From NCBI RefSeq assembly GCF_022447245.1, contig NZ_JAKVBC010000007.1:1-64000 (forward strand): a stretch of DNA of 64,000 nt. The letters run 5' to 3'. Below, one piece after another: positions 1-64,000 of the stretch. The position numbers were made by a program, and so were the translations under genes. The DNA comes from Kordia sp. GTDB lineage: Bacteria > Bacteroidota > Bacteroidia > Flavobacteriales > Flavobacteriaceae. The notes under the pieces were generated by a model. It saw nothing but the letters and a program-made list of their open reading frames with translations, was not told the origin of the DNA and searched no databases. Numbering within the stretch: position 1 is the first letter of the stretch; every line of letters begins with the position of its first letter.

Positions 1-679
1 AATTCAAAATTTGCTGTAAAACGTCCTTTTTTAGTCGTACACTGATGGGAATTTTATGTTCTCCAATCAAAATTTGATTTCCTGTAATTTCTGAAATTTG
101 TGCTTTGGAAACCAAATATGATTTATGTGTTTGTACAAAAAATGAATCTGGTAAATTGTCTCGTAATTGTTTTAAGGTAGAATGTGTAATGATGATTTCT
201 GAAGTAGTTACAATTTTTACATAATTCTGCATTGCTTTCAAAAATAAAATTTCATTAGGCTTTATTTTTTTAAGTGACTTATCACTCTTTACAAAAAATA
301 CATGTTCGTCCTCAGTTGTTTTGGTCAAACGATACGCTTTGTTAACAGCTTGTAAAAAACGTTCAAACGAAATAGGTTTTACCAAATAATCAATTACTTC
401 ATAAGAAAAACTCTCCAAAGCATATTGTGGATACGCAGTGGTCATAACAACGAGTGGAGAAGACTTCAAACTTTTTAACCAATCTAAACCTGACACAATT
501 GGCATGTTAATATCTAAAAATAATAAATCTACTTTTTGTTGCTGTAATATATCATTTGCCTGAAGCGCATTTTTACACACACTAACCACATTCAAAAAGG
601 AAATATCATTGCAATATGCTTGCAAGCCTTTTCTAGCCAAAGGTTCATCGTCTATAATAATACAATTGAGTATGTTCAT
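1..679 (-). CDS. LytTR-family response regulator, partial (C-terminus beyond left edge)
   Basis: I translated the minus strand from the ATG at 679. The receiver domain has the acidic pair D10-D11, the probable phospho-acceptor D56 (in LLFLDINMP) and a lysine in DYLVKPISF near residue 107. After a short linker comes a LytTR DNA-binding domain with the characteristic NYVKI and THKSYLV segments. The protein should be a cytoplasmic transcription factor phosphorylated by the kinase next to it. Its ATG overlaps the kinase stop codon (ATGA, 676-679), which implies translational coupling. The last residues of the LytTR domain lie outside the window. Confidence 0.93.
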   Translation of the reverse strand, partial: MNILNCIIIDDEPLARKGLQAYCNDISFLNVVSVCKNALQANDILQQQKVDLLFLDINMPIVSGLDWLKSLKSSPLVVMTTAYPQYALESFSYEVIDYLVKPISFERFLQAVNKAYRLTKTTEDEHVFFVKSDKSLKKIKPNEILFLKAMQNYVKIVTTSEIIITHSTLKQLRDNLPDSFFVQTHKSYLVSKAQISEITGNQILIGEHKIPISVRLKKDVLQQILN

Positions 680-1722
680 GATATATCAATTAATAAATCT
701 ACAGAATATGAATCATTTTCTTCTGTGACAGTTAATGTATGCTTTTCTGGATATAAAAGTGTCAATCGTCGTTGTACATTTTGTAAGCCAACACCACCAA
801 CAGCTGTTTGTTGCAATGAGGCATCAGTAGTATTTTTTACAGATAATGCTATTTTGTGTTTCGATTCTTTGATGTCAATTTCAATCCTATTTTCTGTGGC
901 TTCATAATGATGACTTATATGTTTGAAGGCATTTTCAATAAAAGGAGTCAGCAATAATGGCGCAATTTTCAAAGAAGCATTTTCATAATCAATCGTATAA
1001 TTTAATGTAATATCATCTCCTTTGCGAATGGCTTCTAAACGAATATACTGAGACACATAATCTAATTCCTTTTCTAAATTAATAAAGGCTTCACTGCTTT
1101 CATACAATTGGTAACGCAATAACCCTGAAAATTGCAACAAAGTATCTTTTGCCAAGGTATTATTACTTCCAATTAAATGATATACACTGTTGATTCCGTT
1201 AAATAAAAAATGCGGGTTTAGCTGTGCTTTTAAATACTTTAATTCCGTTTGATGCGTCTCTTTTAACAACTCTTGCTTAGCGCGTTCTGCGTTGCGATAT
1301 TCAAACAAAAAACGATACAAAAACCCAAAAGCACCATACAAAACATGAAAAAATAAATTCTGAATAAACACAGAAAAAACAATAATTGAAAACGGTGCTA
1401 CCGGGTGAATCATGTTAAAACTTGAGGCAACATACAAATCTAAATAGCTCTCTACAGCAGTAATTCCGAATAAAATAAGCAAAGAATAACTCCAAAATGC
1501 CCGTTTTTTATGTTTGATAAAGAACCGTGGAACCAGCCAAAAAACTTGAATATAACACAGAAATGCATTAAAAAACATTCCATAACTATACACAATAGGC
1601 ATTGTGCCTGAAGCATTGTCAAATCCCATCCAGGTTATATTTCCTGAAGTGATGTACAAATAATTCAACACCCAAAAAACCAGATGTGCTAAGATGAGTA
1701 TGTATAGTTTTGTTCTGGACAT
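676..1722 (-). CDS. LytS/YehU-type sensor histidine kinase
   Basis: This 348-residue protein has four predicted membrane helices (about 7-27, 45-68, 78-97, 110-137). A His_kinase domain follows, with the phospho-acceptor motif LNPHFLFNGINS (H171), then a GHKL ATPase region with N-box PFIENAFKHI (about 265-274) and glycine box GGVGLQNVQRR (about 309-319). There is no large extracellular domain, so it probably senses something in or at the membrane. It forms a two-component pair with the overlapping LytTR regulator. The gene starts 21 bases after the serine hydrolase stop, so the three genes are probably one transcript. Confidence 0.93.
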   Translation of the reverse strand: MSRTKLYILILAHLVFWVLNYLYITSGNITWMGFDNASGTMPIVYSYGMFFNAFLCYIQVFWLVPRFFIKHKKRAFWSYSLLILFGITAVESYLDLYVASSFNMIHPVAPFSIIVFSVFIQNLFFHVLYGAFGFLYRFLFEYRNAERAKQELLKETHQTELKYLKAQLNPHFLFNGINSVYHLIGSNNTLAKDTLLQFSGLLRYQLYESSEAFINLEKELDYVSQYIRLEAIRKGDDITLNYTIDYENASLKIAPLLLTPFIENAFKHISHHYEATENRIEIDIKESKHKIALSVKNTTDASLQQTAVGGVGLQNVQRRLTLLYPEKHTLTVTEENDSYSVDLLIDIS

Positions 1723-1743
1723 TTATATAGAACTTGTATGATA

Positions 1744-2862
1744 TCAGTTTTTAGATAATAACTCTATCAAAGAAAAACATAAATTATCAATTTTTGGACC
1801 TTGTGGACTAAAAGCAGAAAGATTAGATAGGAGCAGCGCCGCTTTTTTATTTTTCTTATCAATAATCATACAGGATAAGTAGCCACCAGTGCCGCCATTA
1901 TGAAACAATACTGTTTTGCCTTCTTTTGTAATAATGTGCCAACCCAAACCTACGCGAACCATTTCGTTTACTTTGATGGTTTCTTGTTGAGGTAAATTGT
2001 ACACAGTATTTTCATCTTCGAAGTTTTTACGGATAAATTTTTCCATATCAACAACATTTGATTTCATTCCACCGGCACCAACTAGCGCATCAGTAAAGTC
2101 CCAATTAGAAGCTTCTGTACCATCTGCCTTTATTCCAATAACCAATTTATTCTGATCAACCTTTGATAAATCTGTAGTGGTATGATTCATCTGTAAAGGT
2201 TTTAAAATCTGTTCTTGTAACAAACTTTCATAACTTTTCTTCGTTTTTTCTGTGAGTATGTAACCTAACAATCCAGCACCTAAATTGGAATACGCACTCA
2301 CTTTCGTAGGTTCATTTTGTAGTGAAATTCCATTTTTCAAATACGTGTGTAACATATCAATGGTATATTTTTTATACGGATTTTCCATGTTTGTTTGTAA
2401 TAATGGAAAGATATTTTGCGGTAACCTTGGCAAGCCTGAAGAATGATTGGCAAGTGTTTGTAACGTAATCTTATCCGTATGTTCAGGTGATGTTTCAATT
2501 TTGAATGGTAAAACATCTATCAACTTATCATTCAGTTGAAGGTTTCCTGCATGAATTTGATGTGAAAGTAGGAGTGAAGTAAATACTTTTGTGTTAGAAC
2601 CTATTTCAAAAATAGCACCTTTATTATCTATAGTTTGTAAGGTATCATTCTTACGAATAACTCCAATGTAGTTTGTTTTTTCTCCATCAATCAAAGCAAT
2701 AGAGAGTTGTACATTATTAGGAAAAAGTTCACTGTTTTCAGCAATGACTTTTGCTATTTCTGATGACATGTTGGACGTGTCAATAGCATTTATGGCTTTC
2801 TCTTGAGAAAAACCTAACTGAATATTTAAAAAAATGAAGAGTAAAAAAAATGTTCGTTTCAT
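1744..2862 (-). CDS. Serine hydrolase, class C beta-lactamase / DD-peptidase-like family
   Basis: This 372-residue protein has a signal peptide ending near residue 19 (GFSQ). Its penicillin-binding-protein fold motifs are present: S89-N-T-K92 (nucleophile and general base), Y191-S-N193, and H321-N-G323 in place of the KTG box. This family (PF00144) includes AmpC, D-aminopeptidases and esterases, and the exact substrate cannot be read from sequence. The protein is probably periplasmic. Its position upstream of a LytS/LytTR pair suggests a cell-wall-related role, which is inference. Confidence 0.88.
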   Translation of the reverse strand: MKRTFFLLFIFLNIQLGFSQEKAINAIDTSNMSSEIAKVIAENSELFPNNVQLSIALIDGEKTNYIGVIRKNDTLQTIDNKGAIFEIGSNTKVFTSLLLSHQIHAGNLQLNDKLIDVLPFKIETSPEHTDKITLQTLANHSSGLPRLPQNIFPLLQTNMENPYKKYTIDMLHTYLKNGISLQNEPTKVSAYSNLGAGLLGYILTEKTKKSYESLLQEQILKPLQMNHTTTDLSKVDQNKLVIGIKADGTEASNWDFTDALVGAGGMKSNVVDMEKFIRKNFEDENTVYNLPQQETIKVNEMVRVGLGWHIITKEGKTVLFHNGGTGGYLSCMIIDKKNKKAALLLSNLSAFSPQGPKIDNLCFSLIELLSKN

Positions 2863-2966
2863 GATGATTCTTTTGATGTTTCAAAGTAATCACATAAAAC
2901 GAACACTATATAATTTATTTGACGAACGTATACAAGTTTTTGATGAGCGTGAGTGAATTTCGGCAA

Positions 2967-2979
2967 CACTCGATTTGAC
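2967..2979 (-). repeat. Copy 1 of a dispersed 13-bp intergenic sequence
   Basis: On the minus strand this reads GTCAAATCGAGTG, identical to 7597-7609 on the plus strand. Both copies lie between genes. Similar strings are scattered through many flavobacterial genomes; that is recollection, not a search. Confidence 0.4.
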
Positions 2980-3002
2980 TTCTATATAATTGAAAGATTT
3001 TA

Positions 3003-3527
3003 TTATTCCTTAATATCTTCGATATCCATCGTATTTTCTGGAATCTTCATAGACGTTTTAAAATCAGGAAAATAACTAATTATTGTTCCAGTATCTTTCA
3101 TTTCTTTGGCTTCAACAAAAGTCCATTTTTTAGTTGATTCATTAAAAAAACCAATCATATAACTCGTTGCTGTAATACGCTTTTTGTTCATCAGCATCAC
3201 ATTATAGTTTTGAACATAGCAGCGATATTCACCTTGTTCTTTTACTACATCAGACACAGATTTGGTTTCTGCTGTTTCATACTTAAAACCGCCAGCTTTC
3301 ATTTGATCAAAAGTACTTTTTAAAAACTCTTCCATAACTTCTACGCCGCCAGCTGCTTTGATAAGATTAGGATGTGTAAAACTAAGCAGTGTTTTATAAT
3401 CTTCATCTATAGTAGCTTTGCAAGCAGCTTTTGCATCGCGCATAGCACTTGCTTTTAGCGCTTTCATATCTTGTGAAAATACTTGTGTAGCGCAACATAT
3501 AAATAGGAGTAAAGTGATTTTTTTCAT
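3003..3527 (-). CDS. Secreted hypothetical protein (174 aa)
   Basis: The reading frame is open up to 3584, but the ATG at 3527 is chosen because it begins a textbook signal peptide (MKKITLLLFICCATQVFSQ, cleavage after about residue 19). The mature part is about 155 residues. It is mixed alpha/beta, without cysteines apart from one or two, and contains DYKTLLSFTHPNLI and KWTFVEAKEM, a pattern reminiscent of NTF2-like periplasmic proteins. I do not recognise a named family. A hairpin terminator of the upstream SPFH gene precedes it, so it is probably transcribed alone. Confidence 0.75.
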   Translation of the reverse strand: MKKITLLLFICCATQVFSQDMKALKASAMRDAKAACKATIDEDYKTLLSFTHPNLIKAAGGVEVMEEFLKSTFDQMKAGGFKYETAETKSVSDVVKEQGEYRCYVQNYNVMLMNKKRITATSYMIGFFNESTKKWTFVEAKEMKDTGTIISYFPDFKTSMKIPENTMDIEDIKE

Positions 3528-3566
3528 CTGTTCATGTTTATTGTTATTGAGCTTAAATATACACAT

Positions 3567-3595
3567 AAAAAAAACCCGAAACATTTAATTTCGGG
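3567..3595 (-). terminator. Rho-independent terminator after the SPFH gene
   Basis: On the minus strand, CCCGAAA (3595-3589) pairs with TTTCGGG (3581-3575) around a 7-base loop. Eight T residues follow (3574-3567). It lies 24 bases beyond the stop of the SPFH gene. Confidence 0.85.
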
Positions 3596-3618
3596 CTTTG
3601 TTGTGTATCGTATGGAGA

Positions 3619-4563
3619 TTACTTGTCTTTATCAGTTTCTCCTTTTTTACGTTTTGCTTCTTTCATAGCTTCTCCAATTTGATTACTTGCGGTAAAGCTT
3701 GCCACCATATTGTTAAGCATATCACTTCCAGCTTGTGGAGAGTTAGGCAATAAGATTAAGTTACTATTGGTTTCTTCTCCAATAGACTGTAAAGTATCAT
3801 AATGCTGAGTTACTACGATCAACGCAGAAGCCTCTTGTGAGTTGATTCCAACTTTGTTCAATACTTCTACAGATTCTTCCAAACCGCGTGCAATCTCTCT
3901 ACGCTGATCTGCAATACCTTGACCTTGTAAACGTTTGCTTGCTGCTTCCGCTTTAGCTTTTTCAACGATTAAAATACGTTGTGCATCACCTTCATACTGT
4001 GCAGCAATTTTTTCACGTTCTGCAGCATTAATACGGTTCATCGCCGCTTTTACTTGTGCATCAGGATCAATATCTGTTACTAAGGTTTTAATAATGTCAT
4101 ATCCATATTCAATCATTGCATCGTTTAATTCAGATTTTACCGCAATTGCAATATCATCTTTTTTTACGAATACATCGTCCAATTTCATTTTTGGAACTTC
4201 GGCACGAACTACGTCAAATACATACGATGTAATTTGATCGTGTGGATAATCTAATTTATAAAAAGCTTCGTATACTTTGTCTTTAATTACTTTATATTGA
4301 ACAGAAACTTTTAATCGGACAAATACATCATCTAATGTTTTTGTTTCAACGATTACATCTAACTGTTGAATTTTTAAGCTCATCTTTCCTGCAATTCTAT
4401 CCATTAAAGGAACTTTTAACTGAAGTCCTGACTGGCGAATACTTTGAAAACGTCCAAAACGTTCTACAATAGCAGCAGTTTGTTGTTTTACAATGAAAAA
4501 TGTTCCAAGAATAATAATAAGTAATAGTACTCCAGCAACTACATAATAAGGATTTATTGGCAT
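3619..4563 (-). CDS. SPFH/band 7 membrane protein (stomatin/QmcA-like)
   Basis: This 314-residue protein has one N-terminal membrane helix (about 5-25), then an SPFH/PHB domain (about 25-200) with FGRFQSIRQSGLQLKVPLMDRI and DPDAQVKAAMNRINAAEREK. An alanine/glutamate-rich helical segment of the flotillin/stomatin type follows, then a lysine-rich tail. Family members form oligomeric rings on the inner membrane and often modulate membrane proteases. No NfeD partner is adjacent here. The ATG at 4563 is the natural start because the membrane helix begins right after it. Confidence 0.92.
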   Translation of the reverse strand: MPINPYYVVAGVLLLIIILGTFFIVKQQTAAIVERFGRFQSIRQSGLQLKVPLMDRIAGKMSLKIQQLDVIVETKTLDDVFVRLKVSVQYKVIKDKVYEAFYKLDYPHDQITSYVFDVVRAEVPKMKLDDVFVKKDDIAIAVKSELNDAMIEYGYDIIKTLVTDIDPDAQVKAAMNRINAAEREKIAAQYEGDAQRILIVEKAKAEAASKRLQGQGIADQRREIARGLEESVEVLNKVGINSQEASALIVVTQHYDTLQSIGEETNSNLILLPNSPQAGSDMLNNMVASFTASNQIGEAMKEAKRKKGETDKDK

Positions 4564-4621
4564 AATTTGAAGATTTAAAATGTTAGTATATAAAAATAAT
4601 TTTTTTTGCGTAAAAAAAGGA

Positions 4622-4629
4622 TACTTTTG
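4622..4629 (+). promoter_or_regulatory. Putative -7 promoter element (TAnnTTTG)
   Basis: TACTTTTG matches the Bacteroidota -7 consensus and sits 27 bases before the ATG at 4657. It supports that start rather than the longer frame opening at 4606. A convincing -33 box is not seen at the usual distance. Confidence 0.45.
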
Positions 4630-4656
4630 AGAACTTTAAACCCAAAGTTTCCTCAA

Positions 4657-5310
4657 ATGCAAAAACCTACTTACATAACATTAGTATTGATTTCACTACT
4701 TTTTGTTACAAAATCTTTTTCCCAAGGTCGTTATGACAATTACAATCGCTTCGGGATTTCGGCTGGAATTCATCAGTTTGATATTCGTACAAATGACTTA
4801 GTAACCACAAAATCTACTGGCTTTCAAGGCGGATTGTCAACACGTGGAACCGTGGCCAGACATTTTGATATGGTGTACTTTTTACACTTAAACTGGCATG
4901 AGTTTAATGTATTAGGAAGAGAAACCGCCTCAGCAACTATCAACCAAGAAATTCCATTTAATCTATTAGCTGCAAAAATTGGTGTGTTGGGAAGTTATAA
5001 AATTAGCGAGAAACATTTTAGTGTGGAGTTTGGTCCAGCTTTGCAATTGTCTGAAAAATTTGAAATAGACAGTCAGTTTGAAGACTATGTTTTACAAGGA
5101 TACGATTCGTTTACTGCCAAAGAAGCACGCCAAACCAATCGTTTAAATGTGATGGGCGTTGTCGGAATCTCTGCCGGATTTCAATCATTTAAAATCTCCT
5201 TGCAATACGAATATGGATTTACAAACGTTTTAAGTAAACTCACCGTAGACAATAATAAACTAAAAGGAAATATAGAACAGTTGAGTGTTTTAGCCACTTT
5301 CTATTTGTAA
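4657..5310 (+). CDS. Outer-membrane beta-barrel protein, PorT-like
   Basis: This protein has 217 residues from the ATG at 4657, which starts a clean signal peptide (MQKPTYITLVLISLLF...SFSQ). The frame is open from 4606, but the extra 17 residues are basic and contain no hydrophobic core. The mature part alternates aromatic and polar residues typical of a small outer-membrane barrel (HFDMVYFLHLNWHEF, FKISLQYEYGFTNVL) and ends in FYL with a terminal hydrophobic residue. The pattern resembles the PorT/outer membrane beta-barrel family (PF13568). Its relation to type IX secretion is uncertain. Confidence 0.75.
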   Translation: MQKPTYITLVLISLLFVTKSFSQGRYDNYNRFGISAGIHQFDIRTNDLVTTKSTGFQGGLSTRGTVARHFDMVYFLHLNWHEFNVLGRETASATINQEIPFNLLAAKIGVLGSYKISEKHFSVEFGPALQLSEKFEIDSQFEDYVLQGYDSFTAKEARQTNRLNVMGVVGISAGFQSFKISLQYEYGFTNVLSKLTVDNNKLKGNIEQLSVLATFYL

Positions 5311-5370
5311 TGTAGTGAAACTCTAATTTCGGAAGTCCAGAGGACGCACAGAAATACGTTAGTTGAACTA

Positions 5371-5390
5371 ATCCCGCTGCAGAGTGGGAT
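5371..5390 (+). other. Hairpin in the 3' region of the barrel gene
   Basis: ATCCCGCT (5371-5378) can pair with AGTGGGAT (5383-5390), with one G-T wobble, around GCAG. It sits between the barrel stop and the terminator hairpin and has no T tract of its own. It may be part of the mRNA 3' end. Confidence 0.4.
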
Positions 5391-5398
5391 CATATAAC

Positions 5399-5428
5399 AC
5401 AAAAGAGCGCCGATAAGCGCTCTTTTTT
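5399..5428. terminator. Bidirectional terminator between convergent genes
   Basis: AAGAGCGC (5403-5410) and GCGCTCTT (5417-5424) form an 8-bp stem around CGATAA. A T tract follows on the plus strand, and an A tract before it serves the minus strand. It ends the barrel gene, and on the other strand it overlaps the stop codon of the OmpA-like gene. Confidence 0.88.
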
Positions 5429-5885
5429 ATAGTTTCTTAATAATAATCTCAATTCTCCGATTCTGTTTTCTTCCTTCTTTAGTTTTATTAGAGACTAAAG
5501 GTTGTGTTTCTCCATATCCTTTAGCTACTAATGTAGAAGCTTTACAACCGTGAGCTATTAAAAGTTCTTTTATTTTTTCAGCTCTTTTTTGTGATAATGC
5601 TAAGTTTAAATCTTTATTTCCTACAGAATCTGTATGCCCTGAAATTTCAGCAAAATAGTTGTTAGAAACCTTTTAGATGATATCACTAATGGCGATGATT
5701 TCTTTTGCAGGATTTTCTATTAACTTATTAGTTCCACTTTTGAAAATTAAATTTTTAGTGTATTGCCAAAAAGGATTTCGATCATCTTCTGTGATAATTA
5801 TTGTATTATTTTCTTTTACAGAAAGACCATTATTAATTTTGCATGAAGCGAAACATATAATAACAATAAGCACAATTTTTTTCAT
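5427..5885 (-). pseudogene. OmpA-family lipoprotein interrupted by an in-frame TAA
   Basis: The frame from the ATG at 5885 encodes a lipoprotein signal (MKKIVLIVIICFASC, lipidated C15). It stops at a TAA at 5673-5675 after 70 residues (AISDII-stop). The same frame then continues without another stop to 5427, encoding KVSNNYFAEISGHTDSVG and RAEKIKELLIAHG...VAKGYGETQPL, an OmpA-like peptidoglycan-binding domain ending in NRRIEIIIKKL. One substitution, such as AAA to TAA, explains the break, so the OmpA domain is probably no longer made. The start lies one base after the gltX stop, so it was co-transcribed with gltX. Confidence 0.85.
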
Positions 5886-5886
5886 C

Positions 5887-7398
5887 TTACAACATTCCTA
5901 ATACTTTCTGAATACGCTTAATGGTTTCTTGTTTTCCAATCATAAACATAATCTGAAATAAATCTGGACCACTTAATGCACCAGCCAATGCAAAACGTAA
6001 TGGTTGCATTACTTTTCCAAAACCAATTTCATTGCTTGTAATCCAACCTTTGATATTCGTTTGTAGGCTTTCTACGCTATAATCTTCGGTAGACTCTATA
6101 ATTTCTATCAATTTATTTAAAATGTCTCCTGTGCCTTCTTTTAAGGCCTTTTTCTGTGCTTTTGGATCAAATTCTGTTGGTGCTACAAAGAAAAAGTGAC
6201 TCAAATTCCATAAATCTTTGGTAAAAGAAGCTCTTTCTTTAATCAACTCAACAACCATTTCAATATAATTGATGTCAATATCAGCCAATTCAGGTTGACT
6301 TTCTTTAAAAGTAATAGCCAAACTTTCTTTAGATTTTAATTGCATGTATTGTTGGTTGAACCAATCCGCTTTTTTGATGTCAAATCGTGCACCCGCTTTG
6401 TTGATTCGTTCCAATTCAAAATCTTGAACCAATTGCTCTAAGCTAAAGATTTCTTGTTCCGTTCCAGGATTCCATCCTAAAAAAACTAAGAAATTGATCA
6501 ATGCATCAGGGAAATAACCTTCATCTTTGAATCCCATGTACAATTGATCTTCTTTATCATCGTGCCATTCTTTTGGAAATACTGGGAAACCAAACTTAGC
6601 ACCATCACGCTTGCTTAATTTTCCTTTTCCTGTTGGTTTAAGGATTAATGGTAAATGTGCAAATGTTGGTGCTTCCCATTCAAACGAACGGTATAATAAA
6701 TAATGCAATGCTAACGATGGCAACCATTCTTCTCCACGAATTACATGTGTGATTTCCATTAAATGATCATCTACAATATTAGCTAGGTGATAGGTTGGCA
6801 TTCCATCACTTTTAAACAATACTTTGTCATCTAAAATGTTAGTGTCAATTTTTACATCCCCGCGAACAATATCTTTTAAATGTAAAATTTCATCTTGTGG
6901 CGATTTGTAACGCACTACATACGGTTCACCAGCATCTATTTTTGCCTGAACTTCTTCTGTAGAAAGCGATAAAGAGTTTGTCAATTTTAAACGATTGTGC
7001 CAGTTGTAAATAAAGGTTTTTCCTTTGGCTTCATGATCTTTTCTGTGACCATCTAAGGTTTCAGCCGTATCAAAAGCGTAATATGCATGTCCTTTTTCAA
7101 TCAATTGGTCAGCATATTGTTTGTATAAATGTTTACGCTCACTTTGTCTGTATGGACCAAATCCACCATCTTTTCCAACACCTTCGTCAAAAGGAATTCC
7201 ACACCATTCCAATGATTCTACAATATATTCTTCCGCTCCTTCAACAAATCGGTTTTGATCTGTATCTTCAATACGTAACACAAAATCTCCACCATGTTTT
7301 TTGGCGAATAAATAATTAAATAAGGCAGTTCTAACGCCTCCAATGTGTAGCGGTCCTGTTGGACTTGGTGCAAAACGAACACGAACTTTTTTAGTCAT
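5887..7398 (-). CDS. gltX: Glutamate--tRNA ligase
   Basis: This 503-residue class I aminoacyl-tRNA synthetase charges tRNA-Glu with glutamate in the cytosol. The HIGH signature is H18-I-G-G within APSPTGPLHIGG, and the KMSKS counterpart is KLSKR at 260-264. The catalytic domain (1 to about 330) is followed by the helical anticodon-binding domain (about 340-503). Length and motifs are normal for bacterial GluRS. The downstream neighbour, one base after the stop, is the broken OmpA-like lipoprotein. Confidence 0.98.
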   Translation of the reverse strand: MTKKVRVRFAPSPTGPLHIGGVRTALFNYLFAKKHGGDFVLRIEDTDQNRFVEGAEEYIVESLEWCGIPFDEGVGKDGGFGPYRQSERKHLYKQYADQLIEKGHAYYAFDTAETLDGHRKDHEAKGKTFIYNWHNRLKLTNSLSLSTEEVQAKIDAGEPYVVRYKSPQDEILHLKDIVRGDVKIDTNILDDKVLFKSDGMPTYHLANIVDDHLMEITHVIRGEEWLPSLALHYLLYRSFEWEAPTFAHLPLILKPTGKGKLSKRDGAKFGFPVFPKEWHDDKEDQLYMGFKDEGYFPDALINFLVFLGWNPGTEQEIFSLEQLVQDFELERINKAGARFDIKKADWFNQQYMQLKSKESLAITFKESQPELADIDINYIEMVVELIKERASFTKDLWNLSHFFFVAPTEFDPKAQKKALKEGTGDILNKLIEIIESTEDYSVESLQTNIKGWITSNEIGFGKVMQPLRFALAGALSGPDLFQIMFMIGKQETIKRIQKVLGML

Positions 7399-7424
7399 AG
7401 GTAATAGTATATGGTTTTAAAGTG

Positions 7425-7432
7425 CAAATGTA
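7425..7432 (-). promoter_or_regulatory. Putative -7 element upstream of gltX
   Basis: On the minus strand the bases read TACATTTG, matching TAnnTTTG, 26 bases before the gltX ATG. No clear -33 partner is visible. Confidence 0.4.
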
Positions 7433-7520
7433 ATACTATTTTGATGTAGAAAAAGTATAATTCTAAAAAGTCAATTGCCCTACTACAAGTGTTTGAATAT
7501 CTAAATCTTAATTAATAAGT

Positions 7521-7553
7521 GAAACCTTCAAAGTTTTTAGCCTTGAAGGTTTC
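7521..7553. repeat. Intergenic inverted repeat (11-bp arms)
   Basis: GAAACCTTCAA (7521-7531) is perfectly repeated in inverse as TTGAAGGTTTC (7543-7553) around an 11-base loop. Neither side has a T tract, so it is not a classical terminator for the minus-strand T9SS gene. It could stabilise an mRNA end or be a mobile palindromic element. Confidence 0.6.
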
Positions 7554-7596
7554 GGTAATCAGCAAGTTGAGAAAAATCCTATTTTAAATAAGTGAT

Positions 7597-7609
7597 GTCA
7601 AATCGAGTG
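7597..7609 (+). repeat. Copy 2 of the dispersed 13-bp intergenic sequence
   Basis: GTCAAATCGAGTG here is identical to the minus-strand sequence at 2967-2979. Here it begins a stretch bounded by TGTCA (7596-7600) and its inverse TGACA (about 7667-7671). Confidence 0.4.
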
Positions 7610-7690
7610 CAGTTGAGGTGCAATGATAGTATGAAGTTTGCTTTGATTTTTAACTGTACCCGAAGTGACATTTATAGGTAGAAAGTCTTA

Positions 7691-9634
7691 TTATTTTTTA
7701 ATAAACTTCTCAGTGTGTTTGATACCTGATTCCGTTTCTACCGTCAAGAAATACATGTTATCACTTAATTGTGAGACGTCAATTTCTGAAACTTCAATCG
7801 CTTTGCTTTGTACCAACTTTCCAGTAACGTCTGTAATTTTATAGGATACAATCGGTTCGTCACTGTTGAATCTTAATACGTCTGCTGTTGGATTTGGAAA
7901 CATATTAAAGTTGATCAAGTCGGCTTCGTCTCTTCCTAAGGTTCCGTGCGAACTTCCCATTACAAATAATGAACGTAAATGATCCTTTACTTCATCTGTA
8001 AAGACATTAATTGTTGTATTTGTGTTGCTCAGCGAACTTAATGTGATTTGATATGACCAATCTTCATCATAACAGCTATCACAACAAGACGGAACATATA
8101 ATCCAATTACATACAGCTTGTTAGGTTCAAAAGTATAGTTAGGGAAGGTTGTCGTAAGTCCCCAAACTGGATTTGTAGATGTTGGTAATTGATTGTTAAA
8201 TCCGCCCATATTACTAGACCAAGCAAAGGTATTAGGAACCATATTGATAAAGTCTACAGGATTTGTGAATGGGAAAGAAGACAATTCTAATTCATATACA
8301 AACCATGTATATTGATATCCATTATTTTGTTCTGTACAAATATCACCAACAAGTAAGGAATCATCCGTTGTATCAATACTATTTATTGAGCCAGTTAATT
8401 GTTGTGGACTTCCCTGGTGCAGTACACTAATGTTGAGGTTTTGATCTAGTTTTGCTTGTAATGAAATATCATCAATTGCTAAATCGTTTCCATCGCCCAA
8501 ACCATCTTCTTTTAAGTGAATTTTGATATCTAATACATCTACATCACCATCAAAACATTCCGATATTTGTTGCCAATCACAAGGATCGTCGCTGTTGGTA
8601 TCAATCGTAATCCAATCGTATAATTGCCCATTTACTTCCAAACGAATTTCTGGTTTAATGTTGAATGTACATTGCGGTAAATCTTTGAAGTTTGCACAGA
8701 ATTTATAGGTTTTTTCAAAATCAATTGGAATGCTTTGCTCCCAAATTATACTACTTGTTCCGGCTGGTTGTGTTGTACGACCATTTACTAACAAGAAGTC
8801 TGTATTGTTGCTATATTGTTCTGGATCAACACAAGCAGAATGATCAGTTACTGTAGTTCCAAAAATACTTGCATCGTTTGATACGTGGTATGCACCTGGA
8901 TATAAACTGGCATCTTCAGTATAGCTGTTCCCAAATCCGTTCGCACCATTTTCAAAATTTCCGTTTTCTACCAAGTTATCACCTTCACAGCAAAATGCAC
9001 CTTCATTATTTGGTTCGCCTGGATCAATATCACAATCCTGAATACAAATATTGTCATATCCGTATTCTTCTGTTGGACTTGAAGTTAAATCTAAGAAAAA
9101 TCGAATTCCCGAAATATTACTGATTAAGTTATTCCAATCGTTACAATCCAATCCAGCACCCATGACCCATTGCCCATTTTCATTTGATGGCAAATCGGTT
9201 CCTTCACAGGTTTCAATAGGAGCACAAATATGGACCCAACCGCCATCTTCAACAGCTTGCACATTGGCTACAAAAGTTGCTGTTGCTGTTGGACTTGTTG
9301 GATTTCCTGTATAGATAATAAGTCTAGGAGATACAGGCTCTCCAAAGTTTCCATCCTCAATTACTTGAAAATCCCAGCATAAACATTGCCCTTCAAATTC
9401 TCTCCAATTTCCAGCATAATCAACATTGTTGTAAATATAAGAAGAACCTTGATCGTCATACGAATGTAGAAAGAAGTCATCCGCGTTTCCACTTGGTCCA
9501 AAAGGATCTGCTGTATTTGCGCCAGCAGCAACGCCATTCCAGTTAGAGACATCCTGATCGTTAAAATCATCACAGAATTGTCCAAAGCTTACTCCATAAA
9601 AAAGGAGTAAACACAAGGTAATTGTGTTTTTCAT
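7691..9634 (-). CDS. Secreted protein with type IX sorting domain
   Basis: This 647-residue protein has a signal peptide (MKNTITLCLLLFYGVSFGQ). The large, acidic, Cys- and Asn/Asp-rich ectodomain is arranged as two carbohydrate-binding-like beta-sandwich modules. The first (about 20-205) ends in YGYDNICIQDC; the second (about 218-390) contains GNFENG and LAIDDISL. The C-terminal region (about 575-647) is a type IX sorting domain with the FNMFPNPTADVL start, VTGKLV and a terminal FIKK. Family knowledge says such proteins cross the outer membrane by T9SS and are anchored or released. No catalytic domain is recognised, so a binding or adhesion role is likely. Confidence 0.88.
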   Translation of the reverse strand: MKNTITLCLLLFYGVSFGQFCDDFNDQDVSNWNGVAAGANTADPFGPSGNADDFFLHSYDDQGSSYIYNNVDYAGNWREFEGQCLCWDFQVIEDGNFGEPVSPRLIIYTGNPTSPTATATFVANVQAVEDGGWVHICAPIETCEGTDLPSNENGQWVMGAGLDCNDWNNLISNISGIRFFLDLTSSPTEEYGYDNICIQDCDIDPGEPNNEGAFCCEGDNLVENGNFENGANGFGNSYTEDASLYPGAYHVSNDASIFGTTVTDHSACVDPEQYSNNTDFLLVNGRTTQPAGTSSIIWEQSIPIDFEKTYKFCANFKDLPQCTFNIKPEIRLEVNGQLYDWITIDTNSDDPCDWQQISECFDGDVDVLDIKIHLKEDGLGDGNDLAIDDISLQAKLDQNLNISVLHQGSPQQLTGSINSIDTTDDSLLVGDICTEQNNGYQYTWFVYELELSSFPFTNPVDFINMVPNTFAWSSNMGGFNNQLPTSTNPVWGLTTTFPNYTFEPNKLYVIGLYVPSCCDSCYDEDWSYQITLSSLSNTNTTINVFTDEVKDHLRSLFVMGSSHGTLGRDEADLINFNMFPNPTADVLRFNSDEPIVSYKITDVTGKLVQSKAIEVSEIDVSQLSDNMYFLTVETESGIKHTEKFIKK

Positions 9635-9782
9635 AATGTAAAATGTTTAAGATTCTATAATTTGTTTCAAGGCAAAGATGCACCAGTAAGAAACGATAGG
9701 TTAGAAGCAAAGCACTAAGATTTGCATCGTGTTTTACCTAATAAGATTATAGAAAAACTTAAGAGTTACAGGAAAAACACCC

Positions 9783-10832
9783 TTATTTAGTCAGAGAAAC
9801 CATGTCAGAAGGAATACGTTTGTTCATCACTTTAAACCATAAAGGCGGAATTAAAGCCATGACCATAGAAGTGGGATAACCATAAGGCATCTGCGGGCTT
9901 TTTTCATGACAATCCAACAATTGATATTTTTTAGAAGCTTTGTAATGATGATCGCTGTGACGTGTGAGTTCATACAAAACAATACGCCCAATTACATGAT
10001 TGGAATTCCAAGAATGAATTTCACGTACACGCTCGTAACGTCCAGAAGTTAATTTCTTTCTGAGCAATCCGTAATGTTCTATATAGTTGATGGTTTCTAG
10101 TAGTAAAAAACTAACTACGGCGCTAGCTAGAGCAAAAAGTAAAGCTAAACTTCCTAAGAAATAGAATACAATAGCCAAATAGTAAATCTGCAGTAGCGTA
10201 AACCAAAACATGTTATTTTTAAGCGAGAAAAAGGAATACTTTCCGCGCAGGCGTAAGTTTTGTTGAATTTTCCAGGCATTCATATACTGTCTTGCTGTTG
10301 AGGTAAACCAGAATGAATACACAACTTGATTGTATCGTGCAGTTGCAGGATCTTCTTTGGTAGCGGCATGTAAATGATGTCCAAAATTATGTTCCACAAA
10401 AAAGTGCATATACATAGAAGGAAGTAATAACAACTTTGCCATAAGCTGCTCATATTGTTTTTGTCGGTGACCTAATTCGTGCGCAACATTGATACCGTTA
10501 GAACCTAAAACTATTCCTGTAGAAAATATCAACCCGATGATTTCAAAGGTTTCATACATTCCTGTAGAAACATTCAAAAGTGTCACAATCAATAATCCAA
10601 AAACAACAGGAATATTTAAGTACAATAACCAGTCAAAAATTGGATTCACAGATTTTTGTTCCACTTCTTCTTTGGATAAATTTTCTATGTTTTGCGGAAA
10701 AATCAATTCCATAATCGGAATCACCCCAAAGGCATATATGGGAGTTAAAAATGTATAATATCCTCCCAAGCATAAAGCAAGTACGGCAACTAGTGGCGTA
10801 GAAAATGCCGCTAAATATTTCAAATCTTTCAT
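9783..10832 (-). CDS. alkB: AlkB-like membrane di-iron alkane 1-monooxygenase
   Basis: This 349-residue integral membrane protein carries the di-iron histidine boxes of alkane hydroxylases: H118-E-L-G-H-R, E147-H-N-F-G-H-H with ATKEDPATAR, N249-YIEHYG, and R291-H-S-D-H-H. These bind two iron atoms for terminal hydroxylation of alkanes or related chains, using rubredoxin electrons. About six membrane helices surround them. No rubredoxin, rubredoxin reductase or alcohol dehydrogenase is adjacent, so the electron donor must be encoded elsewhere. Membrane fatty-acid desaturases share similar boxes, but the NYIEHYG and EDPA motifs favour AlkB. Confidence 0.87.
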   Translation of the reverse strand: MKDLKYLAAFSTPLVAVLALCLGGYYTFLTPIYAFGVIPIMELIFPQNIENLSKEEVEQKSVNPIFDWLLYLNIPVVFGLLIVTLLNVSTGMYETFEIIGLIFSTGIVLGSNGINVAHELGHRQKQYEQLMAKLLLLPSMYMHFFVEHNFGHHLHAATKEDPATARYNQVVYSFWFTSTARQYMNAWKIQQNLRLRGKYSFFSLKNNMFWFTLLQIYYLAIVFYFLGSLALLFALASAVVSFLLLETINYIEHYGLLRKKLTSGRYERVREIHSWNSNHVIGRIVLYELTRHSDHHYKASKKYQLLDCHEKSPQMPYGYPTSMVMALIPPLWFKVMNKRIPSDMVSLTK

Positions 10833-10986
10833 AAGTCAATTTCAATTCAAGGTTCATAAAAATACTACTTTTTTTCCTGAATTGAAATTGTTATTTGATT
10901 ATTGAAAACTATATATGTTTTGTGTTTACAATTATAATTTAAGAAGTTCCTTATAAAATAAAAGGAAGGATCTAGGGGAAACTTTT

Positions 10987-11814
10987 TTAAAATCGCTTAT
11001 ACAATCCAATAGTTAGTGCACCTTGTTTGGCAACATTGTTCCCAGAGAATGCACCTCCAAAACCTAAAATACCACCAAATGTTCTGTTGAATTCTCCGAT
11101 GACTTTCAACCCAAAAGCCCTATATTCTTGATTGTTTACGTATAAAGCAGTAGCGGCGTTTCGTAAAGGTATGTTAACGTCACCATCATTAAATGAACTT
11201 ATGACATCAATAAAACCAGCCAACCAAATTTTTGAATGTACTTTGGTTCCTATTTCACCTCCAATCTTAAAATTATTGCTATAGTTGTTTGTTTTTAAAT
11301 CAACTCCCGTAAACGATTGAATGTAAAACTTGTCAAAACCACGTCCAAAGTTTACAGTAGGTGTAAAAGTCCAAGCGTCTTGCCCAGTTCTAACTCCAGA
11401 AGCTGCCTCAAAAGTTCCAGTATTTGCTTCTACATTTAGTTGACCAGAAATAATCCATTCTTTATTGTAAAACTGATGCCTCAATCCTACAGAAACATTT
11501 CCAAAAGCTGATTTGGATTGTTCTAAAATAAAGGCAGTTCCATTTACAGCATCGCCAGTACTTACAAACTTTAAAGGCAGATTTATAATTAAAGTTGTTT
11601 TGTCTGACACACCGTATTCTCCATACAATTGTAGTGTATTGTCGGTAATTTCTCGATCTGATTGATAGTCAGGATCACCAAAAATTTCATCATAATTTGA
11701 AATAGTGGTAAACGAAAGTTGTGTGTAAAATTTTCCTTTTTCCTGTGTCCAAGGACTTTGTGCAAACAAAATTCCTGAACTCAATAGGGCGATAACTATA
11801 TATAAATTTTTCAT
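10987..11814 (-). CDS. Outer-membrane beta-barrel protein (phenol/MetA-type transporter-like)
   Basis: This 275-residue protein has a signal peptide (MKNLYIVIALLSSGILFAQ). It then shows repeated amphipathic strands such as FYTQLSFTTISNY, NTLQLYGEYGVSDKTTLIINLPLKF and VSVGLRHQFY, and ends in LTIGLYKRF with a C-terminal aromatic residue, a hallmark of barrel proteins. The strand pattern resembles small outer-membrane channels of the phenol-degradation MetA-like family. A link to hydrocarbon uptake for the neighbouring AlkB is possible, but the 150-base gap leaves co-transcription open. Confidence 0.7.
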   Translation of the reverse strand: MKNLYIVIALLSSGILFAQSPWTQEKGKFYTQLSFTTISNYDEIFGDPDYQSDREITDNTLQLYGEYGVSDKTTLIINLPLKFVSTGDAVNGTAFILEQSKSAFGNVSVGLRHQFYNKEWIISGQLNVEANTGTFEAASGVRTGQDAWTFTPTVNFGRGFDKFYIQSFTGVDLKTNNYSNNFKIGGEIGTKVHSKIWLAGFIDVISSFNDGDVNIPLRNAATALYVNNQEYRAFGLKVIGEFNRTFGGILGFGGAFSGNNVAKQGALTIGLYKRF

Positions 11815-11924
11815 AATTAGCTTATTTATGATGACTTAGTAGCAAGTTTTAAGGAAATCTTACAGAATGTTTAACAAGTTACGCATACTATTAATTGCGT
11901 AAATATGTTATTTTTATCAGTTAT

Positions 11925-14900
11925 ATGATGAATGCATACGAACACATACAAAAGAAATTAAGTCAATTTGTAACCAAATATTATACAAACGAACTTATCA
12001 AAGGCGCGATATTATTTTTTAGCATCGGTCTATTATATTTTATCATCACCTTATTGGTGGAACATTTTCTATGGTTAAGCACAGGAGCAAGGACAGCGTT
12101 ATTCTGGGTTTTTATTCTGGTAGAAGTAACGCTTTTCGCGAAATTTATTATGCTACCAATGACAAAATTGTTTAAACTACAGAAAGGAATCAGTTTCAAA
12201 CAAGCATCTCAAATTATTGGAAATCATTTCCCAGAAGTGAATGATAAATTACTGAATGTATTGCAATTGTCTGAAGCGTCTCAGGAATCTGAATTGTTAT
12301 TGGCAAGTATCGAACAAAAATCGAAAGAACTACAACCAATTCCGTTTCAAGTAGCCATCAACTTTAAAAAAAATATCAAATATGCCAAGTATGCTATTCC
12401 TCCGTTAGCAATTGTGTTGCTAGTGTGGATTTCTGGAAACAGTTCATTATTTAGTCAAAGTTATGAGCGTGTAGTAAATTACAAAACCGACTATGAGCCA
12501 CCAGCGCCTTTTCAATTCATTGTTGTAAATGACAGTTTTCAAGCCATCGAAAATCAAGCATATAAATTACAAGTGCAAACCTTAGGTGATGTAATTCCAG
12601 AGGAAGTGCAAATATCGTTAGGAGACGAAACCTATTTTCTTCAAAATAAAGGAGTAGGAACGTTTGAATATACATTTTCACAACCAAAAGAAGCTACAAC
12701 ATTTACGCTAAATGCTAATGAAGTTACCTCAAAACCGTATACGCTAAATGTTGTAAAAGTACCTTCATTGGTAAATTTCCAAATGGTATTGGATTATCCA
12801 GCATACACCAAACGAAAAGACGAGGTTTTAAAAAGTACTGGAAATGCAACCATTCCAGAAGGAACCAAAATTACATGGGAAGCCAAAGCAAAACAAACAG
12901 AAAAATTAGAATTAATTTCAAAAGATACTACGTATGTGTTTGGCAAGGAGGCTAATGACTTTAAATTGGAACAAAAAATATATCAAAAAATAGATTATCA
13001 AATAAGCACAAGTAATTCTGAACTTAAAAACTATGAAAATCTTGGATTCAGCATTAATGTAATCAAAGATGAGTACCCAAAAATAGATTTACAATCCAAA
13101 AGAGATTCAATAGATGGCAGAACGATGTATTTTTTAGGACAAGTTTCGGATGACTACGGATTGCGAAGATTACAATTGGTATACTATCCATCGGAGAATG
13201 TAGCCAATAAAGCTTCGGAAAACATTCCAATCAGTACCTCAAACATTGATCAATTTCAATATACATTTCCAGGAAATTTACAATTGGTTAAAGGTGTAAA
13301 TTATGAATTCTATTTTGAACTAACGGATAACGATGGAATTCGAGGAGGAAAGAAGGTAAAAAGTGAAATCTTCAGCTATCGAAAACTTACTGATACAGAA
13401 TTGCAAACAGAACAGTTGCAACAACAAAATGAAACGATTAAAGACTTAGATAAATCATTAGAAAAACTTCAAAAGCAACAAGACGAACTCAAAAAGATCA
13501 CGAGAAACCAAAAGGAGAAGAGTGAACTTAATTTTAACGATCGTAAAAAGCTTGAAAAATTCTTGCAACGTCAAGAACAAAGTGATCAAATGATGAAGAA
13601 ATTTTCTAAGCAATTAGAGCAAAACTTAGAAGATTTCCAAAAAGAAGAAACGCAAGATGATCAAGATAAAGAGTTGTTGAAAGAACGTTTAGAACGTCAA
13701 CAAAAAGAATTGGAGAAAAATGAAAAGCTGATGGAAGAATTAAAGAAATTAGCTGATAAAATTAGTGAAGAAGAACTCCAAGATAAACTAGAAGAATTAG
13801 GGAAGCAACAGCAAAACAATAAAAAGAATTTACAGCAAATTCTTGAATTAACGAAGCGCTATTATGTAACCAAAAAGGCTGAAAAAATTCAAAGACAACT
13901 GCAAGAACTTGCTAAAGAACAAGAGGAGCTATCCAAGAAAAATGGAGGCGATAATACAAAAGAAAAACAAGACGAACTCAATAAGAAATTCGAACATTTG
14001 CAAAAACAAATGGATGAATTAGATGAAGAGAATAACAAACTCAAAAAGCCTTTAGACTTAGAGCGCAAAAAAAACGACGAAGAAGACATTAAGCAAGAAC
14101 AGCAAGATGCAACTGAAGATTTACAAAACAGTGAGGAATCAGAAAACGAACAGCAAAAAAGCGAGCAACAACAAAGCGCAAAACAAAAGCAAAAAAAAGC
14201 TGCTCAAAAAATGCAACGTATGAGCAAAAGTATGCAAACTGCCATGCAAATGAGTGGGCAAGAAAGCATACAAGAAGATGCTGAAATGCTACGCCAAATA
14301 CTAGACAATTTGGTTCTATTTTCTTTTGACGAAGAAAATTTAATGAAAGGTTTTGAAGAAATTGACAATTCAAATGCAGGCTATGCTGCTAAGCTAAAAC
14401 GTCAAAAAGAATTGCGTAAAATGTTTGAGCATGTAGATGATAGTTTGTTTGCATTGTCTTTACGTCAGCCTTCTATCTCCGAACGAATCAATGGTGAAAT
14501 TACGGAGATATATTATAACATCGATAAATCTTTAGAGCAATTGGCAGAGAATAATGTTTACAGAGGAGTAGCCGCACAACAATATGCTTTGACATCCACA
14601 AATAAGTTGGCAGATTTTCTAAGTAGTGCACTAGACAACATGAACCAAAGCATGGGACAAGGTCAAGGACAAGGTTCTCAAGGAATGGGGCAAAGTGGAC
14701 AAAACCAAGGTCAAGGAAAAGGATTTCAGTTGCCAGATATTATTCAATCACAGGATGAATTGAGTAAACAAATGCAACAAGGTATGAAGAAAGAAGGCCA
14801 AGGGAAAGATGGTAAAGGAGGCAAAGAAGGTGGTAAAGAAGAAGGCGATAAAGGCAAAGGAAATAAAGATGGAAAAGATGGAGAAAACGGTCAAAAAGGA

Positions 14901-15350
14901 GGTGGATCGGGAAGTGGAAATGAAGACGAGTCAGGTAAATTATATGATATATTCAAGCAACAACAAGCGTTAAGAAATCAATTAGAACAGCAATTAAAAG
15001 ATAAATACGGAGGAAAAATCAAAGATCCAAAGGCGATGGAAATATTGAAACAAATGGAGAAAGTAGAAACTGAATTGCTCGAAAGAGGATTCAATGATGA
15101 AACAATGAAAAAGATGATTGAGCTCAAATATCAACTCCAAAAATTAGACAAAGCTGCCTTTGAACAAGAGAAAGAAAGTAAACGAGAATCTACTACAAAT
15201 CGCAAAGATTTCAACAATACTACAAATGAAATAATGCCTGATGCTCGACAGTATTTCAATCAAATTGAGATATTAAACCGACAAGTATTACCTTTGCGCA
15301 ATAATTACAAAAAGAAAGTACAAGAGTATTTCAAGAAAAAGGATGATTAG
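11925..15350 (+). CDS. DUF4175 family protein, large membrane-anchored coiled-coil protein
   Basis: The protein has 1141 residues from the ATG at 11925; a TTG at 11895 would add ten residues and is less likely. Two membrane helices occur near residues 30-80 and a third near 145-165. An extracytoplasmic beta-rich region (about 180-480) and a long, highly charged, Gln/Lys/Glu-rich coiled coil (about 490-770) follow. Low-complexity Gly/Gln stretches (MGQGQGQGSQGMGQ; GKDGKGGKEGG) precede a helical tail. This architecture is typical of Bacteroidota DUF4175, whose function is unknown to me. The last eight bases overlap ybeY, indicating coupling. Confidence 0.88.
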   Translation: MMNAYEHIQKKLSQFVTKYYTNELIKGAILFFSIGLLYFIITLLVEHFLWLSTGARTALFWVFILVEVTLFAKFIMLPMTKLFKLQKGISFKQASQIIGNHFPEVNDKLLNVLQLSEASQESELLLASIEQKSKELQPIPFQVAINFKKNIKYAKYAIPPLAIVLLVWISGNSSLFSQSYERVVNYKTDYEPPAPFQFIVVNDSFQAIENQAYKLQVQTLGDVIPEEVQISLGDETYFLQNKGVGTFEYTFSQPKEATTFTLNANEVTSKPYTLNVVKVPSLVNFQMVLDYPAYTKRKDEVLKSTGNATIPEGTKITWEAKAKQTEKLELISKDTTYVFGKEANDFKLEQKIYQKIDYQISTSNSELKNYENLGFSINVIKDEYPKIDLQSKRDSIDGRTMYFLGQVSDDYGLRRLQLVYYPSENVANKASENIPISTSNIDQFQYTFPGNLQLVKGVNYEFYFELTDNDGIRGGKKVKSEIFSYRKLTDTELQTEQLQQQNETIKDLDKSLEKLQKQQDELKKITRNQKEKSELNFNDRKKLEKFLQRQEQSDQMMKKFSKQLEQNLEDFQKEETQDDQDKELLKERLERQQKELEKNEKLMEELKKLADKISEEELQDKLEELGKQQQNNKKNLQQILELTKRYYVTKKAEKIQRQLQELAKEQEELSKKNGGDNTKEKQDELNKKFEHLQKQMDELDEENNKLKKPLDLERKKNDEEDIKQEQQDATEDLQNSEESENEQQKSEQQQSAKQKQKKAAQKMQRMSKSMQTAMQMSGQESIQEDAEMLRQILDNLVLFSFDEENLMKGFEEIDNSNAGYAAKLKRQKELRKMFEHVDDSLFALSLRQPSISERINGEITEIYYNIDKSLEQLAENNVYRGVAAQQYALTSTNKLADFLSSALDNMNQSMGQGQGQGSQGMGQSGQNQGQGKGFQLPDIIQSQDELSKQMQQGMKKEGQGKDGKGGKEGGKEEGDKGKGNKDGKDGENGQKGGGSGSGNEDESGKLYDIFKQQQALRNQLEQQLKDKYGGKIKDPKAMEILKQMEKVETELLERGFNDETMKKMIELKYQLQKLDKAAFEQEKESKRESTTNRKDFNNTTNEIMPDARQYFNQIEILNRQVLPLRNNYKKKVQEYFKKKDD

Positions 15351-15765
15351 TTTTCATTATGAGACACAATTTGAACTTACAAACGAGGGACAAATTGAGC
15401 AATGGATTAGCAAAGTAATCGCATCTGAGGACAAGCGAGAAGGAGATATAAATTATATTTTCTGTGATGATGAATATCTGCATAAATTGAATGTAGAATT
15501 TCTAAACCATGACACGCTTACTGACATTATAAGCTTTGACAATTCGGTTGGAAACGAATTGCACGGAGACATTTTTATCTCCGTGGAACGTGTTGCCGAC
15601 AACGCCAAAGATTTCAAAGTTTCCACAGAAGAAGAACTGCGTCGTGTGATGGTACATGGTGTTTTGCATTACTGCGGATACAAAGATAAAACACACAAAG
15701 AGCAGGAAGAAATGACCGCTAAGGAAAATGATAAACTTGAAATGTTCCACGTGGAACACTCTTAA
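15343..15765 (+). CDS. ybeY: rRNA maturation endoribonuclease YbeY
   Basis: This 140-residue UPF0054 protein is a zinc-dependent endoribonuclease acting in 16S rRNA 3' maturation and ribosome quality control. The metal-binding motif is H105-G-V-L-H109-YCGYKDKTH118, with the longer spacing to the third histidine seen in Bacteroidota. DTLTDIISF upstream is the conserved family segment. The start overlaps DUF4175 by eight bases. The C-terminal residues MFHVEH are encoded by a parS palindrome, so the tail sequence may be constrained by DNA function. Confidence 0.95.
   Translation: MISFHYETQFELTNEGQIEQWISKVIASEDKREGDINYIFCDDEYLHKLNVEFLNHDTLTDIISFDNSVGNELHGDIFISVERVADNAKDFKVSTEEELRRVMVHGVLHYCGYKDKTHKEQEEMTAKENDKLEMFHVEHS
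15743..15758. promoter_or_regulatory. parS-like centromere site 1 (inside ybeY)
   Basis: The perfect 16-bp palindrome TGTTCCACGTGGAACA fits the ParB-binding parS consensus of many bacteria. It is read through as Met-Phe-His-Val-Glu-His at the YbeY C-terminus. Two further exact copies follow within 2.9 kb. Confidence 0.88.
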
Positions 15766-15815
15766 ATCACTTTCAAATATAATCGATAAATATAACCGAA
15801 TTTCAATCGTTAGAT

Positions 15816-17687
15816 ATGTTTAATACGGAATATGATGTGATCGTAGTTGGAGCTGGACACGCAGGATCTGAAGCTGCCGCCGCTGCTGCGAATATGGGAA
15901 GCAAAACTTTGCTCGTTACGATGAACTTGCAGAACATTGCACAGATGTCTTGCAATCCTGCTATGGGAGGAATTGCCAAAGGACAAATTGTGCGTGAAAT
16001 TGATGCGCTTGGTGGATATAGTGGAATTGTTACGGACAATTCGGCCATTCAGTTCAAGATGCTGAATAAGTCAAAAGGACCTGCAATGTGGTCGCCAAGA
16101 GCACAAAGCGATCGTATGCGTTTTGCAGAAGAATGGCGTCTTATGTTAGAACGAACAGAGAACCTTGATTTTTATCAAGAAATGGTGCGTGGTTTAATCA
16201 TTGAAGGAGGAAAAATAAAAGGTGTAAAAACATCTCTAGGACTAGAAATTAGATCCAAAACTGTAGTACTTACCAATGGAACTTTCTTGAATGGATTGAT
16301 CCATATTGGAGATAAAAACTTTGGTGGTGGAAGAGCAGGAGAAAGAGCCGCAACTGGAATCACAGAAGAACTTACGGAACTCGGTTTTGAATCTGGAAGA
16401 ATGAAAACAGGAACACCACCACGTGTGGATGGTAGATCGTTAGATTATTCAAAAATGATCATTCAACCTGGAGACGAACAGCCGGATAAATTCTCATATC
16501 TAAAAAACACAAAAGCATTAGAGAATCAACGTGCTTGTCACATGACATATACATCACCAGAAGTACATGATTTACTTCGTGAAGGTTTTGATAGATCGCC
16601 AATGTTTAATGGTAGAATTAAATCGATTGGACCTAGATATTGCCCTTCAATTGAAGATAAAATTAACCGTTTTGCAGACAAAGATCGTCATCAATTATTT
16701 GTAGAACCGGAAGGTTGGAATACAGTTGAAGTATATGTAAATGGCTTCTCAACTTCGCTTCCAGAAGATGTTCAATTTAAAGCCTTACGATCTGTTGCTG
16801 GTTTTGAAAATGTGAAGTTCTTTAGACCAGGTTATGCAATCGAATATGATTACTTTCCACCAACACAATTAAAGCATACATTAGAAACTAAGATTGTAGA
16901 CGGATTGTTTTTTGCAGGACAAATTAATGGAACAACAGGATATGAAGAAGCAGCCTCGCAAGGACTGATGGCAGGAATAAATGCAGCACTAAAAGTCCAA
17001 GAAAAAGAAGAATTTATCCTAAAAAGAAATGAAGCTTACATCGGAGTTTTAATTGATGATTTAATCACAAAAGGAACAGAAGAGCCTTATCGAATGTTTA
17101 CGTCTCGAGCAGAATATAGAACACTACTAAGACAAGACAATGCCGATTTTAGATTAACACCAGTTGGACATGAATTAGGTTTGGCAAGTGAAGAACGTTT
17201 ACGTGCGATGGAACAAAAGAAAACAAACTCAGATGCATTTATTCAATTCTCTAAAGACACGAGTGTAAAGCCAGATGAAATAAATCCTGTACTCGAAGCA
17301 AAGAACTCTTCAAAAGTAAAGCAACAAGATAAGATGTTTAAGATCTTCGCACGTCCAAATATCAGTATGGATGACATGCGAAAAGTTGCTTCAGTAGAGA
17401 ACTTTATTCAAGAAAATAATCTTGGAAAAGACGTATTAGAACAAACAGAAGTACAAGTTAAATACGCAGGATATATCAACAAGGAAAAAAATAATGCAGA
17501 CAAGTTAAATAATTTGGATCGTGTAAAAATTCCTCTTGATTTTAAGTATGAAGGTTTAACAAACCTGTCCATGGAAGCACGTCAAAAACTATCCAAAATC
17601 AGACCCGTAAACTTATCACAAGCATCACGAATAAGCGGTGTTTCTCCTAGTGATATAAGTGTGATGCTAGTATATTTAAACAGATAA
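15816..17687 (+). CDS. mnmG: tRNA uridine-5-carboxymethylaminomethyl modification enzyme MnmG (GidA)
   Basis: This 623-residue FAD enzyme acts with MnmE to place the (carboxymethyl)aminomethyl group on U34 of certain tRNAs. The N-terminal FAD-binding motif is VVGAGHAGSEAA (about 8-19), followed by MGGIAKGQIVREIDALGG. GRMKTGTPPRVDGRS and FRPGYAIEYDYFPP are family signatures, and the C-terminal helical MnmE/tRNA-binding domain is complete. In many bacteria mnmG sits near the replication origin, in keeping with the parS sites on both sides. Confidence 0.98.
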   Translation: MFNTEYDVIVVGAGHAGSEAAAAAANMGSKTLLVTMNLQNIAQMSCNPAMGGIAKGQIVREIDALGGYSGIVTDNSAIQFKMLNKSKGPAMWSPRAQSDRMRFAEEWRLMLERTENLDFYQEMVRGLIIEGGKIKGVKTSLGLEIRSKTVVLTNGTFLNGLIHIGDKNFGGGRAGERAATGITEELTELGFESGRMKTGTPPRVDGRSLDYSKMIIQPGDEQPDKFSYLKNTKALENQRACHMTYTSPEVHDLLREGFDRSPMFNGRIKSIGPRYCPSIEDKINRFADKDRHQLFVEPEGWNTVEVYVNGFSTSLPEDVQFKALRSVAGFENVKFFRPGYAIEYDYFPPTQLKHTLETKIVDGLFFAGQINGTTGYEEAASQGLMAGINAALKVQEKEEFILKRNEAYIGVLIDDLITKGTEEPYRMFTSRAEYRTLLRQDNADFRLTPVGHELGLASEERLRAMEQKKTNSDAFIQFSKDTSVKPDEINPVLEAKNSSKVKQQDKMFKIFARPNISMDDMRKVASVENFIQENNLGKDVLEQTEVQVKYAGYINKEKNNADKLNNLDRVKIPLDFKYEGLTNLSMEARQKLSKIRPVNLSQASRISGVSPSDISVMLVYLNR

Positions 17688-17696
17688 AATTTTTAG

Positions 17697-17712
17697 TGTT
17701 CCACGTGGAACA
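17697..17712. promoter_or_regulatory. parS-like centromere site 2 (after mnmG)
   Basis: The sequence TGTTCCACGTGGAACA is identical to site 1. Here the symmetry extends to 20 bp, AGTGTTCCACGTGGAACACT (17695-17714). It lies in the 33-base gap between mnmG and the acetyltransferase gene and might also fold as a weak terminator for mnmG. Confidence 0.88.
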
Positions 17713-17720
17713 CTTTTCTT

Positions 17721-18548
17721 ATGGAAATAAAATCATTAGAAAATACACCGATCAGAGATATTGTAGCTACTTTAAATTTTGCGTTCTCTGATTACTTTAT
17801 TCCGATCAATTTTACGGAAGAATATGTAAACGAACGTTGGACAGCTTCGGGTGTAGATTATAATTTATCCTTTGGTATTTTTGACAGAAACAAACTTGTT
17901 GGTTTCATTATTCATGCAATCAATTTTTATGGAGAAACTAAAGTTGCCTATAATGCTTCTACTGGAGTTGTTCCTTCACACAGAAGACAAGGTTTGTTGT
18001 CTAAACTTTACGAAAAAGCAATTTCTGTTTTAAAAGAAAACGGAATCCAAAAAAGTACATTGGAATGTATCACAAAAAATGAACGCGCAATCTTAGCGTA
18101 CCAAAAAGTTGGATTTAAAATTGATCGTCATTATCATTTGTACAAATTAGATTGGAAAGGAGTACGAATTAAAACTGCATTAAAAGTAGAAGAACGTTCC
18201 AATTATTCTCTTCAAGATTTTAAATATTTACAAAATTATTTCCCATCGATAGAAAATCAAGATCATTGTTTAGAAAAATACAAAGAGAACTTAAAATCGA
18301 TTGTTGTTTTAGAAAGTGAAAAAATTGTAGCGTATTTAATTTTTCATAAAATTTCAAAAAGAATTCATAGGTTAGGAGTGCACGAAAATAATTGGAATAC
18401 TTTTGGCGAAATTTTATTTTCAGGATTACCCGCAGGAAATTATAATATTATTAATATAGATTCAGAAAATAAAAACATTCACAATTTTTTCAAAAAAATG
18501 AATTTTGACAATTATATTAATCAATATGATATGAGTTTTATTTTATAA
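17721..18548 (+). CDS. GNAT-family N-acetyltransferase
   Basis: This 275-residue protein has an N-terminal GNAT domain (about 1-150). Its acetyl-CoA pyrophosphate loop is GVVPSHRRQGLLSKL (about 90-104), and ERAILAYQKVGFKI is the usual beta6-alpha4 region. The C-terminal half is a shorter, degenerate second GNAT-like lobe ending in FFKKMNFDNYINQYDMSFIL. The substrate is unknown; small molecules or protein N-termini are both possible. It lies between two parS sites and 33 bases after mnmG. Confidence 0.88.
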   Translation: MEIKSLENTPIRDIVATLNFAFSDYFIPINFTEEYVNERWTASGVDYNLSFGIFDRNKLVGFIIHAINFYGETKVAYNASTGVVPSHRRQGLLSKLYEKAISVLKENGIQKSTLECITKNERAILAYQKVGFKIDRHYHLYKLDWKGVRIKTALKVEERSNYSLQDFKYLQNYFPSIENQDHCLEKYKENLKSIVVLESEKIVAYLIFHKISKRIHRLGVHENNWNTFGEILFSGLPAGNYNIINIDSENKNIHNFFKKMNFDNYINQYDMSFIL

Positions 18549-18617
18549 TAAAGGTTAGTTTTTATAACTGTGGAAGTATTTTGTAAAAACTAAAATTTTT
18601 TAATAAATATAAACTTA

Positions 18618-18633
18618 TGTTCCACGTGGAACA
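18618..18633. promoter_or_regulatory. parS-like centromere site 3
   Basis: This is a third exact TGTTCCACGTGGAACA, symmetrical over 18 bp (18617-18634). It lies in the 203-base gap between the acetyltransferase and methyltransferase genes. It is 921 bp from site 2, which is itself 1954 bp from site 1. Confidence 0.88.
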
Positions 18634-18751
18634 TTTTTATAAATTACTTTTTTAGATAGAATTTGTAGACATTTTTGAAATTGAGATAAAGCAAAAAATA
18701 AAAATATAATTGTATCTAACTAGATACGATAAATAAAATAGGAGCACTAAA

Positions 18752-19594
18752 ATGGAAAACATAACGGTAAAAGATCATTCCGTTTCAAACGAAGAATTTC
18801 AATTGGTTTTTGATGAAACTTTAGAAATGTATAAAACCGAGCCGCAACCGAGTTTGGAAACCTTAGCTTCTTATTACGAAAGTGAAGATTATATTTCACA
18901 CACAGATGCTAAAAGAAATCTTTTTGAAAAAATATATCATTGGGTTCGTACTTATATGCTTTCTAAAAAAATGATGCTTGTTGATCGGTATACAAAAAGC
19001 GATGCTGAAAAAGTATTAGACATAGGTTGCGGAACAGGAGACTTTTTAGTAATGGCCAAAAAATATAAATGGGAAGTTGCAGGAATTGAACCTGACGAAC
19101 AAGCACGAAAAATTGCTATTACCAAAATTAAAACAGAAATTCATACGAACGAATGGCTTTCTGAAATTCCAGATCATAGTTTTGATGCTATTACCATGTG
19201 GCATGTTTTAGAACATGTTCCAAATTTAGAAGAGCAGATTCAAACCTTAAAAAGAATAGTAAAACCAAAAGGAAGTATTTTTATCGCTGTTCCAAATTTT
19301 AAAAGTCATGATGCAAAACACTATAAACAATTTTGGGCAGCGTATGATGTTCCACGACATTTATGGCACTTTTCTCAAAAAGCAATAAAATCACTTTTTG
19401 AAAAGGAAAATATGAAAGTAGTAAAAATCTTACCAATGAAATTTGATGCTTATTATGTGAGTTTGCTTTCCGAAAAACACAAAACTGGAAAAATGAACCC
19501 AATCAAAGGATTTTACAGAGGATTTGTTTCAAACTTTAAAGCAATCTTATCTTCTGAGTATTCTTCGCTCATTTATGTCATTAAAAATGACTAA
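18752..19594 (+). CDS. Class I SAM-dependent methyltransferase
   Basis: The 280-residue protein has a Rossmann-type methyltransferase core with motif I VLDIGCGTGDFLVMAK (about 88-103), the acidic residue of motif II in EVAGIEPDEQA, and ITMWHVLEHVPNLEEQI (UbiG/Methyltransf_12-like). A helical N-terminal extension (about 1-85) and a basic C-terminal segment are present. The substrate is unknown. In flavobacteria such proteins are often found in core chromosomal regions beside mnmG. Confidence 0.88.
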   Translation: MENITVKDHSVSNEEFQLVFDETLEMYKTEPQPSLETLASYYESEDYISHTDAKRNLFEKIYHWVRTYMLSKKMMLVDRYTKSDAEKVLDIGCGTGDFLVMAKKYKWEVAGIEPDEQARKIAITKIKTEIHTNEWLSEIPDHSFDAITMWHVLEHVPNLEEQIQTLKRIVKPKGSIFIAVPNFKSHDAKHYKQFWAAYDVPRHLWHFSQKAIKSLFEKENMKVVKILPMKFDAYYVSLLSEKHKTGKMNPIKGFYRGFVSNFKAILSSEYSSLIYVIKND

Positions 19595-19752
19595 AATCAC
19601 ATTTTAAAGCGTTTTAAGCATATTTTACACTGTATTTTATATAATGTGATGTCTTTTTTTTAATGTGCGTTAAAAAATGCCGTAAAAAAAGTTAATTTTA
19701 ATTGCTGTTGTTTATTATTTTTAATTTAATGATAAATTATACTTATAATTTG

Positions 19753-19768
19753 ATTTTTCATGAAAAAT
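19753..19768. promoter_or_regulatory. 16-bp perfect palindrome upstream of the OmpH gene
   Basis: ATTTTTCATGAAAAAT is fully self-complementary. It lies just upstream of the putative promoter of the OmpH/Skp gene, in an AT-rich, 327-base gene-free stretch (19595-19921). An operator role is inference. I see nothing else structured in that stretch apart from the promoter. Confidence 0.35.
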
Positions 19769-19784
19769 GATGCAATCTTCACAA

Positions 19785-19814
19785 TTTGTTATGTAAACTT
19801 TATTTCTATTTTTG
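19785..19814 (+). promoter_or_regulatory. Putative promoter for the OmpH/Skp gene
   Basis: TTTG (19785-19788) and TATTTTTG (19807-19814) match the Bacteroidota -33 and TAnnTTTG -7 elements at 18-base spacing, close to the usual distance. Transcription would start near 19820, giving an untranslated leader of about 100 bases. Confidence 0.55.
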
Positions 19815-19921
19815 CGGCAAGGAAAATTAAAAAACGTCGTTTCCAAATACGAAGATGAAATTGGAAATTAGTGATGTCTTTATTTTTTGAAAAGAATAGA
19901 TAACAACAAAAAACTATACAA

Positions 19922-20446
19922 ATGAAAAAACTAATTGTTTTAGGAATTGCTGTATTGGCATTCTACTCTTGTGAGAAACCTGCAAAAATTGGTTTTGTTG
20001 AGAATAGCAAATTGATTGGCGAATATCAGGAGAAAAAAGATTTAGAAGCTGAGTTTAAAGCACGTATTGAAGCTTTTAATAAGAGAAAAGATAGTATGCA
20101 GCAAATGTTTAATTTAGAATATAAACAAGCGCAAGAAAAAGCAGCAAAATCTTCTCCAAAGAAACAACAAGAATTATCACTACAAATTCAACAGTTAGGA
20201 GAGCGTTTGGATAAGCAAATAAACATTGAGCAAAACCGTATTTCTGATGAAAGTAAAGTGAAAAACGATTCTATCATAAACAAAATAAAGCGTTTTGTTA
20301 AAAATTATGGAGAAGCGAATGGATACGACTTTATTTTTGGACTAAACGAAATCACTGGGAATTTATACCACGGAAAAAAAGAACATGATGTTACCAAAGC
20401 TGTTTTAGATGAATTAAACAAAGACTACGCAGCAAAGAAAAAGTAA
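19922..20446 (+). CDS. OmpH/Skp-family periplasmic chaperone-like lipoprotein
   Basis: This 174-residue protein has a lipoprotein signal (MKKLIVLGIAVLAFYSC, acylated C17). The long charged coiled-coil tentacle (about 40-120, KKDLEAEFKARIEAFNKRKDS and onward) and the C-terminal beta part NGYDFIFGLNEITGNLYHG are typical of the OmpH family. Skp holds unfolded outer-membrane proteins in the periplasm. The lipid anchor is a variation seen in some Bacteroidota. A terminator follows 25 bases downstream, so it is monocistronic. Confidence 0.9.
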   Translation: MKKLIVLGIAVLAFYSCEKPAKIGFVENSKLIGEYQEKKDLEAEFKARIEAFNKRKDSMQQMFNLEYKQAQEKAAKSSPKKQQELSLQIQQLGERLDKQINIEQNRISDESKVKNDSIINKIKRFVKNYGEANGYDFIFGLNEITGNLYHGKKEHDVTKAVLDELNKDYAAKKK

Positions 20447-20471
20447 TAGAAACTACATACAAGATTCAATG

Positions 20472-20500
20472 AAAAGACTTTCGAAAGAAGGTCTTTTTTT
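20472..20500 (+). terminator. Rho-independent terminator after the OmpH gene
   Basis: AAAAGACTTTC (20472-20482) pairs with GAAGGTCTTTT (20487-20497) around a GAAA loop, with one wobble, and runs into a T tract. Confidence 0.92.
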
Positions 20501-20646
20501 TATGCCAAATATAAGCTGCTAATTCTACAGTAGAATTTGTATTAACATCGTATTTTCAAATAATTGCATTTGTGTAGCATACACAAAAAAGACATAATAC
20601 TTTGTTAAAAAATCCATTAAAAATTTAACCTCCGCTCATATAGCGT

Positions 20647-20654
20647 TACTTTTG
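20647..20654 (+). promoter_or_regulatory. Putative -7 element upstream of TonB receptor 1
   Basis: TACTTTTG fits TAnnTTTG, 85 bases before the TonB receptor ATG. The -33 region has no clean TTTG at the right distance. Confidence 0.4.
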
Positions 20655-20739
20655 TTTCTAAAAAAATGTTAAACGTGCAACCTTTTATACTTGTAATTGT
20701 CAATAGCGTTGTAATATCAATCGAAAATCTATTAATCAG

Positions 20740-23118
20740 ATGAAAAACAGTCTTATTTGGCTATGTCTTTTAGTAACTGCCACAATGTTTTCACAAGAAA
20801 AATATAGTGTAAGTGGAACTATAAAAGATGGCAAAAATGGAGAAACACTATTTGGCGCTACAGTGTATCTCAAAGGAACTACAAATGGAGCCGTTACCAA
20901 CGAATATGGTTTTTATTCCATTACTGCGCCCAAAGGAACATATACGTTAATTGTGTCTTTTCTTGGCTATGAAAATGTAAGTAAAGAAATAACCTTAGAC
21001 GTAGATCAAACCGTTAATTTTGAAATAAAAGAAGCATCTACCTCACTAGAAACTGTTGTGATAGAAGCGGAAGAATCCGAACGTGTAAACATTAGAAAAC
21101 CACAAATGAGTGTTTCTAAACTCAATGCAGCAACCATAAAGCAAATGCCTGTTGTGCTGGGAGAAGTAGATGTCATTAAATCTATTCAAATGTTACCAGG
21201 AGTGACAAATGGTGGTGAAGGCACTGCAGGATTCAATGTGCGAGGTGGTGCTGCCGATCAAAATTTAGTATTACTTGACGAGGCAATTATATACAACACT
21301 TCGCACTTTTTTGGCTTTTTCTCTGTCTTTAATGCAGATGCCATCAAAGATATTAAGCTGTATAAAGGAGACATTCCAGCAAAATTTGGAGGACGAATTT
21401 CATCTGTGTTAGATGTGCGTCAGAAAGATGGAAATAGTAAAAATTTAGAGGTCAATGGTGGAGTAGGACTTATTTCGAGTCGTTTGGCAGTAGAAGGACC
21501 AATGTTCAACAAAAAAGGTTCGTTCTTAGTAGCAGGAAGAACGTCGTATGCACACTTATTTATGCCATTAATTCAAGAAATAAAAGACGATAAAATTTCA
21601 TTTTATGACTTGAATTTAAAGACCAATTATGAAATTAACGAAAACAACCGAATCTATCTTTCAGGATACTTTGGTAGAGATATTTTCGACATTTCAAAAT
21701 TCATTAAAAACCGATACGGAAATGCGTCTGCCAACTTGCGTTGGAATCATGTATTTAACGAAAAACTATTCTCTAATCTATCACTAATTTACAGTAAATA
21801 CGATTATAGAATTGTATTGGATTTTATCAAACTTGATTGGGTCGCAGATATCAAAAACTTCAATTTAAAATATGACTTGCGCTACTATGCTAGTGATAAA
21901 TTAAAGCTCGATTTTGGAGTTAGTGGAATTACGTACGATTTTAATCCAGGAGAAGTAAAACCTACAGATCCTAGTTCGTCAATTAATTTTAGAAAATTAG
22001 ATCAAAAAAGAGCTTTTGAAGCAGCAGCTTACATCAGTGTGGAGCATGAATTAACGGATAAATTAACAGCGCAATATGGTTTGCGTTTTAGCACATTTAG
22101 TCGCTTGGGAGGACAAGTGTTATCTGATTATGCAAACAATCAACCAGTTGTCTACAATGACGAAATTGGCATTTATGAAGAAGGTGAAGAAATCGGTACA
22201 ACTGATTACAAGAAGAGTGAAAGCATCAAAACATTTGCAAATTTTGATCCAAGACTTGGATTATCGTATCAATTGAATGATGACTCTTCGGTAAAAGCCA
22301 GTTACACTCGATCAGTACAATATGTACACTTACTTTCAAATACAGTTTCTGTGACACCTGTAGATGTTTGGGCTCCAAGCGGACGTTATATAGAACCACA
22401 AAAATCCAATCAATATGCGGTAGGATACTATCGAAATTTTAAAGACAAAACCTACTCTTTAGAATTGGAAGCATATTACAAAAATGTGGATAATAGAATT
22501 GACTATATTGATGGATCTGATTTAATAGGAACAAACAATATAGAAACAGAAATTTTAAACGGAGAAGCAAGAGCGTATGGTTTAGAAATATTATTCCGTA
22601 AAAACTTAGGGAAATTCAAAGGATGGTTTGCATATACACTTTCAAAATCTGAACAAAGAGCACTTGGTGGTAATGCTGGCGGACCGGGAATCAACAGAGG
22701 AAATTGGTATAATACACCGTATGATAGAACACATGATTTTTCAGTAACGGGAACGTATGACTTTAACGATAAATGGAAGTTTAGTGCCAATTTTGTGTAT
22801 CAAACAGGTCGTCCAGTAACCTATCCAAACGGACAATATGAATATGAAGGCTTGTCTATTGCTAGTTTTGATGAACGAAATGCAAATCGTTTACCAGCAT
22901 ATCATAGATTAGATTTGTCAGCAATTTATACGCCAGGCAAAAACAAAAACAGACGTTGGCAAAGCGAATGGGTTTTTGGCTTGTACAACGCTTACGCGAG
23001 AAGAAATGCAGCTTCTATCTCATTTACACAAGATTTTGATACAGGTGTAAATGAAGCACGTAGACTTTCTATTTTTGGAAGTGTTATTCCATCAATAACC
23101 TATAACTTTAAATTCTAG
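20740..23118 (+). CDS. TonB-dependent outer-membrane receptor with carboxypeptidase-like N-domain
   Basis: The protein has 792 residues. A signal peptide (about 1-18) is followed by a carboxypeptidase-regulatory-like beta-sandwich (about 22-110, GTIKDGKNGETLFGATVYLKG). The plug domain (about 125-230) has GFNVRGGAADQNLVLLDEA. The 22-strand barrel ends in ITYNFKF with a C-terminal Phe. It should import a substrate through the outer membrane using TonB energy. The DUF4249 lipoprotein follows four bases later, the recurrent receptor/lipoprotein pairing of Bacteroidota. The imported substrate is unknown. Confidence 0.94.
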   Translation: MKNSLIWLCLLVTATMFSQEKYSVSGTIKDGKNGETLFGATVYLKGTTNGAVTNEYGFYSITAPKGTYTLIVSFLGYENVSKEITLDVDQTVNFEIKEASTSLETVVIEAEESERVNIRKPQMSVSKLNAATIKQMPVVLGEVDVIKSIQMLPGVTNGGEGTAGFNVRGGAADQNLVLLDEAIIYNTSHFFGFFSVFNADAIKDIKLYKGDIPAKFGGRISSVLDVRQKDGNSKNLEVNGGVGLISSRLAVEGPMFNKKGSFLVAGRTSYAHLFMPLIQEIKDDKISFYDLNLKTNYEINENNRIYLSGYFGRDIFDISKFIKNRYGNASANLRWNHVFNEKLFSNLSLIYSKYDYRIVLDFIKLDWVADIKNFNLKYDLRYYASDKLKLDFGVSGITYDFNPGEVKPTDPSSSINFRKLDQKRAFEAAAYISVEHELTDKLTAQYGLRFSTFSRLGGQVLSDYANNQPVVYNDEIGIYEEGEEIGTTDYKKSESIKTFANFDPRLGLSYQLNDDSSVKASYTRSVQYVHLLSNTVSVTPVDVWAPSGRYIEPQKSNQYAVGYYRNFKDKTYSLELEAYYKNVDNRIDYIDGSDLIGTNNIETEILNGEARAYGLEILFRKNLGKFKGWFAYTLSKSEQRALGGNAGGPGINRGNWYNTPYDRTHDFSVTGTYDFNDKWKFSANFVYQTGRPVTYPNGQYEYEGLSIASFDERNANRLPAYHRLDLSAIYTPGKNKNRRWQSEWVFGLYNAYARRNAASISFTQDFDTGVNEARRLSIFGSVIPSITYNFKF

Positions 23119-23122
23119 AATC

Positions 23123-23971
23123 ATGAAAAAATATATAAAACTAACTACGCTTTTAATGCTATTTATAGTATTAATTTCTTGTGATGATAAAATAGATATA
23201 GATGTTCCTGAAGCACCACCACGTTTGGTAATTGAAGCTTCTTTAGATTGGGAAAAAGGAACTACAGGAAACAATCAAACAATCAAACTAAGCACATCTA
23301 CACCGTATTTTGATACTACATTGAATACTAGTGTTATTGGTGCTACTGTAAGTGTTAGAAATAATAACTCAGGTGCTGTATATAACTTTGTTGATCAAAA
23401 TGATGGAATTTATACGATTGATAATTTTGTACCTGTAATAAATGATTCATATACATTGACGGTAATTCATGATGGAGAAACGTATACTGCAACCGAAAAT
23501 ATGATGGCGGTTACGCCTATTATGAACCCAACACAATCGCTAGAAGGAGGTTTTGATGATGAAGTATTAGATTTAACCATCTTCTTTGATGATCCTGTTG
23601 ATGAGGAAAACTTTTATATGGTAAGTGTAAAAGAAGAAGGTGATTTATTTGCCGAATTAGAAACGCAGTCCGATGAATTTACCAATGGAAACACCCAAGA
23701 AGAATTCTTTGAAAAGGATCGCGATGATGAAGATGAAACGGCAGAATATAACCCTGGAGATACTATAAACGTTAAACTATTCGGGATTTCACAGCGTTAC
23801 TATAATTACATTACCTTATTAGTTGAGCAATATGATTCTGGAGGCGATCCATTTGCAACCATCCCTGCTGAAATAAAAGGAAACTGCATTAATGAAACAA
23901 ATGAAGCTAATTACGCTTTTGGATATTTTAGAGTTACAGAATTTGAACAAATAACATATACGTTCCAATAA
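23123..23971 (+). CDS. DUF4249 family lipoprotein
   Basis: This 282-residue protein has a lipoprotein signal ending at C20 (VLISCDDK). It shows the family opening DVPEAPPRLVIEASLDWEKG and an immunoglobulin-like beta-rich first half (GATVSVRNNNSGAVYNF; YTLTVIHDGETYTA), and ends in FGYFRVTEFEQITYTF. It is encoded directly after a TonB receptor and probably sits on the outer membrane as its partner, though the biochemical role of DUF4249 is not established. The region around residues 190-215 is very acidic (DRDDEDETAEY). Confidence 0.88.
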   Translation: MKKYIKLTTLLMLFIVLISCDDKIDIDVPEAPPRLVIEASLDWEKGTTGNNQTIKLSTSTPYFDTTLNTSVIGATVSVRNNNSGAVYNFVDQNDGIYTIDNFVPVINDSYTLTVIHDGETYTATENMMAVTPIMNPTQSLEGGFDDEVLDLTIFFDDPVDEENFYMVSVKEEGDLFAELETQSDEFTNGNTQEEFFEKDRDDEDETAEYNPGDTINVKLFGISQRYYNYITLLVEQYDSGGDPFATIPAEIKGNCINETNEANYAFGYFRVTEFEQITYTFQ

Positions 23972-24018
23972 AACTCAGAATACAGCAGTTTATTTAATTC
24001 GAATTTTTATTGAAGTAG

Positions 24019-24052
24019 AAAGCGTAGTTTTTATTGAAATTACGCTTTTTTT
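24019..24052 (+). terminator. Terminator after the TonB/DUF4249 operon
   Basis: AAAGCGTAGTTT (24019-24030) pairs with AAATTACGCTTT (24037-24048) around TTATTG, with one wobble, followed by T residues. It marks the operon end. Confidence 0.92.
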
Positions 24053-24167
24053 ATAAGAAGATGAGTTTTTGATACTAGACAATTTTTTAAAAATTGCAAC
24101 CTTTTGATAATTCAATTGTCTATAATAAAAAAACAAACCATAATTGAACACCATACGTTAAGACATA

Positions 24168-24689
24168 GTGAGCAACGCTATCTTATTTAAGCATAAAGAA
24201 CTCATAGAAAAGAGCAAGATAGGAGATCGTAAAATGCAATGCAAACTGTATTCATTATACGTAGATGCTATGTTCAATGTGAGTATTCGGATTGTGAAAG
24301 TAAAAGAAGACGCCGAAGACGTAGTTCAAGATAGTTTTGTAGATGCATTTAAAAATTTAGCATCATTCAAATATGAAAGTACGTTTGGTTCTTGGTTAAA
24401 ACGGATAGTGATTAACAAAAGCATTAACTATTTAAAAGTAAAACGGATTCCATTAGTAGCGATAGAAGAACAAGAATATTGGATTTCAGATGAAAAAGAA
24501 CTAAACCCCGAGCAATTAGATATTAAAAACATAAAAAAAGCCATACAAAAACTGCCAACAGGGTATCAAACAATAATCAATTTATACCTCATTGAAGGAT
24601 ATGACCATAATGAAATAGGAGACATTTTAGAAATAAGTGTATCAACTTCTAAATCAAAATACCACAGAGCAAAAAAGAAGTTAATTTAA
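24168..24689 (+). CDS. ECF-type RNA polymerase sigma-70 factor
   Basis: The protein has 173 residues and a GTG start at 24168, chosen because the conserved helix (FKHKELIEKSKIGDRKMQ) begins at once. Region 2 (about 10-85) includes DAEDVVQDSFVDAFKNL, and region 4 (about 120-172) includes LPTGYQTIINLYLIEGYDHNEIGDIL. It heads an operon whose other genes (anti-sigma-like, DUF4097-like, outer-membrane protein) are all frameshifted, so it may lack its regulator. The C-terminus ends abruptly (HRAKKKLI) ten bases before the next ATG and could itself be slightly shortened. Confidence 0.88.
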   Translation: MSNAILFKHKELIEKSKIGDRKMQCKLYSLYVDAMFNVSIRIVKVKEDAEDVVQDSFVDAFKNLASFKYESTFGSWLKRIVINKSINYLKVKRIPLVAIEEQEYWISDEKELNPEQLDIKNIKKAIQKLPTGYQTIINLYLIEGYDHNEIGDILEISVSTSKSKYHRAKKKLI

Positions 24690-24699
24690 TTAATTGATC

Positions 24700-25244
24700 A
24701 TGAAAGACGAATTAAAAGACGACATACAAGCCAACAGAAACCAATTCGATGATCACGCTATAGATGAAGCTGATAAGCTAAAATTATGGGCAAAAATTAG
24801 TGAAGAATTTCCTGAAACACCTCAAAAGTAATCCCGCTTTGGGAAAAAACTTCATTCAGAGTAGCAGCAGCTGTAGTACTACTATTTGGATGTTTGTTTG
24901 CTTACTTTTCTAAAAATAATGTTGAAGGAGAATATGATATGGTGAGTGATGAATTTCGTCAAATAGATAAGCACTATAAATCACTTGTTGTAAATCAAAT
25001 TAAACTAGTAAAAAACAGTACCAACTTAACTAAGGAAGAACAAGCAGACTTCTTAAGTTATATTGACGAATTAGATCAAGAATATATCAAACTCAAAAGT
25101 GAATTAAAACAAGGTGTAAACAATCAATTAATAATAGAAGCAATAATTAATAACTACAGGAAAAAAATAAAAATCATGGAGGATCTGCTTCGAAGATCGT
25201 ATCCTGTTCAAAATAAAGTAGACGATGGCGAACTCATTTTATAA
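24700..25244 (+). pseudogene. Anti-sigma-like membrane protein, frameshifted
   Basis: The ATG at 24700 opens a frame reading KDELKDDIQANRNQFDDHAID...FPETPQK and then a TAA at 24829-24831. Adding one A to the run at 24824-24827 restores a continuous frame: a membrane helix (VAAAVVLLFGCLFAYF), an acidic helical region, and the end GELIL at 25244. The intact product would have been about 181 residues with one membrane helix, placed directly after a sigma gene, the usual layout of a sigma/anti-sigma pair. No known anti-sigma domain is recognisable, so the role rests on position. Confidence 0.82.
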
Positions 25245-26293
25245 AGCATTCTTAGGTTTAGTGTTTTGTTTGCTGTCGTATCAAAGTGCAGTATCACAAC
25301 ACAAACTCACAAAAGAAATCAAAGAAACACATGCATTTACTAATGAAAGTAAATTATACTTAGAAAATAAGTATGGCGATATTTTTGTGAGCGGTTGGGA
25401 TAAAAACAATATCGAAATTGTAGTAGATGTTGAAGCCGAAAGTAAAAATGCAGAAAAAGCACAAAAATTATTAGATAGAGTTCAGGTTTCTATTGTCGCT
25501 AGCAACGATCAAATAAAAGCTTCTTCAAAATTACACCCAAAAAAGGAGGTTTTCTCGGAAGATTAGATCCTTTCAAAAATGAAAAAATAAAAATCAATTA
25601 TACGATCTATCTGCCTAAAAGAGCTTTTATAGAAGTACATAACACCTATGGAAATATTATTGTTTCTGATTGGAATGGAACACTGAAAGCAGATGTTGAA
25701 CATGGAGAAATGCAATTATCAACAGCACTCAAAAAAGCAGATTTGACTATTAAACATGGAAAATTGAATGCTGTAAGCTTAAATGATTCGCACATTACCA
25801 GTAAAGATGCAACGATAACGATTCATAGCGGAATATTCTTAAAAATTGATTCTGATGGCTCTGAAATGATTTTAAATAATATGCAAAACTTGGACCTAAA
25901 CTCAAACAAAGACCATATAGATATTTTAAAATCAGCAGGAATTTCAGGAACAATAAAACATTCAAAAATATTTCTAAAAAATCTAGGAGGAGAAGCTACG
26001 TTGAGGTTACACTATGGAGAATTAAGAATTTTAAAACACCTTACAAACTCTCCAAATATAAATATTGATCAAAAAGAAGCAGAAGTTTACATAAACATAT
26101 CAGAAACTGATTTTATTTTTCCGCTAAGTTAGAACAAGGCGTATTACGTATTCCTAAAAAGATGAATAACATAGAAAGTGAAATGATAAAAAGGAGAGAA
26201 AAAATAAGACGTATAAGCGCATCGTATGGGAATAGAAAAGGGAAAATTTCCTGTACAGTTTACAAAGGAGTCATCATCCTAAAAGAACTATAA
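25225..26293 (+). pseudogene. DUF4097-like adhesin-type exported protein, two frameshifts
   Basis: This gene starts inside the previous one (20-base overlap). The frame encodes a signal peptide (LVFCLLSYQSAVSQ) and LYLENKYGDIFVSGWDKNNIEIVV, then breaks after an A6 run (25539-25544, TAG at 25564). The -1 frame continues with GGFLGRLDPFKN and a repetitive beta-helix-like region (HNTYGNIIVSDWNG; VEHGEMQLSTAL). It breaks again at a T5 run (26116-26120, TAG at 26130). The final frame ends at 26293 (GVIILKEL). One base lost at each run restores about 356 residues of the DUF4097 (PF13349-type) fold. Confidence 0.82.
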
Positions 26294-26319
26294 ATGAGAA
26301 ACAACGAAATAATCAAAAA

Positions 26320-26989
26320 ATGAAAAAGTTAATAACAGCAGTATTTACACTATTCATTTTCAACTCGATCATAGCACAAACCAATGAAACAGAAGACTAT
26401 GTAGAATTTGACGATCGCAAAAATGTAGTGCATGGATTTTATTTAGGCATATCGCAACATTTTGGAAGGATTTCTAGTGAATGGGCTAGATTAACCAATC
26501 TGAAAGTTGCATATGTAGCTAACAGAAAGCTTGAAGTAGGTTTTAGTGCAACTGTTTTTACAGTGAACAACCCAACAATACTATTCGATATAGAGGAGAT
26601 AAAGTGTTACTTTTTGGTGGATATGCCGGATTACATTTAGAACCCATTCTATATGGAAATAGATCTATCAGTGTTTCGTTTCCGTTACTTGTAGGTGGTG
26701 GAAGATCTTTTATATTAGAAAAAAAGGAAAATGGAGACTTTGACGAAACTCCTTTAGAAAATGATACGGAAGATTATGATTCATTTTTTGTAGCAGAACC
26801 TGGAATTAATGTACTGTATAATGTTTCCAGATACTTGCAAATTGAAACAGGAATACGATATCGTTTTGCAGAATCTTTTAGACTTCCAGATTATGGAAAG
26901 GATAATATTAGTGGCTTTTCTGTGGGAATAGGTCTGAAATAGGAATCTTCAATCTAGGAAGAAAGAAAAAAATAAAAGACAAATTTTAA
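26320..26989 (+). pseudogene. Outer-membrane beta-barrel protein, two frameshifts
   Basis: The signal peptide (MKKLITAVFTLFIFNSIIAQ) and early strands are read from 26320. One base is missing near the CCC at 26571-26573, after which the frame continues as NNTIRYRGDKVLLFGGYAGLHLEP. A second base is missing in AAA at 26938-26940: the present TAG cuts off after GIGLK, while the restored frame ends naturally as IGIFNLGRKKKIKDKF at 26989. The reconstructed protein has about 223 residues. It is the fourth gene of the sigma-factor operon and the third in a row that is broken. Confidence 0.82.
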
Positions 26990-26994
26990 TTGCT

Positions 26995-27028
26995 AAAAAA
27001 AACCTCTTAAAAAACAATTTCTAAGAGG
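26995..27028 (-). terminator. Terminator of the minus-strand hypothetical gene
   Basis: On the minus strand, CCTCTTA (27028-27022) pairs with TAAGAGG (27009-27003). Eight T residues follow (27002-26995). It lies just past the stop of the gene ending at 27040. Confidence 0.85.
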
Positions 27029-27039
27029 CTTTATAGGTG

Positions 27040-27798
27040 TCATATATGATAAGATTCATTATGGAAACTGTTGTAAAAAACAGCGGGTCTTCCTGCTGAA
27101 ATAACAGTCATGTGTTGTCTTGAATACAATTCACCATTATCGGTTCTTCCACTAGCAATGATATTTTTCATTCCTCGGTAAAACTTACTTACATAATCTC
27201 CATCAACGACTTCAATACCCATCAAATGTGATGTTCCTATTCTTGTTTCAATAATATATCCTACACCATTTTCTATTAAGATTTTTTGCCCAATAGCTGG
27301 TGGTGGAAACAATTGACTTATAGTAATATTGTGTAATGGAGCTAATCTGATATAATTTGATTCATCTACAATAGCAGGAGTTGCTACAGCTGCTTGTGCT
27401 TCCGAATTTCCATGTAACATAGATACTGTACGACCAAATCTTGGCGTGTTAGAGTTGTCTAAACAAAACATCCACAGAGTTACAAACTTTTTACCATCTT
27501 CTGTTTCTGCAACGGCACAATATCGAGCGTGTACTTTCAATGGATTTACACGTTTTCCGTCGTCGTTTAAATCTAAATTATAAAATATATTCGTTGTTAA
27601 TGTTCTTGCAGAATATGTTCCTCGCCTTTAACAATAACTTCTTCTAAAGGCTCTGTTGGGTTAAAATAAGCAAAAACGGTTACGTTTTTTCTGCTACTTG
27701 AATTGCGTATGGTTTAATTAATTTTAAATGAATTCCTACTCTTTTTTGGTTTTTCGGATTTCCCCTTACATCATCAAAATAATACAGTAGCTACTCAC
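27040..27798 (-). pseudogene. Unrecognised hypothetical protein gene, three frameshifts
   Basis: A likely GTG start at 27798 gives SSY, then the frame is lost near 27786. It resumes as YYFDDVRGNPKNQKRVG up to the T6 run at 27685-27690, then NVTVFAYFNPTEPLEEVIVKGE up to CC at 27620-27621, then YSARTLTTNIFYNLDLNDDG through to the stop at 27040. One base lost at each point restores about 253 residues. The longest intact piece (166 residues from 27540) is soluble and beta-rich, without signal peptide. I recognise no family. Its strong hairpin terminator shows it was once a normal expressed gene. Confidence 0.72.
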
Positions 27799-28020
27799 TT
27801 TATGAAGATATTTTTCTGATTACAATACAAATGTCGAATGATCTAGGAATAATTTTTAGCGCATAAATACTTGATTTTTGAAAAGGGTTTAATAGTCTAA
27901 TAATTTGATAATCAATTTATAGTAAAAGTAAAAATGATAAAATTGAAGTAAAATTTATAAGTTATTCTGTATTGAAAAATTAAATAGATACATTAAAAAT
28001 ATATAGCTTAAAAAAGACAT

Positions 28021-28052
28021 AAAAAAACCTCGGCAATAAAGAATTACCGAGG
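28021..28052 (-). terminator. Rho-independent terminator in the 27.8-28.4 kb gap
   Basis: On the minus strand CCTCGG (28052-28047) pairs with CCGAGG (28033-28028), with three further pairs inside after a mismatch, followed by seven T residues. It implies a minus-strand transcript arriving from 28053 or beyond, where no intact gene remains. The whole gap 27799-28442 otherwise holds only short AT-rich sequence. Confidence 0.85.
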
Positions 28053-28061
28053 GAAGAAAAA

Positions 28062-28160
28062 CTAGTAAATAGGTTTTGAGATGTATTTTCTTTTTCCCGA
28101 ATTTTGTGAGACAACTATTAAAATAGCTGCTTTTCTTTTTCATAACAATTCGTTTCCCAT
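28062..28160 (-). other. Possible remnant of a very small gene
   Basis: Just upstream of the terminator, the frame from an ATG at 28160 reads MGNELL, then TGA, then KRKAAILIVVSQNSGKRK and YISKPIY before a TAG at 28062. A second frame from the ATG at 28143 runs through the terminator and is therefore unlikely. The stop directly before the hairpin makes the first frame the better candidate for a decayed small peptide gene. No family is recognised. Confidence 0.25.
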
Positions 28161-28406
28161 CCTAATTTCTTAGTTCAGTTAAAAAGGGCAACAAAGACTT
28201 TAGCCTCGATCTCAATAGCTTTGCTGCCGCTTATTTTCAACTAATAAAAAACCGACTTAATTGAACTTAATTTGTTTTATGAACGTATTAGAAATGTTAA
28301 ATTTCTAAATGATTAATATCTTTTCTGTGCTTATTTTGATGATAAAACAGGTAACTTTGAAAATACCCTACCAATATTTTAAAAAAAAATTAAAAATAAA
28401 TTTACG

Positions 28407-28414
28407 TAGTTTTG
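28407..28414 (+). promoter_or_regulatory. Putative -7 element upstream of the FecI-like sigma gene
   Basis: TAGTTTTG fits TAnnTTTG and lies 28 bases before the sigma-factor ATG at 28443. A second match, TAACTTTG, lies at 28352-28359. Confidence 0.42.
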
Positions 28415-28442
28415 GAAAACCAAATTAATAACCCAGTAATTA

Positions 28443-28955
28443 ATGACTTCGGAAGACAAATCTGTTTGCGAATCAAAAAACTATGAGAGTATCTTTAATA
28501 CACATGCCGAAACACTTCGGAATTTTGTGTATTATAAATGTGGTAGTGAACAACTAGCGGAAGACATTGTTCAAGAAGCCTTCATTAAGCTTTGGAAAAA
28601 TTGTGCAAAAATAATTTTTACGAAAGCAAAGTCGTACTTATTCACCGTGGCAAACAACATGTTTTTAAATGAAGTGGCACACCAAAAAGTGGTGCTAAAG
28701 TATAAACAACAAACAGGAAGCAAAGTTTCTAATGAAACTCCCGAATTTATATTAAGACAAAAAGAATTTCAAGAAAAATTACAACGCACCATTGCAAAAT
28801 TGCCAGAAGGGCAACGAGAAGTGTTCTTACTCAATAGAATAGATAAAAAAACGTATGTAGAAATTGCTGAAATTATTGGGCTTTCAGTAAAAGCTGTTGA
28901 GAAACGAATGCATAAAGCATTAGTGACATTGAGAAAAGAAATAGGAAATATTTAA
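28443..28955 (+). CDS. FecI-like ECF sigma factor
   Basis: This 170-residue protein has sigma region 2 (about 15-85; QLAEDIVQEAFIKLWKN) and region 4 (about 108-165; LPEGQREVFLLNRIDKKTYVEIAEIIGLSVKAVEKR). It belongs to the Bacteroidota sigma-70 family that works with FecR and a TonB receptor carrying an N-terminal signalling domain. All three genes follow in order here. The predicted job is to drive transcription of the receptor once the FecR anti-sigma factor releases it. Confidence 0.93.
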   Translation: MTSEDKSVCESKNYESIFNTHAETLRNFVYYKCGSEQLAEDIVQEAFIKLWKNCAKIIFTKAKSYLFTVANNMFLNEVAHQKVVLKYKQQTGSKVSNETPEFILRQKEFQEKLQRTIAKLPEGQREVFLLNRIDKKTYVEIAEIIGLSVKAVEKRMHKALVTLRKEIGNI

Positions 28956-29008
28956 AAAAAAGTAGGGTATTTTATAGAGAAACTGTTTAATAAGCGAATC
29001 AAACACAA

Positions 29009-29932
29009 ATGATGGAAGAAAAATATGATGATACGTTTCTAGCAAGATGGCTTGCCAACGATCTCACAGAAGAAGAAAAACTTCGTTTTGAAAATTCTGC
29101 TGAGCATCAGGACTATCTGCAAATCATTGAAAGTGTCGACCTTATGGAGGCACCTTCTTTTGATAAGAAATCTATATTGAGTTCGATTCAACAGAAACAA
29201 CAAATACAGACTTCTAAAGTTAGAAAACTAAAAACATCGTGGTTGTACACTGCAGCTGCAGCTGTTGTTCTTTTATTTGTTGGCTTTTCTTCTATGTACT
29301 TAAATGCTGATGAAACTTTTGAAACAGGTTTTGGTGAAAAAATCACCGTAAACTTACCAGATGGATCTGAAGTACTTTTAAATGCAAAAACAACACTTTC
29401 TTTTAACGAAAATTCTTGGGATACCGATAGAACTGTTTCTCTTGACGGAGAAGCGTATTTTAAAGTAAAAAAAGGAGAAAAATTTACGGTTGCTACCACT
29501 TCAGGAACTGTTGAGGTATTAGGAACAGAATTTAATGTTCATACTCATGATGATGATATTTTTGAAGTAAAATGTCATGAAGGAAAAGTAAAAGCAACAT
29601 CCAAAACACAAAAAACAGCAATATTAACACAAGGAAAAGCATTTTCTTATGTTGAAGGAAAAACAACTTCTTGGAGCTTCAATACCAACGATCCTTCTTG
29701 GAGAGATGGAGAAAGCAATTTTATGGAAATGCCTATAAAACATGTGATTAAAGCATTACAAGACCAATATGAATTTGAGTTTATTGCTGAAAATATAGAC
29801 ACTACACAACGTTTTACAGGAACTTTTTCACACAAAAATTTAAAACTTGCGTTGCGAACTGTTTTTGATCCTATGGAAATTTCATATACTTTTAAGGGCG
29901 AAAAAACAGTTATACTAAGAAATGCGAAATAA
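29009..29932 (+). CDS. FecR-family anti-sigma factor / sigma regulator
   Basis: This 307-residue protein has a cytoplasmic N-terminal region (1 to about 75) that binds the sigma factor. A single membrane helix (about 78-97, WLYTAAAAVVLLFVGFSSMYL) leads to a periplasmic FecR domain (about 105-205; VNLPDGSEVLLNAKTTLSF, VLGTEFNVHTHDD). The C-terminal domain resembles a secretin/TonB short N-terminal fold (MEMPIKHVIKALQDQYEFEF), which would contact the receptor. It lies 53 bases after the sigma gene and 56 before the receptor. All parts are complete. Confidence 0.94.
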   Translation: MMEEKYDDTFLARWLANDLTEEEKLRFENSAEHQDYLQIIESVDLMEAPSFDKKSILSSIQQKQQIQTSKVRKLKTSWLYTAAAAVVLLFVGFSSMYLNADETFETGFGEKITVNLPDGSEVLLNAKTTLSFNENSWDTDRTVSLDGEAYFKVKKGEKFTVATTSGTVEVLGTEFNVHTHDDDIFEVKCHEGKVKATSKTQKTAILTQGKAFSYVEGKTTSWSFNTNDPSWRDGESNFMEMPIKHVIKALQDQYEFEFIAENIDTTQRFTGTFSHKNLKLALRTVFDPMEISYTFKGEKTVILRNAK

Positions 29933-29988
29933 TATTGCCCTTTTTTAATCGAAAAGGATTCGCGCAATGAAGTTTTACAGTTACGTAT

Positions 29989-32589
29989 ATGAGAAGTGTA
30001 TTAAGTGTTGTCTTTCTGTTCATCACCTGTTCATTGTTTGCTCAAAACAATGGATCATTCTCTTTTGAAAAAGCACCACTGAAAAACGTATTGACTGCTA
30101 TTGAAAAAGTGTATGATGTAAAATTTTCATACAATGCAGAACTTGCTGAAAACAAAATAATTACACTACAAGTTAAAGAGGCTTCCTTAAACACTGTCAT
30201 CCAACGTTTGCAAAAACAAGCACCTATTGTTTTTGAAAAAGTAAATGATCGCTACTATATTATTCGCAACCAAAGTCAAGAAGGAAAAATACGAATTTGT
30301 GGTATTTTGGTCGATGCAAAAAGCCAACTGCCTATAGTAGAAGCTTCTGCGGTCAACATTTCACAAAATAAAGGAACTTTAACCAATGCAAATGGAAAGT
30401 TTGAATTGTTCTTAGCATTTCCAACAGATACCATAGAAGTACGTTTTCTTGGATATAAAACCCAACGCATGACCGCTCAGGAATTGCATAATGAACCCTG
30501 TGAAACCATTTCAATTGAAGCAGATCAATTTGATTTGGGTACGGTTTTAATTAGTAACTATCTAACATCTGGAATTAATAAAAACAATGATGGAGCGCTT
30601 TCGCTTTCGCCGTCAAAACTAGGAATACTTCCTGGACTCACAGAACCAGATGTATTACAAAGTATTCAACTATTACCGGGAATTCAAAGTCCAAACGAAA
30701 CAGCTTCCGGGCTCTTTATTCGTGGAGGAACACCTGATCAAAACTTAATTTTGTGGGATGGAATCAAAATGTACCATTCTGGACACTTTTTTGGTTTAAT
30801 TTCAGCATTTAATCCTTATGTAATTGAAGAAGTTTCTGTGTACAAAAGCGGAACGGAAACACGTTATGGAGATCGTATTTCAGGAGTTATTGACATTCAA
30901 ACAGATACCAAAGTACCAGAAAAATTATCGGGAGGATTTGGATTCAATATGACGCATGCTGATGCCTATTTAAAAATACCAGTTGCTAAAAACTTTGGTC
31001 TAATGGTCTCGGCACGTAGAGCATTTACAGATGTTTGGGAAACATTTACCTATAATAATTTTTCAGATCGTGTATTTCAAAACACAAAAATTACCAAAAG
31101 CTCAGAAATAGTAGAAAATGTATTCTCTGAAACGGACAACAAATTCTTCTTTACAGATTATACCATAAAACTGATTGCAAAACTCTCAGATAAAGATGAA
31201 ATCACGCTGAGTAATCTGCGTACCAAAAATGAGTTGGATTTTATGTCTGAAGTGGATCTTTTTCAAGAAACATCTAGAGATCAACTTAGCATTCGCAATG
31301 ATGGTTTTAGCGGATTTTGGAAACGACAATGGAATCCTAACTTTTCACATACTTTAGATGCATATTATTCTCGATTTGATTTTGATTACTTAGGAACATT
31401 CCGAGGAAATTTGGTAGGTGCTACAGAGCAAGATCAAAAGCGAAATAAAATCAAAGACATCGGTTTTTCATACAATACCAATTGGAAAATAGACGAAAAA
31501 CGCAGTCTACAATCCGGATATCAATTTTCTTCTAACGATGTTTCCTATGGTTTTTCAGGTTTTAACGGAACCGAGGAAGGTGTAGAAACCTATAATTTTG
31601 GAGAAGAGAGTATCAATAATTCACATGCCTTATTTACGTCGTTTAAATACAATGATAAAAACGAATTAATCATCAATGCAGGTTTGCGAATGAATTATTT
31701 TAGTATTACGGAAGAAACCTTATTTGAACCGAGATTATATGTGGAGAAAAAACTAAATGATGCTTTTAGTGTAAACTTCTCAGGAGAATTAAAACACCAA
31801 GCAGTCAGTCAAATACTAGAATTCAATACGGCAAACTTTGGATTGGAAAATCAAGTTTGGGCGATAGCGAATGGAGATGAATTTCCAGTATTAAAAAGCA
31901 GGCAAATTTCAGCAGGAGTTCTATTCAGTAAAAGAGGTTGGCGTGTAGATTTAGACACGTATTACAAAAACATTACAGGACTAACATCCTTCAATAGAAG
32001 CTTTGGTAATACAAGTGTTTTAGAAACTTTTACAGAAGGAAACAGTAAAATATATGGAGTTGATGTATTGATTGAAAAAAAGATCAATGATTACCAAACG
32101 TGGATGGGATATTCTTACACAAACAATGAATTTGAATTTTCTCGTATCAACAACGGACTAACGTTTCCTGGTAATTATGACATTCGTCACTACTTCCGTT
32201 GGGCACATTCGTACACCATAAACAACTTTAAATTCTCTCTAGGATGGAATTACCGCACAGGAACGCCATACACGCCTGTAACGTCCGAAACGCAGTCTAA
32301 CGGTAACTTATTTGTCTTTATTGGAGAAACGAACAGTACACGCATCCCTGACTATCATCGCTTGGACTTTTCAGGAACATATACGTTTGATTTTGATAAA
32401 AAGAATAAATGGAAAGGAAAAATAGGGTTTTCATTACTTAACATCTACAATCGTAATAACCTGTTGGAACGTTATTATGAAATCAGACCGTTCCTAAACC
32501 AAGAAAACAATGTTCAATTTCGTTTAGAAACGGTTGATAAATTCTCATTAGGAATGACGCCTAATTTGGTATTTAGAGTAGATTTTTAA
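29989..32589 (+). CDS. TonB-dependent transducer-receptor with STN signalling domain
   Basis: The protein has 866 residues: signal peptide (about 1-18), a secretin/TonB N-terminal domain (about 20-100, FEKAPLKNVLTAIEKVYDVKFSYN), and a carboxypeptidase-like beta-sandwich (about 103-175, CGILVDAKSQLPIVEASAV). The plug (about 200-310, GLFIRGGTPDQNLILWDGIKM) and barrel end in LVFRVDF. The N-terminal domain is the part that signals substrate arrival to FecR, so this is a regulated importer. The substrate is not evident. The stop codon overlaps the convergent peptide gene. Confidence 0.94.
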   Translation: MRSVLSVVFLFITCSLFAQNNGSFSFEKAPLKNVLTAIEKVYDVKFSYNAELAENKIITLQVKEASLNTVIQRLQKQAPIVFEKVNDRYYIIRNQSQEGKIRICGILVDAKSQLPIVEASAVNISQNKGTLTNANGKFELFLAFPTDTIEVRFLGYKTQRMTAQELHNEPCETISIEADQFDLGTVLISNYLTSGINKNNDGALSLSPSKLGILPGLTEPDVLQSIQLLPGIQSPNETASGLFIRGGTPDQNLILWDGIKMYHSGHFFGLISAFNPYVIEEVSVYKSGTETRYGDRISGVIDIQTDTKVPEKLSGGFGFNMTHADAYLKIPVAKNFGLMVSARRAFTDVWETFTYNNFSDRVFQNTKITKSSEIVENVFSETDNKFFFTDYTIKLIAKLSDKDEITLSNLRTKNELDFMSEVDLFQETSRDQLSIRNDGFSGFWKRQWNPNFSHTLDAYYSRFDFDYLGTFRGNLVGATEQDQKRNKIKDIGFSYNTNWKIDEKRSLQSGYQFSSNDVSYGFSGFNGTEEGVETYNFGEESINNSHALFTSFKYNDKNELIINAGLRMNYFSITEETLFEPRLYVEKKLNDAFSVNFSGELKHQAVSQILEFNTANFGLENQVWAIANGDEFPVLKSRQISAGVLFSKRGWRVDLDTYYKNITGLTSFNRSFGNTSVLETFTEGNSKIYGVDVLIEKKINDYQTWMGYSYTNNEFEFSRINNGLTFPGNYDIRHYFRWAHSYTINNFKFSLGWNYRTGTPYTPVTSETQSNGNLFVFIGETNSTRIPDYHRLDFSGTYTFDFDKKNKWKGKIGFSLLNIYNRNNLLERYYEIRPFLNQENNVQFRLETVDKFSLGMTPNLVFRVDF

Positions 32590-32774
32590 TTTTTCTCCTC
32601 TTTTTTTGGCTCATCCAAACACACTGCATTTGGATCTGTTGGATCGTCAGAACCTACAAAATCACAAGAAACACAGGTAGTAGTAATCACTTTTCCTCCA
32701 CCAATTTGATTGGCATCAAGAGAAGAAATAGTTCGTTTGTTTAATGGAATTTTTTTAAACACTAACTTTTTCAT
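32586..32774 (-). CDS. GG-leader RiPP-like precursor peptide
   Basis: The peptide has 62 residues from the ATG at 32774; the frame is open further upstream, but the leader defines the start. The leader MKKLVFKKIPLNKRTISSLD resembles the LNKKTIS-type leaders of Bacteroidota class I lanthipeptide-like precursors. It is followed by ANQIGGGK, a double/triple-glycine cleavage site, and a core with VITTTCVSCDFVGSDD and a third Cys (NAVCLDEP). No modification enzyme or peptidase transporter is adjacent. The stop codon shares bases with the receptor stop (TTAA). Confidence 0.72.
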   Translation of the reverse strand: MKKLVFKKIPLNKRTISSLDANQIGGGKVITTTCVSCDFVGSDDPTDPNAVCLDEPKKEEKN

Positions 32775-32808
32775 AATGTACTTGTTTTTTAAAATTATGA
32801 AATACGTT

Positions 32809-33030
32809 TTAGATAAGTATACAATCGCATACACCAATTCTCCAACTGATAGAGGCTGGATCAAATGTACATACTGGATTTAATTGCATTGTATGAGGCT
32901 CTCCACCTTCGCAACAACCTGTTCCACCTTTACAAGGACCTTCACAAGTTTGAGCAGGTGTAGCTCCACTAGTAAGGTTAGAAATTTACTTTTTGTTGAG
33001 CTTTAGGCTTTTTAAATTCCGTTTTTTCAT
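32809..33030 (-). pseudogene. Second Cys-rich RiPP-like precursor with a stop codon in its leader
   Basis: From the ATG at 33030 the frame reads MKKRNLKSLKLNKK, then TAA (32986-32988), then ISNLTSGATPAQTCEGPC and KGGTGCCEGGEPHT, ending VCDCILI at 32809 without another stop. The leader is the LNKKxISNL type, so the TAA replaces the usual Ser/Thr/Lys. The core would hold seven cysteines. Too short for ordinary ORF callers, it lies 34 bases upstream of the other precursor on the same strand. The break is a single codon. Confidence 0.7.
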
Positions 33031-33098
33031 AATAAATGATTAAAAGTTCATCATCATGAAAAACGTAACCCACTATGAAAGTTAAAAAATGAAAAAAA

Positions 33099-34259
33099 TT
33101 ATAAAGGAAGGTCTTTTCTATGCAGTAAACGCGTCAATTTAATCGACAAATCCGTCAATACGATTTTGGCATTTCCGTTGCGCTCTATATGATAAATAGC
33201 ATCTTGCAACTCATTGGTAATGTCTAAAATGTTATTTCCATGTACAAAAGGAGCAAATTTTTCCAAGAAGAAACCTTTCGTATGCGACTCAAAAAACACC
33301 AAATCAGTAGCTGTATAATTGTGTAATAAAGCTTGTCTAAAAAGATTTAGGCAAAAACCTAAAAACTTTTTCTGAGTTTCTCGTCCTGTTTTAGCAACTT
33401 CCTCACTCCAAGAAATTAAATCGCGAATAGCTGTTTTATTTCCTTTGGCTTTAAAAGCAGAACGAACCCAAGTCACAAACCAAGTTTCAAACATAAAATC
33501 TTCCGAATCTTGATGTACCAAATCCACCGCTTTGTTATAATTTCCGTTTGCCTGATGTGCAATTTTAGTGGCTTCAACTTCGGAAACATTCAAATTTTTA
33601 ATCAAAGAATCTTTAATGGCTTGTTCGCCCAAAGGTGGAAAATGCAAAACTTGACAACGGGAACGAATTGTATTGATAATTTGCTCTTCATCTTCTGCAA
33701 TCAAAATAAAAAGGGTTTGACTTGGCGGTTCTTCAATTAATTTCAGCAATTTATTGGCAGCAGCCGTATTCATACGTTCAGCCATCCAAATAATCATCAC
33801 CTTATAACCACCTTCATACGATTTTAACGTCAATGATTTTACAACATCTAAGGCTTCATCAACACCAATCTGCCCTTGCTTATTATCTATTCCAAGCAAC
33901 TTATACCAATCAAATAGATTTCCGTACGGTTGTTCTTTGATAAATTGACGCCATTCTTCTAAAAAATGCTTGGAAACAGGATGACTTTTCACTTTATGAT
34001 TTCCCGCTACCGGAAAGGCAAAATGCAAATCGGGATGAGATAGATTGCTCAATTTTAAATTGCAAGCTTCATTTCCGTCCGTATTTTCACCATCCACATT
34101 TTTACACAACACATATTGTGCATAAGCCACGGCCATTGGAAGTGTGCCACAACCTTCAGGACCAACAAAAAGCTGCGCATGTGGAATACGTCCACGATCG
34201 GCACTTAAGGTCAAATGTTTCTTAATATGTGTGAGTCCTAAAATATCTTGGAAAAGCAT
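33099..34259 (-). CDS. holB: DNA polymerase III subunit delta'
   Basis: This 386-residue clamp-loader subunit opens the sliding clamp with delta and DnaX at replication forks. The AAA+ fold begins at once (LTHIKKHLTLSADRGRIPHAQLFVGPEGCGT) with a degenerate Walker A, as expected for delta'. VMIIWMAERMNTAAANKLLKLIEEPP and IRSRCQVLHF are the conserved sensor regions. Length is normal for Bacteroidota. Confidence 0.92.
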   Translation of the reverse strand: MLFQDILGLTHIKKHLTLSADRGRIPHAQLFVGPEGCGTLPMAVAYAQYVLCKNVDGENTDGNEACNLKLSNLSHPDLHFAFPVAGNHKVKSHPVSKHFLEEWRQFIKEQPYGNLFDWYKLLGIDNKQGQIGVDEALDVVKSLTLKSYEGGYKVMIIWMAERMNTAAANKLLKLIEEPPSQTLFILIAEDEEQIINTIRSRCQVLHFPPLGEQAIKDSLIKNLNVSEVEATKIAHQANGNYNKAVDLVHQDSEDFMFETWFVTWVRSAFKAKGNKTAIRDLISWSEEVAKTGRETQKKFLGFCLNLFRQALLHNYTATDLVFFESHTKGFFLEKFAPFVHGNNILDITNELQDAIYHIERNGNAKIVLTDLSIKLTRLLHRKDLPL

Positions 34260-34263
34260 GTGG

Positions 34264-34271
34264 CAAATATA
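34264..34271 (-). promoter_or_regulatory. Putative -7 element abutting the holB start
   Basis: On the minus strand TATATTTG matches TAnnTTTG and ends only four bases before the holB ATG. Transcription would then begin at or next to the start codon, giving a leaderless mRNA. A TTTG lies 23 bases further upstream. Confidence 0.4.
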
Positions 34272-34358
34272 GGAGTATGCTTTGAATTATTCAGCAAAAT
34301 CTAAAAAACTCAAAGTATCCAAGAATAAAACTTTTATAAATAGAAAGCTATTTTAATT

Positions 34359-34706
34359 TTACAAAAGCTCTTTTTCACGAATAGCTTCATCGATATCAAC
34401 AGTTACATATTTGTGACTGTTAAAAAAAGACTTATTGGAAGTCAATTTGATGGTAGCAACAACACTTCCGTTTTTCTTTGTATCTACAGAAGTTATCGTA
34501 ACTTTTGCACCTTTAATGTTTTTATAACTAGCAATTCCTCCTTTTTTAAGAATAAAATTTGCTTTTGGGAAATTGATATGCTTGTAACTATTATTATGCG
34601 CTTCACCAACTGTAAAAACGTCTCCAACTTTAACATCGGAGTTTTGAGCTTAGATTGAACTTGTGAAAAAACTAAAAATGACGGCTAAAAAAAGATACTT
34701 TTTCAT
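34359..34706 (-). pseudogene. Small secreted protein gene with TAA in the signal peptide
   Basis: The ATG at 34706 starts a signal peptide (MKKYLFLAVIFSFFTSSI) interrupted by TAA at 34650-34652, followed in the same frame by AQNSDVKVGDVFTVGEAHNN. The frame stays open to 34359, ending EAIREKELL. The intact protein would be 115 residues with the cleavage site (AQ) directly after the stop. The mature region is beta-rich (AKVTITSVDTKKNGSVVATI). I do not recognise a family. One substitution suffices to explain the break. Confidence 0.78.
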
Positions 34707-34979
34707 GAGATTACATTCGAGATTAATACTTACTTAAAAAAACAAAAAATTGCGAAATCATGAATGAAACGCATTGATTTTTTTTGATTAAAAAATAAAT
34801 GTAACTCTTTTTGATTTTTCTGCTTTTTTAAGTCTAAAACAATCATTATCAACAATTATTCAAGTAAAAGTAAAATAATTTTTAAAAATGGATACTTCAA
34901 AGTAGTTTTTGAATGATTTTACTAAAAATTACGACAAACTAGATATCTTTATAGCAACTCGATCAAAAAAACACATACA

Positions 34980-36041
34980 ATGGCGGACAAAGCGCTTTTA
35001 TTTATTCCTGATATTTCAGGATTTACCGAATTTGTTCAACATACGGCCATTCAACACAGTCGTCTTATTATTTCAGAATTACAGGAATTACTAATAGATA
35101 ACAATATCACAGGTTTACAATTAGCAGAAATAGAAGGTGATGCACTATTTTTTTACAGAATAGGTGAAGTAGACATCAAACAAATTCGTGATCAGGTAAA
35201 ACGTATGTACATTGCTTTTCATACCTATTTACAACGCTATGAATATGAAAAAATTTGTCAATGTTGCGTGTGTTCATCTGTGTATAATCTCTCTTTAAAA
35301 TTTATTATTCACTATGGAGATATAGAATTTATTTCTGTAAAAGATACCAACAAACCTTACGGAAGCAATGTGATCAAAGTACATCGACTGCTCAAAAACG
35401 ATGTGCCCATTTCAGAGTACACTTTATTTACGGAAGATGTAGACCAAGAAACCTTAAAAACTGCCGAATATAACTTGCAAACCAATTACGATTTTGGAAA
35501 TATCAACTATGCCTACGAATCGCTTTCTGATTACAAAACGGAACTTCCAGAAATCTAGCCAATACCAGACAATGTTCCTAAACACAATTTATACAGTGAA
35601 GAAGCCAGTATTGACATGCCTATTTTAGAGCTGTATGAAGTTATTAGCAATTTTGATTATCGGTTGTTATGGGCAAAAGTAATTGACAAAGTAGAATATG
35701 AAAAAAATCGTATCAATCGACTAGGAGATAAACATAAGTGCCTAATAGACAAAAAAGAGGTCACACCAACGACAGTTACCAAAAAAGCTGAAAAAAATCA
35801 GCTGGTTTATGGAGAGTCGACAACCGAAATTCCATTTACTAAAAAATTGAATGTCTATTATGTCTTAACTCCTGAAAATGATCAGAAAACACGACTCAGA
35901 ATTGAGATATTTGTCGATTTTAAGCCTTTCGGTGTCTTACTAAAACGTTTGATGAAAAAAAACTTCAAAAAAGTCGTTCCCGAAAATATAAAAGAACTTA
36001 TATTGCTTGCTGAATCAGGATTTAATCCGAATTCTGCATAA
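34980..36041 (+). pseudogene. DUF2652 family protein with in-frame TAG
   Basis: The first half (34980-35555) matches DUF2652: ALLFIPDISGFTEFVQHTAIQHS and GLQLAEIEGDALFFYRIGEV, an adenylate-cyclase-like fold without clear catalytic residues. A TAG at 35556-35558 stops it after TELPEI. The same frame continues with PIPDNVPKHN to a SRPBCC-like second half (LLWAKVIDKVEYEKN; YYVLTPENDQKTRLRIEIF) ending at 36041. The full protein would be 353 residues. The two halves might still be made separately, since an ATG occurs at 35616. Confidence 0.82.
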
Positions 36042-36225
36042 GAACTTTGTGATGAAGTTCTCAACTACAAAGAAGACTAGTGCTTTCTTAATTTCAGCAT
36101 AGGATCGCTATGTTTACATTAAAAAGTATAGTGTAGCGCTAGTATTTGAAGTAGTTGATAACTGCAATAGATTTTCTAATGTAGAGTGCGGATTTAAAAC
36201 AACAATAACCGAAAAATAAATACTT

Positions 36226-37413
36226 GTGAAAACGCTAAACGATTTTAACTTTAAGGATAAAAAAGCATTAATTCGTGTCGATTTTAATGTACCGTTAGAT
36301 GATGAATTTCAAGTAACTGACGATACACGTATTCGTTCAGCAAAACCAAGCATCATCAAAATATTAGAAGATGGAGGAAGCTGCGTACTTATGTCGCACT
36401 TAGGAAGACCAAAAGGATTTCAAGAAGAATTTTCACTACGCCATATTGTAGAAGTAGTTTCGCAAATCATTGGAGTGCAAGTAAAATTTGCTGGAAACTG
36501 TATAGGAGAAGAAGCTAACAAAGCTGTGGCTGAATTAGAAAACGGCGAAGTATTACTCTTGGAAAATTTACGTTTTCACGAAGAAGAAAAAGGTGGCGAT
36601 GAAGCTTTTGCAGCACAATTAGCACAACACGGAGACATCTACGTAAACGATGCCTTTGGTACAGCACATAGAGCGCATGCTTCTACAGCAGTAATTGCAC
36701 AAAACTTTGCAGATAACAAATGTTTTGGATTCTTATTAGCGAAAGAAATAGAAAGCATTGCCAAAGTCATGGAGACAGGAGAAAAACCAGTAACAGCAGT
36801 ACTTGGAGGCGCCAAAGTATCTTCTAAAATTACCATTATTGACAATATTTTAGACAAAATAGATCACCTAATTATTGGTGGAGGAATGACATTTACATTC
36901 ATCAAAGCACAAGGCGGAAGCATTGGAAACTCTTTAGTGGAAGATGATAAATTGGAATTGGCGAAAGAAATTATGGCTGAAGCTTCGGCTAAAAATGTGA
37001 CGATTCATTTGCCAGTTGATTCTGTAATAGCAGATGCTTTTGCAAACGATGCCAATACCAGAGTAGTTGACGTAAGAGAAATTCCAGACGATTGGATGGG
37101 ATTAGATGCTGGACCTGCAACACAAGCAAAATTTGCTGAGGTTATTGCACAATCAAAAACCATTCTTTGGAACGGACCATTAGGTGTTTTTGAAATGCCA
37201 AGTTTTGCCAAAGGGACCATTGCTTTAGGAAATGCAATTGCAGAAGCTACTAAAAATGGAGCCTTTTCTTTAGTTGGAGGAGGAGATTCAGTTGCCGCTG
37301 TAAAACAATTTGGTTTTGAACCAAAAGTAAGCTACGTAAGTACAGGTGGTGGCGCAATGTTAGAAAGCTTGGAAGGAAAAACATTGCCAGGAATTGCAGC
37401 AATTCTATCATAA
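36226..37413 (+). CDS. pgk: Phosphoglycerate kinase
   Basis: The protein has 395 residues and a GTG start that gives the standard N-terminus [24 protein letters not shown]. It transfers phosphate between 1,3-bisphosphoglycerate and ADP in glycolysis. Signatures include the substrate-binding [31 protein letters not shown] and, in the nucleotide domain, [17 protein letters not shown] and GGGDSVAAV. Length and order are normal. It is followed by a strong terminator and is probably transcribed alone. Confidence 0.98.
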
Positions 37414-37435
37414 AGATATACTCAAAAATATAAAC

Positions 37436-37468
37436 AAAAATCCTGCTTTATAGCGGGATTTTTCTTTT
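37436..37468 (+). terminator. Terminator after pgk
   Basis: AAAAATCCTGCT (37436-37447) pairs with AGCGGGATTTTT (37452-37463), with one wobble, around TTAT. A T-rich tail follows. Confidence 0.93.
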
Positions 37469-37554
37469 TTAAAAAAGCTTAAACCGCCGTTAAAAATGTT
37501 AAAAAGAGATTGAATTAGCAAGTGTATTTATATTTTTCCATTCAAATAAACTAC

Positions 37555-39237
37555 ATGAAAAAAAGCATACTTTTTATAGCATGTTTGCTGTTATTTGTGA
37601 GTGTACAAGCACAATCTGTAACTGAACAAACCAAAATCAAAGAATTTGGACTTATTTGGGGATTTTTAAAATACCATCATCCTGTATTATCAGATGGAAA
37701 AAAAGACATTGATGCCGAATTTTTACAGCACTTTAAACAATTAAAAGACATCAACGATAGGAAAGAGTTAAATGCATTTTTTCTCAAATGGATTCTGAGT
37801 TATGGTGAGGTTTCTGAAAAAGTCAAAAAACCAAAAGAAACCTACAAATTTGAAAAAAATCTAAACTTAGATTGGATTCAGAATGAAGCGTTTAACGTAG
37901 AGCTTCAAAAAACACTGTTAGCATTGCGTGCTAATGTAAAAAACTTCAAAGGACACTATGCAAAACTGGAAACACTAACACGTTTTGTAAGCTTCAATGA
38001 AGAAAAAAAGCTAGAAAACTTTTCTCCTGAAAACTTAGCACACAGAATGCTAACACTATTTCGATTTTGGAATGTGGTTAATTATTATGACGTTAACAAA
38101 TACCTAGCTGACGAAAATTGGAATGATGTTTTAGAACATTCAATTATACAGTTTTTAGATGCAAATACTGCCAAAAGCTATGACAAAACGAAAACAGAAC
38201 TCATAGCAAGCTTGAATGATTCACATACGTTTTATATTGGGAAAGCCTACGGATTGCCAAGGTTCAAATACAAAGCGGCTTTTCAAACTACTTATATCAA
38301 TGATACGCTGGTAATAACAAAATTTTGGAACAAGAAACTTTGCCAACAAAACGGAGTTGAACTTGGTGGAACAATTACCGAAATAGAAGGCAAAACGGTA
38401 AAAGAATACATCAAAGCAAACTTTGGAAACCTTTACAATTATGCCAATGAAAATGTGCTCATGTACAGAACGCAAGCAGTTGCCTTATATCAAGAAGATC
38501 GAAAAGAAGTTAACATACGTTATACAAAGCCTAATAGTGATCAAAATGCGTCAAAAACCATACAGTTATTTAATATCATGGAAGTTGATGACCAAAAAGA
38601 AAGCATTGCAAAGCAAGCGCATTATGGACAAAAATTCTATGAAATCAATTCAAAAACAGCGTACATCGGCTTAGGATATCTAGAGAAGAAAGATTTAGGA
38701 AAAATACTGAAAAAATCAAGCAAATACGAAACGATAATTTTTGATTTGCGAAAATATCCGAAATACGTAGACTTACCAAAGTTAACCAAATGGCTCTATC
38801 CAAACAGAAGTAAATTCATCAAAGTATTATTTCCAACAAAAGTGCCCGGTTTGGGAGAATACGATGCGGAAGCACCGTTAAGCTTTGTCTCAGATCCTTT
38901 TTCTGGAGGAAGAAAAAATAAAAAATATTACAAAGGAAAAGTGATTTTATTGGTGAACAAATCAACCATAAGTCAAGCCGAATACATTGCTATGGCTATT
39001 CAAAATAGTCCAAATTGCATCACAATTGGCGAGCAAACGATGGGCGCAGTTATGAATATCACAAGTATTCCAATGCCAGAAGGTCCTGAAATTAACTTTA
39101 CAAGTATGGGTGCTTTTTATCCAGATGGCACCAGTGTTCAGCGAAAAGGACTAAAAATTGACTATAAAATTTCTCAATTGGCTTCGCAACCAGAAAGAGA
39201 CATGATGTTAGAGAAAGCCCTAAAATTAGTAGATTAA
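37555..39237 (+). CDS. S41-family C-terminal-processing-type serine protease
   Basis: The protein has 560 residues from the ATG at 37555, which starts a signal peptide (MKKSILFIACLLLFVSVQAQ). The frame is open 33 bases earlier but without a signal. After a helical N-terminal half, a degenerate PDZ-like segment (NGVELGGTITEIEGKTVKEYI, about 265-285) precedes the S41 core (about 370-560). Its KSTISQAEYIAMAI contains the probable nucleophile serine and GEQTMGAVMNITSIPMPEG follows. The protein is probably periplasmic. It resembles other flavobacterial S41 peptidases of unknown substrate. Confidence 0.88.
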   Translation: MKKSILFIACLLLFVSVQAQSVTEQTKIKEFGLIWGFLKYHHPVLSDGKKDIDAEFLQHFKQLKDINDRKELNAFFLKWILSYGEVSEKVKKPKETYKFEKNLNLDWIQNEAFNVELQKTLLALRANVKNFKGHYAKLETLTRFVSFNEEKKLENFSPENLAHRMLTLFRFWNVVNYYDVNKYLADENWNDVLEHSIIQFLDANTAKSYDKTKTELIASLNDSHTFYIGKAYGLPRFKYKAAFQTTYINDTLVITKFWNKKLCQQNGVELGGTITEIEGKTVKEYIKANFGNLYNYANENVLMYRTQAVALYQEDRKEVNIRYTKPNSDQNASKTIQLFNIMEVDDQKESIAKQAHYGQKFYEINSKTAYIGLGYLEKKDLGKILKKSSKYETIIFDLRKYPKYVDLPKLTKWLYPNRSKFIKVLFPTKVPGLGEYDAEAPLSFVSDPFSGGRKNKKYYKGKVILLVNKSTISQAEYIAMAIQNSPNCITIGEQTMGAVMNITSIPMPEGPEINFTSMGAFYPDGTSVQRKGLKIDYKISQLASQPERDMMLEKALKLVD

Positions 39238-39383
39238 AATACGTTGAACCTAATCTAAATTTCTGTAGCTAGACTTTTTTAAGATACTGTAATTTCTGAA
39301 ATAGAAGAAAAAACACGAATTTAGCGGCAATCCCGTTTTTATACACAGAAATATGTGTAAAATCGATAAAATGACCTACATAC

Positions 39384-41027
39384 ATGAAATATTTAGCTAG
39401 CATTGTTTTCTTATTACTGGCATCAGTGGGAATTGCCCAAGAAGATGAAAAAAAGCCAGCAGTAAAAAAACCTGCATTCGAAATAGTAAAAGACACAATC
39501 ATTCTTGATGGTAAAAAAACCATCATGACAGATACCATTTATTTAGATACCAAAAACGAAATCAAACGCACATTTGATGATACTCTTCCTGAGTTAGACA
39601 GTACAAAAACAGCTTTAGAAGGCTTTAATGGACTCAACCAGGAAAATGAAAGCTATAAGTTGCTAGACAACCAAATGGCAGCAAAAATTGATAGTTTATG
39701 GCTTCGCGAGCTTGGTGGAGCAGAACTATTTGACACCATTCACAAAGAAATTACTGAATTAAAATACGATCCTGTCGTATATCAAGAATTACCAACGGAT
39801 ACCTTGAAAGCTCGCTTGGCGCGATTAAACACAAAAACACCTTTCAATATTGAGTACAATCCGTCATTAGAAAGTGTGATTCGCAGATTTTTAAAAAGAC
39901 GCAAAAAGTCAATGGAGCGCTTGATGAAAATCAGTCAGTACTACTTTCCAATGTTTGAACAAGAATTGGACAACTATAACATTCCGTTAGAAGTAAAATA
40001 TTTGGCGATTGTAGAATCTGCCTTAAATCCACGTGCTCGATCACGAGTTGGTGCTACAGGCTTATGGCAATTTATGTATCAAACAGGAAAGCAATATGAT
40101 TTAAATGTGAGTTCGTACGTTGATGAACGCAGCGATCCTGAAAAATCAACCAAAGCGGCTTGCCAATATTTAGCAAGTTTATACAAAATATTTGGCGATT
40201 GGGATTTAGCATTAGCAGCCTATAACTCAGGACCAGGAAATGTTTCCAAAGCTATCAGACGCTCTGGCGGATATGTAAATTACTGGAACATTCGTTCAAA
40301 CTTACCACGTGAGACTGCAGGATATTTACCAGCATTCTTAGCAACCATGTATATTTTTGAATATGCAGAAGAACATGGTTTTCAGCCAGAAAAAATTGAA
40401 GTACCGCACTTTGCTACTGATACCATTCGCGTAAAGCAATTATTAACGTTTGATCAAATTTCTGAAGTATTAAACGTAAAAGTAGAAGACTTACAGTTTT
40501 TCAATCCGTCGTACAAACTAGACATCATTCCACACATAAAAGGTCGAAACTATACGTTGCGATTGCCAGTACAAGAAGTTGGAAAATTTGTCAATAATGA
40601 AGATGCAATCTATGCGTTGGCAAAAGAAGAACTAGCCAAACGTGAAAAACCATTGCCGCAACTTTTCGAAATGGACAAACGTACGCGTTACCGTGTTCGT
40701 AAAGGTGACTACTTAGGGAAAATTGCAAGACGATTTGGAGTACGTGTAAGTGACTTAAAACGATGGAATGGACTTCGATCAAACCGATTGCGAATAGGTC
40801 AACGCTTAACAGTATATCCTCGAAAACCTGGTTTTGCGACTAAAAAACCATCCAAATCGAAAAAAAATAAAAGCAACGCAAAAACCTATACGGTCAAGTC
40901 TGGCGACTCTTTGTGGAGTATTTCACAAAAATTTCCCGGAGTTTCTGTGAAAAATATTAAAAAATGGAACGATATTAGTGGGAATAAATTAAAACCAGGA
41001 ATGAAACTACGAGTTTCTAAAAAATAG
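39384..41027 (+). CDS. MltD-like lytic murein transglycosylase with LysM repeats
   Basis: The 547-residue protein has a signal peptide (about 1-18). The SLT domain (about 195-320) carries the catalytic Glu in AIVESALNPRARSRVGATGLWQF and AAYNSGPGNVSKAI. A divergent LysM-like segment lies near 350-395, and two clear LysM modules occupy about 430-475 (YRVRKGDYLGKIARRFGV) and 500-546 (YTVKSGDSLWSISQKFPGV). It cleaves peptidoglycan glycan strands. The DUF4837 gene starts 26 bases later, so the two are probably one operon. Confidence 0.94.
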   Translation: MKYLASIVFLLLASVGIAQEDEKKPAVKKPAFEIVKDTIILDGKKTIMTDTIYLDTKNEIKRTFDDTLPELDSTKTALEGFNGLNQENESYKLLDNQMAAKIDSLWLRELGGAELFDTIHKEITELKYDPVVYQELPTDTLKARLARLNTKTPFNIEYNPSLESVIRRFLKRRKKSMERLMKISQYYFPMFEQELDNYNIPLEVKYLAIVESALNPRARSRVGATGLWQFMYQTGKQYDLNVSSYVDERSDPEKSTKAACQYLASLYKIFGDWDLALAAYNSGPGNVSKAIRRSGGYVNYWNIRSNLPRETAGYLPAFLATMYIFEYAEEHGFQPEKIEVPHFATDTIRVKQLLTFDQISEVLNVKVEDLQFFNPSYKLDIIPHIKGRNYTLRLPVQEVGKFVNNEDAIYALAKEELAKREKPLPQLFEMDKRTRYRVRKGDYLGKIARRFGVRVSDLKRWNGLRSNRLRIGQRLTVYPRKPGFATKKPSKSKKNKSNAKTYTVKSGDSLWSISQKFPGVSVKNIKKWNDISGNKLKPGMKLRVSKK

Positions 41028-41053
41028 TAAACAATCATAAAAACCGATTTGAC

Positions 41054-42040
41054 GTGAAAAAATTATACGTATTTCTAGCAGTCTTGGCATTATTTTCTGC
41101 ATGCGAAGACCCTAAAGACAAAGATGTGGCAGCTCAATACTTGCCATTATCTGGTGGAAAAGTAAACATGATTGCGGTAGTAATGGATGGCGATCAATGG
41201 GAAGGAAGAATAGGCGATAGTATTCGAAGCATTTATGGAGTGCCAACTGATGGTTTGCCAATGATAGAACCAATTTTTTCTTTAAGACACATCAAGCCAG
41301 AAGTATTTAAAAAACAAATCAGAACGTACAGAAGTGTGATCATAGCACAGACATCTGATAAAAAAATGTTCAAAATCCGTAAAAACGTATACTCAAAACC
41401 ACAAAGAATAGTATATGTTGGTGGAACTGAAGACGAAATTGTAACACAACTAAGTGAAAATGCCGCTGCCTCTATCAAAATATTGAAGGAAAACGAATTA
41501 TTTTCTAAACAGGAAGCAATTAGAGGTTCTTTAAATCAAGAAAAAACCCTTGAAGAAACATTTGGAATTAGCTTAAATATTCCTTCTGTGTACAAAATGG
41601 TAAAAAAGGAAGACAACTTTGTATGGTTTGAGCGAAAAGTAAAAAACGGTACCATGAACATTATTGCGTATGCATTACCATTAGGAAGTATTCCTAAAGA
41701 TGATACCACTATTGATGCTATTATCAAAATGCGCGATTCTATAGGGAAAACCTATGTGCCTGGAAGAGATCCAGAAACAATGTATATGATTACAGAAAAA
41801 GCGTATACGCCGTTTTTATATGAAGCAGAAGTAGATAGCAAATTTGCCTTTGAAACCAAAGGGATGTGGGAAGTATACGGTTTTCACATGGCAGGTCCAT
41901 TTATCAATTATGTGGTAGAAGACAAAGAACACGATCGTTTAATGGTGATCGAAGGATTTACCTTTGCGCCATCTGAAGACAAAAGAGATTTTATGTTTGA
42001 AATTGAAGCAATTTTAAAATCTTTGAAGGTTAATAAATAA
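41054..42040 (+). CDS. DUF4837 family lipoprotein
   Basis: The protein has 328 residues and a GTG start at 41054. The lipoprotein signal (KKLYVFLAVLALFSAC) has its acylated Cys at 17. The family opening LPLSGGKVNMIAVVMDGDQWEGRIGDSIR is present, as are two repeats of an alpha/beta unit (SLRHIKPEVFKKQIRTYRSVIIAQ; FAFETKGMWEVYGFHMAGPFINYV). DUF4837 has no established activity. Its place behind a lytic transglycosylase suggests envelope work. A terminator closes the operon. Confidence 0.9.
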   Translation: MKKLYVFLAVLALFSACEDPKDKDVAAQYLPLSGGKVNMIAVVMDGDQWEGRIGDSIRSIYGVPTDGLPMIEPIFSLRHIKPEVFKKQIRTYRSVIIAQTSDKKMFKIRKNVYSKPQRIVYVGGTEDEIVTQLSENAAASIKILKENELFSKQEAIRGSLNQEKTLEETFGISLNIPSVYKMVKKEDNFVWFERKVKNGTMNIIAYALPLGSIPKDDTTIDAIIKMRDSIGKTYVPGRDPETMYMITEKAYTPFLYEAEVDSKFAFETKGMWEVYGFHMAGPFINYVVEDKEHDRLMVIEGFTFAPSEDKRDFMFEIEAILKSLKVNK

Positions 42041-42064
42041 AACATACAATCATACAAAATATGC

Positions 42065-42098
42065 AAAAGCATGCAAGATACTTCTTGTGTGCTTTTTT
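42065..42098 (+). terminator. Terminator after DUF4837
   Basis: AAAAGCATGCAAGA (42065-42078) pairs over 14 bp with TCTTGTGTGCTTTT (42083-42096), with two wobbles, around TACT, and ends in T residues. Confidence 0.9.
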
Positions 42099-42204
42099 GC
42101 TTTTTGTTCGCTTTCACGAGAATAAATGCTGCACTATTTTTATAGAAAAAGAAAAGTATATCTAGAATTTTAATTGTACATTATTCACTTAAAAGTACAC
42201 AAAA

Positions 42205-42845
42205 ATGTTAGCTGATTTTATACAAAATCTTGGCAATACGGAACTAGAACTTGAATAATAGCATTATCAGAAAAACGAACCGTATCAACTTAGAGATATT
42301 GGCTATTTGGCAACACAACAGATGTAGAAAATCATCAAATAGAATTTATTCAAAAAACCTTCAACGAAAATTCGCCAAAATCCAATAAAACTGAGACTTT
42401 CAAAAAAGATGCTGCGGTATTAGGCTTGTTTACCATCCGAACCAAAGATCCTTTAAAAATTATTGCCTTTTACGAAAACATACTAGATCTTAAACTATTT
42501 GTACGAATGTATGTCGATAGAGGAATAGGATTTACACTGTATTTCCTAGGAGATAAAAATTTACAAGCACCAAATCCTGATATAGATGCTCTTGAAAATA
42601 TAGAATGGATGTCCTAGCAGCAACATTTATTTACTGAAATTCAATATTATTGGAATAGTAAATACAATACAGAACTCTCTTTGAATCCTAGGTCTCAAAA
42701 TGGACTACAAAAAATCAATTTTTCTGGCAATAGTGCACACTTAAAAGAAAAACTAACTTCGAATAAAATTCCATTTTCTGAAGAAGCACACACAATAGTA
42801 TTTGAAACACCTGATACACATGTGATTTCGTGTAAAAATGTATAA
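42205..42845 (+). pseudogene. Glyoxalase/VOC-family protein gene, heavily broken
   Basis: The frame from the ATG at 42205 meets TAA and TAG back to back (42256-42261). It continues HYQKNEPYQLRDI, needs one added T at 42299-42300 to reach FGNTTDVENHQ, and then carries a clear VOC domain (LGLFTIRTKDPLKIIAFYEN, GFTLYFLGDKN). A further TAG interrupts it at 42615-42617 before QQHLFTEIQYYWNSKYNTEL and an end at 42845. The reconstructed length is about 213 residues and resembles lactoylglutathione lyase relatives. With four lesions, this is the oldest-looking wreck in the window. Confidence 0.82.
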
Positions 42846-42973
42846 AATGATGCATTGATTGGAAAGGAATAAGAGAAATAATCTTTCTTTCAATCAAACT
42901 AAAAAACTAAATTGCGTTTCCAAAGAATAATTTTCTAATTATTGAGTCATTCAACCCTTCAATAAAAAATTTC

Positions 42974-45100
42974 ATGACGCAACTTCAATACATCCAATCG
43001 CAACTTTCATTACCAGAAAAAAGTATTCTAAAAACCATTGAATTACTGAATGAAGATTGTACCATTCCTTTTATTTCAAGATATAGAAAAGAAATGACTG
43101 GAAATTTGGATGAAGTGCAAATAGGGCAAATCGTCAAGCTAAAAACAGCGTTTGAAGAGTTAGAAAAACGAAGAGAAGCAATTCTAAAAGCGATTACAGA
43201 ACAAGATGCGTTAACTCCGCAATTGCAAGAAAAAATAGCGCAAGCAAAAACCTTGACGGCGTTGGAAGATTTGTATTTACCGTTTAAGAAAAAACGAAAA
43301 ACCAAAGCTTCTGTTGCCAAAGAAAACGGACTAGAACCTTTGGCAAAAATCATCATGAAACAGCAACATGAAGATGTAGCGTATGCTGCACAACGATTTG
43401 TAAAAGGAGAAGTTGCTTCGGTACAAAAAGCTATTGAAGGAGCACGTCACATTATGGCTGAATGGATTAACGAAAACGAATACGTTAGAAACAAAATAAG
43501 ACGTTTGTACCAACGAAAAGCTACAATTACAACTAAAGTAGTTAAAACAAAAAAAGACGACGATACAGCGCAGAAATACAAGCAATATTTTGATTGGAGT
43601 GAATCGCTTCAAAGGACACCTTCGCATAGACTCTTAGCGATGTTGCGTGCTGAAAAAGAAGGGTTTATCAAACTCAAGGTTGAGGTAGACAAAGAAGAAG
43701 CACTCGATATGATGGATAATATGATCATAAAAACGGATGTTACTTCTTGTACAGATCAAGTTTTTATTGCTATTGAAGATGCTTATAAACGCTTATTATC
43801 TCCTGCAATTGTCAAAGAAGTAATGAACGAAGTAAAAGCCAAAGCAGACGCCACAGCAATTTCTGTATTTGCAGATAACTTAAAACAATTATTACTTGGT
43901 GCGCCGTTAGGACAAAAACGCGTTTTGGCAATAGATCCAGGTTTTAAGTCGGGTTGTAAAGTAGTGTGTTTGGATGAAAAAGGCGATTTATTACATAACG
44001 AAAATATATATCCGCATCCGCCACAGCGAGAGATTTCTCAGGCAGGCAAAAAAATACGATCGTTGGTAAATGCGTATAAAATTGAAGCCATTGCTATTGG
44101 AAATGGAACTGCTTCACGCGAAACAGAATTCTTTGTAAAAAAGATTCAATTTGATCGCGATTTGCAAGTGTTTATTGTAAATGAAGCTGGTGCTTCGGTA
44201 TATTCAGCTTCTAAAATTGCCCGTGCCGAATTTCCAAACTATGATGTAACGGTTCGTGGTGCAGTTTCTATTGGAAGAAGACTTAAAGATCCATTAGCAG
44301 AATTGGTAAAAATTGATCCGAAAGCAATTGGTGTTGGACAATATCAGCACGATGTCGATCAAACAAAGCTAAAAGACGAACTCGATACGGTTGTCATGAG
44401 CTGTGTAAATGCGGTTGGTGTAAATGTAAATACCGCAAGTAGCGCATTGCTAAGTTATGTATCTGGAATTGGTATGAATTTGGCAGAAAATGTAGTGAAA
44501 TTCAGGACCGAAAATGGTAAAATTGATTCGAGAAATAGTTTAAAAAAAGTGCCTCGATTAGGTCCAAAAGCGTTTCAACAAGCAGCAGCGTTTTTACGAA
44601 TTACAGATGCCAAACATCCATTAGATAATTCAACCGTACATCCAGAAAGTTATCATATCGTTGAAAAAATGGCGAAAGATGCCAAACTATCTGTTGATGA
44701 ATTAATTGGAAATAAAACAGTATTGAGCAATATAAAACTTCATAATTATTGTACTGATACAATAGGATTACCAACCTTAAACGATATCATTAAAGAATTG
44801 GAAAAGCCTGGAGTTGATCCGCGAAAAGCAGCCAAACTCTTTGAATTTGATCCGAATGTAAAAACCATTTCCGATGTAAAAGTTGGAATGTCGTTGCCGG
44901 GAATTGTCAATAACATCACCAATTTTGGTTGTTTTGTAGATATTGGCATCAAAGAAAGTGGTTTGGTACACATTTCTAAACTTGCCAATGAATTTATAAG
45001 TGATGTCAATGCGGTTGTCAAACTACACCAACATGTTACGGTGAAAGTCATTGAAGTTGACGAAGCGCGTAAACGAATTCAGTTGTCTATGATAGATTAA
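42974..45100 (+). CDS. tex: Tex-family RNA-binding transcription accessory protein
   Basis: The protein has 708 residues. The N-terminal helical Tex region contains EDCTIPFISRYRKEMTGNLDE and the YqgF/RuvX-like nuclease fold contains KRVLAIDPGFKSGCKVVCLD. Helix-hairpin-helix motifs follow (LLSYVSGIGMNLAENVVKFR; RLGPKAFQQAAAFLRI), and the C-terminal S1 RNA-binding domain (about 635-706) contains GIVNNITNFGCFVDIGIKESGLVHIS. Tex proteins bind nucleic acids and affect transcription and RNA turnover. Length and order are normal. It stands alone after the broken VOC gene. Confidence 0.96.
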   Translation: MTQLQYIQSQLSLPEKSILKTIELLNEDCTIPFISRYRKEMTGNLDEVQIGQIVKLKTAFEELEKRREAILKAITEQDALTPQLQEKIAQAKTLTALEDLYLPFKKKRKTKASVAKENGLEPLAKIIMKQQHEDVAYAAQRFVKGEVASVQKAIEGARHIMAEWINENEYVRNKIRRLYQRKATITTKVVKTKKDDDTAQKYKQYFDWSESLQRTPSHRLLAMLRAEKEGFIKLKVEVDKEEALDMMDNMIIKTDVTSCTDQVFIAIEDAYKRLLSPAIVKEVMNEVKAKADATAISVFADNLKQLLLGAPLGQKRVLAIDPGFKSGCKVVCLDEKGDLLHNENIYPHPPQREISQAGKKIRSLVNAYKIEAIAIGNGTASRETEFFVKKIQFDRDLQVFIVNEAGASVYSASKIARAEFPNYDVTVRGAVSIGRRLKDPLAELVKIDPKAIGVGQYQHDVDQTKLKDELDTVVMSCVNAVGVNVNTASSALLSYVSGIGMNLAENVVKFRTENGKIDSRNSLKKVPRLGPKAFQQAAAFLRITDAKHPLDNSTVHPESYHIVEKMAKDAKLSVDELIGNKTVLSNIKLHNYCTDTIGLPTLNDIIKELEKPGVDPRKAAKLFEFDPNVKTISDVKVGMSLPGIVNNITNFGCFVDIGIKESGLVHISKLANEFISDVNAVVKLHQHVTVKVIEVDEARKRIQLSMID

Positions 45101-45213
45101 ACGTACCTTCTTGTGTAGACGAATACAAGGTAAATAAAAGTATTGTCACGTTTTAAATTTCTTAAGGTTATAAAAGTAGAAAGAAGTCAAAAAGGCTAAT
45201 GAATTTCGGTTTA

Positions 45214-45846
45214 TTAACCTTTTATTTTTTCCGTAATATTTTTATAAATATCCATCATATAAAACCCGCCAGAACGCATAAAATAAATTCTGTTTTCTTC
45301 TACAAATAAGTCGTATGGTGATTTACTAATATACATCCACAAACGTCCATCTGCTTTGGATTCTATCAACATTTCGTATGTTCTTTTTGCAGCTGCAGGA
45401 GTTTTAAAAATGTATTCTTCAACGGTAGCTCTTGGATAAGTATCTCTATTGGGTTGCATCGGTTTTGTTCCCTTTAAAAAAGCATTATGGATTTGATGAA
45501 GATCATTTTCTAACGCTTTCAAATCAATAGCGTTTGCTACAGAATCTTGCAATGCTTTGATGCGATATACACTTCCCAAAAGAGCACTTTTTTTAGGAAT
45601 AACAGTATCTAAGCTTTTTAATTGATAGTTATATTTTAACGAAGCCAATCGTGTAACTTTTTCTTTTAATTTTGAAGAAAGATCTATTTTTTTAGGTTCA
45701 CTTTTGTGAGAATTGACTTTGGGTGAAACCGTATCTTTTAAAACTTTTGGTGGTTGTTTTTTAGCTGGAATTGTGGTCGTTTTCTCTTTACAAGCAGCAA
45801 AGAAAACGAGTAAAATAACAACGAAAAAAGATGCAAATGTTTTCAT
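45214..45846 (-). CDS. Hypothetical lipoprotein (210 aa)
   Basis: The lipoprotein signal MKTFASFFVVILLVFFAAC has its lipidated Cys at 19. A Lys/Pro/Thr-rich linker (about 20-60) follows, then a helical domain of about 150 residues (TYPRATVEEYIFKTPAAAKRTYEMLIES; DLFVEENRIYFMRSGGFYMMDIYKNIT). No family is recognised. It starts 25 bases after the stop of the broken esterase gene and may share its transcript. Confidence 0.78.
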   Translation of the reverse strand: MKTFASFFVVILLVFFAACKEKTTTIPAKKQPPKVLKDTVSPKVNSHKSEPKKIDLSSKLKEKVTRLASLKYNYQLKSLDTVIPKKSALLGSVYRIKALQDSVANAIDLKALENDLHQIHNAFLKGTKPMQPNRDTYPRATVEEYIFKTPAAAKRTYEMLIESKADGRLWMYISKSPYDLFVEENRIYFMRSGGFYMMDIYKNITEKIKG

Positions 45847-45871
45847 ACCATCAATTTACAACAAAAATGGA

Positions 45872-47124
45872 TTACTTTTTTTGTAATTTTTCAAGTTTCT
45901 TTTTGTGATAGTTTGATCCGCTGATGGTATACGCAATTCTAACGTATTTGATAGCGTTTCTTATATCGCCTTGAGAAATGTAATAATCTGACATAGAATC
46001 GTATCCATTAGCGTTTTTAGGATAAGTTTCTATAAGCATTTTCAGTACCGTGAATGACTTTTTAGAATCATTATACATAAACATATATCCTAAATTATTA
46101 AGTAAATCTTCTTCTGGATACACTTTATATCCTAAATGACTGGAAAGCCTTGTATAATGTTTGTCAAAAGCATTTATCACAGTTTCAGTAGAAGTGTCTG
46201 GATTTTGTAGAATATCAATAAAATCACCACGCATTCTATACAAGAATACAAATAATTTATTCCATCATATAAAGAAATTAAAGGAATAGTTTCATGATTT
46301 TCAGTAGCATAAAACTTGTGTGCAAATTGTAAAGTACTTGATGATGATTGAGAAGCTATTGAAGAAAAGTTATAGTTGGCATGTAAGCCATCCGTTCTAA
46401 ACGTGGTGTCTTGTATAAGTACATCAAGATTTTTTTCTGTATCTGAAGGAAATGGATTTGCCATGGATAGAAACAACGATTTTCCACTATATTTTTTATC
46501 AGATAAACGTTTGGCTAATTGACGGTTTAACACTTCATTATCCCACCATAAACTAGGATCAATGGCCAAATAATTGGAAAACAATTCAGGATGTTCCAAG
46601 AGTGTATTTACAACAAATAAACCTGCAAATGAATGTTATACTAAAATTCTATGACTCGTGGTTGGATACTTTTTATCCATATATGGAATTAATTCATTTG
46701 CAATAAAATCAGTGAATTTTTCTCCACCGCCAGAATCTTTGACCCAATCCGATGCACCATTAGCCTCTTTTACTTTTGTAGGTGTTAAATCGCGAACTCT
46801 ATGTTGAGAATTTTCAATGCCGACAACAATCATTTCAGCAATAATATCTGAATCTAATTGATTGATTACCGTACAAATAGATAAAAAATGCGCACGACCA
46901 TCCAACACGTATATAACTGGGTATTTTTTCGGGTGATTTGTTGGAATTGTAGCACTTTCAGGAATTTGAATCCAAAGTTGTCTCTTTTCCGAAAGAACTT
47001 TTGAATATACTTGATCCTTAGTTCCTAGTTCCCATAACTTATTTTGATTGGATTGTGCATAGGTTTAAAAAATTCCTGTGCATATGAGTAAGCAACTAAG
47101 AAGATAGTGTCGTTTATTTTTCAT
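45872..47124 (-). pseudogene. Secreted esterase (PF00756-type alpha/beta hydrolase with TPR tail), three lesions
   Basis: From the ATG at 47124: a signal peptide broken by TAA at 47065-47067, then the esterase domain (LWIQIPESATIP; YPVIYVLDGRAHF). A second TAA at 46636-46638 sits exactly at the nucleophile elbow, where RILV-stop-HSFAGLF should read GHSFAG. One base is missing in the T-run at 46256-46258, after which LFVFLYRMRGDFIDILQ leads to a TPR-like tail (FTVLKMLIETYPKNANGYDSMSDYY) ending at 45872. The reconstructed protein has 417 residues. The largest remaining intact stretches lack the signal, nucleophile or tail. Confidence 0.85.
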
Positions 47125-47182
47125 AATTGAGATCGGTAGTTAATGTTTGTTATAATTTCAAACAAATAATACTAAAAATAAA

Positions 47183-48037
47183 CTATTTCTTTATAGGAAA
47201 TTCATGACTTAAAAAATTAAAAACCAAGTCAAAATGTTGTAAAGGAGCTACATGCGAACCTACAATTGTCACATGTTCTGCATTGTACTGAAAGTTATAT
47301 GTTTTGAGTCGTTGCATCATTTTATGACACATCGGTGTGGTAGGAGCTATTTCATCTTCAGTGGCAGAAACTAGTAAAATAGGTGCTTTTATTTTTTCAA
47401 CAGGGATCAATGCTTTCTTTTCTGCTTCTTTATCTTGTAACATGGCTTCAAAAGCTCCGCGCAAGTCACGTTTCATAATAAAAGGTACTGCGGCTTCATT
47501 TACAGGAACAAAAGGTAATTCTTGTTGATTAAAAGTCCATGATGAACTTGTAAAGTGTTGTGTGTTTCCCGGAAAAACGGCGTGACTCGGTACAATCCCA
47601 ACAACACAATCAATATCTGTATAATAACTGGCAACCAATAAAGCCAAATCTGCACCACGAGAACCGCCAACAATTGCAATACGTTCTGCATTTACCTGCG
47701 GATGCTGCGTCGCTTTTACAATAGCATTGTGAATATCTTCAATGGCAATTTTTTCTAACAATTTGGGTGTTCCTTGCGCATTAAAATATCCAATAGCTAA
47801 AAATGCATACCCTTTTTCTATAATTTGATCTCTTATTTTTTTCCAGTAATTACTTGTCCAAGCATTTCCACCTTCGGAACCACCCAAACCTACAATTAAA
47901 GGTTGATTATTGCTTTTTCCGACATACAACACAGCTTCTGTATTTTTTGTAACAAGTGTTTCTTGTGCACTTATTGTAGTAGTTGCAATGAAGAAAAATA
48001 GAATAATTATACAGTGTATGTTTTTTGATAAAGTCAT
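47183..48037 (-). CDS. Secreted alpha/beta hydrolase, BAAT C-terminal-like
   Basis: The protein has 284 residues from the ATG at 48037 (the frame extends seven codons further), giving a signal peptide that ends TTTISAQ. The alpha/beta hydrolase fold shows the oxyanion region VGLGGSEGGNAW, nucleophile elbow IAIVGGSRGADLALL (GGSRG) and C-terminal histidine in IVGSHVAPLQHFD. ILLVSATEDEIAPT supplies the acid. The order resembles the acyl-CoA thioester hydrolase/BAAT C-terminal family, but the signal peptide makes an exported esterase more likely. Confidence 0.85.
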   Translation of the reverse strand: MTLSKNIHCIIILFFFIATTTISAQETLVTKNTEAVLYVGKSNNQPLIVGLGGSEGGNAWTSNYWKKIRDQIIEKGYAFLAIGYFNAQGTPKLLEKIAIEDIHNAIVKATQHPQVNAERIAIVGGSRGADLALLVASYYTDIDCVVGIVPSHAVFPGNTQHFTSSSWTFNQQELPFVPVNEAAVPFIMKRDLRGAFEAMLQDKEAEKKALIPVEKIKAPILLVSATEDEIAPTTPMCHKMMQRLKTYNFQYNAEHVTIVGSHVAPLQHFDLVFNFLSHEFPIKK

Positions 48038-48103
48038 AGTCGTTTGCTTTTGAAACAAAGTACGTGTATAGAAGTTTCAAAACATTTGATTTATGTCAAA
48101 AAA

Positions 48104-48676
48104 TCATTTTTCAGCACGAATTCTACTCAAGGTTTCTTGTGTAATGCCGATATAAGAAGCAATCATTCCTAGCGGAATACGATGGTAAATATCATGATAT
48201 GTTTCACGAAAATGCGCATACTTTTCCTTGGCAGAAGCAAAACGCATGGAAGTAATTCGCTCCATCAAATGTCCAAAAATAGTGCCCATAGACAATCGTG
48301 AATAGCGTTCCATTTCTGGGAAATGATCAAACAAATACACCAAATCATTCACATGAAGTGCAAAAGCTTCTGTAGCTTCAATAGCATCAATATAATAGAT
48401 GTCTTTTTTGCGTTGCATAAAGCTTCTGGGAGAATTTATCCATTCATCTTTACTACAAAAATATTCACTCACTTCTTTACCATCTTTCAAAAAATAAGTG
48501 CGCAAAATCCCTTTTCGAATAAAATAACTTTTCGTAGAAATTTGATCGGCGTCCAACACAAGTTCCCCTTTTTTAAAATGAACTACATGCAATCGAGCTT
48601 CCAATGCTGCTTTTAGCGTATCAGAAAGTGTAATGTATTGCTCAAAATGCTCAAATATGTTTTCAGTGGTTTTAAT
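48104..48676 (-). CDS. Crp/Fnr-family regulator with no ATG (possible start loss)
   Basis: The cyclic-nucleotide-binding fold (VVHFKKGELVLDADQISTKSYFIRKGILRTYF) leads to a C-terminal winged helix (IPLGMIASYIGITQETLSRIRAEK). The longest frame with a standard start is a TTG at 48604 (166 residues), which would cut off the first helix and strands. The frame is open upstream, where ATT at 48676 begins KTTENIFEHFEQYITLSDTLKAAL, the expected N-terminus of a 190-residue member. So either the gene uses a rare ATT start or its ATG mutated to ATT. It begins ten bases after the upstream membrane protein gene. Confidence 0.8.
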   Translation of the reverse strand: MKTTENIFEHFEQYITLSDTLKAALEARLHVVHFKKGELVLDADQISTKSYFIRKGILRTYFLKDGKEVSEYFCSKDEWINSPRSFMQRKKDIYYIDAIEATEAFALHVNDLVYLFDHFPEMERYSRLSMGTIFGHLMERITSMRFASAKEKYAHFRETYHDIYHRIPLGMIASYIGITQETLSRIRAEK

Positions 48677-48686
48677 ATATAATTTT

Positions 48687-49340
48687 TTAAGGTTTCTTTT
48701 TTTTTAAAAGTAATAAGATATCAGTAATAAGATATGCTGAAACTGTTGTCATTCCTAAGATTGCATGCACGTATTTTTGAGTTGGAAAAAAGTGAAAAAT
48801 GCTAATGTACAAAGTAAGCAACCCAATTGGATAAGTAAGAATTAGAATAAAAATGCGAAACAACCAATGTTCGTTAGCAATAGGTTGGTTTGTCATATCA
48901 ATTGCTAATTCCTCAAAAATGGCTTTTTGCTGAATACGCTTTTCACCTTCATATACAGCTTTACAAAACACTACATACAATATTATAAAAACCACAACAA
49001 TACAGGTATACAACCAAAAACGCTCATTTTTATACAAGTTAAAAAGCTTCCAAGAAAAAAATGAAAACAGTATTGTAAATACTCCTAAGAAAAACGCTTT
49101 TCCAAAAATATTAAGCTTGCTATGAACATGTACTAAATGGTTGTCGTTGTTGAATATAAAAATAAAAACCGAATACAAACTTGCAGTCCAACTCGTATGC
49201 TGCCATAGTCGAACTTCTTTTGAAGAACGTTTTCCATATCGTTTTTTATTCTTGTAAAAAAAGCACAAAAAATGTGTCCGAAATGTATCGGGTTTTTCAT
49301 TTACTATAAGTGCTGCTACTTCTTTTTGAGTAATTTTCAT
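48687..49340 (-). CDS. Hypothetical multi-pass membrane protein
   Basis: The protein has 217 residues with about four or five membrane helices (near 52-68, 81-100, 107-125, 158-185, 192-212). The N-terminal cytoplasmic part is basic (FFYKNKKRYGKRSSKEVR) and the C-terminus is KKKKP. No family is recognised. The Crp/Fnr gene follows after ten bases, so the pair is likely co-transcribed. Confidence 0.78.
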   Translation of the reverse strand: MKITQKEVAALIVNEKPDTFRTHFLCFFYKNKKRYGKRSSKEVRLWQHTSWTASLYSVFIFIFNNDNHLVHVHSKLNIFGKAFFLGVFTILFSFFSWKLFNLYKNERFWLYTCIVVVFIILYVVFCKAVYEGEKRIQQKAIFEELAIDMTNQPIANEHWLFRIFILILTYPIGLLTLYISIFHFFPTQKYVHAILGMTTVSAYLITDILLLLKKKKP

Positions 49341-49368
49341 GAATGGAAATTAGTAGGAATACTGTGTA

Positions 49369-49887
49369 TTATTTCAACCTAAAACTTTTAAAAACCTTCA
49401 TTGCAATGTCAATATACTTATCATACTGATTTTGTTCGCACGTAAGTGTAAGCACTTTTGCTTTATCGTTGATTACATAATAATGCTGTGCAAATTTTAA
49501 TTTGTAATCATTTTGTTCTCCAGTATATACAACACGATGATATGGAATTGGGCCATTCGTAATTCGCTTACTTTCGATAATTTTTGCGCCTTCAATCATG
49601 GTTTTTATTTGCTGTTCAGAAGTCTTGGTATATTTATCAAGATCCAAATTATAGCCAGCTAAATCTAGAATTAAGACATTTATATTTTCTGTAAACATAT
49701 CCTCTGGATTGTTTTGCGGACTCTACATAATGATATCTGCGCCCATACTTCCAGAAGTATCTATTTCCAAACTGCTAGGATATTGTATAGTATATGCATC
49801 ACGTGTGATAAATTTCCAAGATTCTTGCGCTTTAATAGTCGTACTAGTACATACAAACACTAAGATGAGAAATGTTATTTTTTTCAT
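49369..49887 (-). pseudogene. PsbP-like/DUF1795-like secreted protein with in-frame TAG
   Basis: The ATG at 49887 (the frame extends further upstream) starts a signal peptide (MKKITFLILVFVCTSTTIKAQ). AYTIQYPSSLEIDTSGSMGAD follows and a TAG at 49723-49725 stops it. The same frame resumes SPQNNPEDMFTENINVLI, KYTKTSEQQIKTMIEGAKII and ends FKSFRLK at 49369. The intact protein would be 172 residues. The small secreted fold resembles PsbP-related proteins of flavobacteria. One substitution (such as TAT to TAG) explains the break. Confidence 0.82.
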
Positions 49888-49934
49888 GTTAAATTTGATA
49901 TTTATTACAAGTCTAAAGCTAGTTCTTTCTGTAT

Positions 49935-49968
49935 CAAAAAAAATCCACACTGCATCAGTGTGGATTTT
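49935..49968 (-). terminator. Terminator after tatA
   Basis: A 13-bp perfect stem, AAAATCCACACTG (49940-49952) with CAGTGTGGATTTT (49956-49968), has a 3-base loop and on the minus strand runs into a T tract. It separates tatA from the broken PsbP-like gene. Confidence 0.92.
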
Positions 49969-49992
49969 GTATCTTTTATATAAAATAGGAAA

Positions 49993-50181
49993 TTACTCTT
50001 TCTCTACTTTCTTAGTATCGTCTTCACCTTTACTTGCATCTTTAAACTCTCTAATTCCGCTACCTAAGCCGCGCATTAATTCAGGAATCTTTCTTCCTCC
50101 AAATAAAAGTAATACAACAACTACAATTAAGATAATCGAAGTTCCTCCAGGAATAGCTAAAAACATATTTAGTGACATCAT
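49993..50181 (-). CDS. tatA: Sec-independent protein translocase subunit TatA
   Basis: The 62-residue protein has one N-terminal membrane helix (about 9-27, [20 protein letters not shown]), the glycine/lysine hinge [18 protein letters not shown] and an acidic amphipathic tail ([11 protein letters not shown]). TatA oligomers form the passage for folded twin-arginine substrates. No tatC is adjacent, which is normal for Bacteroidota. Confidence 0.95.
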
Positions 50182-50202
50182 GATGTTTATTATTTATGGT
50201 AC

Positions 50203-50210
50203 AAAGGTAA
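50203..50210 (-). promoter_or_regulatory. Putative -7 element upstream of tatA
   Basis: On the minus strand TACCTTTG matches TAnnTTTG, 21 bases before the tatA ATG. Confidence 0.45.
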
Positions 50211-50285
50211 AAATAAATAGATACTTTGCAGTAAAGAAGCATAAAAAAAACACTTCAATACAATTTATTCCTAATATTTTTCTTT

Positions 50286-50293
50286 TAAGTTTG
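50286..50293 (+). promoter_or_regulatory. Putative -7 element upstream of the M23 peptidase gene
   Basis: TAAGTTTG matches TAnnTTTG and ends 17 bases before the ATG at 50311, the same offset as at 52755 and 59734. Confidence 0.45.
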
Positions 50294-50310
50294 TAACGCA
50301 GAAAACAATC

Positions 50311-51183
50311 ATGGCAAAAGAAAATCGAAAAAAACGACAACTCAAAAAGAAGCTTTTGCACAAGTATCGTTTGGTAATTCTGAATGAAGATACTTTTGAA
50401 GAGCGTATTTCTTTCAAACTCACACGCTTAAATGTATTTGTGCTAGTTGCGTTTTCTGCAATTATACTTATTGTACTTACGACTATTTTAATTGCTTTTA
50501 CCTCTTTACGAGAATATATTCCAGGATATTCATCAACTGCATTGAAGCAAAAAGCGATCCATCTGAATGAAAAAATTGATTCTTTAGAACAAATTGCCCG
50601 AAGAGACTCAATTTACTTACAATCTATTCGCAATGTCCTTACGGGAGAAGTGAAAAGTAAAACCATTAATAAGGATTCTTTGTTTAAGTCGTTTGAGGCA
50701 GACCCTGATCAGGTAAGTTTAGCACCAAACAAACAAGATTCTTTATTACGTGAAGAAGTAGCTCAGGAAGACAAGTATAATTTGTTTGAAACCGCTACTT
50801 CCAAAGTTAATTTTAAGCTCTTTCCACCCGTAAAAGGTGAAGTATCTCAAAAATACAATCCGAAAGAAAAACACTATGCTGTGGATGTAGTTGTGCCAAA
50901 AGATACACCTGTAAAAGCCACTGCTGATGGAATGGTTATTTTTGCCGAATGGACGGCAGAAACAGGATATGTTATTATCATTGAACACTCTAACAATTTA
51001 ATTTCGGTATACAAACATAATGCTTCTTTAACCAAGCAACAAGGCGATTTAGTTAGAGTAGGAGAAGTAGTTGCCAGAGCAGGAAATACAGGAGAATTGA
51101 CTACAGGTCCGCATTTACATTTTGAACTTTGGAGCGAAGGATATTCCATCGATCCACAATCATTTATTGATTTTAAACTATAA
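50311..51183 (+). CDS. M23-family (LytM-like) peptidoglycan metallopeptidase
   Basis: The 290-residue protein has a strongly basic cytoplasmic N-terminus, a membrane helix (about 48-72) and a coiled coil (about 85-110). The C-terminal M23 domain (about 170-290) has zinc ligands in KHYAVDVVVP (His and Asp) and PHLHFELW. It probably cleaves cross-bridges or activates amidases during cell division. It is transcribed divergently from tatA. Confidence 0.92.
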   Translation: MAKENRKKRQLKKKLLHKYRLVILNEDTFEERISFKLTRLNVFVLVAFSAIILIVLTTILIAFTSLREYIPGYSSTALKQKAIHLNEKIDSLEQIARRDSIYLQSIRNVLTGEVKSKTINKDSLFKSFEADPDQVSLAPNKQDSLLREEVAQEDKYNLFETATSKVNFKLFPPVKGEVSQKYNPKEKHYAVDVVVPKDTPVKATADGMVIFAEWTAETGYVIIIEHSNNLISVYKHNASLTKQQGDLVRVGEVVARAGNTGELTTGPHLHFELWSEGYSIDPQSFIDFKL

Positions 51184-51236
51184 ATTGTGAATATAAAAAT
51201 ACATCTGATTTAATTTAAGAAAGCAAACACTCACAG

Positions 51237-52736
51237 ATGAAATCAATCAAAGCCCTTTTAGCAAAACCTTTTGCAAAGCATATTCAAAAAAAAGTATCAA
51301 AATGGGCAAACAATCCACTAGAAACACAAGAAAAAATCTTTAAAAAACTCATTAAAGATGCGGCACATACTGCATTTGGAAAAGACCATGACTTTGACAA
51401 TATTCAATCGCATGACGATTTTGTAAAACGTGTGCCAATTCGCGATTATGAAGCGTTACGACCGTACATAGGTAGAGTTGTAGCTGGTGAAAAAGACATT
51501 CTTTGGAAAGGAAAACCTGTCTATTTTGCAAAAACATCAGGAACAACCTCAGGAGCCAAATACATTCCTATTACTAAAGAATCCATGCCAACACATGTAG
51601 AAGCTGCTCGAAATGCTATTTTAGGTTACATTGCCGAAACTGGAAATACCGATTTTGTAGATGGAAAAATGATCTTTTTGCAAGGAAGTCCTGTATTGGA
51701 AGAAAAAAATGGTGTAAAATTGGGGCGACTTTCTGGAATTGTAGCACATTATGTGCCAGGCTACTTACAAAAAAACAGAATGCCTAGTTGGGAAACCAAT
51801 TGTATCGAAGACTGGGAAACCAAAGTAGAAGCTATTGTTGATGAAACATTGAATGAAAAAATGGCGATCATCAGCGGAATTCCATCGTGGGTTCAAATGT
51901 ATTTTGAACGCATTGAAGCAAGAACAGGTAAAAAAATAGGCGAAGTATTTCCAGATTTCAAGCTGTTTATCTTTGGCGGTGTTAACTTTGAACCGTATCG
52001 CAACAAATTTGAAAATTTAATAGGAAGAAAAGTAGACAGTATTGAATTGTATCCTGCAAGTGAAGGATTTTTTGCCTATCAAAATCAGCAAAACGATAGA
52101 GGAATGCTTTTGCAATTAAATTCAGGAATTTTTTATGAATTTGTAAAAGCAGACGAGTTTTTTGACAAAAACCCAACCCGAATTACGATAAAAGATGTGG
52201 AGGTTGGTGTAAATTACGTTATGATCATTTCTACAAATGCTGGACTTTGGGGATATAATATTGGAGATACTGTTGAATTTACCTCTGTAAAGCCATACAA
52301 AGTCATTGTTTCAGGGCGCATCAAGCATTTTATTTCAGCATTTGGAGAACACGTCATTGGAAAAGAAGTAGAACAAGCACTAAACGACGCTTTACAAGAT
52401 TCTGGCGCAAGCATCAATGAATTTACCGTGGCGCCTAAAATCAACCCAGCAGAAGGCTTACCGTATCACGAATGGTTTATTGAATTTGAATCGGAGCCCA
52501 AAAACATAGCGCAATTTGCAGCAACTATTGATGCTTCATTGCAACAACAAAACAGCTATTATTTTGACTTAATCGAAGGGAAGGTTTTGAAACGTTTACA
52601 AATTACCAAAATTGAAAAAGACGGCTTTCAAATCTATATGAAATCGATCGGAAAATTGGGTGGACAAAATAAAATTCCTAGATTATCAAACGATAGAAAA
52701 ATTGCGGAAATACTAACGAATTACAAAAAAGCTTAG
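51237..52736 (+). CDS. GH3 auxin-responsive-promoter-like acyl-adenylate enzyme
   Basis: The protein has 499 residues. GH3 proteins adenylate carboxylic acids and join them to amines. YFAKTSGTTSGAKYIPIT (about 98-115) is the P-loop-like motif 1. ELYPASEGFFAYQ (about 277-289) and YNIGDTVEFTSVKPYKVIVSGRIKHFISAFGEHV are motifs 2 and 3. Plant members conjugate auxin or jasmonate. Bacterial substrates are unknown, so a named function is not claimed. It may belong with the M23 gene, 53 bases before. Confidence 0.92.
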   Translation: MKSIKALLAKPFAKHIQKKVSKWANNPLETQEKIFKKLIKDAAHTAFGKDHDFDNIQSHDDFVKRVPIRDYEALRPYIGRVVAGEKDILWKGKPVYFAKTSGTTSGAKYIPITKESMPTHVEAARNAILGYIAETGNTDFVDGKMIFLQGSPVLEEKNGVKLGRLSGIVAHYVPGYLQKNRMPSWETNCIEDWETKVEAIVDETLNEKMAIISGIPSWVQMYFERIEARTGKKIGEVFPDFKLFIFGGVNFEPYRNKFENLIGRKVDSIELYPASEGFFAYQNQQNDRGMLLQLNSGIFYEFVKADEFFDKNPTRITIKDVEVGVNYVMIISTNAGLWGYNIGDTVEFTSVKPYKVIVSGRIKHFISAFGEHVIGKEVEQALNDALQDSGASINEFTVAPKINPAEGLPYHEWFIEFESEPKNIAQFAATIDASLQQQNSYYFDLIEGKVLKRLQITKIEKDGFQIYMKSIGKLGGQNKIPRLSNDRKIAEILTNYKKA

Positions 52737-52754
52737 AAATATCAAATTAACTTG

Positions 52755-52762
52755 TATTTTTG
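52755..52762 (+). promoter_or_regulatory. Putative -7 element upstream of the DUF6909 gene
   Basis: TATTTTTG matches TAnnTTTG, ending 16 bases before the ATG at 52779. It argues against the longer frame starting at 52752, which would begin inside the promoter. Confidence 0.48.
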
Positions 52763-52778
52763 TGCGGAAAAACCATTT

Positions 52779-54473
52779 ATGAGTAACATTAAAATACACG
52801 AAAGAACAAGAGCACAAGAATCATCAGGAGCTATTGAACGTTTGTATATTACCATGAGACATTTATTTAATCGTGGATTTTACAAACCTATGGGTGTTTC
52901 TGGGGAAACGTTGCGCCAGTCTTTACTAGTATTGCGTCCCGAAATATATGGTTCTATAGCCGAACAGAAGGCAGAAATTAATGGTTTATTATATGTAATA
53001 GATCGTTTGCCAATTGGTATTGAAGAATGTCGTTTTATCAATTTAACATCTGACGAAGGATATAAAAATTCGCACTTCAAAGCAATCATTCCACCAAAAA
53101 GAAGGAGAAACTGTTACCGAATTGATGAGGAACAGATGAATATTGAAATTACGCGTGGACGTTCGGAAATCTATGATATTTTAACGCATTTGACGTTTTT
53201 ATTTATAGAATCACACAAAATTTGCGATCGTGTTTTGATTGGAGAAGATGGAGAAACAACACGCGATTGGGAAAAACTAGAAGCTGCTGTTAGTAAAAAG
53301 AAAAAACTAAGTTTAGCCGAACGTGAAGTTGCTATTACACATACAGCCAATATTTTAGGAAGAACTTTTGAAGAAATTTTAGATGCGCATAAAACATTTT
53401 CTACTAAAGAAAACCCAGAGCGCTTTTTAAGCATTATCTATTGGTTAGGAAAACTAGCCATCAAAGAAACATCAAAAGGTGAAAAAAGAACGATCACATT
53501 CAGTCCTGTGCTACGTGAACGTTTAGGACATCATATTCACGGAGAAGTTTGGGCAAATAATATCAAAAAAGTGCTCAAAGAAAATAAGTTATTACATAGA
53601 CCAATTCATATCATTAGTGCTAATATGCACAGTGTGATGAACTCTATATTTGCACCAAAATTGTTGCAAAAACAACTCAACACTACTGACGAATTTGATA
53701 TTTTTGAAGCCCTAAGTGCCTCAGGAAATAATTCACTTAGAAATAAAGTAGAAAAAGAAGCGTTGAAAAAGGGAATGATTTACATTAAAGATGAATCAGG
53801 AACAAATATCAACGTACAAATTTTTGATACAGCTAAAATCGATTTTAGCAAAACAACGTACACATGTTGTGCTACTAACGATGCAGAAAAACCTGTATTA
53901 TTTGTGATGGATTACGCCTTTGGAGAACAAGCCTATGAAACCATAGATGAGTTCTTAAAACCGTATACAAACAAAAACAATGCAGAAAAAGAATACTTAA
54001 ATGTGGCTTCGGTTTCCATTATGGGGAAAGCAGGAATCTTAGAAGGAGGAAAAGGAGACATTATGATTCCGTCAGCTCATATTTTTGAAGGAACAGCAGA
54101 TAACTATCCTTTTAAAAATGAATTGACAAAAGAAGATTTAGAAGGTCACGGATTACAAGTATTTGAAGGTTCAATGATTACAGTGTTAGGAACGTCTTTG
54201 CAAAACAAAGATATTTTGAAATTCTTCCACGATTCTACATGGAATGTTATTGGACTTGAAATGGAAGGAGCACATTATCAAAAAGCCATTCAATCGGCTT
54301 CAAAGATACGAGGAAGTATTTCTGAAAATGTAAAAGTAAGATATGCCTATTATGCATCGGATAACCCACTAGAAACAGGAAGTACCTTGGCTTCTGGAGG
54401 ATTAGGAACAACAGGTGTAAAACCAACATATTTAATAACAAGAAAAATATTAGAACAACTATTTAACAACTAA
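52779..54473 (+). CDS. DUF6909 family protein (nucleoside-phosphorylase-like C-terminus)
   Basis: The protein has 564 residues from the ATG at 52779. The N-terminal half contains MRHLFNRGFYKPMGVSGETL and is helical. The C-terminal part (about 390-560) shows GLEMEGAHYQKAI, the metal/ribose motif of purine-nucleoside phosphorylase-like folds, and YAYYASDNPLETGSTLASGG. The family is recalled as flavobacterial DUF6909; its activity is not known to me. It precedes the Wzz-like gene by ten bases, so it may be part of the polysaccharide operon. Confidence 0.82.
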   Translation: MSNIKIHERTRAQESSGAIERLYITMRHLFNRGFYKPMGVSGETLRQSLLVLRPEIYGSIAEQKAEINGLLYVIDRLPIGIEECRFINLTSDEGYKNSHFKAIIPPKRRRNCYRIDEEQMNIEITRGRSEIYDILTHLTFLFIESHKICDRVLIGEDGETTRDWEKLEAAVSKKKKLSLAEREVAITHTANILGRTFEEILDAHKTFSTKENPERFLSIIYWLGKLAIKETSKGEKRTITFSPVLRERLGHHIHGEVWANNIKKVLKENKLLHRPIHIISANMHSVMNSIFAPKLLQKQLNTTDEFDIFEALSASGNNSLRNKVEKEALKKGMIYIKDESGTNINVQIFDTAKIDFSKTTYTCCATNDAEKPVLFVMDYAFGEQAYETIDEFLKPYTNKNNAEKEYLNVASVSIMGKAGILEGGKGDIMIPSAHIFEGTADNYPFKNELTKEDLEGHGLQVFEGSMITVLGTSLQNKDILKFFHDSTWNVIGLEMEGAHYQKAIQSASKIRGSISENVKVRYAYYASDNPLETGSTLASGGLGTTGVKPTYLITRKILEQLFNN

Positions 54474-54483
54474 TAACGAGAAT

Positions 54484-55581
54484 ATGAGCGAAAATAACCA
54501 AAATGTGCTGCCTGAAAAACCACCACAAACTGGCAATGAAATAGATCTGAAAGAGCTGTTTAGAATGATAGGAAATGCTTTTAGTAGACTCTTTTTATTT
54601 ATAAGAAATATACTTTTATTCCTACTAGACTTACTAATAAGAGCCTTAATAATTGTTAGGGTACACATTGTAAAATTTGTAATTGTAGGTTTTTTAAGTA
54701 TCGTAATTGGATGGTTTATTGATTCAAGAAAAGAAGCGGTATATGGATCAAGTATGTATCTAAAAACAAACTACGGAAGTACACGCCAACTATATTCTAA
54801 TATTAAGTATTATCAAGGACTTGTGGAAGAAGGAGATAGTACGGTGCTAGCAAGTATTTTTAATATTTCTAAAGATGAAGCAGGAAGCCTAAGAGGATTT
54901 ACTATTGAGCCAGATGTTACTGATAATGGAATGCTGAAAGCATATAATGAATTTATGAAAACAGCAGATACTACATTTGTTTTAAGAGAAATTGATTTTG
55001 ATAAGTTTAAACGAAATACGAGTCCATTAGATTTCCCAGTGCATCAAATATCTGTATATTCTGCTGATAAAGAAATCATTCCTAATTTACAAGAACCAAT
55101 TATCACTAGGAATATAGAAAATTATCATATCAAGAGACAAAAAGAAATAAATCTTAAAAATCTTGAAAAACAATCAGAAGCCCTTCAAAAGCAATTGGTA
55201 AATATCGATTCATTAGGTAAAGCTTATAAGGAAATCTTATTGCAAGAACCTACAAAGGAAACTACTGCTGGAAAAGCTTCAAATACATACATTCAATTAG
55301 CAGCAAATAACGAAAGAAAAACGAAAGAACTTGAGTTAATTGCGGTTAATGAAAAATTAGCGAATAGAATTCTTCAAATCAACAGGCAAAAAGAGCTAGA
55401 AAGCGAAACGATTAATGTGTTAAATGACTTTTCTCCTGGTGCAAGAATTAGATCTTTTTACGATAAATATCTATACAGAATTCCAATGATTACAATTTCA
55501 TTGTTATTGATGTTAATCTTACTAAGAGAATTGAATAAATACTTAAATACGTACGCAGAAAACAAAAGATTGAATGCCTAA
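54484..55581 (+). CDS. Wzz-like polysaccharide chain-length / membrane protein
   Basis: The 365-residue protein has two membrane spans, near 35-80 (FLFIRNILLFLLDLLIRALII and a following helix) and near the C-terminus (about 330-350, YRIPMITISLLLMLILLREL). A periplasmic coiled coil (about 210-300, INLKNLEKQSEALQKQL) lies between them. This resembles Wzz/GumC-type chain-length regulators without a clear signature. It opens the rfb group and overlaps rfbB by eight bases. Confidence 0.78.
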   Translation: MSENNQNVLPEKPPQTGNEIDLKELFRMIGNAFSRLFLFIRNILLFLLDLLIRALIIVRVHIVKFVIVGFLSIVIGWFIDSRKEAVYGSSMYLKTNYGSTRQLYSNIKYYQGLVEEGDSTVLASIFNISKDEAGSLRGFTIEPDVTDNGMLKAYNEFMKTADTTFVLREIDFDKFKRNTSPLDFPVHQISVYSADKEIIPNLQEPIITRNIENYHIKRQKEINLKNLEKQSEALQKQLVNIDSLGKAYKEILLQEPTKETTAGKASNTYIQLAANNERKTKELELIAVNEKLANRILQINRQKELESETINVLNDFSPGARIRSFYDKYLYRIPMITISLLLMLILLRELNKYLNTYAENKRLNA

Positions 55582-56593
55582 AAATGCCATACTTGTTACT
55601 GGTGGAGCTGGATTTATAGGAGCTAACTATATTCCGTATTTCTTGGAACAACAGCAAGACACCACGCTTGTGAATATTGACAAGCTTACCTACGCTGGTG
55701 ATTTAGAAAATTTGGCAGAAGTAAGCAATCATGAAAATTATGTATTTATAGAAGGTGATATTTGCGATAGAGGCCTGATAGAAAAATTGTTTGAAACCTA
55801 TGACTTTAAAGCAGTAATTCACTTTGCTGCAGAGTCACATGTGGATAACTCTATCAAAAATCCAGATGCATTCATACAAACCAACATTTTTGGAACATTT
55901 AACTTATTAGACGTAGCTAAAAAAGCATGGATGGATGGACCAAATCAAGTAAAATCAGGGTATGAAGCGTGCAGATTCCATCATATTTCAACCGATGAGG
56001 TTTATGGAACTTTAGGAGAAACAGGATTGTTTACAGAAGAAACATCGTATGCGCCAAACAGCCCGTACAGTGCTTCTAAAGCATCATCCGATTTTATAGT
56101 ACGTAGTTATTTCCATACGTATGGAATGAACGTGGTAACCACTAATTGTTCAAATAATTACGGGCCAAAACAACATGATGAAAAGCTGATTCCAACGATC
56201 ATTCGTAAAGCGATTTCAGGTGAAAATATTCCTATTTATGGAGATGGAATGAATATACGTGATTGGTTATATGTATTAGACCATTGCAAAGGAATTCATT
56301 TGGTATATCAAACAGGAAAAGCAGGTGAGACCTATAATGTTGGAGGAAGAAATGAACGTACCAATGTGTACATTGCCAATACAATATGCGAATTGTTAGA
56401 TAAATTGCGTCCAAAAGAAACGTCGTACAAAGAGCAAATTACCTTTGTAACAGATAGACCGGGACACGATTTTCGCTACGCAATTGATGCAAATAAATTG
56501 GAAAATGAACTTGGTTGGAAAGCTGCAGAAACCTTTGAATCAGGTATTTTGAAAACAATAGAATGGTATTTAAATAAATACGAGACTAAATAA
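55574..56593 (+). CDS. rfbB: dTDP-glucose 4,6-dehydratase
   Basis: The 339-residue SDR enzyme converts dTDP-glucose to dTDP-4-keto-6-deoxyglucose. It has the NAD motif TGGAGFIGANY (about 8-18), the active-site THR/ASP/GLU region STDEVYGTLGETGLF and YSASKASSDF (Tyr-x3-Lys). The last part, NWYxGxR-type and PGHDFRYAIDANKL, is typical. Order rfbB-rfbA-rfbC-rfbD follows. Confidence 0.97.
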   Translation: MPKNAILVTGGAGFIGANYIPYFLEQQQDTTLVNIDKLTYAGDLENLAEVSNHENYVFIEGDICDRGLIEKLFETYDFKAVIHFAAESHVDNSIKNPDAFIQTNIFGTFNLLDVAKKAWMDGPNQVKSGYEACRFHHISTDEVYGTLGETGLFTEETSYAPNSPYSASKASSDFIVRSYFHTYGMNVVTTNCSNNYGPKQHDEKLIPTIIRKAISGENIPIYGDGMNIRDWLYVLDHCKGIHLVYQTGKAGETYNVGGRNERTNVYIANTICELLDKLRPKETSYKEQITFVTDRPGHDFRYAIDANKLENELGWKAAETFESGILKTIEWYLNKYETK

Positions 56594-56600
56594 TTAAGAA

Positions 56601-57458
56601 ATGAAGGGAATAGTATTAGCTGGCGGATCAGGAACACGATTGCATCCACTTACACTTGCAGTAAGTAAGCAATTGATGCCTGTCTATGACAAACCCATGA
56701 TATACTATCCTGTTTCAACACTCATCAGTGCAGGAATCCGTGAAATACTCATCATTTCTACACCACAAGATTTACCCTTATTTCAAAAGCTATTAGGTGA
56801 TGGAAAAAAGTTTGGATGCGAATTTCATTATGAAGTACAAGAAGCACCAAACGGATTGGCAGAAGCCTTTATAATAGGTGAAAAATTTATTGGCGATGAC
56901 AAAGTTGCCCTAATTTTAGGAGATAATATATTCTACGGTTCTGGATTAGCAAACTTGTTACAAGCTAACAACGATCCTGAAGGTGGAATCATCTATGCAT
57001 ACCATGTACACGATCCTGAACGTTATGGAGTAGTAGAATTTGATGAAAACGGCAATGCAATTTCTATTGAAGAAAAACCAGCAAAACCAAAATCTAACTA
57101 TGCAGTTCCAGGGATTTATTTTTATGACAATGAAGTGGTAGAAATTGCCAAAAACATTCGGCCAAGTGGAAGAGGAGAACTCGAAATTACAGATGTAAAT
57201 CGTGTATATTTAGAAAAAGGAAAACTAAGCGTAAGTATCTTAGACAGAGGAACAGCTTGGTTAGATACTGGAACATTCAACTCATTAATGCAAGCTTCAC
57301 AATTTGTGCAAGTCATTGAAGAACGTCAAGGACTTAAAATTGGAGCCATTGAAGAAGCAGCATATAGAATGGGATTCATTAGCAAAAAACAATTAGATGA
57401 ATTAGCAACACCACTATTAAAAAGTGGATACGGAAAACATCTATTAGAAATACAATAA
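56601..57458 (+). CDS. rfbA: Glucose-1-phosphate thymidylyltransferase
   Basis: The 285-residue enzyme makes dTDP-glucose from glucose-1-phosphate and dTTP. The N-terminal nucleotide motif [27 protein letters not shown] and the product region [20 protein letters not shown] are all present. It starts eight bases after rfbB. Confidence 0.98.
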
Positions 57459-57466
57459 AAAACGTC

Positions 57467-58000
57467 TTGAACATAACACACACACCATTAGCAGGCTGTT
57501 TTGTCATAGAACCTCAAGTATTTGGAGATTCTAGAGGAAGCTTTATGGAAAGTTACAACGAACAAAAATTTCCAGCGAAAGTTCATTTTGTGCAAGACAA
57601 TCAATCCATTTCACAAAAAGGCGTGTTGCGTGGATTACACTTTCAAAAAGACGAATACGCGCAAGCAAAACTCGTCCGTGTCATTAGTGGAGAAGTATTA
57701 GACGTAGCGGTAGATATCAGACCAAATTCTGAAACTTTTGGACAGCATTTTTCTATCATACTAAACGCAGAAAATAACAAGCAACTCTTTGTGCCAAGAG
57801 GATTTGCTCATGGTTTTGCAGTATTACAAGACGATACCATTTTTGCGTACAAATGCGATAATTTTTATAACAAAGAATCGGAGTCAGGAATTATCTATAA
57901 TGATCCTGATATTGCTATTGATTGGATGTTGAATAAAAATGAAATCATACTTTCTGATAAAGATCAATTACTTCCAAACTTGAAATCATTATCGCTATGA
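57467..58000 (+). CDS. rfbC: dTDP-4-dehydrorhamnose 3,5-epimerase
   Basis: The protein has 177 residues with a TTG start at 57467, nine bases after rfbA. The cupin fold shows QDNQSISQKGVLRGLHFQ with the catalytic histidine, DVAVDIRPNSETFGQ and FVPRGFAHGFAVLQDD. It epimerises the dTDP-keto sugar at C3 and C5. The stop overlaps rfbD. Confidence 0.97.
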   Translation: MNITHTPLAGCFVIEPQVFGDSRGSFMESYNEQKFPAKVHFVQDNQSISQKGVLRGLHFQKDEYAQAKLVRVISGEVLDVAVDIRPNSETFGQHFSIILNAENNKQLFVPRGFAHGFAVLQDDTIFAYKCDNFYNKESESGIIYNDPDIAIDWMLNKNEIILSDKDQLLPNLKSLSL

Positions 58001-58851
58001 AAACGGTTTTAGTTACGGGCGCCAATGGTCAATTAGGACAATGCATTCAAAAGGTACAACAGCAACATCCAAACATCACCTTTCACTTTAAATCGTCTAA
58101 AGAATTAGACATTACAGATACAATAGCGATCCGTGCTTATTTTTCTGAAAACACAATTGATTACTGTGTAAATTGTGCTGCGTATACCAATGTAGAATTA
58201 GCAGAAAGTGAAGAAGATAAAGCATATTTGGTCAATGCCAAAGCAGCTAAAAATTTAGCCAAAACCTGTGCAGAAAACAATATTACGTTGCTCCATGTTT
58301 CTACAGATTATGTGTTTGACGGAACCAAAACATCTCCGTATGTAGAAACGGATATTACCAATCCAATAAGTGTATATGGTGCTTCTAAATTAAAAGGTGA
58401 AAAAAATATCCAAGCAGTTGCTGAAAAGTATTTTATCATTCGCACCTCTTGGTTATATGCTGAATTTGGAAAGAATTTCTACAAAACCATTCTGCAAAAA
58501 GCAAAAGAAAAGGCAAACCTTACCATTACTACAGAGCAAAAAGGAACGCCCACAAACGCAAATGATTTAGCAGAACTGATTTTAGAAATCATCAATACAA
58601 AAAATACTAACTACGGAATCTATCACTTTAGCAATGAAGGTGAAGCTACTTGGTATGACTTTACAAAAGAAATCATTCAAAATTTGAATCTTCCTGAAAC
58701 GGATCAGCCTACATTAAAAAGTGTAGACAGTTACAAAACCAAAGCAGCACGTCCAAAAAATAGCGTTTTAGACAAAAGTAAAGTACGAAGTATTATTAAG
58801 ACTAAATCTTGGCAAGAAAGTCTCCGTAACCTTATGCAAAATCCTTTATAG
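57997..58851 (+). CDS. rfbD: dTDP-4-dehydrorhamnose reductase
   Basis: The 284-residue SDR enzyme completes dTDP-L-rhamnose synthesis. TGANGQLGQCIQ is the cofactor motif, HVSTDYVFDGTKTSPYVETD and YGASKLKGEKN hold the Ser/Tyr/Lys triad. Four-base overlap with rfbC. With rfbA, B and C it shows that L-rhamnose enters the surface polysaccharide. Confidence 0.97.
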   Translation: MKTVLVTGANGQLGQCIQKVQQQHPNITFHFKSSKELDITDTIAIRAYFSENTIDYCVNCAAYTNVELAESEEDKAYLVNAKAAKNLAKTCAENNITLLHVSTDYVFDGTKTSPYVETDITNPISVYGASKLKGEKNIQAVAEKYFIIRTSWLYAEFGKNFYKTILQKAKEKANLTITTEQKGTPTNANDLAELILEIINTKNTNYGIYHFSNEGEATWYDFTKEIIQNLNLPETDQPTLKSVDSYKTKAARPKNSVLDKSKVRSIIKTKSWQESLRNLMQNPL

Positions 58852-58852
58852 T

Positions 58853-59653
58853 TTGATACACAAATATCTATACACTGCCATAGAAGCTGCTGTAAATGCA
58901 GGTGCAATTATTATGGATATTTACGAAAACCAAGTAGTTGCTGTTGAACGAAAATCGGACGACTCACCTGTAACGATTGCTGATAAAAAAGCGAATGATC
59001 TCATAGAAAATGCTTTGCAAAACACTGGAATACCAGTATTAAGTGAAGAAGGAGAACACGCGCAATATGAAATTCGTAAAAACTGGAAACAATGCTGGAT
59101 TGTAGATCCACTTGATGGAACCAAACAATTTATCAAGCGAAATGGCGAATTTACCGTGAATATTGCATTGGTTGAAAACGGCATCTCCTTACTTGGTATC
59201 ATATATATTCCAGCGGCAAAATCACTGTACTTTGCTATAACTGAAGAAAAAAAAGCATTTAAAATAGTGTTAGAAGCACATACAATTACTGAAAGTATGG
59301 TGCAAAACGCTACTGAAATATTTGCAGCTTCCGAAAGTGATACAGTCACCATAACCTCAAGTCATTCTTCTAAAAATCAAGAAGTACTTGAGCTAATTAA
59401 TACACTTGAAACAGAAGGGAAAGAAGTCAACTTAATCAAAGCAGGAAGCTCTTTAAAATTCTGTTTAATGGCAGAAGGGCAAGCTTCATACTATCCGCGT
59501 TGCGCGCCAACGATGGAATGGGACACAGCCGCAGGACATGCAATCTGCAATGCTGTAGGACTCGAAGTATATTCGCTCAAAACCAACAAGCCTCTAAAAT
59601 ACAACAAAGAAAATCTACTAAATCCGTGGTTTCTTGTTAGAAAAATAGGATAA
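58853..59653 (+). CDS. cysQ: 3'(2'),5'-bisphosphate nucleotidase (CysQ)
   Basis: The protein has 266 residues with a TTG start one base after rfbD. The inositol-monophosphatase fold has metal ligands in LSEEGE and the WIVDPLDGTKQFIKRNGEFTVNIALV motif, plus MEWDTAAGHAI. It hydrolyses 3'-phosphoadenosine 5'-phosphate from sulfation. Its place amid sugar genes hints at sulfated polysaccharide, but no sulfotransferase is in the window. Confidence 0.93.
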   Translation: MIHKYLYTAIEAAVNAGAIIMDIYENQVVAVERKSDDSPVTIADKKANDLIENALQNTGIPVLSEEGEHAQYEIRKNWKQCWIVDPLDGTKQFIKRNGEFTVNIALVENGISLLGIIYIPAAKSLYFAITEEKKAFKIVLEAHTITESMVQNATEIFAASESDTVTITSSHSSKNQEVLELINTLETEGKEVNLIKAGSSLKFCLMAEGQASYYPRCAPTMEWDTAAGHAICNAVGLEVYSLKTNKPLKYNKENLLNPWFLVRKIG

Positions 59654-59733
59654 AAATAAAGGGGATAAAACCTGTGTAAAAAAGAGTATTTCCCCATAAA
59701 AGCCATTTATTTCCTAGAATTAAAATTTATACC

Positions 59734-59741
59734 TAGTTTTG
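59734..59741 (+). promoter_or_regulatory. Putative -7 element opening the second sugar operon
   Basis: TAGTTTTG matches TAnnTTTG, ending 17 bases before the ATG at 59759, within the 105-base gap after cysQ. Confidence 0.45.
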
Positions 59742-59758
59742 CAGCGAATAATAGCAAC

Positions 59759-60754
59759 ATGTATAAAGAAGCATATCACTACCAAGACCTTAGTAAATAC
59801 AGTATTTTAATCACTGGAGGTGCAGGATTTATTGGATCCAATTTAGTAGAATATTTACTAAAACACAACGCCAAAAAAGTACGCGTATTAGATAACTTAG
59901 CTACAGGTTTCAAACACAATATTGAGGAATTTGAATCCAATCCAAGTTTCGAATTTATTTTAGGTGATATTAGAGATATGGAAACCTGTACTACTGCTGT
60001 AGCAGGAATGGACTTTGTATTGCACCAAGCTGCCTTAGGTTCGGTACCGCGCTCTTTCAACGATCCTATCTCATCAAATGCGGTAAACATTTCAGGTTTT
60101 TTAAACATGTTGGTAGCATCACGTGATGCTGGTGTAAAACGAATGGTATATGCAGCTTCTTCCAGTACTTATGGTGATAGTAAAGCATTGCCAAAGCGAG
60201 AAGAAATTATTGGAAAACCATTATCTCCATATGCAATTACAAAATATGTAAACGAACTATATGCAGATAACTTCTCTGCAAACTTCGACTTTCATACAGT
60301 AGGATTGCGTTACTTCAACGTTTTTGGACCAAAACAAAACGTAAAAGGCGCGTATGCAGCGGTAATTCCGTTATTTTTCAATGCAGGAATACATAACACA
60401 AAGGTAACAATCAATGGTGATGGAAATCAAACGAGAGATTTTACATTTGTTGAAAATGTAGTGCAAGCAAACATTAAAGCAGCATTTTCAGAAATTGAAA
60501 AACATGAAGTGGTAAATGTTGCGGTTGGCGATCGTATCAGTGTAAATGACTTGTGGAATGACATCAAAGAAATTACACAAAGTACAGTAGAAGCAACGCA
60601 CGGAGAAAGCAGAATAGGAGACGTACGCGATTCATTGGCCGACATCACAAAAGCTAAAACACTATTACAATACAATCCTAAATACAAAATACGCGATGGT
60701 TTAGCTATAACGTATGACTTTTTTAAAAAGCAAGCTGAAGTAAATGACAAATAA
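59759..60754 (+). CDS. NAD-dependent UDP-sugar epimerase (WbpP/Gne-like SDR)
   Basis: The protein has 331 residues. TGGAGFIGSNLVEYLL (about 20-35) is the NAD motif, and VYAASSSTYGDS and SPYAITKYVNELYADNF hold the catalytic Ser/Tyr/Lys. NVFGPKQNVKGAYAAVIPLF is typical of UDP-N-acetylglucosamine 4-epimerases such as WbpP. The substrate is likely UDP-GlcNAc or its uronate, by similarity and by the following dehydrogenases. It overlaps the next gene by eleven bases. Confidence 0.9.
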   Translation: MYKEAYHYQDLSKYSILITGGAGFIGSNLVEYLLKHNAKKVRVLDNLATGFKHNIEEFESNPSFEFILGDIRDMETCTTAVAGMDFVLHQAALGSVPRSFNDPISSNAVNISGFLNMLVASRDAGVKRMVYAASSSTYGDSKALPKREEIIGKPLSPYAITKYVNELYADNFSANFDFHTVGLRYFNVFGPKQNVKGAYAAVIPLFFNAGIHNTKVTINGDGNQTRDFTFVENVVQANIKAAFSEIEKHEVVNVAVGDRISVNDLWNDIKEITQSTVEATHGESRIGDVRDSLADITKAKTLLQYNPKYKIRDGLAITYDFFKKQAEVNDK

Positions 60755-62003
60755 GGTAATTTCCATAATAGGTTTAGGATATGTTGGATTGCCGCTTGCG
60801 GTTGAATTCAGTAAAAAAGGATTTCAAGTCATAGGATTTGATATCAATGAAGCTAGAATTCAAGAATTGCAACAAGGAAACGATCATACACTTGAAGTTA
60901 GCCAAGAAGAACTTCAAGAAACTTCAACTATACAATACACAAATAAAGCGTCAGACATTGCACAAGCAAATCTGTATATCGTCACAGTTCCAACGCCTAT
61001 TACAGAACATAAATTTCCAGACTTAACACCATTAGAAGCTGCTTCTAACTTGGTGGGTTCAGTATTATCCAAAGATGATATAGTCATTTATGAATCTACA
61101 GTATTTCCAGGATGTACGGAGGAAGTATGTGTGCCAATCTTGGAAGCACAAAGTCAATTGGTATTCAATAAAGATTTTTTCTGCGGATATTCTCCAGAAA
61201 GAATCAATCCGGGAGACAAAAAACACAGAGTTAACAACATTGTCAAAGTAACTTCAGGAAGCACGCCTGAAATTGCAGAAACTATTGACGAAATCTATAA
61301 AAGCATTATTACTGTCGGAACGTTTAAAGCGTCTTCTATAAAAGTAGCAGAAGCCGCCAAAGTGATTGAAAATTCACAGCGCGATATCAACATTGCATTT
61401 GTGAACGAATTGGCATTAATATTTGGGAAACTAGGGATTGATACACATGAAGTATTAGAAGCTGCAGGAACAAAGTGGAATTTCTTATCATTTACGCCAG
61501 GATTGGTTGGCGGACATTGCATTGGTGTTGATCCGTATTACTTAACACACAAAGCAAAAAGCGTAGGCTACATTCCGCAAGTGATCCTAGCAGGAAGAAA
61601 AATAAACGATAACATGGGCAAATACATTGCAGAGCGCGTTGTGAAACTCATGATTAAACAAGAAAAACTAATCAAAGGAGCAAAAGTGACCGTACTGGGA
61701 ATTACGTTCAAAGAAAATTGCCCTGACATTAGAAATACACGTGTCATTGACATAGTGCATGAACTTTCGGAATACGGAATTGAAGTTGAGGTATTTGATG
61801 ATAATGTGGATGCATCTCAAGTAAAAAAGGAATACAATATTGACTTAGTGTCGTCCATTTCAAAAGACACTGGAGCGATTATTTTGGCAGTTGCTCATAA
61901 AAGTTTCAATAAAATTGACGTAACTCCCTTTTTTAAAGCAGGATGTATTATTTTTGACGCGAAAAATTTCTTCCCAAAATCAATAGTAACTGAGAGATTA
62001 TAG
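60744..62003 (+). CDS. Nucleotide-sugar dehydrogenase (WbpA/TviB type)
   Basis: The 419-residue UDP-glucose/GDP-mannose dehydrogenase family protein has cofactor motif IGLGYVGLPLAVEFSKKG, YESTVFPGCTEEVC, a lysine/asparagine pair in AKVIENSQRDINIAFVNEL and the catalytic Cys in GLVGGHCIGVDPYYL. It oxidises a UDP-sugar C6 to the uronate, probably making UDP-GalNAcA or UDP-GlcNAcA with the epimerase before it. It is distinct from the second dehydrogenase at 63179. Confidence 0.92.
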   Translation: MTNKVISIIGLGYVGLPLAVEFSKKGFQVIGFDINEARIQELQQGNDHTLEVSQEELQETSTIQYTNKASDIAQANLYIVTVPTPITEHKFPDLTPLEAASNLVGSVLSKDDIVIYESTVFPGCTEEVCVPILEAQSQLVFNKDFFCGYSPERINPGDKKHRVNNIVKVTSGSTPEIAETIDEIYKSIITVGTFKASSIKVAEAAKVIENSQRDINIAFVNELALIFGKLGIDTHEVLEAAGTKWNFLSFTPGLVGGHCIGVDPYYLTHKAKSVGYIPQVILAGRKINDNMGKYIAERVVKLMIKQEKLIKGAKVTVLGITFKENCPDIRNTRVIDIVHELSEYGIEVEVFDDNVDASQVKKEYNIDLVSSISKDTGAIILAVAHKSFNKIDVTPFFKAGCIIFDAKNFFPKSIVTERL

Positions 62004-62045
62004 CCGTTTGAACAATAAAAGTAAACTAAGAACAAAAACAAACTG

Positions 62046-63173
62046 ATGAAAAAAAACCTAATTGTATTTGGTACACGACCAGAAGCTATTAAAATGGCGC
62101 CGCTGGTAAAGGAATTTTTAAAACACCAAGACACTTTTGAAACAAAAGTTTGTATCACGGCACAACACAGAGAAATGTTGGATCAGGTACTTTCATTTTT
62201 TGAAATCACTCCAGACTACGATTTGGACCTGATGAAGCCTAATCAAAATTTATATGGATTAACTGCAGATATCATTACGAACTTAAAACCTGTATTGGAA
62301 GATTTTCAGCCAGACTATGTGTATGTTCATGGAGATACAACCACAACGATGGCAACAAGTATTGCTGCGTTTTATTCGGGAGCGAAAGTATGTCACGTAG
62401 AAGCAGGATTGCGTACGTTTAACAAAAGATCGCCTTTCCCAGAAGAAATCAACAGATGTGTTACGGGAAGCATTTGTGATTATCACTTCTCACCAACAGA
62501 AACATCAAAAAACAATCTGCTTAACGAAAATGTGGCAGACGAAAATATATTAATTACAGGAAATACCGTGATTGATGCGTTGCATTTTAGCGCAGATAAA
62601 GTAAAATCGGAAGGATTCCAAGATCAAGAAATCGAAGACTTAAAAGGATTGGTTGACAGTTCTAAGCGTTTGATATTGGTTACAGGACATCGTAGAGAAA
62701 ATCACGGACAAGGATTTATCAACATCTGTACGGCGTTAAAGCAAATTGCTTTAAATCATCCAGATACACAAATTATTTATCCTGTACACTTAAATCCAAA
62801 CGTACAAAAGCCGGTATACGAATTATTAGCAGACATAGATAATGTAAATCTAATAAATCCGTTATCATATCCTGCATTTGTATGGTTAATGGACAAATCG
62901 AGCTTAATAATTACTGATAGTGGAGGCGTCCAAGAAGAAGCACCAAGTTTAGGAAAACCTGTATTGGTAATGCGTGACACTACAGAACGCCCAGAAGCTG
63001 TAGACGCAGGAACCGTATTATTGGTAGGAACTAATACCGAAAAAATTATCAGTGAAGCTAACAAATTACTAACAGACGAATCTGCTTATCACAAAATGAG
63101 TAAACTACACAATCCATACGGAGATGGAACAGCGTGTGATAAGATCGTTAAATACATGTCAAAATTACAATAA
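62046..63173 (+). CDS. wecB: UDP-N-acetylglucosamine 2-epimerase (non-hydrolysing)
   Basis: The 375-residue enzyme makes UDP-ManNAc from UDP-GlcNAc. FGTRPEAIKMAPL, VHGDTTTTMATSIAAF, HVEAGLRTFNKRSPFPEEINR and TDSGGVQEEAPSLGKPVLVMRDTTERPE are the conserved blocks. Five bases separate it from the next gene, which would oxidise its product. Confidence 0.97.
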   Translation: MKKNLIVFGTRPEAIKMAPLVKEFLKHQDTFETKVCITAQHREMLDQVLSFFEITPDYDLDLMKPNQNLYGLTADIITNLKPVLEDFQPDYVYVHGDTTTTMATSIAAFYSGAKVCHVEAGLRTFNKRSPFPEEINRCVTGSICDYHFSPTETSKNNLLNENVADENILITGNTVIDALHFSADKVKSEGFQDQEIEDLKGLVDSSKRLILVTGHRRENHGQGFINICTALKQIALNHPDTQIIYPVHLNPNVQKPVYELLADIDNVNLINPLSYPAFVWLMDKSSLIITDSGGVQEEAPSLGKPVLVMRDTTERPEAVDAGTVLLVGTNTEKIISEANKLLTDESAYHKMSKLHNPYGDGTACDKIVKYMSKLQ

Positions 63174-63178
63174 GAATC

Positions 63179-64000
63179 ATGGGAAGTAACAAACCAAGTG
63201 TTGTTATGGTAGGTCTAGGATATATTGGACTTCCTACAGCAGCGTTAATTGCAAGTAAAGAAATAAAAGTAACAGGAGTTGATATTCATCAACATGTTGT
63301 AGATACGATTAATAAAGGAGAAATCCACATTGTAGAACCAGATTTAGACGGTTTGGTACATCACGTAGTAAAAGAAGGATATTTAACAGCAAGTACATCA
63401 CCAGTAGAGGCAGATGTATACCTAATTGCGGTTCCAACACCATTTAAAGGTGATTATGAGCCAGATATCTCGTATGTAGAATCTGCTACAAGAGCATTAT
63501 TACCAACCTTAAAAGAAGGCGCATTAGTTATTATAGAATCTACAAGTCCTGTAGGAACTACTGAAAAAATGCAAGCAGTTATTGAGGCAGAACGCCCAGA
63601 ACTTGCAGGAAAAATTTACATGGCATATTGCCCAGAGCGTGTATTACCAGGAAATGTAATTTACGAATTAGAGCATAATGACAGAGCTATTGGTGGAATC
63701 AATACAGAATCTACCGAAAAAGCAGTTGAATTTTACAGACACTTTGTAAAAGGAACTTTGCATAAAACCAACTCTAAAACAGCAGAAATGTGTAAGTTGG
63801 TTGAAAACTCATCTAGAGACGTTCAAATTGCCTTTGCAAACGAATTATCTATGATTTGTGATGAAGCTGGAATCAATGTATGGGAACTAATCAATTTAGC
63901 TAACAAACATCCCCGTGTAAACATTTTACAACCAGGAACGGGAGTTGGAGGACACTGTATTGCAGTAGATCCTTGGTTTATTGTTTCTGAATTCCCTGAG
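63179..64000 (+). CDS. wecC: UDP-N-acetyl-D-mannosamine dehydrogenase, partial (right edge)
   Basis: The first 274 codons are in the window; the C-terminal third lies outside. VMVGLGYIGLPTAALIASK is the cofactor motif, followed by AVPTPFKGDYEPDISYV, IESTSPVGTTEKM, KLVENSSRDVQIAFANELSMI and the catalytic Cys in GTGVGGHCIAVDPWFIV. It should oxidise UDP-ManNAc from WecB to UDP-ManNAcA. The ATG is at 63179. Confidence 0.94.
   Translation, partial: MGSNKPSVVMVGLGYIGLPTAALIASKEIKVTGVDIHQHVVDTINKGEIHIVEPDLDGLVHHVVKEGYLTASTSPVEADVYLIAVPTPFKGDYEPDISYVESATRALLPTLKEGALVIIESTSPVGTTEKMQAVIEAERPELAGKIYMAYCPERVLPGNVIYELEHNDRAIGGINTESTEKAVEFYRHFVKGTLHKTNSKTAEMCKLVENSSRDVQIAFANELSMICDEAGINVWELINLANKHPRVNILQPGTGVGGHCIAVDPWFIVSEFPE

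Follow-up and report, generated by a model that had tools for sequence, protein, structure and literature searches.

Three palindromes around mnmG in a Kordia sp. genome as a probable chromosomal parS centromere

Chromosomal ParABS centromeres are known from Bacillus subtilis, Caulobacter, and Pseudomonas, and the locus described here shares with them the 16-bp parS consensus, a ParA-ParB pair, and probably the clustering of sites in the origin domain, but differs in the wide separation of the sites from parAB and dnaA. Livny's 2007 survey, the standard one for parS, may list Bacteroidetes sites. Another comparison is offered by Hi-C work on 12 gut bacteria, in which parS clusters were found at the origins; the portions of that paper available to us further state that origins are not systematically located at dnaA and that its two Bacteroidetes have no known condensin (PMC10197239). 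In these respects, a parS cluster marking the origin, dnaA not systematically there, and no known condensin, the gut Bacteroidetes resemble the present case, whereas nothing on mnmG, ybeY, or Flavobacteriaceae arrays was met in the same portions of text. Within the Flavobacteriaceae, two published genomes, those of Mariniflexile litorale and Algorimicrobium, already have mnmG as a predicted origin, Ori-Finder having put oriC next to this gene (PMC11278836 and PMC12843772, both as partial text). According to the accessible text of PMC11278836, dnaA was at odds with the GC skew in Mariniflexile, and the legend of its Figure 3 labels mnmG as ter, contradicting the text itself. By contrast with the present study, parS is absent from the accessible text of both papers, and the literature search, judged by its listings, returned no publication on YbeY-embedded parS or on parS arrays.

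The DNA analyzed here, referred to as the window, is a stretch of 64,000 nucleotides that forms part of contig C67 of a Kordia sp. assembly (GCF_022447245.1). A sequence-only reading had reported three perfect, identical 16-mers in it, and all three proved exact and correctly placed: parS1 (15743..15758) inside the 3′ end of ybeY, where it codes for MFHVEH, parS2 (17697..17712) 10 bp past the mnmG stop codon, and parS3 (18618..18633) in the interval between a GNAT gene and a methyltransferase gene. Each reads TGTTCCACGTGGAACA, a match to the ParB consensus, with no strand assigned. The genes around them all lie on the plus strand, namely a DUF4175 protein gene (11895..15350; PF13779, 3.9e-09), which is a conserved neighbor upstream of ybeY; ybeY itself (15343..15765; PF02130, 4.7e-29), encoding the 140-aa endoribonuclease YbeY with translated parS1 as its C-terminal tail; mnmG/gidA (15816..17687; 623 aa; PF01134, 6.5e-164), which is flanked by parS across the family; the gene of a GNAT-family acetyltransferase (17721..18548), found between parS2 and parS3 in Kordia; and that of a class I methyltransferase (18752..19594), a conserved neighbor downstream of mnmG.

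No fourth site with up to three mismatches was present in the window, where 0.11 would be expected by chance, and at the same tolerance three or more sites arose in none of 100 shuffles. Throughout the assembly (5.24 Mb in 82 contigs, 99.75% complete), exact TGTTCCACGTGGAACA occurs only in these three copies, all within 2.9 kb, compared with about 0.0005 copies per genome predicted from base composition; one parS-like place with two mismatches was detected, at C25:8004. The genome-wide search that the earlier reading called for revealed no spread of the 16-mer over the chromosome. The parS consensus is given as TGTTTCACGTGAAACA in the part of PMC10197239 at hand.

The genome encodes one ParB above the curated cut-off (contig C8, parB at 53085). 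This protein comprises ParB_N, HTH_ParB, and ParB_C domains, and its residues 39-241, including the GERR stretch, match solved ParB proteins. A ParA-type ATPase gene (L049:12195-12965) immediately precedes parB, which starts at 12971 of the same locus and is followed by a DUF5683 gene and further genes, among which dapB and lepB were named by eye. A whole-assembly search located dnaA on contig C26. The sequence-only reading was therefore right that neither parA/parB nor dnaA lies in the window, these being on C8 and C26 and the window on C67, and the ParB homolog on which its interpretation depended is present with ParA adjoining. Few and clustered parS copies, a three-domain ParB, and a ParA-type ATPase beside parB are among the marks of a chromosomal ParABS system, and each was found. 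As side observations, second ParB-like frames were noted in four other genomes (G086, G027, G145, and G102), with internal stop codons in G086 and G027, and a weak second DnaA match in the Kordia genome is explained by an ATPase frame in L225 (contig C62:4000-10000), where, by eye, IS21-like transposase and ATPase frames adjoin a peptidase-containing ABC exporter-like frame.

The association with mnmG extends across the family. In a sample of 149 Flavobacteriaceae genomes, one per genus, the pattern TGTTNCACGTGNAACA was found in 134, with 1-3 sites each, and a reversed control pattern in none. Thirty loci of other Flavobacteriaceae genera returned by this search were inspected by tblastn, and mnmG adjoined parS in 29 of them, the thirtieth (L031) showing the methyltransferase neighbor only. 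Among the 15 of 149 genomes devoid of an exact site, seven carry a mismatched site beside mnmG in the fetched locus, and G114 and G030 show, among the matches listed, a pair at mnmG spacing. Across eight named whole genomes the mnmG cluster holds 49 of 50 sites. Over the phylum, an exact site was present in 145 of 198 genomes and absent in 53 (the reversed pattern matched in three); 20 of 27 newly inspected phylum loci contained mnmG, one incomplete locus showed ybeY and DUF4175, and six, from families f5 and f9, had neither mnmG nor ybeY. The link between mnmG and parS is thus frequent in the phylum without holding everywhere. By eye, parS in the f9 loci L160 and L161 lies near DciA-like frames, in L161 also near a RecF-like frame, and not near mnmG, while in the f5 loci L153-L156 it is away from mnmG, with threonine-synthase-like and RlpA-like neighboring frames. 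Closer to the query, two other Kordia keep the three-site layout with the third site downstream; parS1 and parS2 are invariant in the Kordia alignments while adjacent intergenic bases differ, and Kordia 396 has an extra open frame ahead of the third site. Taken together, the unique exact cluster, the single ParB beside ParA, and the family-wide link to mnmG lend good support to the centromere proposed from the window, and the three palindromes are in all likelihood chromosomal parS sites of a ParABS centromere, probably one in the origin domain, with parS1 doubling as the tail of YbeY.

This double role of parS1 can be followed in detail. The sequence-only reading had parS1 embedded in ybeY and dictating a C-terminal MFHVEH; the embedding was confirmed, and the tail has to be extended by one residue, the frame ending in MFHVEHS before the stop codon. 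The nearest named YbeY sequences are those of two Kordia, at 89% and 87% identity, which points to Kordia or a very close genus. Among the closest 80 YbeY loci, which are the best 80 of 590 ranked by likeness to a query that itself carries the parS tail, 79 end in [ML]FHV[EK], that is, in translated parS; since the sequences are related, these do not represent 79 independent events. Within the tail, CAC is used in 79 of 79 cases (39% in the rest of ybeY) and GTG likewise in 79 of 79 (9% elsewhere in the gene), while the last position of the motif is GAA in 74 and AAA in five, with GAA at 82% and AAA at 69% in the remainder of ybeY. The codons of the 79 tails are thus fixed against normal usage, which would be explained by selection on the DNA site. 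In the one-per-genus family loci that show ybeY, parS lies inside its end in five of 20.

The same 80 loci contain 451 sites of the form GTTNCACGTGNAAC, from 1 to 11 per locus and up to 11 in Flavobacterium, with a spacing in arrays of most often 45-47 bp; six scrambled palindromes gave 0 matches. Placed by distance and not by annotation, 78 sites fall in ybeY, 269 in the first 1.2 kb beyond it, and 104 at 1.8-3.6 kb from its end, a distance corresponding to the region after mnmG, with none elsewhere.

The position of the replication origin was addressed mainly in relatives. In ten relatives assembled as single contigs, taken as circular and with two lengths rounded, the distance from parS is 0.93-2.03 Mb for dnaA (24-49% of the circle) and 0.62-1.41 Mb for parB (17-35%); in these genomes the family centromere keeps its place at mnmG, far from both parAB and dnaA. 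For four complete relatives, third-codon GC skew was regressed on gene strand and replichore, using twenty 20 kb stretches per genome, a resolution of 5%, and 300 bootstraps. The fitted origin coincided with parS in G148 (297 of 300 bootstraps), G124 (258, the other 42 at -5%), and G131 (152, with 147 at +5%), and lay 10% of the circle away in G069 (197 bootstraps, with 78 at parS). Raw GC skew agreed within one or two bins in the three relatives so examined. In G124 the raw cumulative skew has its minimum 30-40 kb from parS, and over 400 kb around parS the third-codon profile of this genome is noisy, its lowest point being about 100 kb off. With one mismatch allowed, DnaA boxes of the E. coli type (TTATCCACA) form no cluster in C67, with at most two per 400 bp, and the 80 YbeY loci hold five exact copies of this box, so that the boxes did not locate oriC.

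On the Kordia contig itself, the raw skew changes direction near 11.9 kb, coinciding with a change in gene strand. Placing the origin from the organism's own contigs was attempted and dropped, as this turn matches gene strand and third-codon skew is unsupportive; intergenic skew on C67 is small and of mixed sign. Origin proximity of the Kordia cluster is accordingly inferred from its relatives, since its own raw skew tracks the genes and its third-codon skew is negative for genes of both strands. The expectation that the GC-skew origin would fall at this locus is borne out in the relatives, at parS in three of four and 10% off in G069; for the 11.9 kb point on the Kordia contig, third-codon skew is one measure that speaks against it.

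These data leave some room for a reading in which the sites are true parS and the origin of this Kordia is not close, lying for instance past the right end of the contig. Third-codon skew remains negative for 110 kb to the right of mnmG in the genes of both strands (-0.116 for 78 plus-strand and -0.075 for 13 minus-strand genes), and in G124 the genes of 144-160 kb of C67 are found across parS with unchanged orientation, which favors such displacement. However, the origin of relatives is at or near parS, 78 of 91 long genes to the right of 11.9 kb are on the plus strand with raw GC skew mostly positive there, and the block at 84-97 kb is inverted across parS in G124, as origin-centered inversions produce. 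On balance a distant origin appears unlikely, though it is the most serious of the alternatives considered.

Far less probable are two readings that deny the sites a role in segregation. One regards the palindromes as intrinsic terminators that would end transcription of ybeY, mnmG, and the GNAT gene. Widened parS2 (17695..17714, plus strand) does read as an 8-pair hairpin followed by TTTCTT after mnmG, and widened parS3 (18617..18634, plus strand) as a 7-pair hairpin followed by TTTTTATA, both terminator-like as consensus matches only, with folding z-scores of -3.68 and -3.98, respectively; these two sites may double as terminators. As an explanation of the whole cluster, however, termination is very improbable: parS1 precedes the ybeY stop codon and has no T run, a locus can hold up to 11 sites, and RNA pairing is not preserved, since the two variable positions are C/A in 144 of the 451 sites and would form a C-A mismatch in the stem. 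The nine terminator-like matches observed, against 4.0 (sd 2.5) in shuffles, also weigh against it. Still more remote is the idea that the sites are operators of a dedicated ybeY/mnmG regulator unrelated to segregation. It would account for perfect 16-bp palindromes adjoining the same genes in many genomes, but the sequence is that of the ParB consensus, of which the form printed in PMC10197239 is cited above, and six phylum loci have other genes beside the sites.

Under the ParABS centromere reading, the condensin side of the system deserves separate attention, given that Smc and ScpA, the usual partners of ParABS, were both undetected in 21 of 21 family genomes. For ScpA the count was 0 of 21, against 9 of 14 controls; Smc above cut-off likewise gave 0 of 21, against 10 of 14 controls, with weak matches in all 21. 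Loading of Smc by ParB in the family is in doubt because of this double negative in the 21 genomes; a divergent condensin may exist. The best SMC_N-matching frames in the Kordia genome are 556 and 380 aa, and two matched frames of 799 and 734 aa were rejected as condensins after reading of the sequence by eye. The 799-aa frame (L224:561-2960, contig C23) combines an HNH-like N-terminal part with an SMC-type ATPase in its C-terminal part and looks defense-like by eye. An SMC_N match in a RecF-sized frame is also found on contig C8 (90012-91022), about 37 kb from parAB.

By analogy with established ParABS biology, ParB made from the parAB genes on another contig would bind parS, close as a CTP clamp, and spread over the mnmG region, and ParA would then pull the sister copies apart. 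The parS cluster would lie in the replication-origin domain, as GC skew indicates for relatives and as is presumed for this genome, and parS1 in addition codes for the YbeY tail, its codons probably being fixed by selection on the DNA site. More broadly, and with a little less than even confidence, the centromere of the Flavobacteriaceae can be viewed as a fixed, mnmG-anchored module that has grown into arrays of up to 11 parS in Flavobacterium and entered the YbeY tail, that marks an origin no longer tied to dnaA or parAB, and that works without Smc-ScpAB, through ParA alone or by loading an unrecognized condensin. A ParABS centromere as such is of a known kind; the growth of the arrays, the site within a coding sequence, and the absence of detected Smc-ScpA go somewhat beyond the routine.

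Several consequences follow for the family. The parS sites allow the origin domain to be recognized from sequence in Flavobacteriaceae, and rotating or labeling chromosomes at dnaA would misplace the origin by a quarter to half of the circle, as measured in the ten relatives. In the YbeY tail, nature provides a clear example of a protein whose end is dictated by a DNA-binding site. Finally, a ParB-parS system with no detectable Smc-ScpA offers a setting in which the Smc-independent part of ParB function may be studied.
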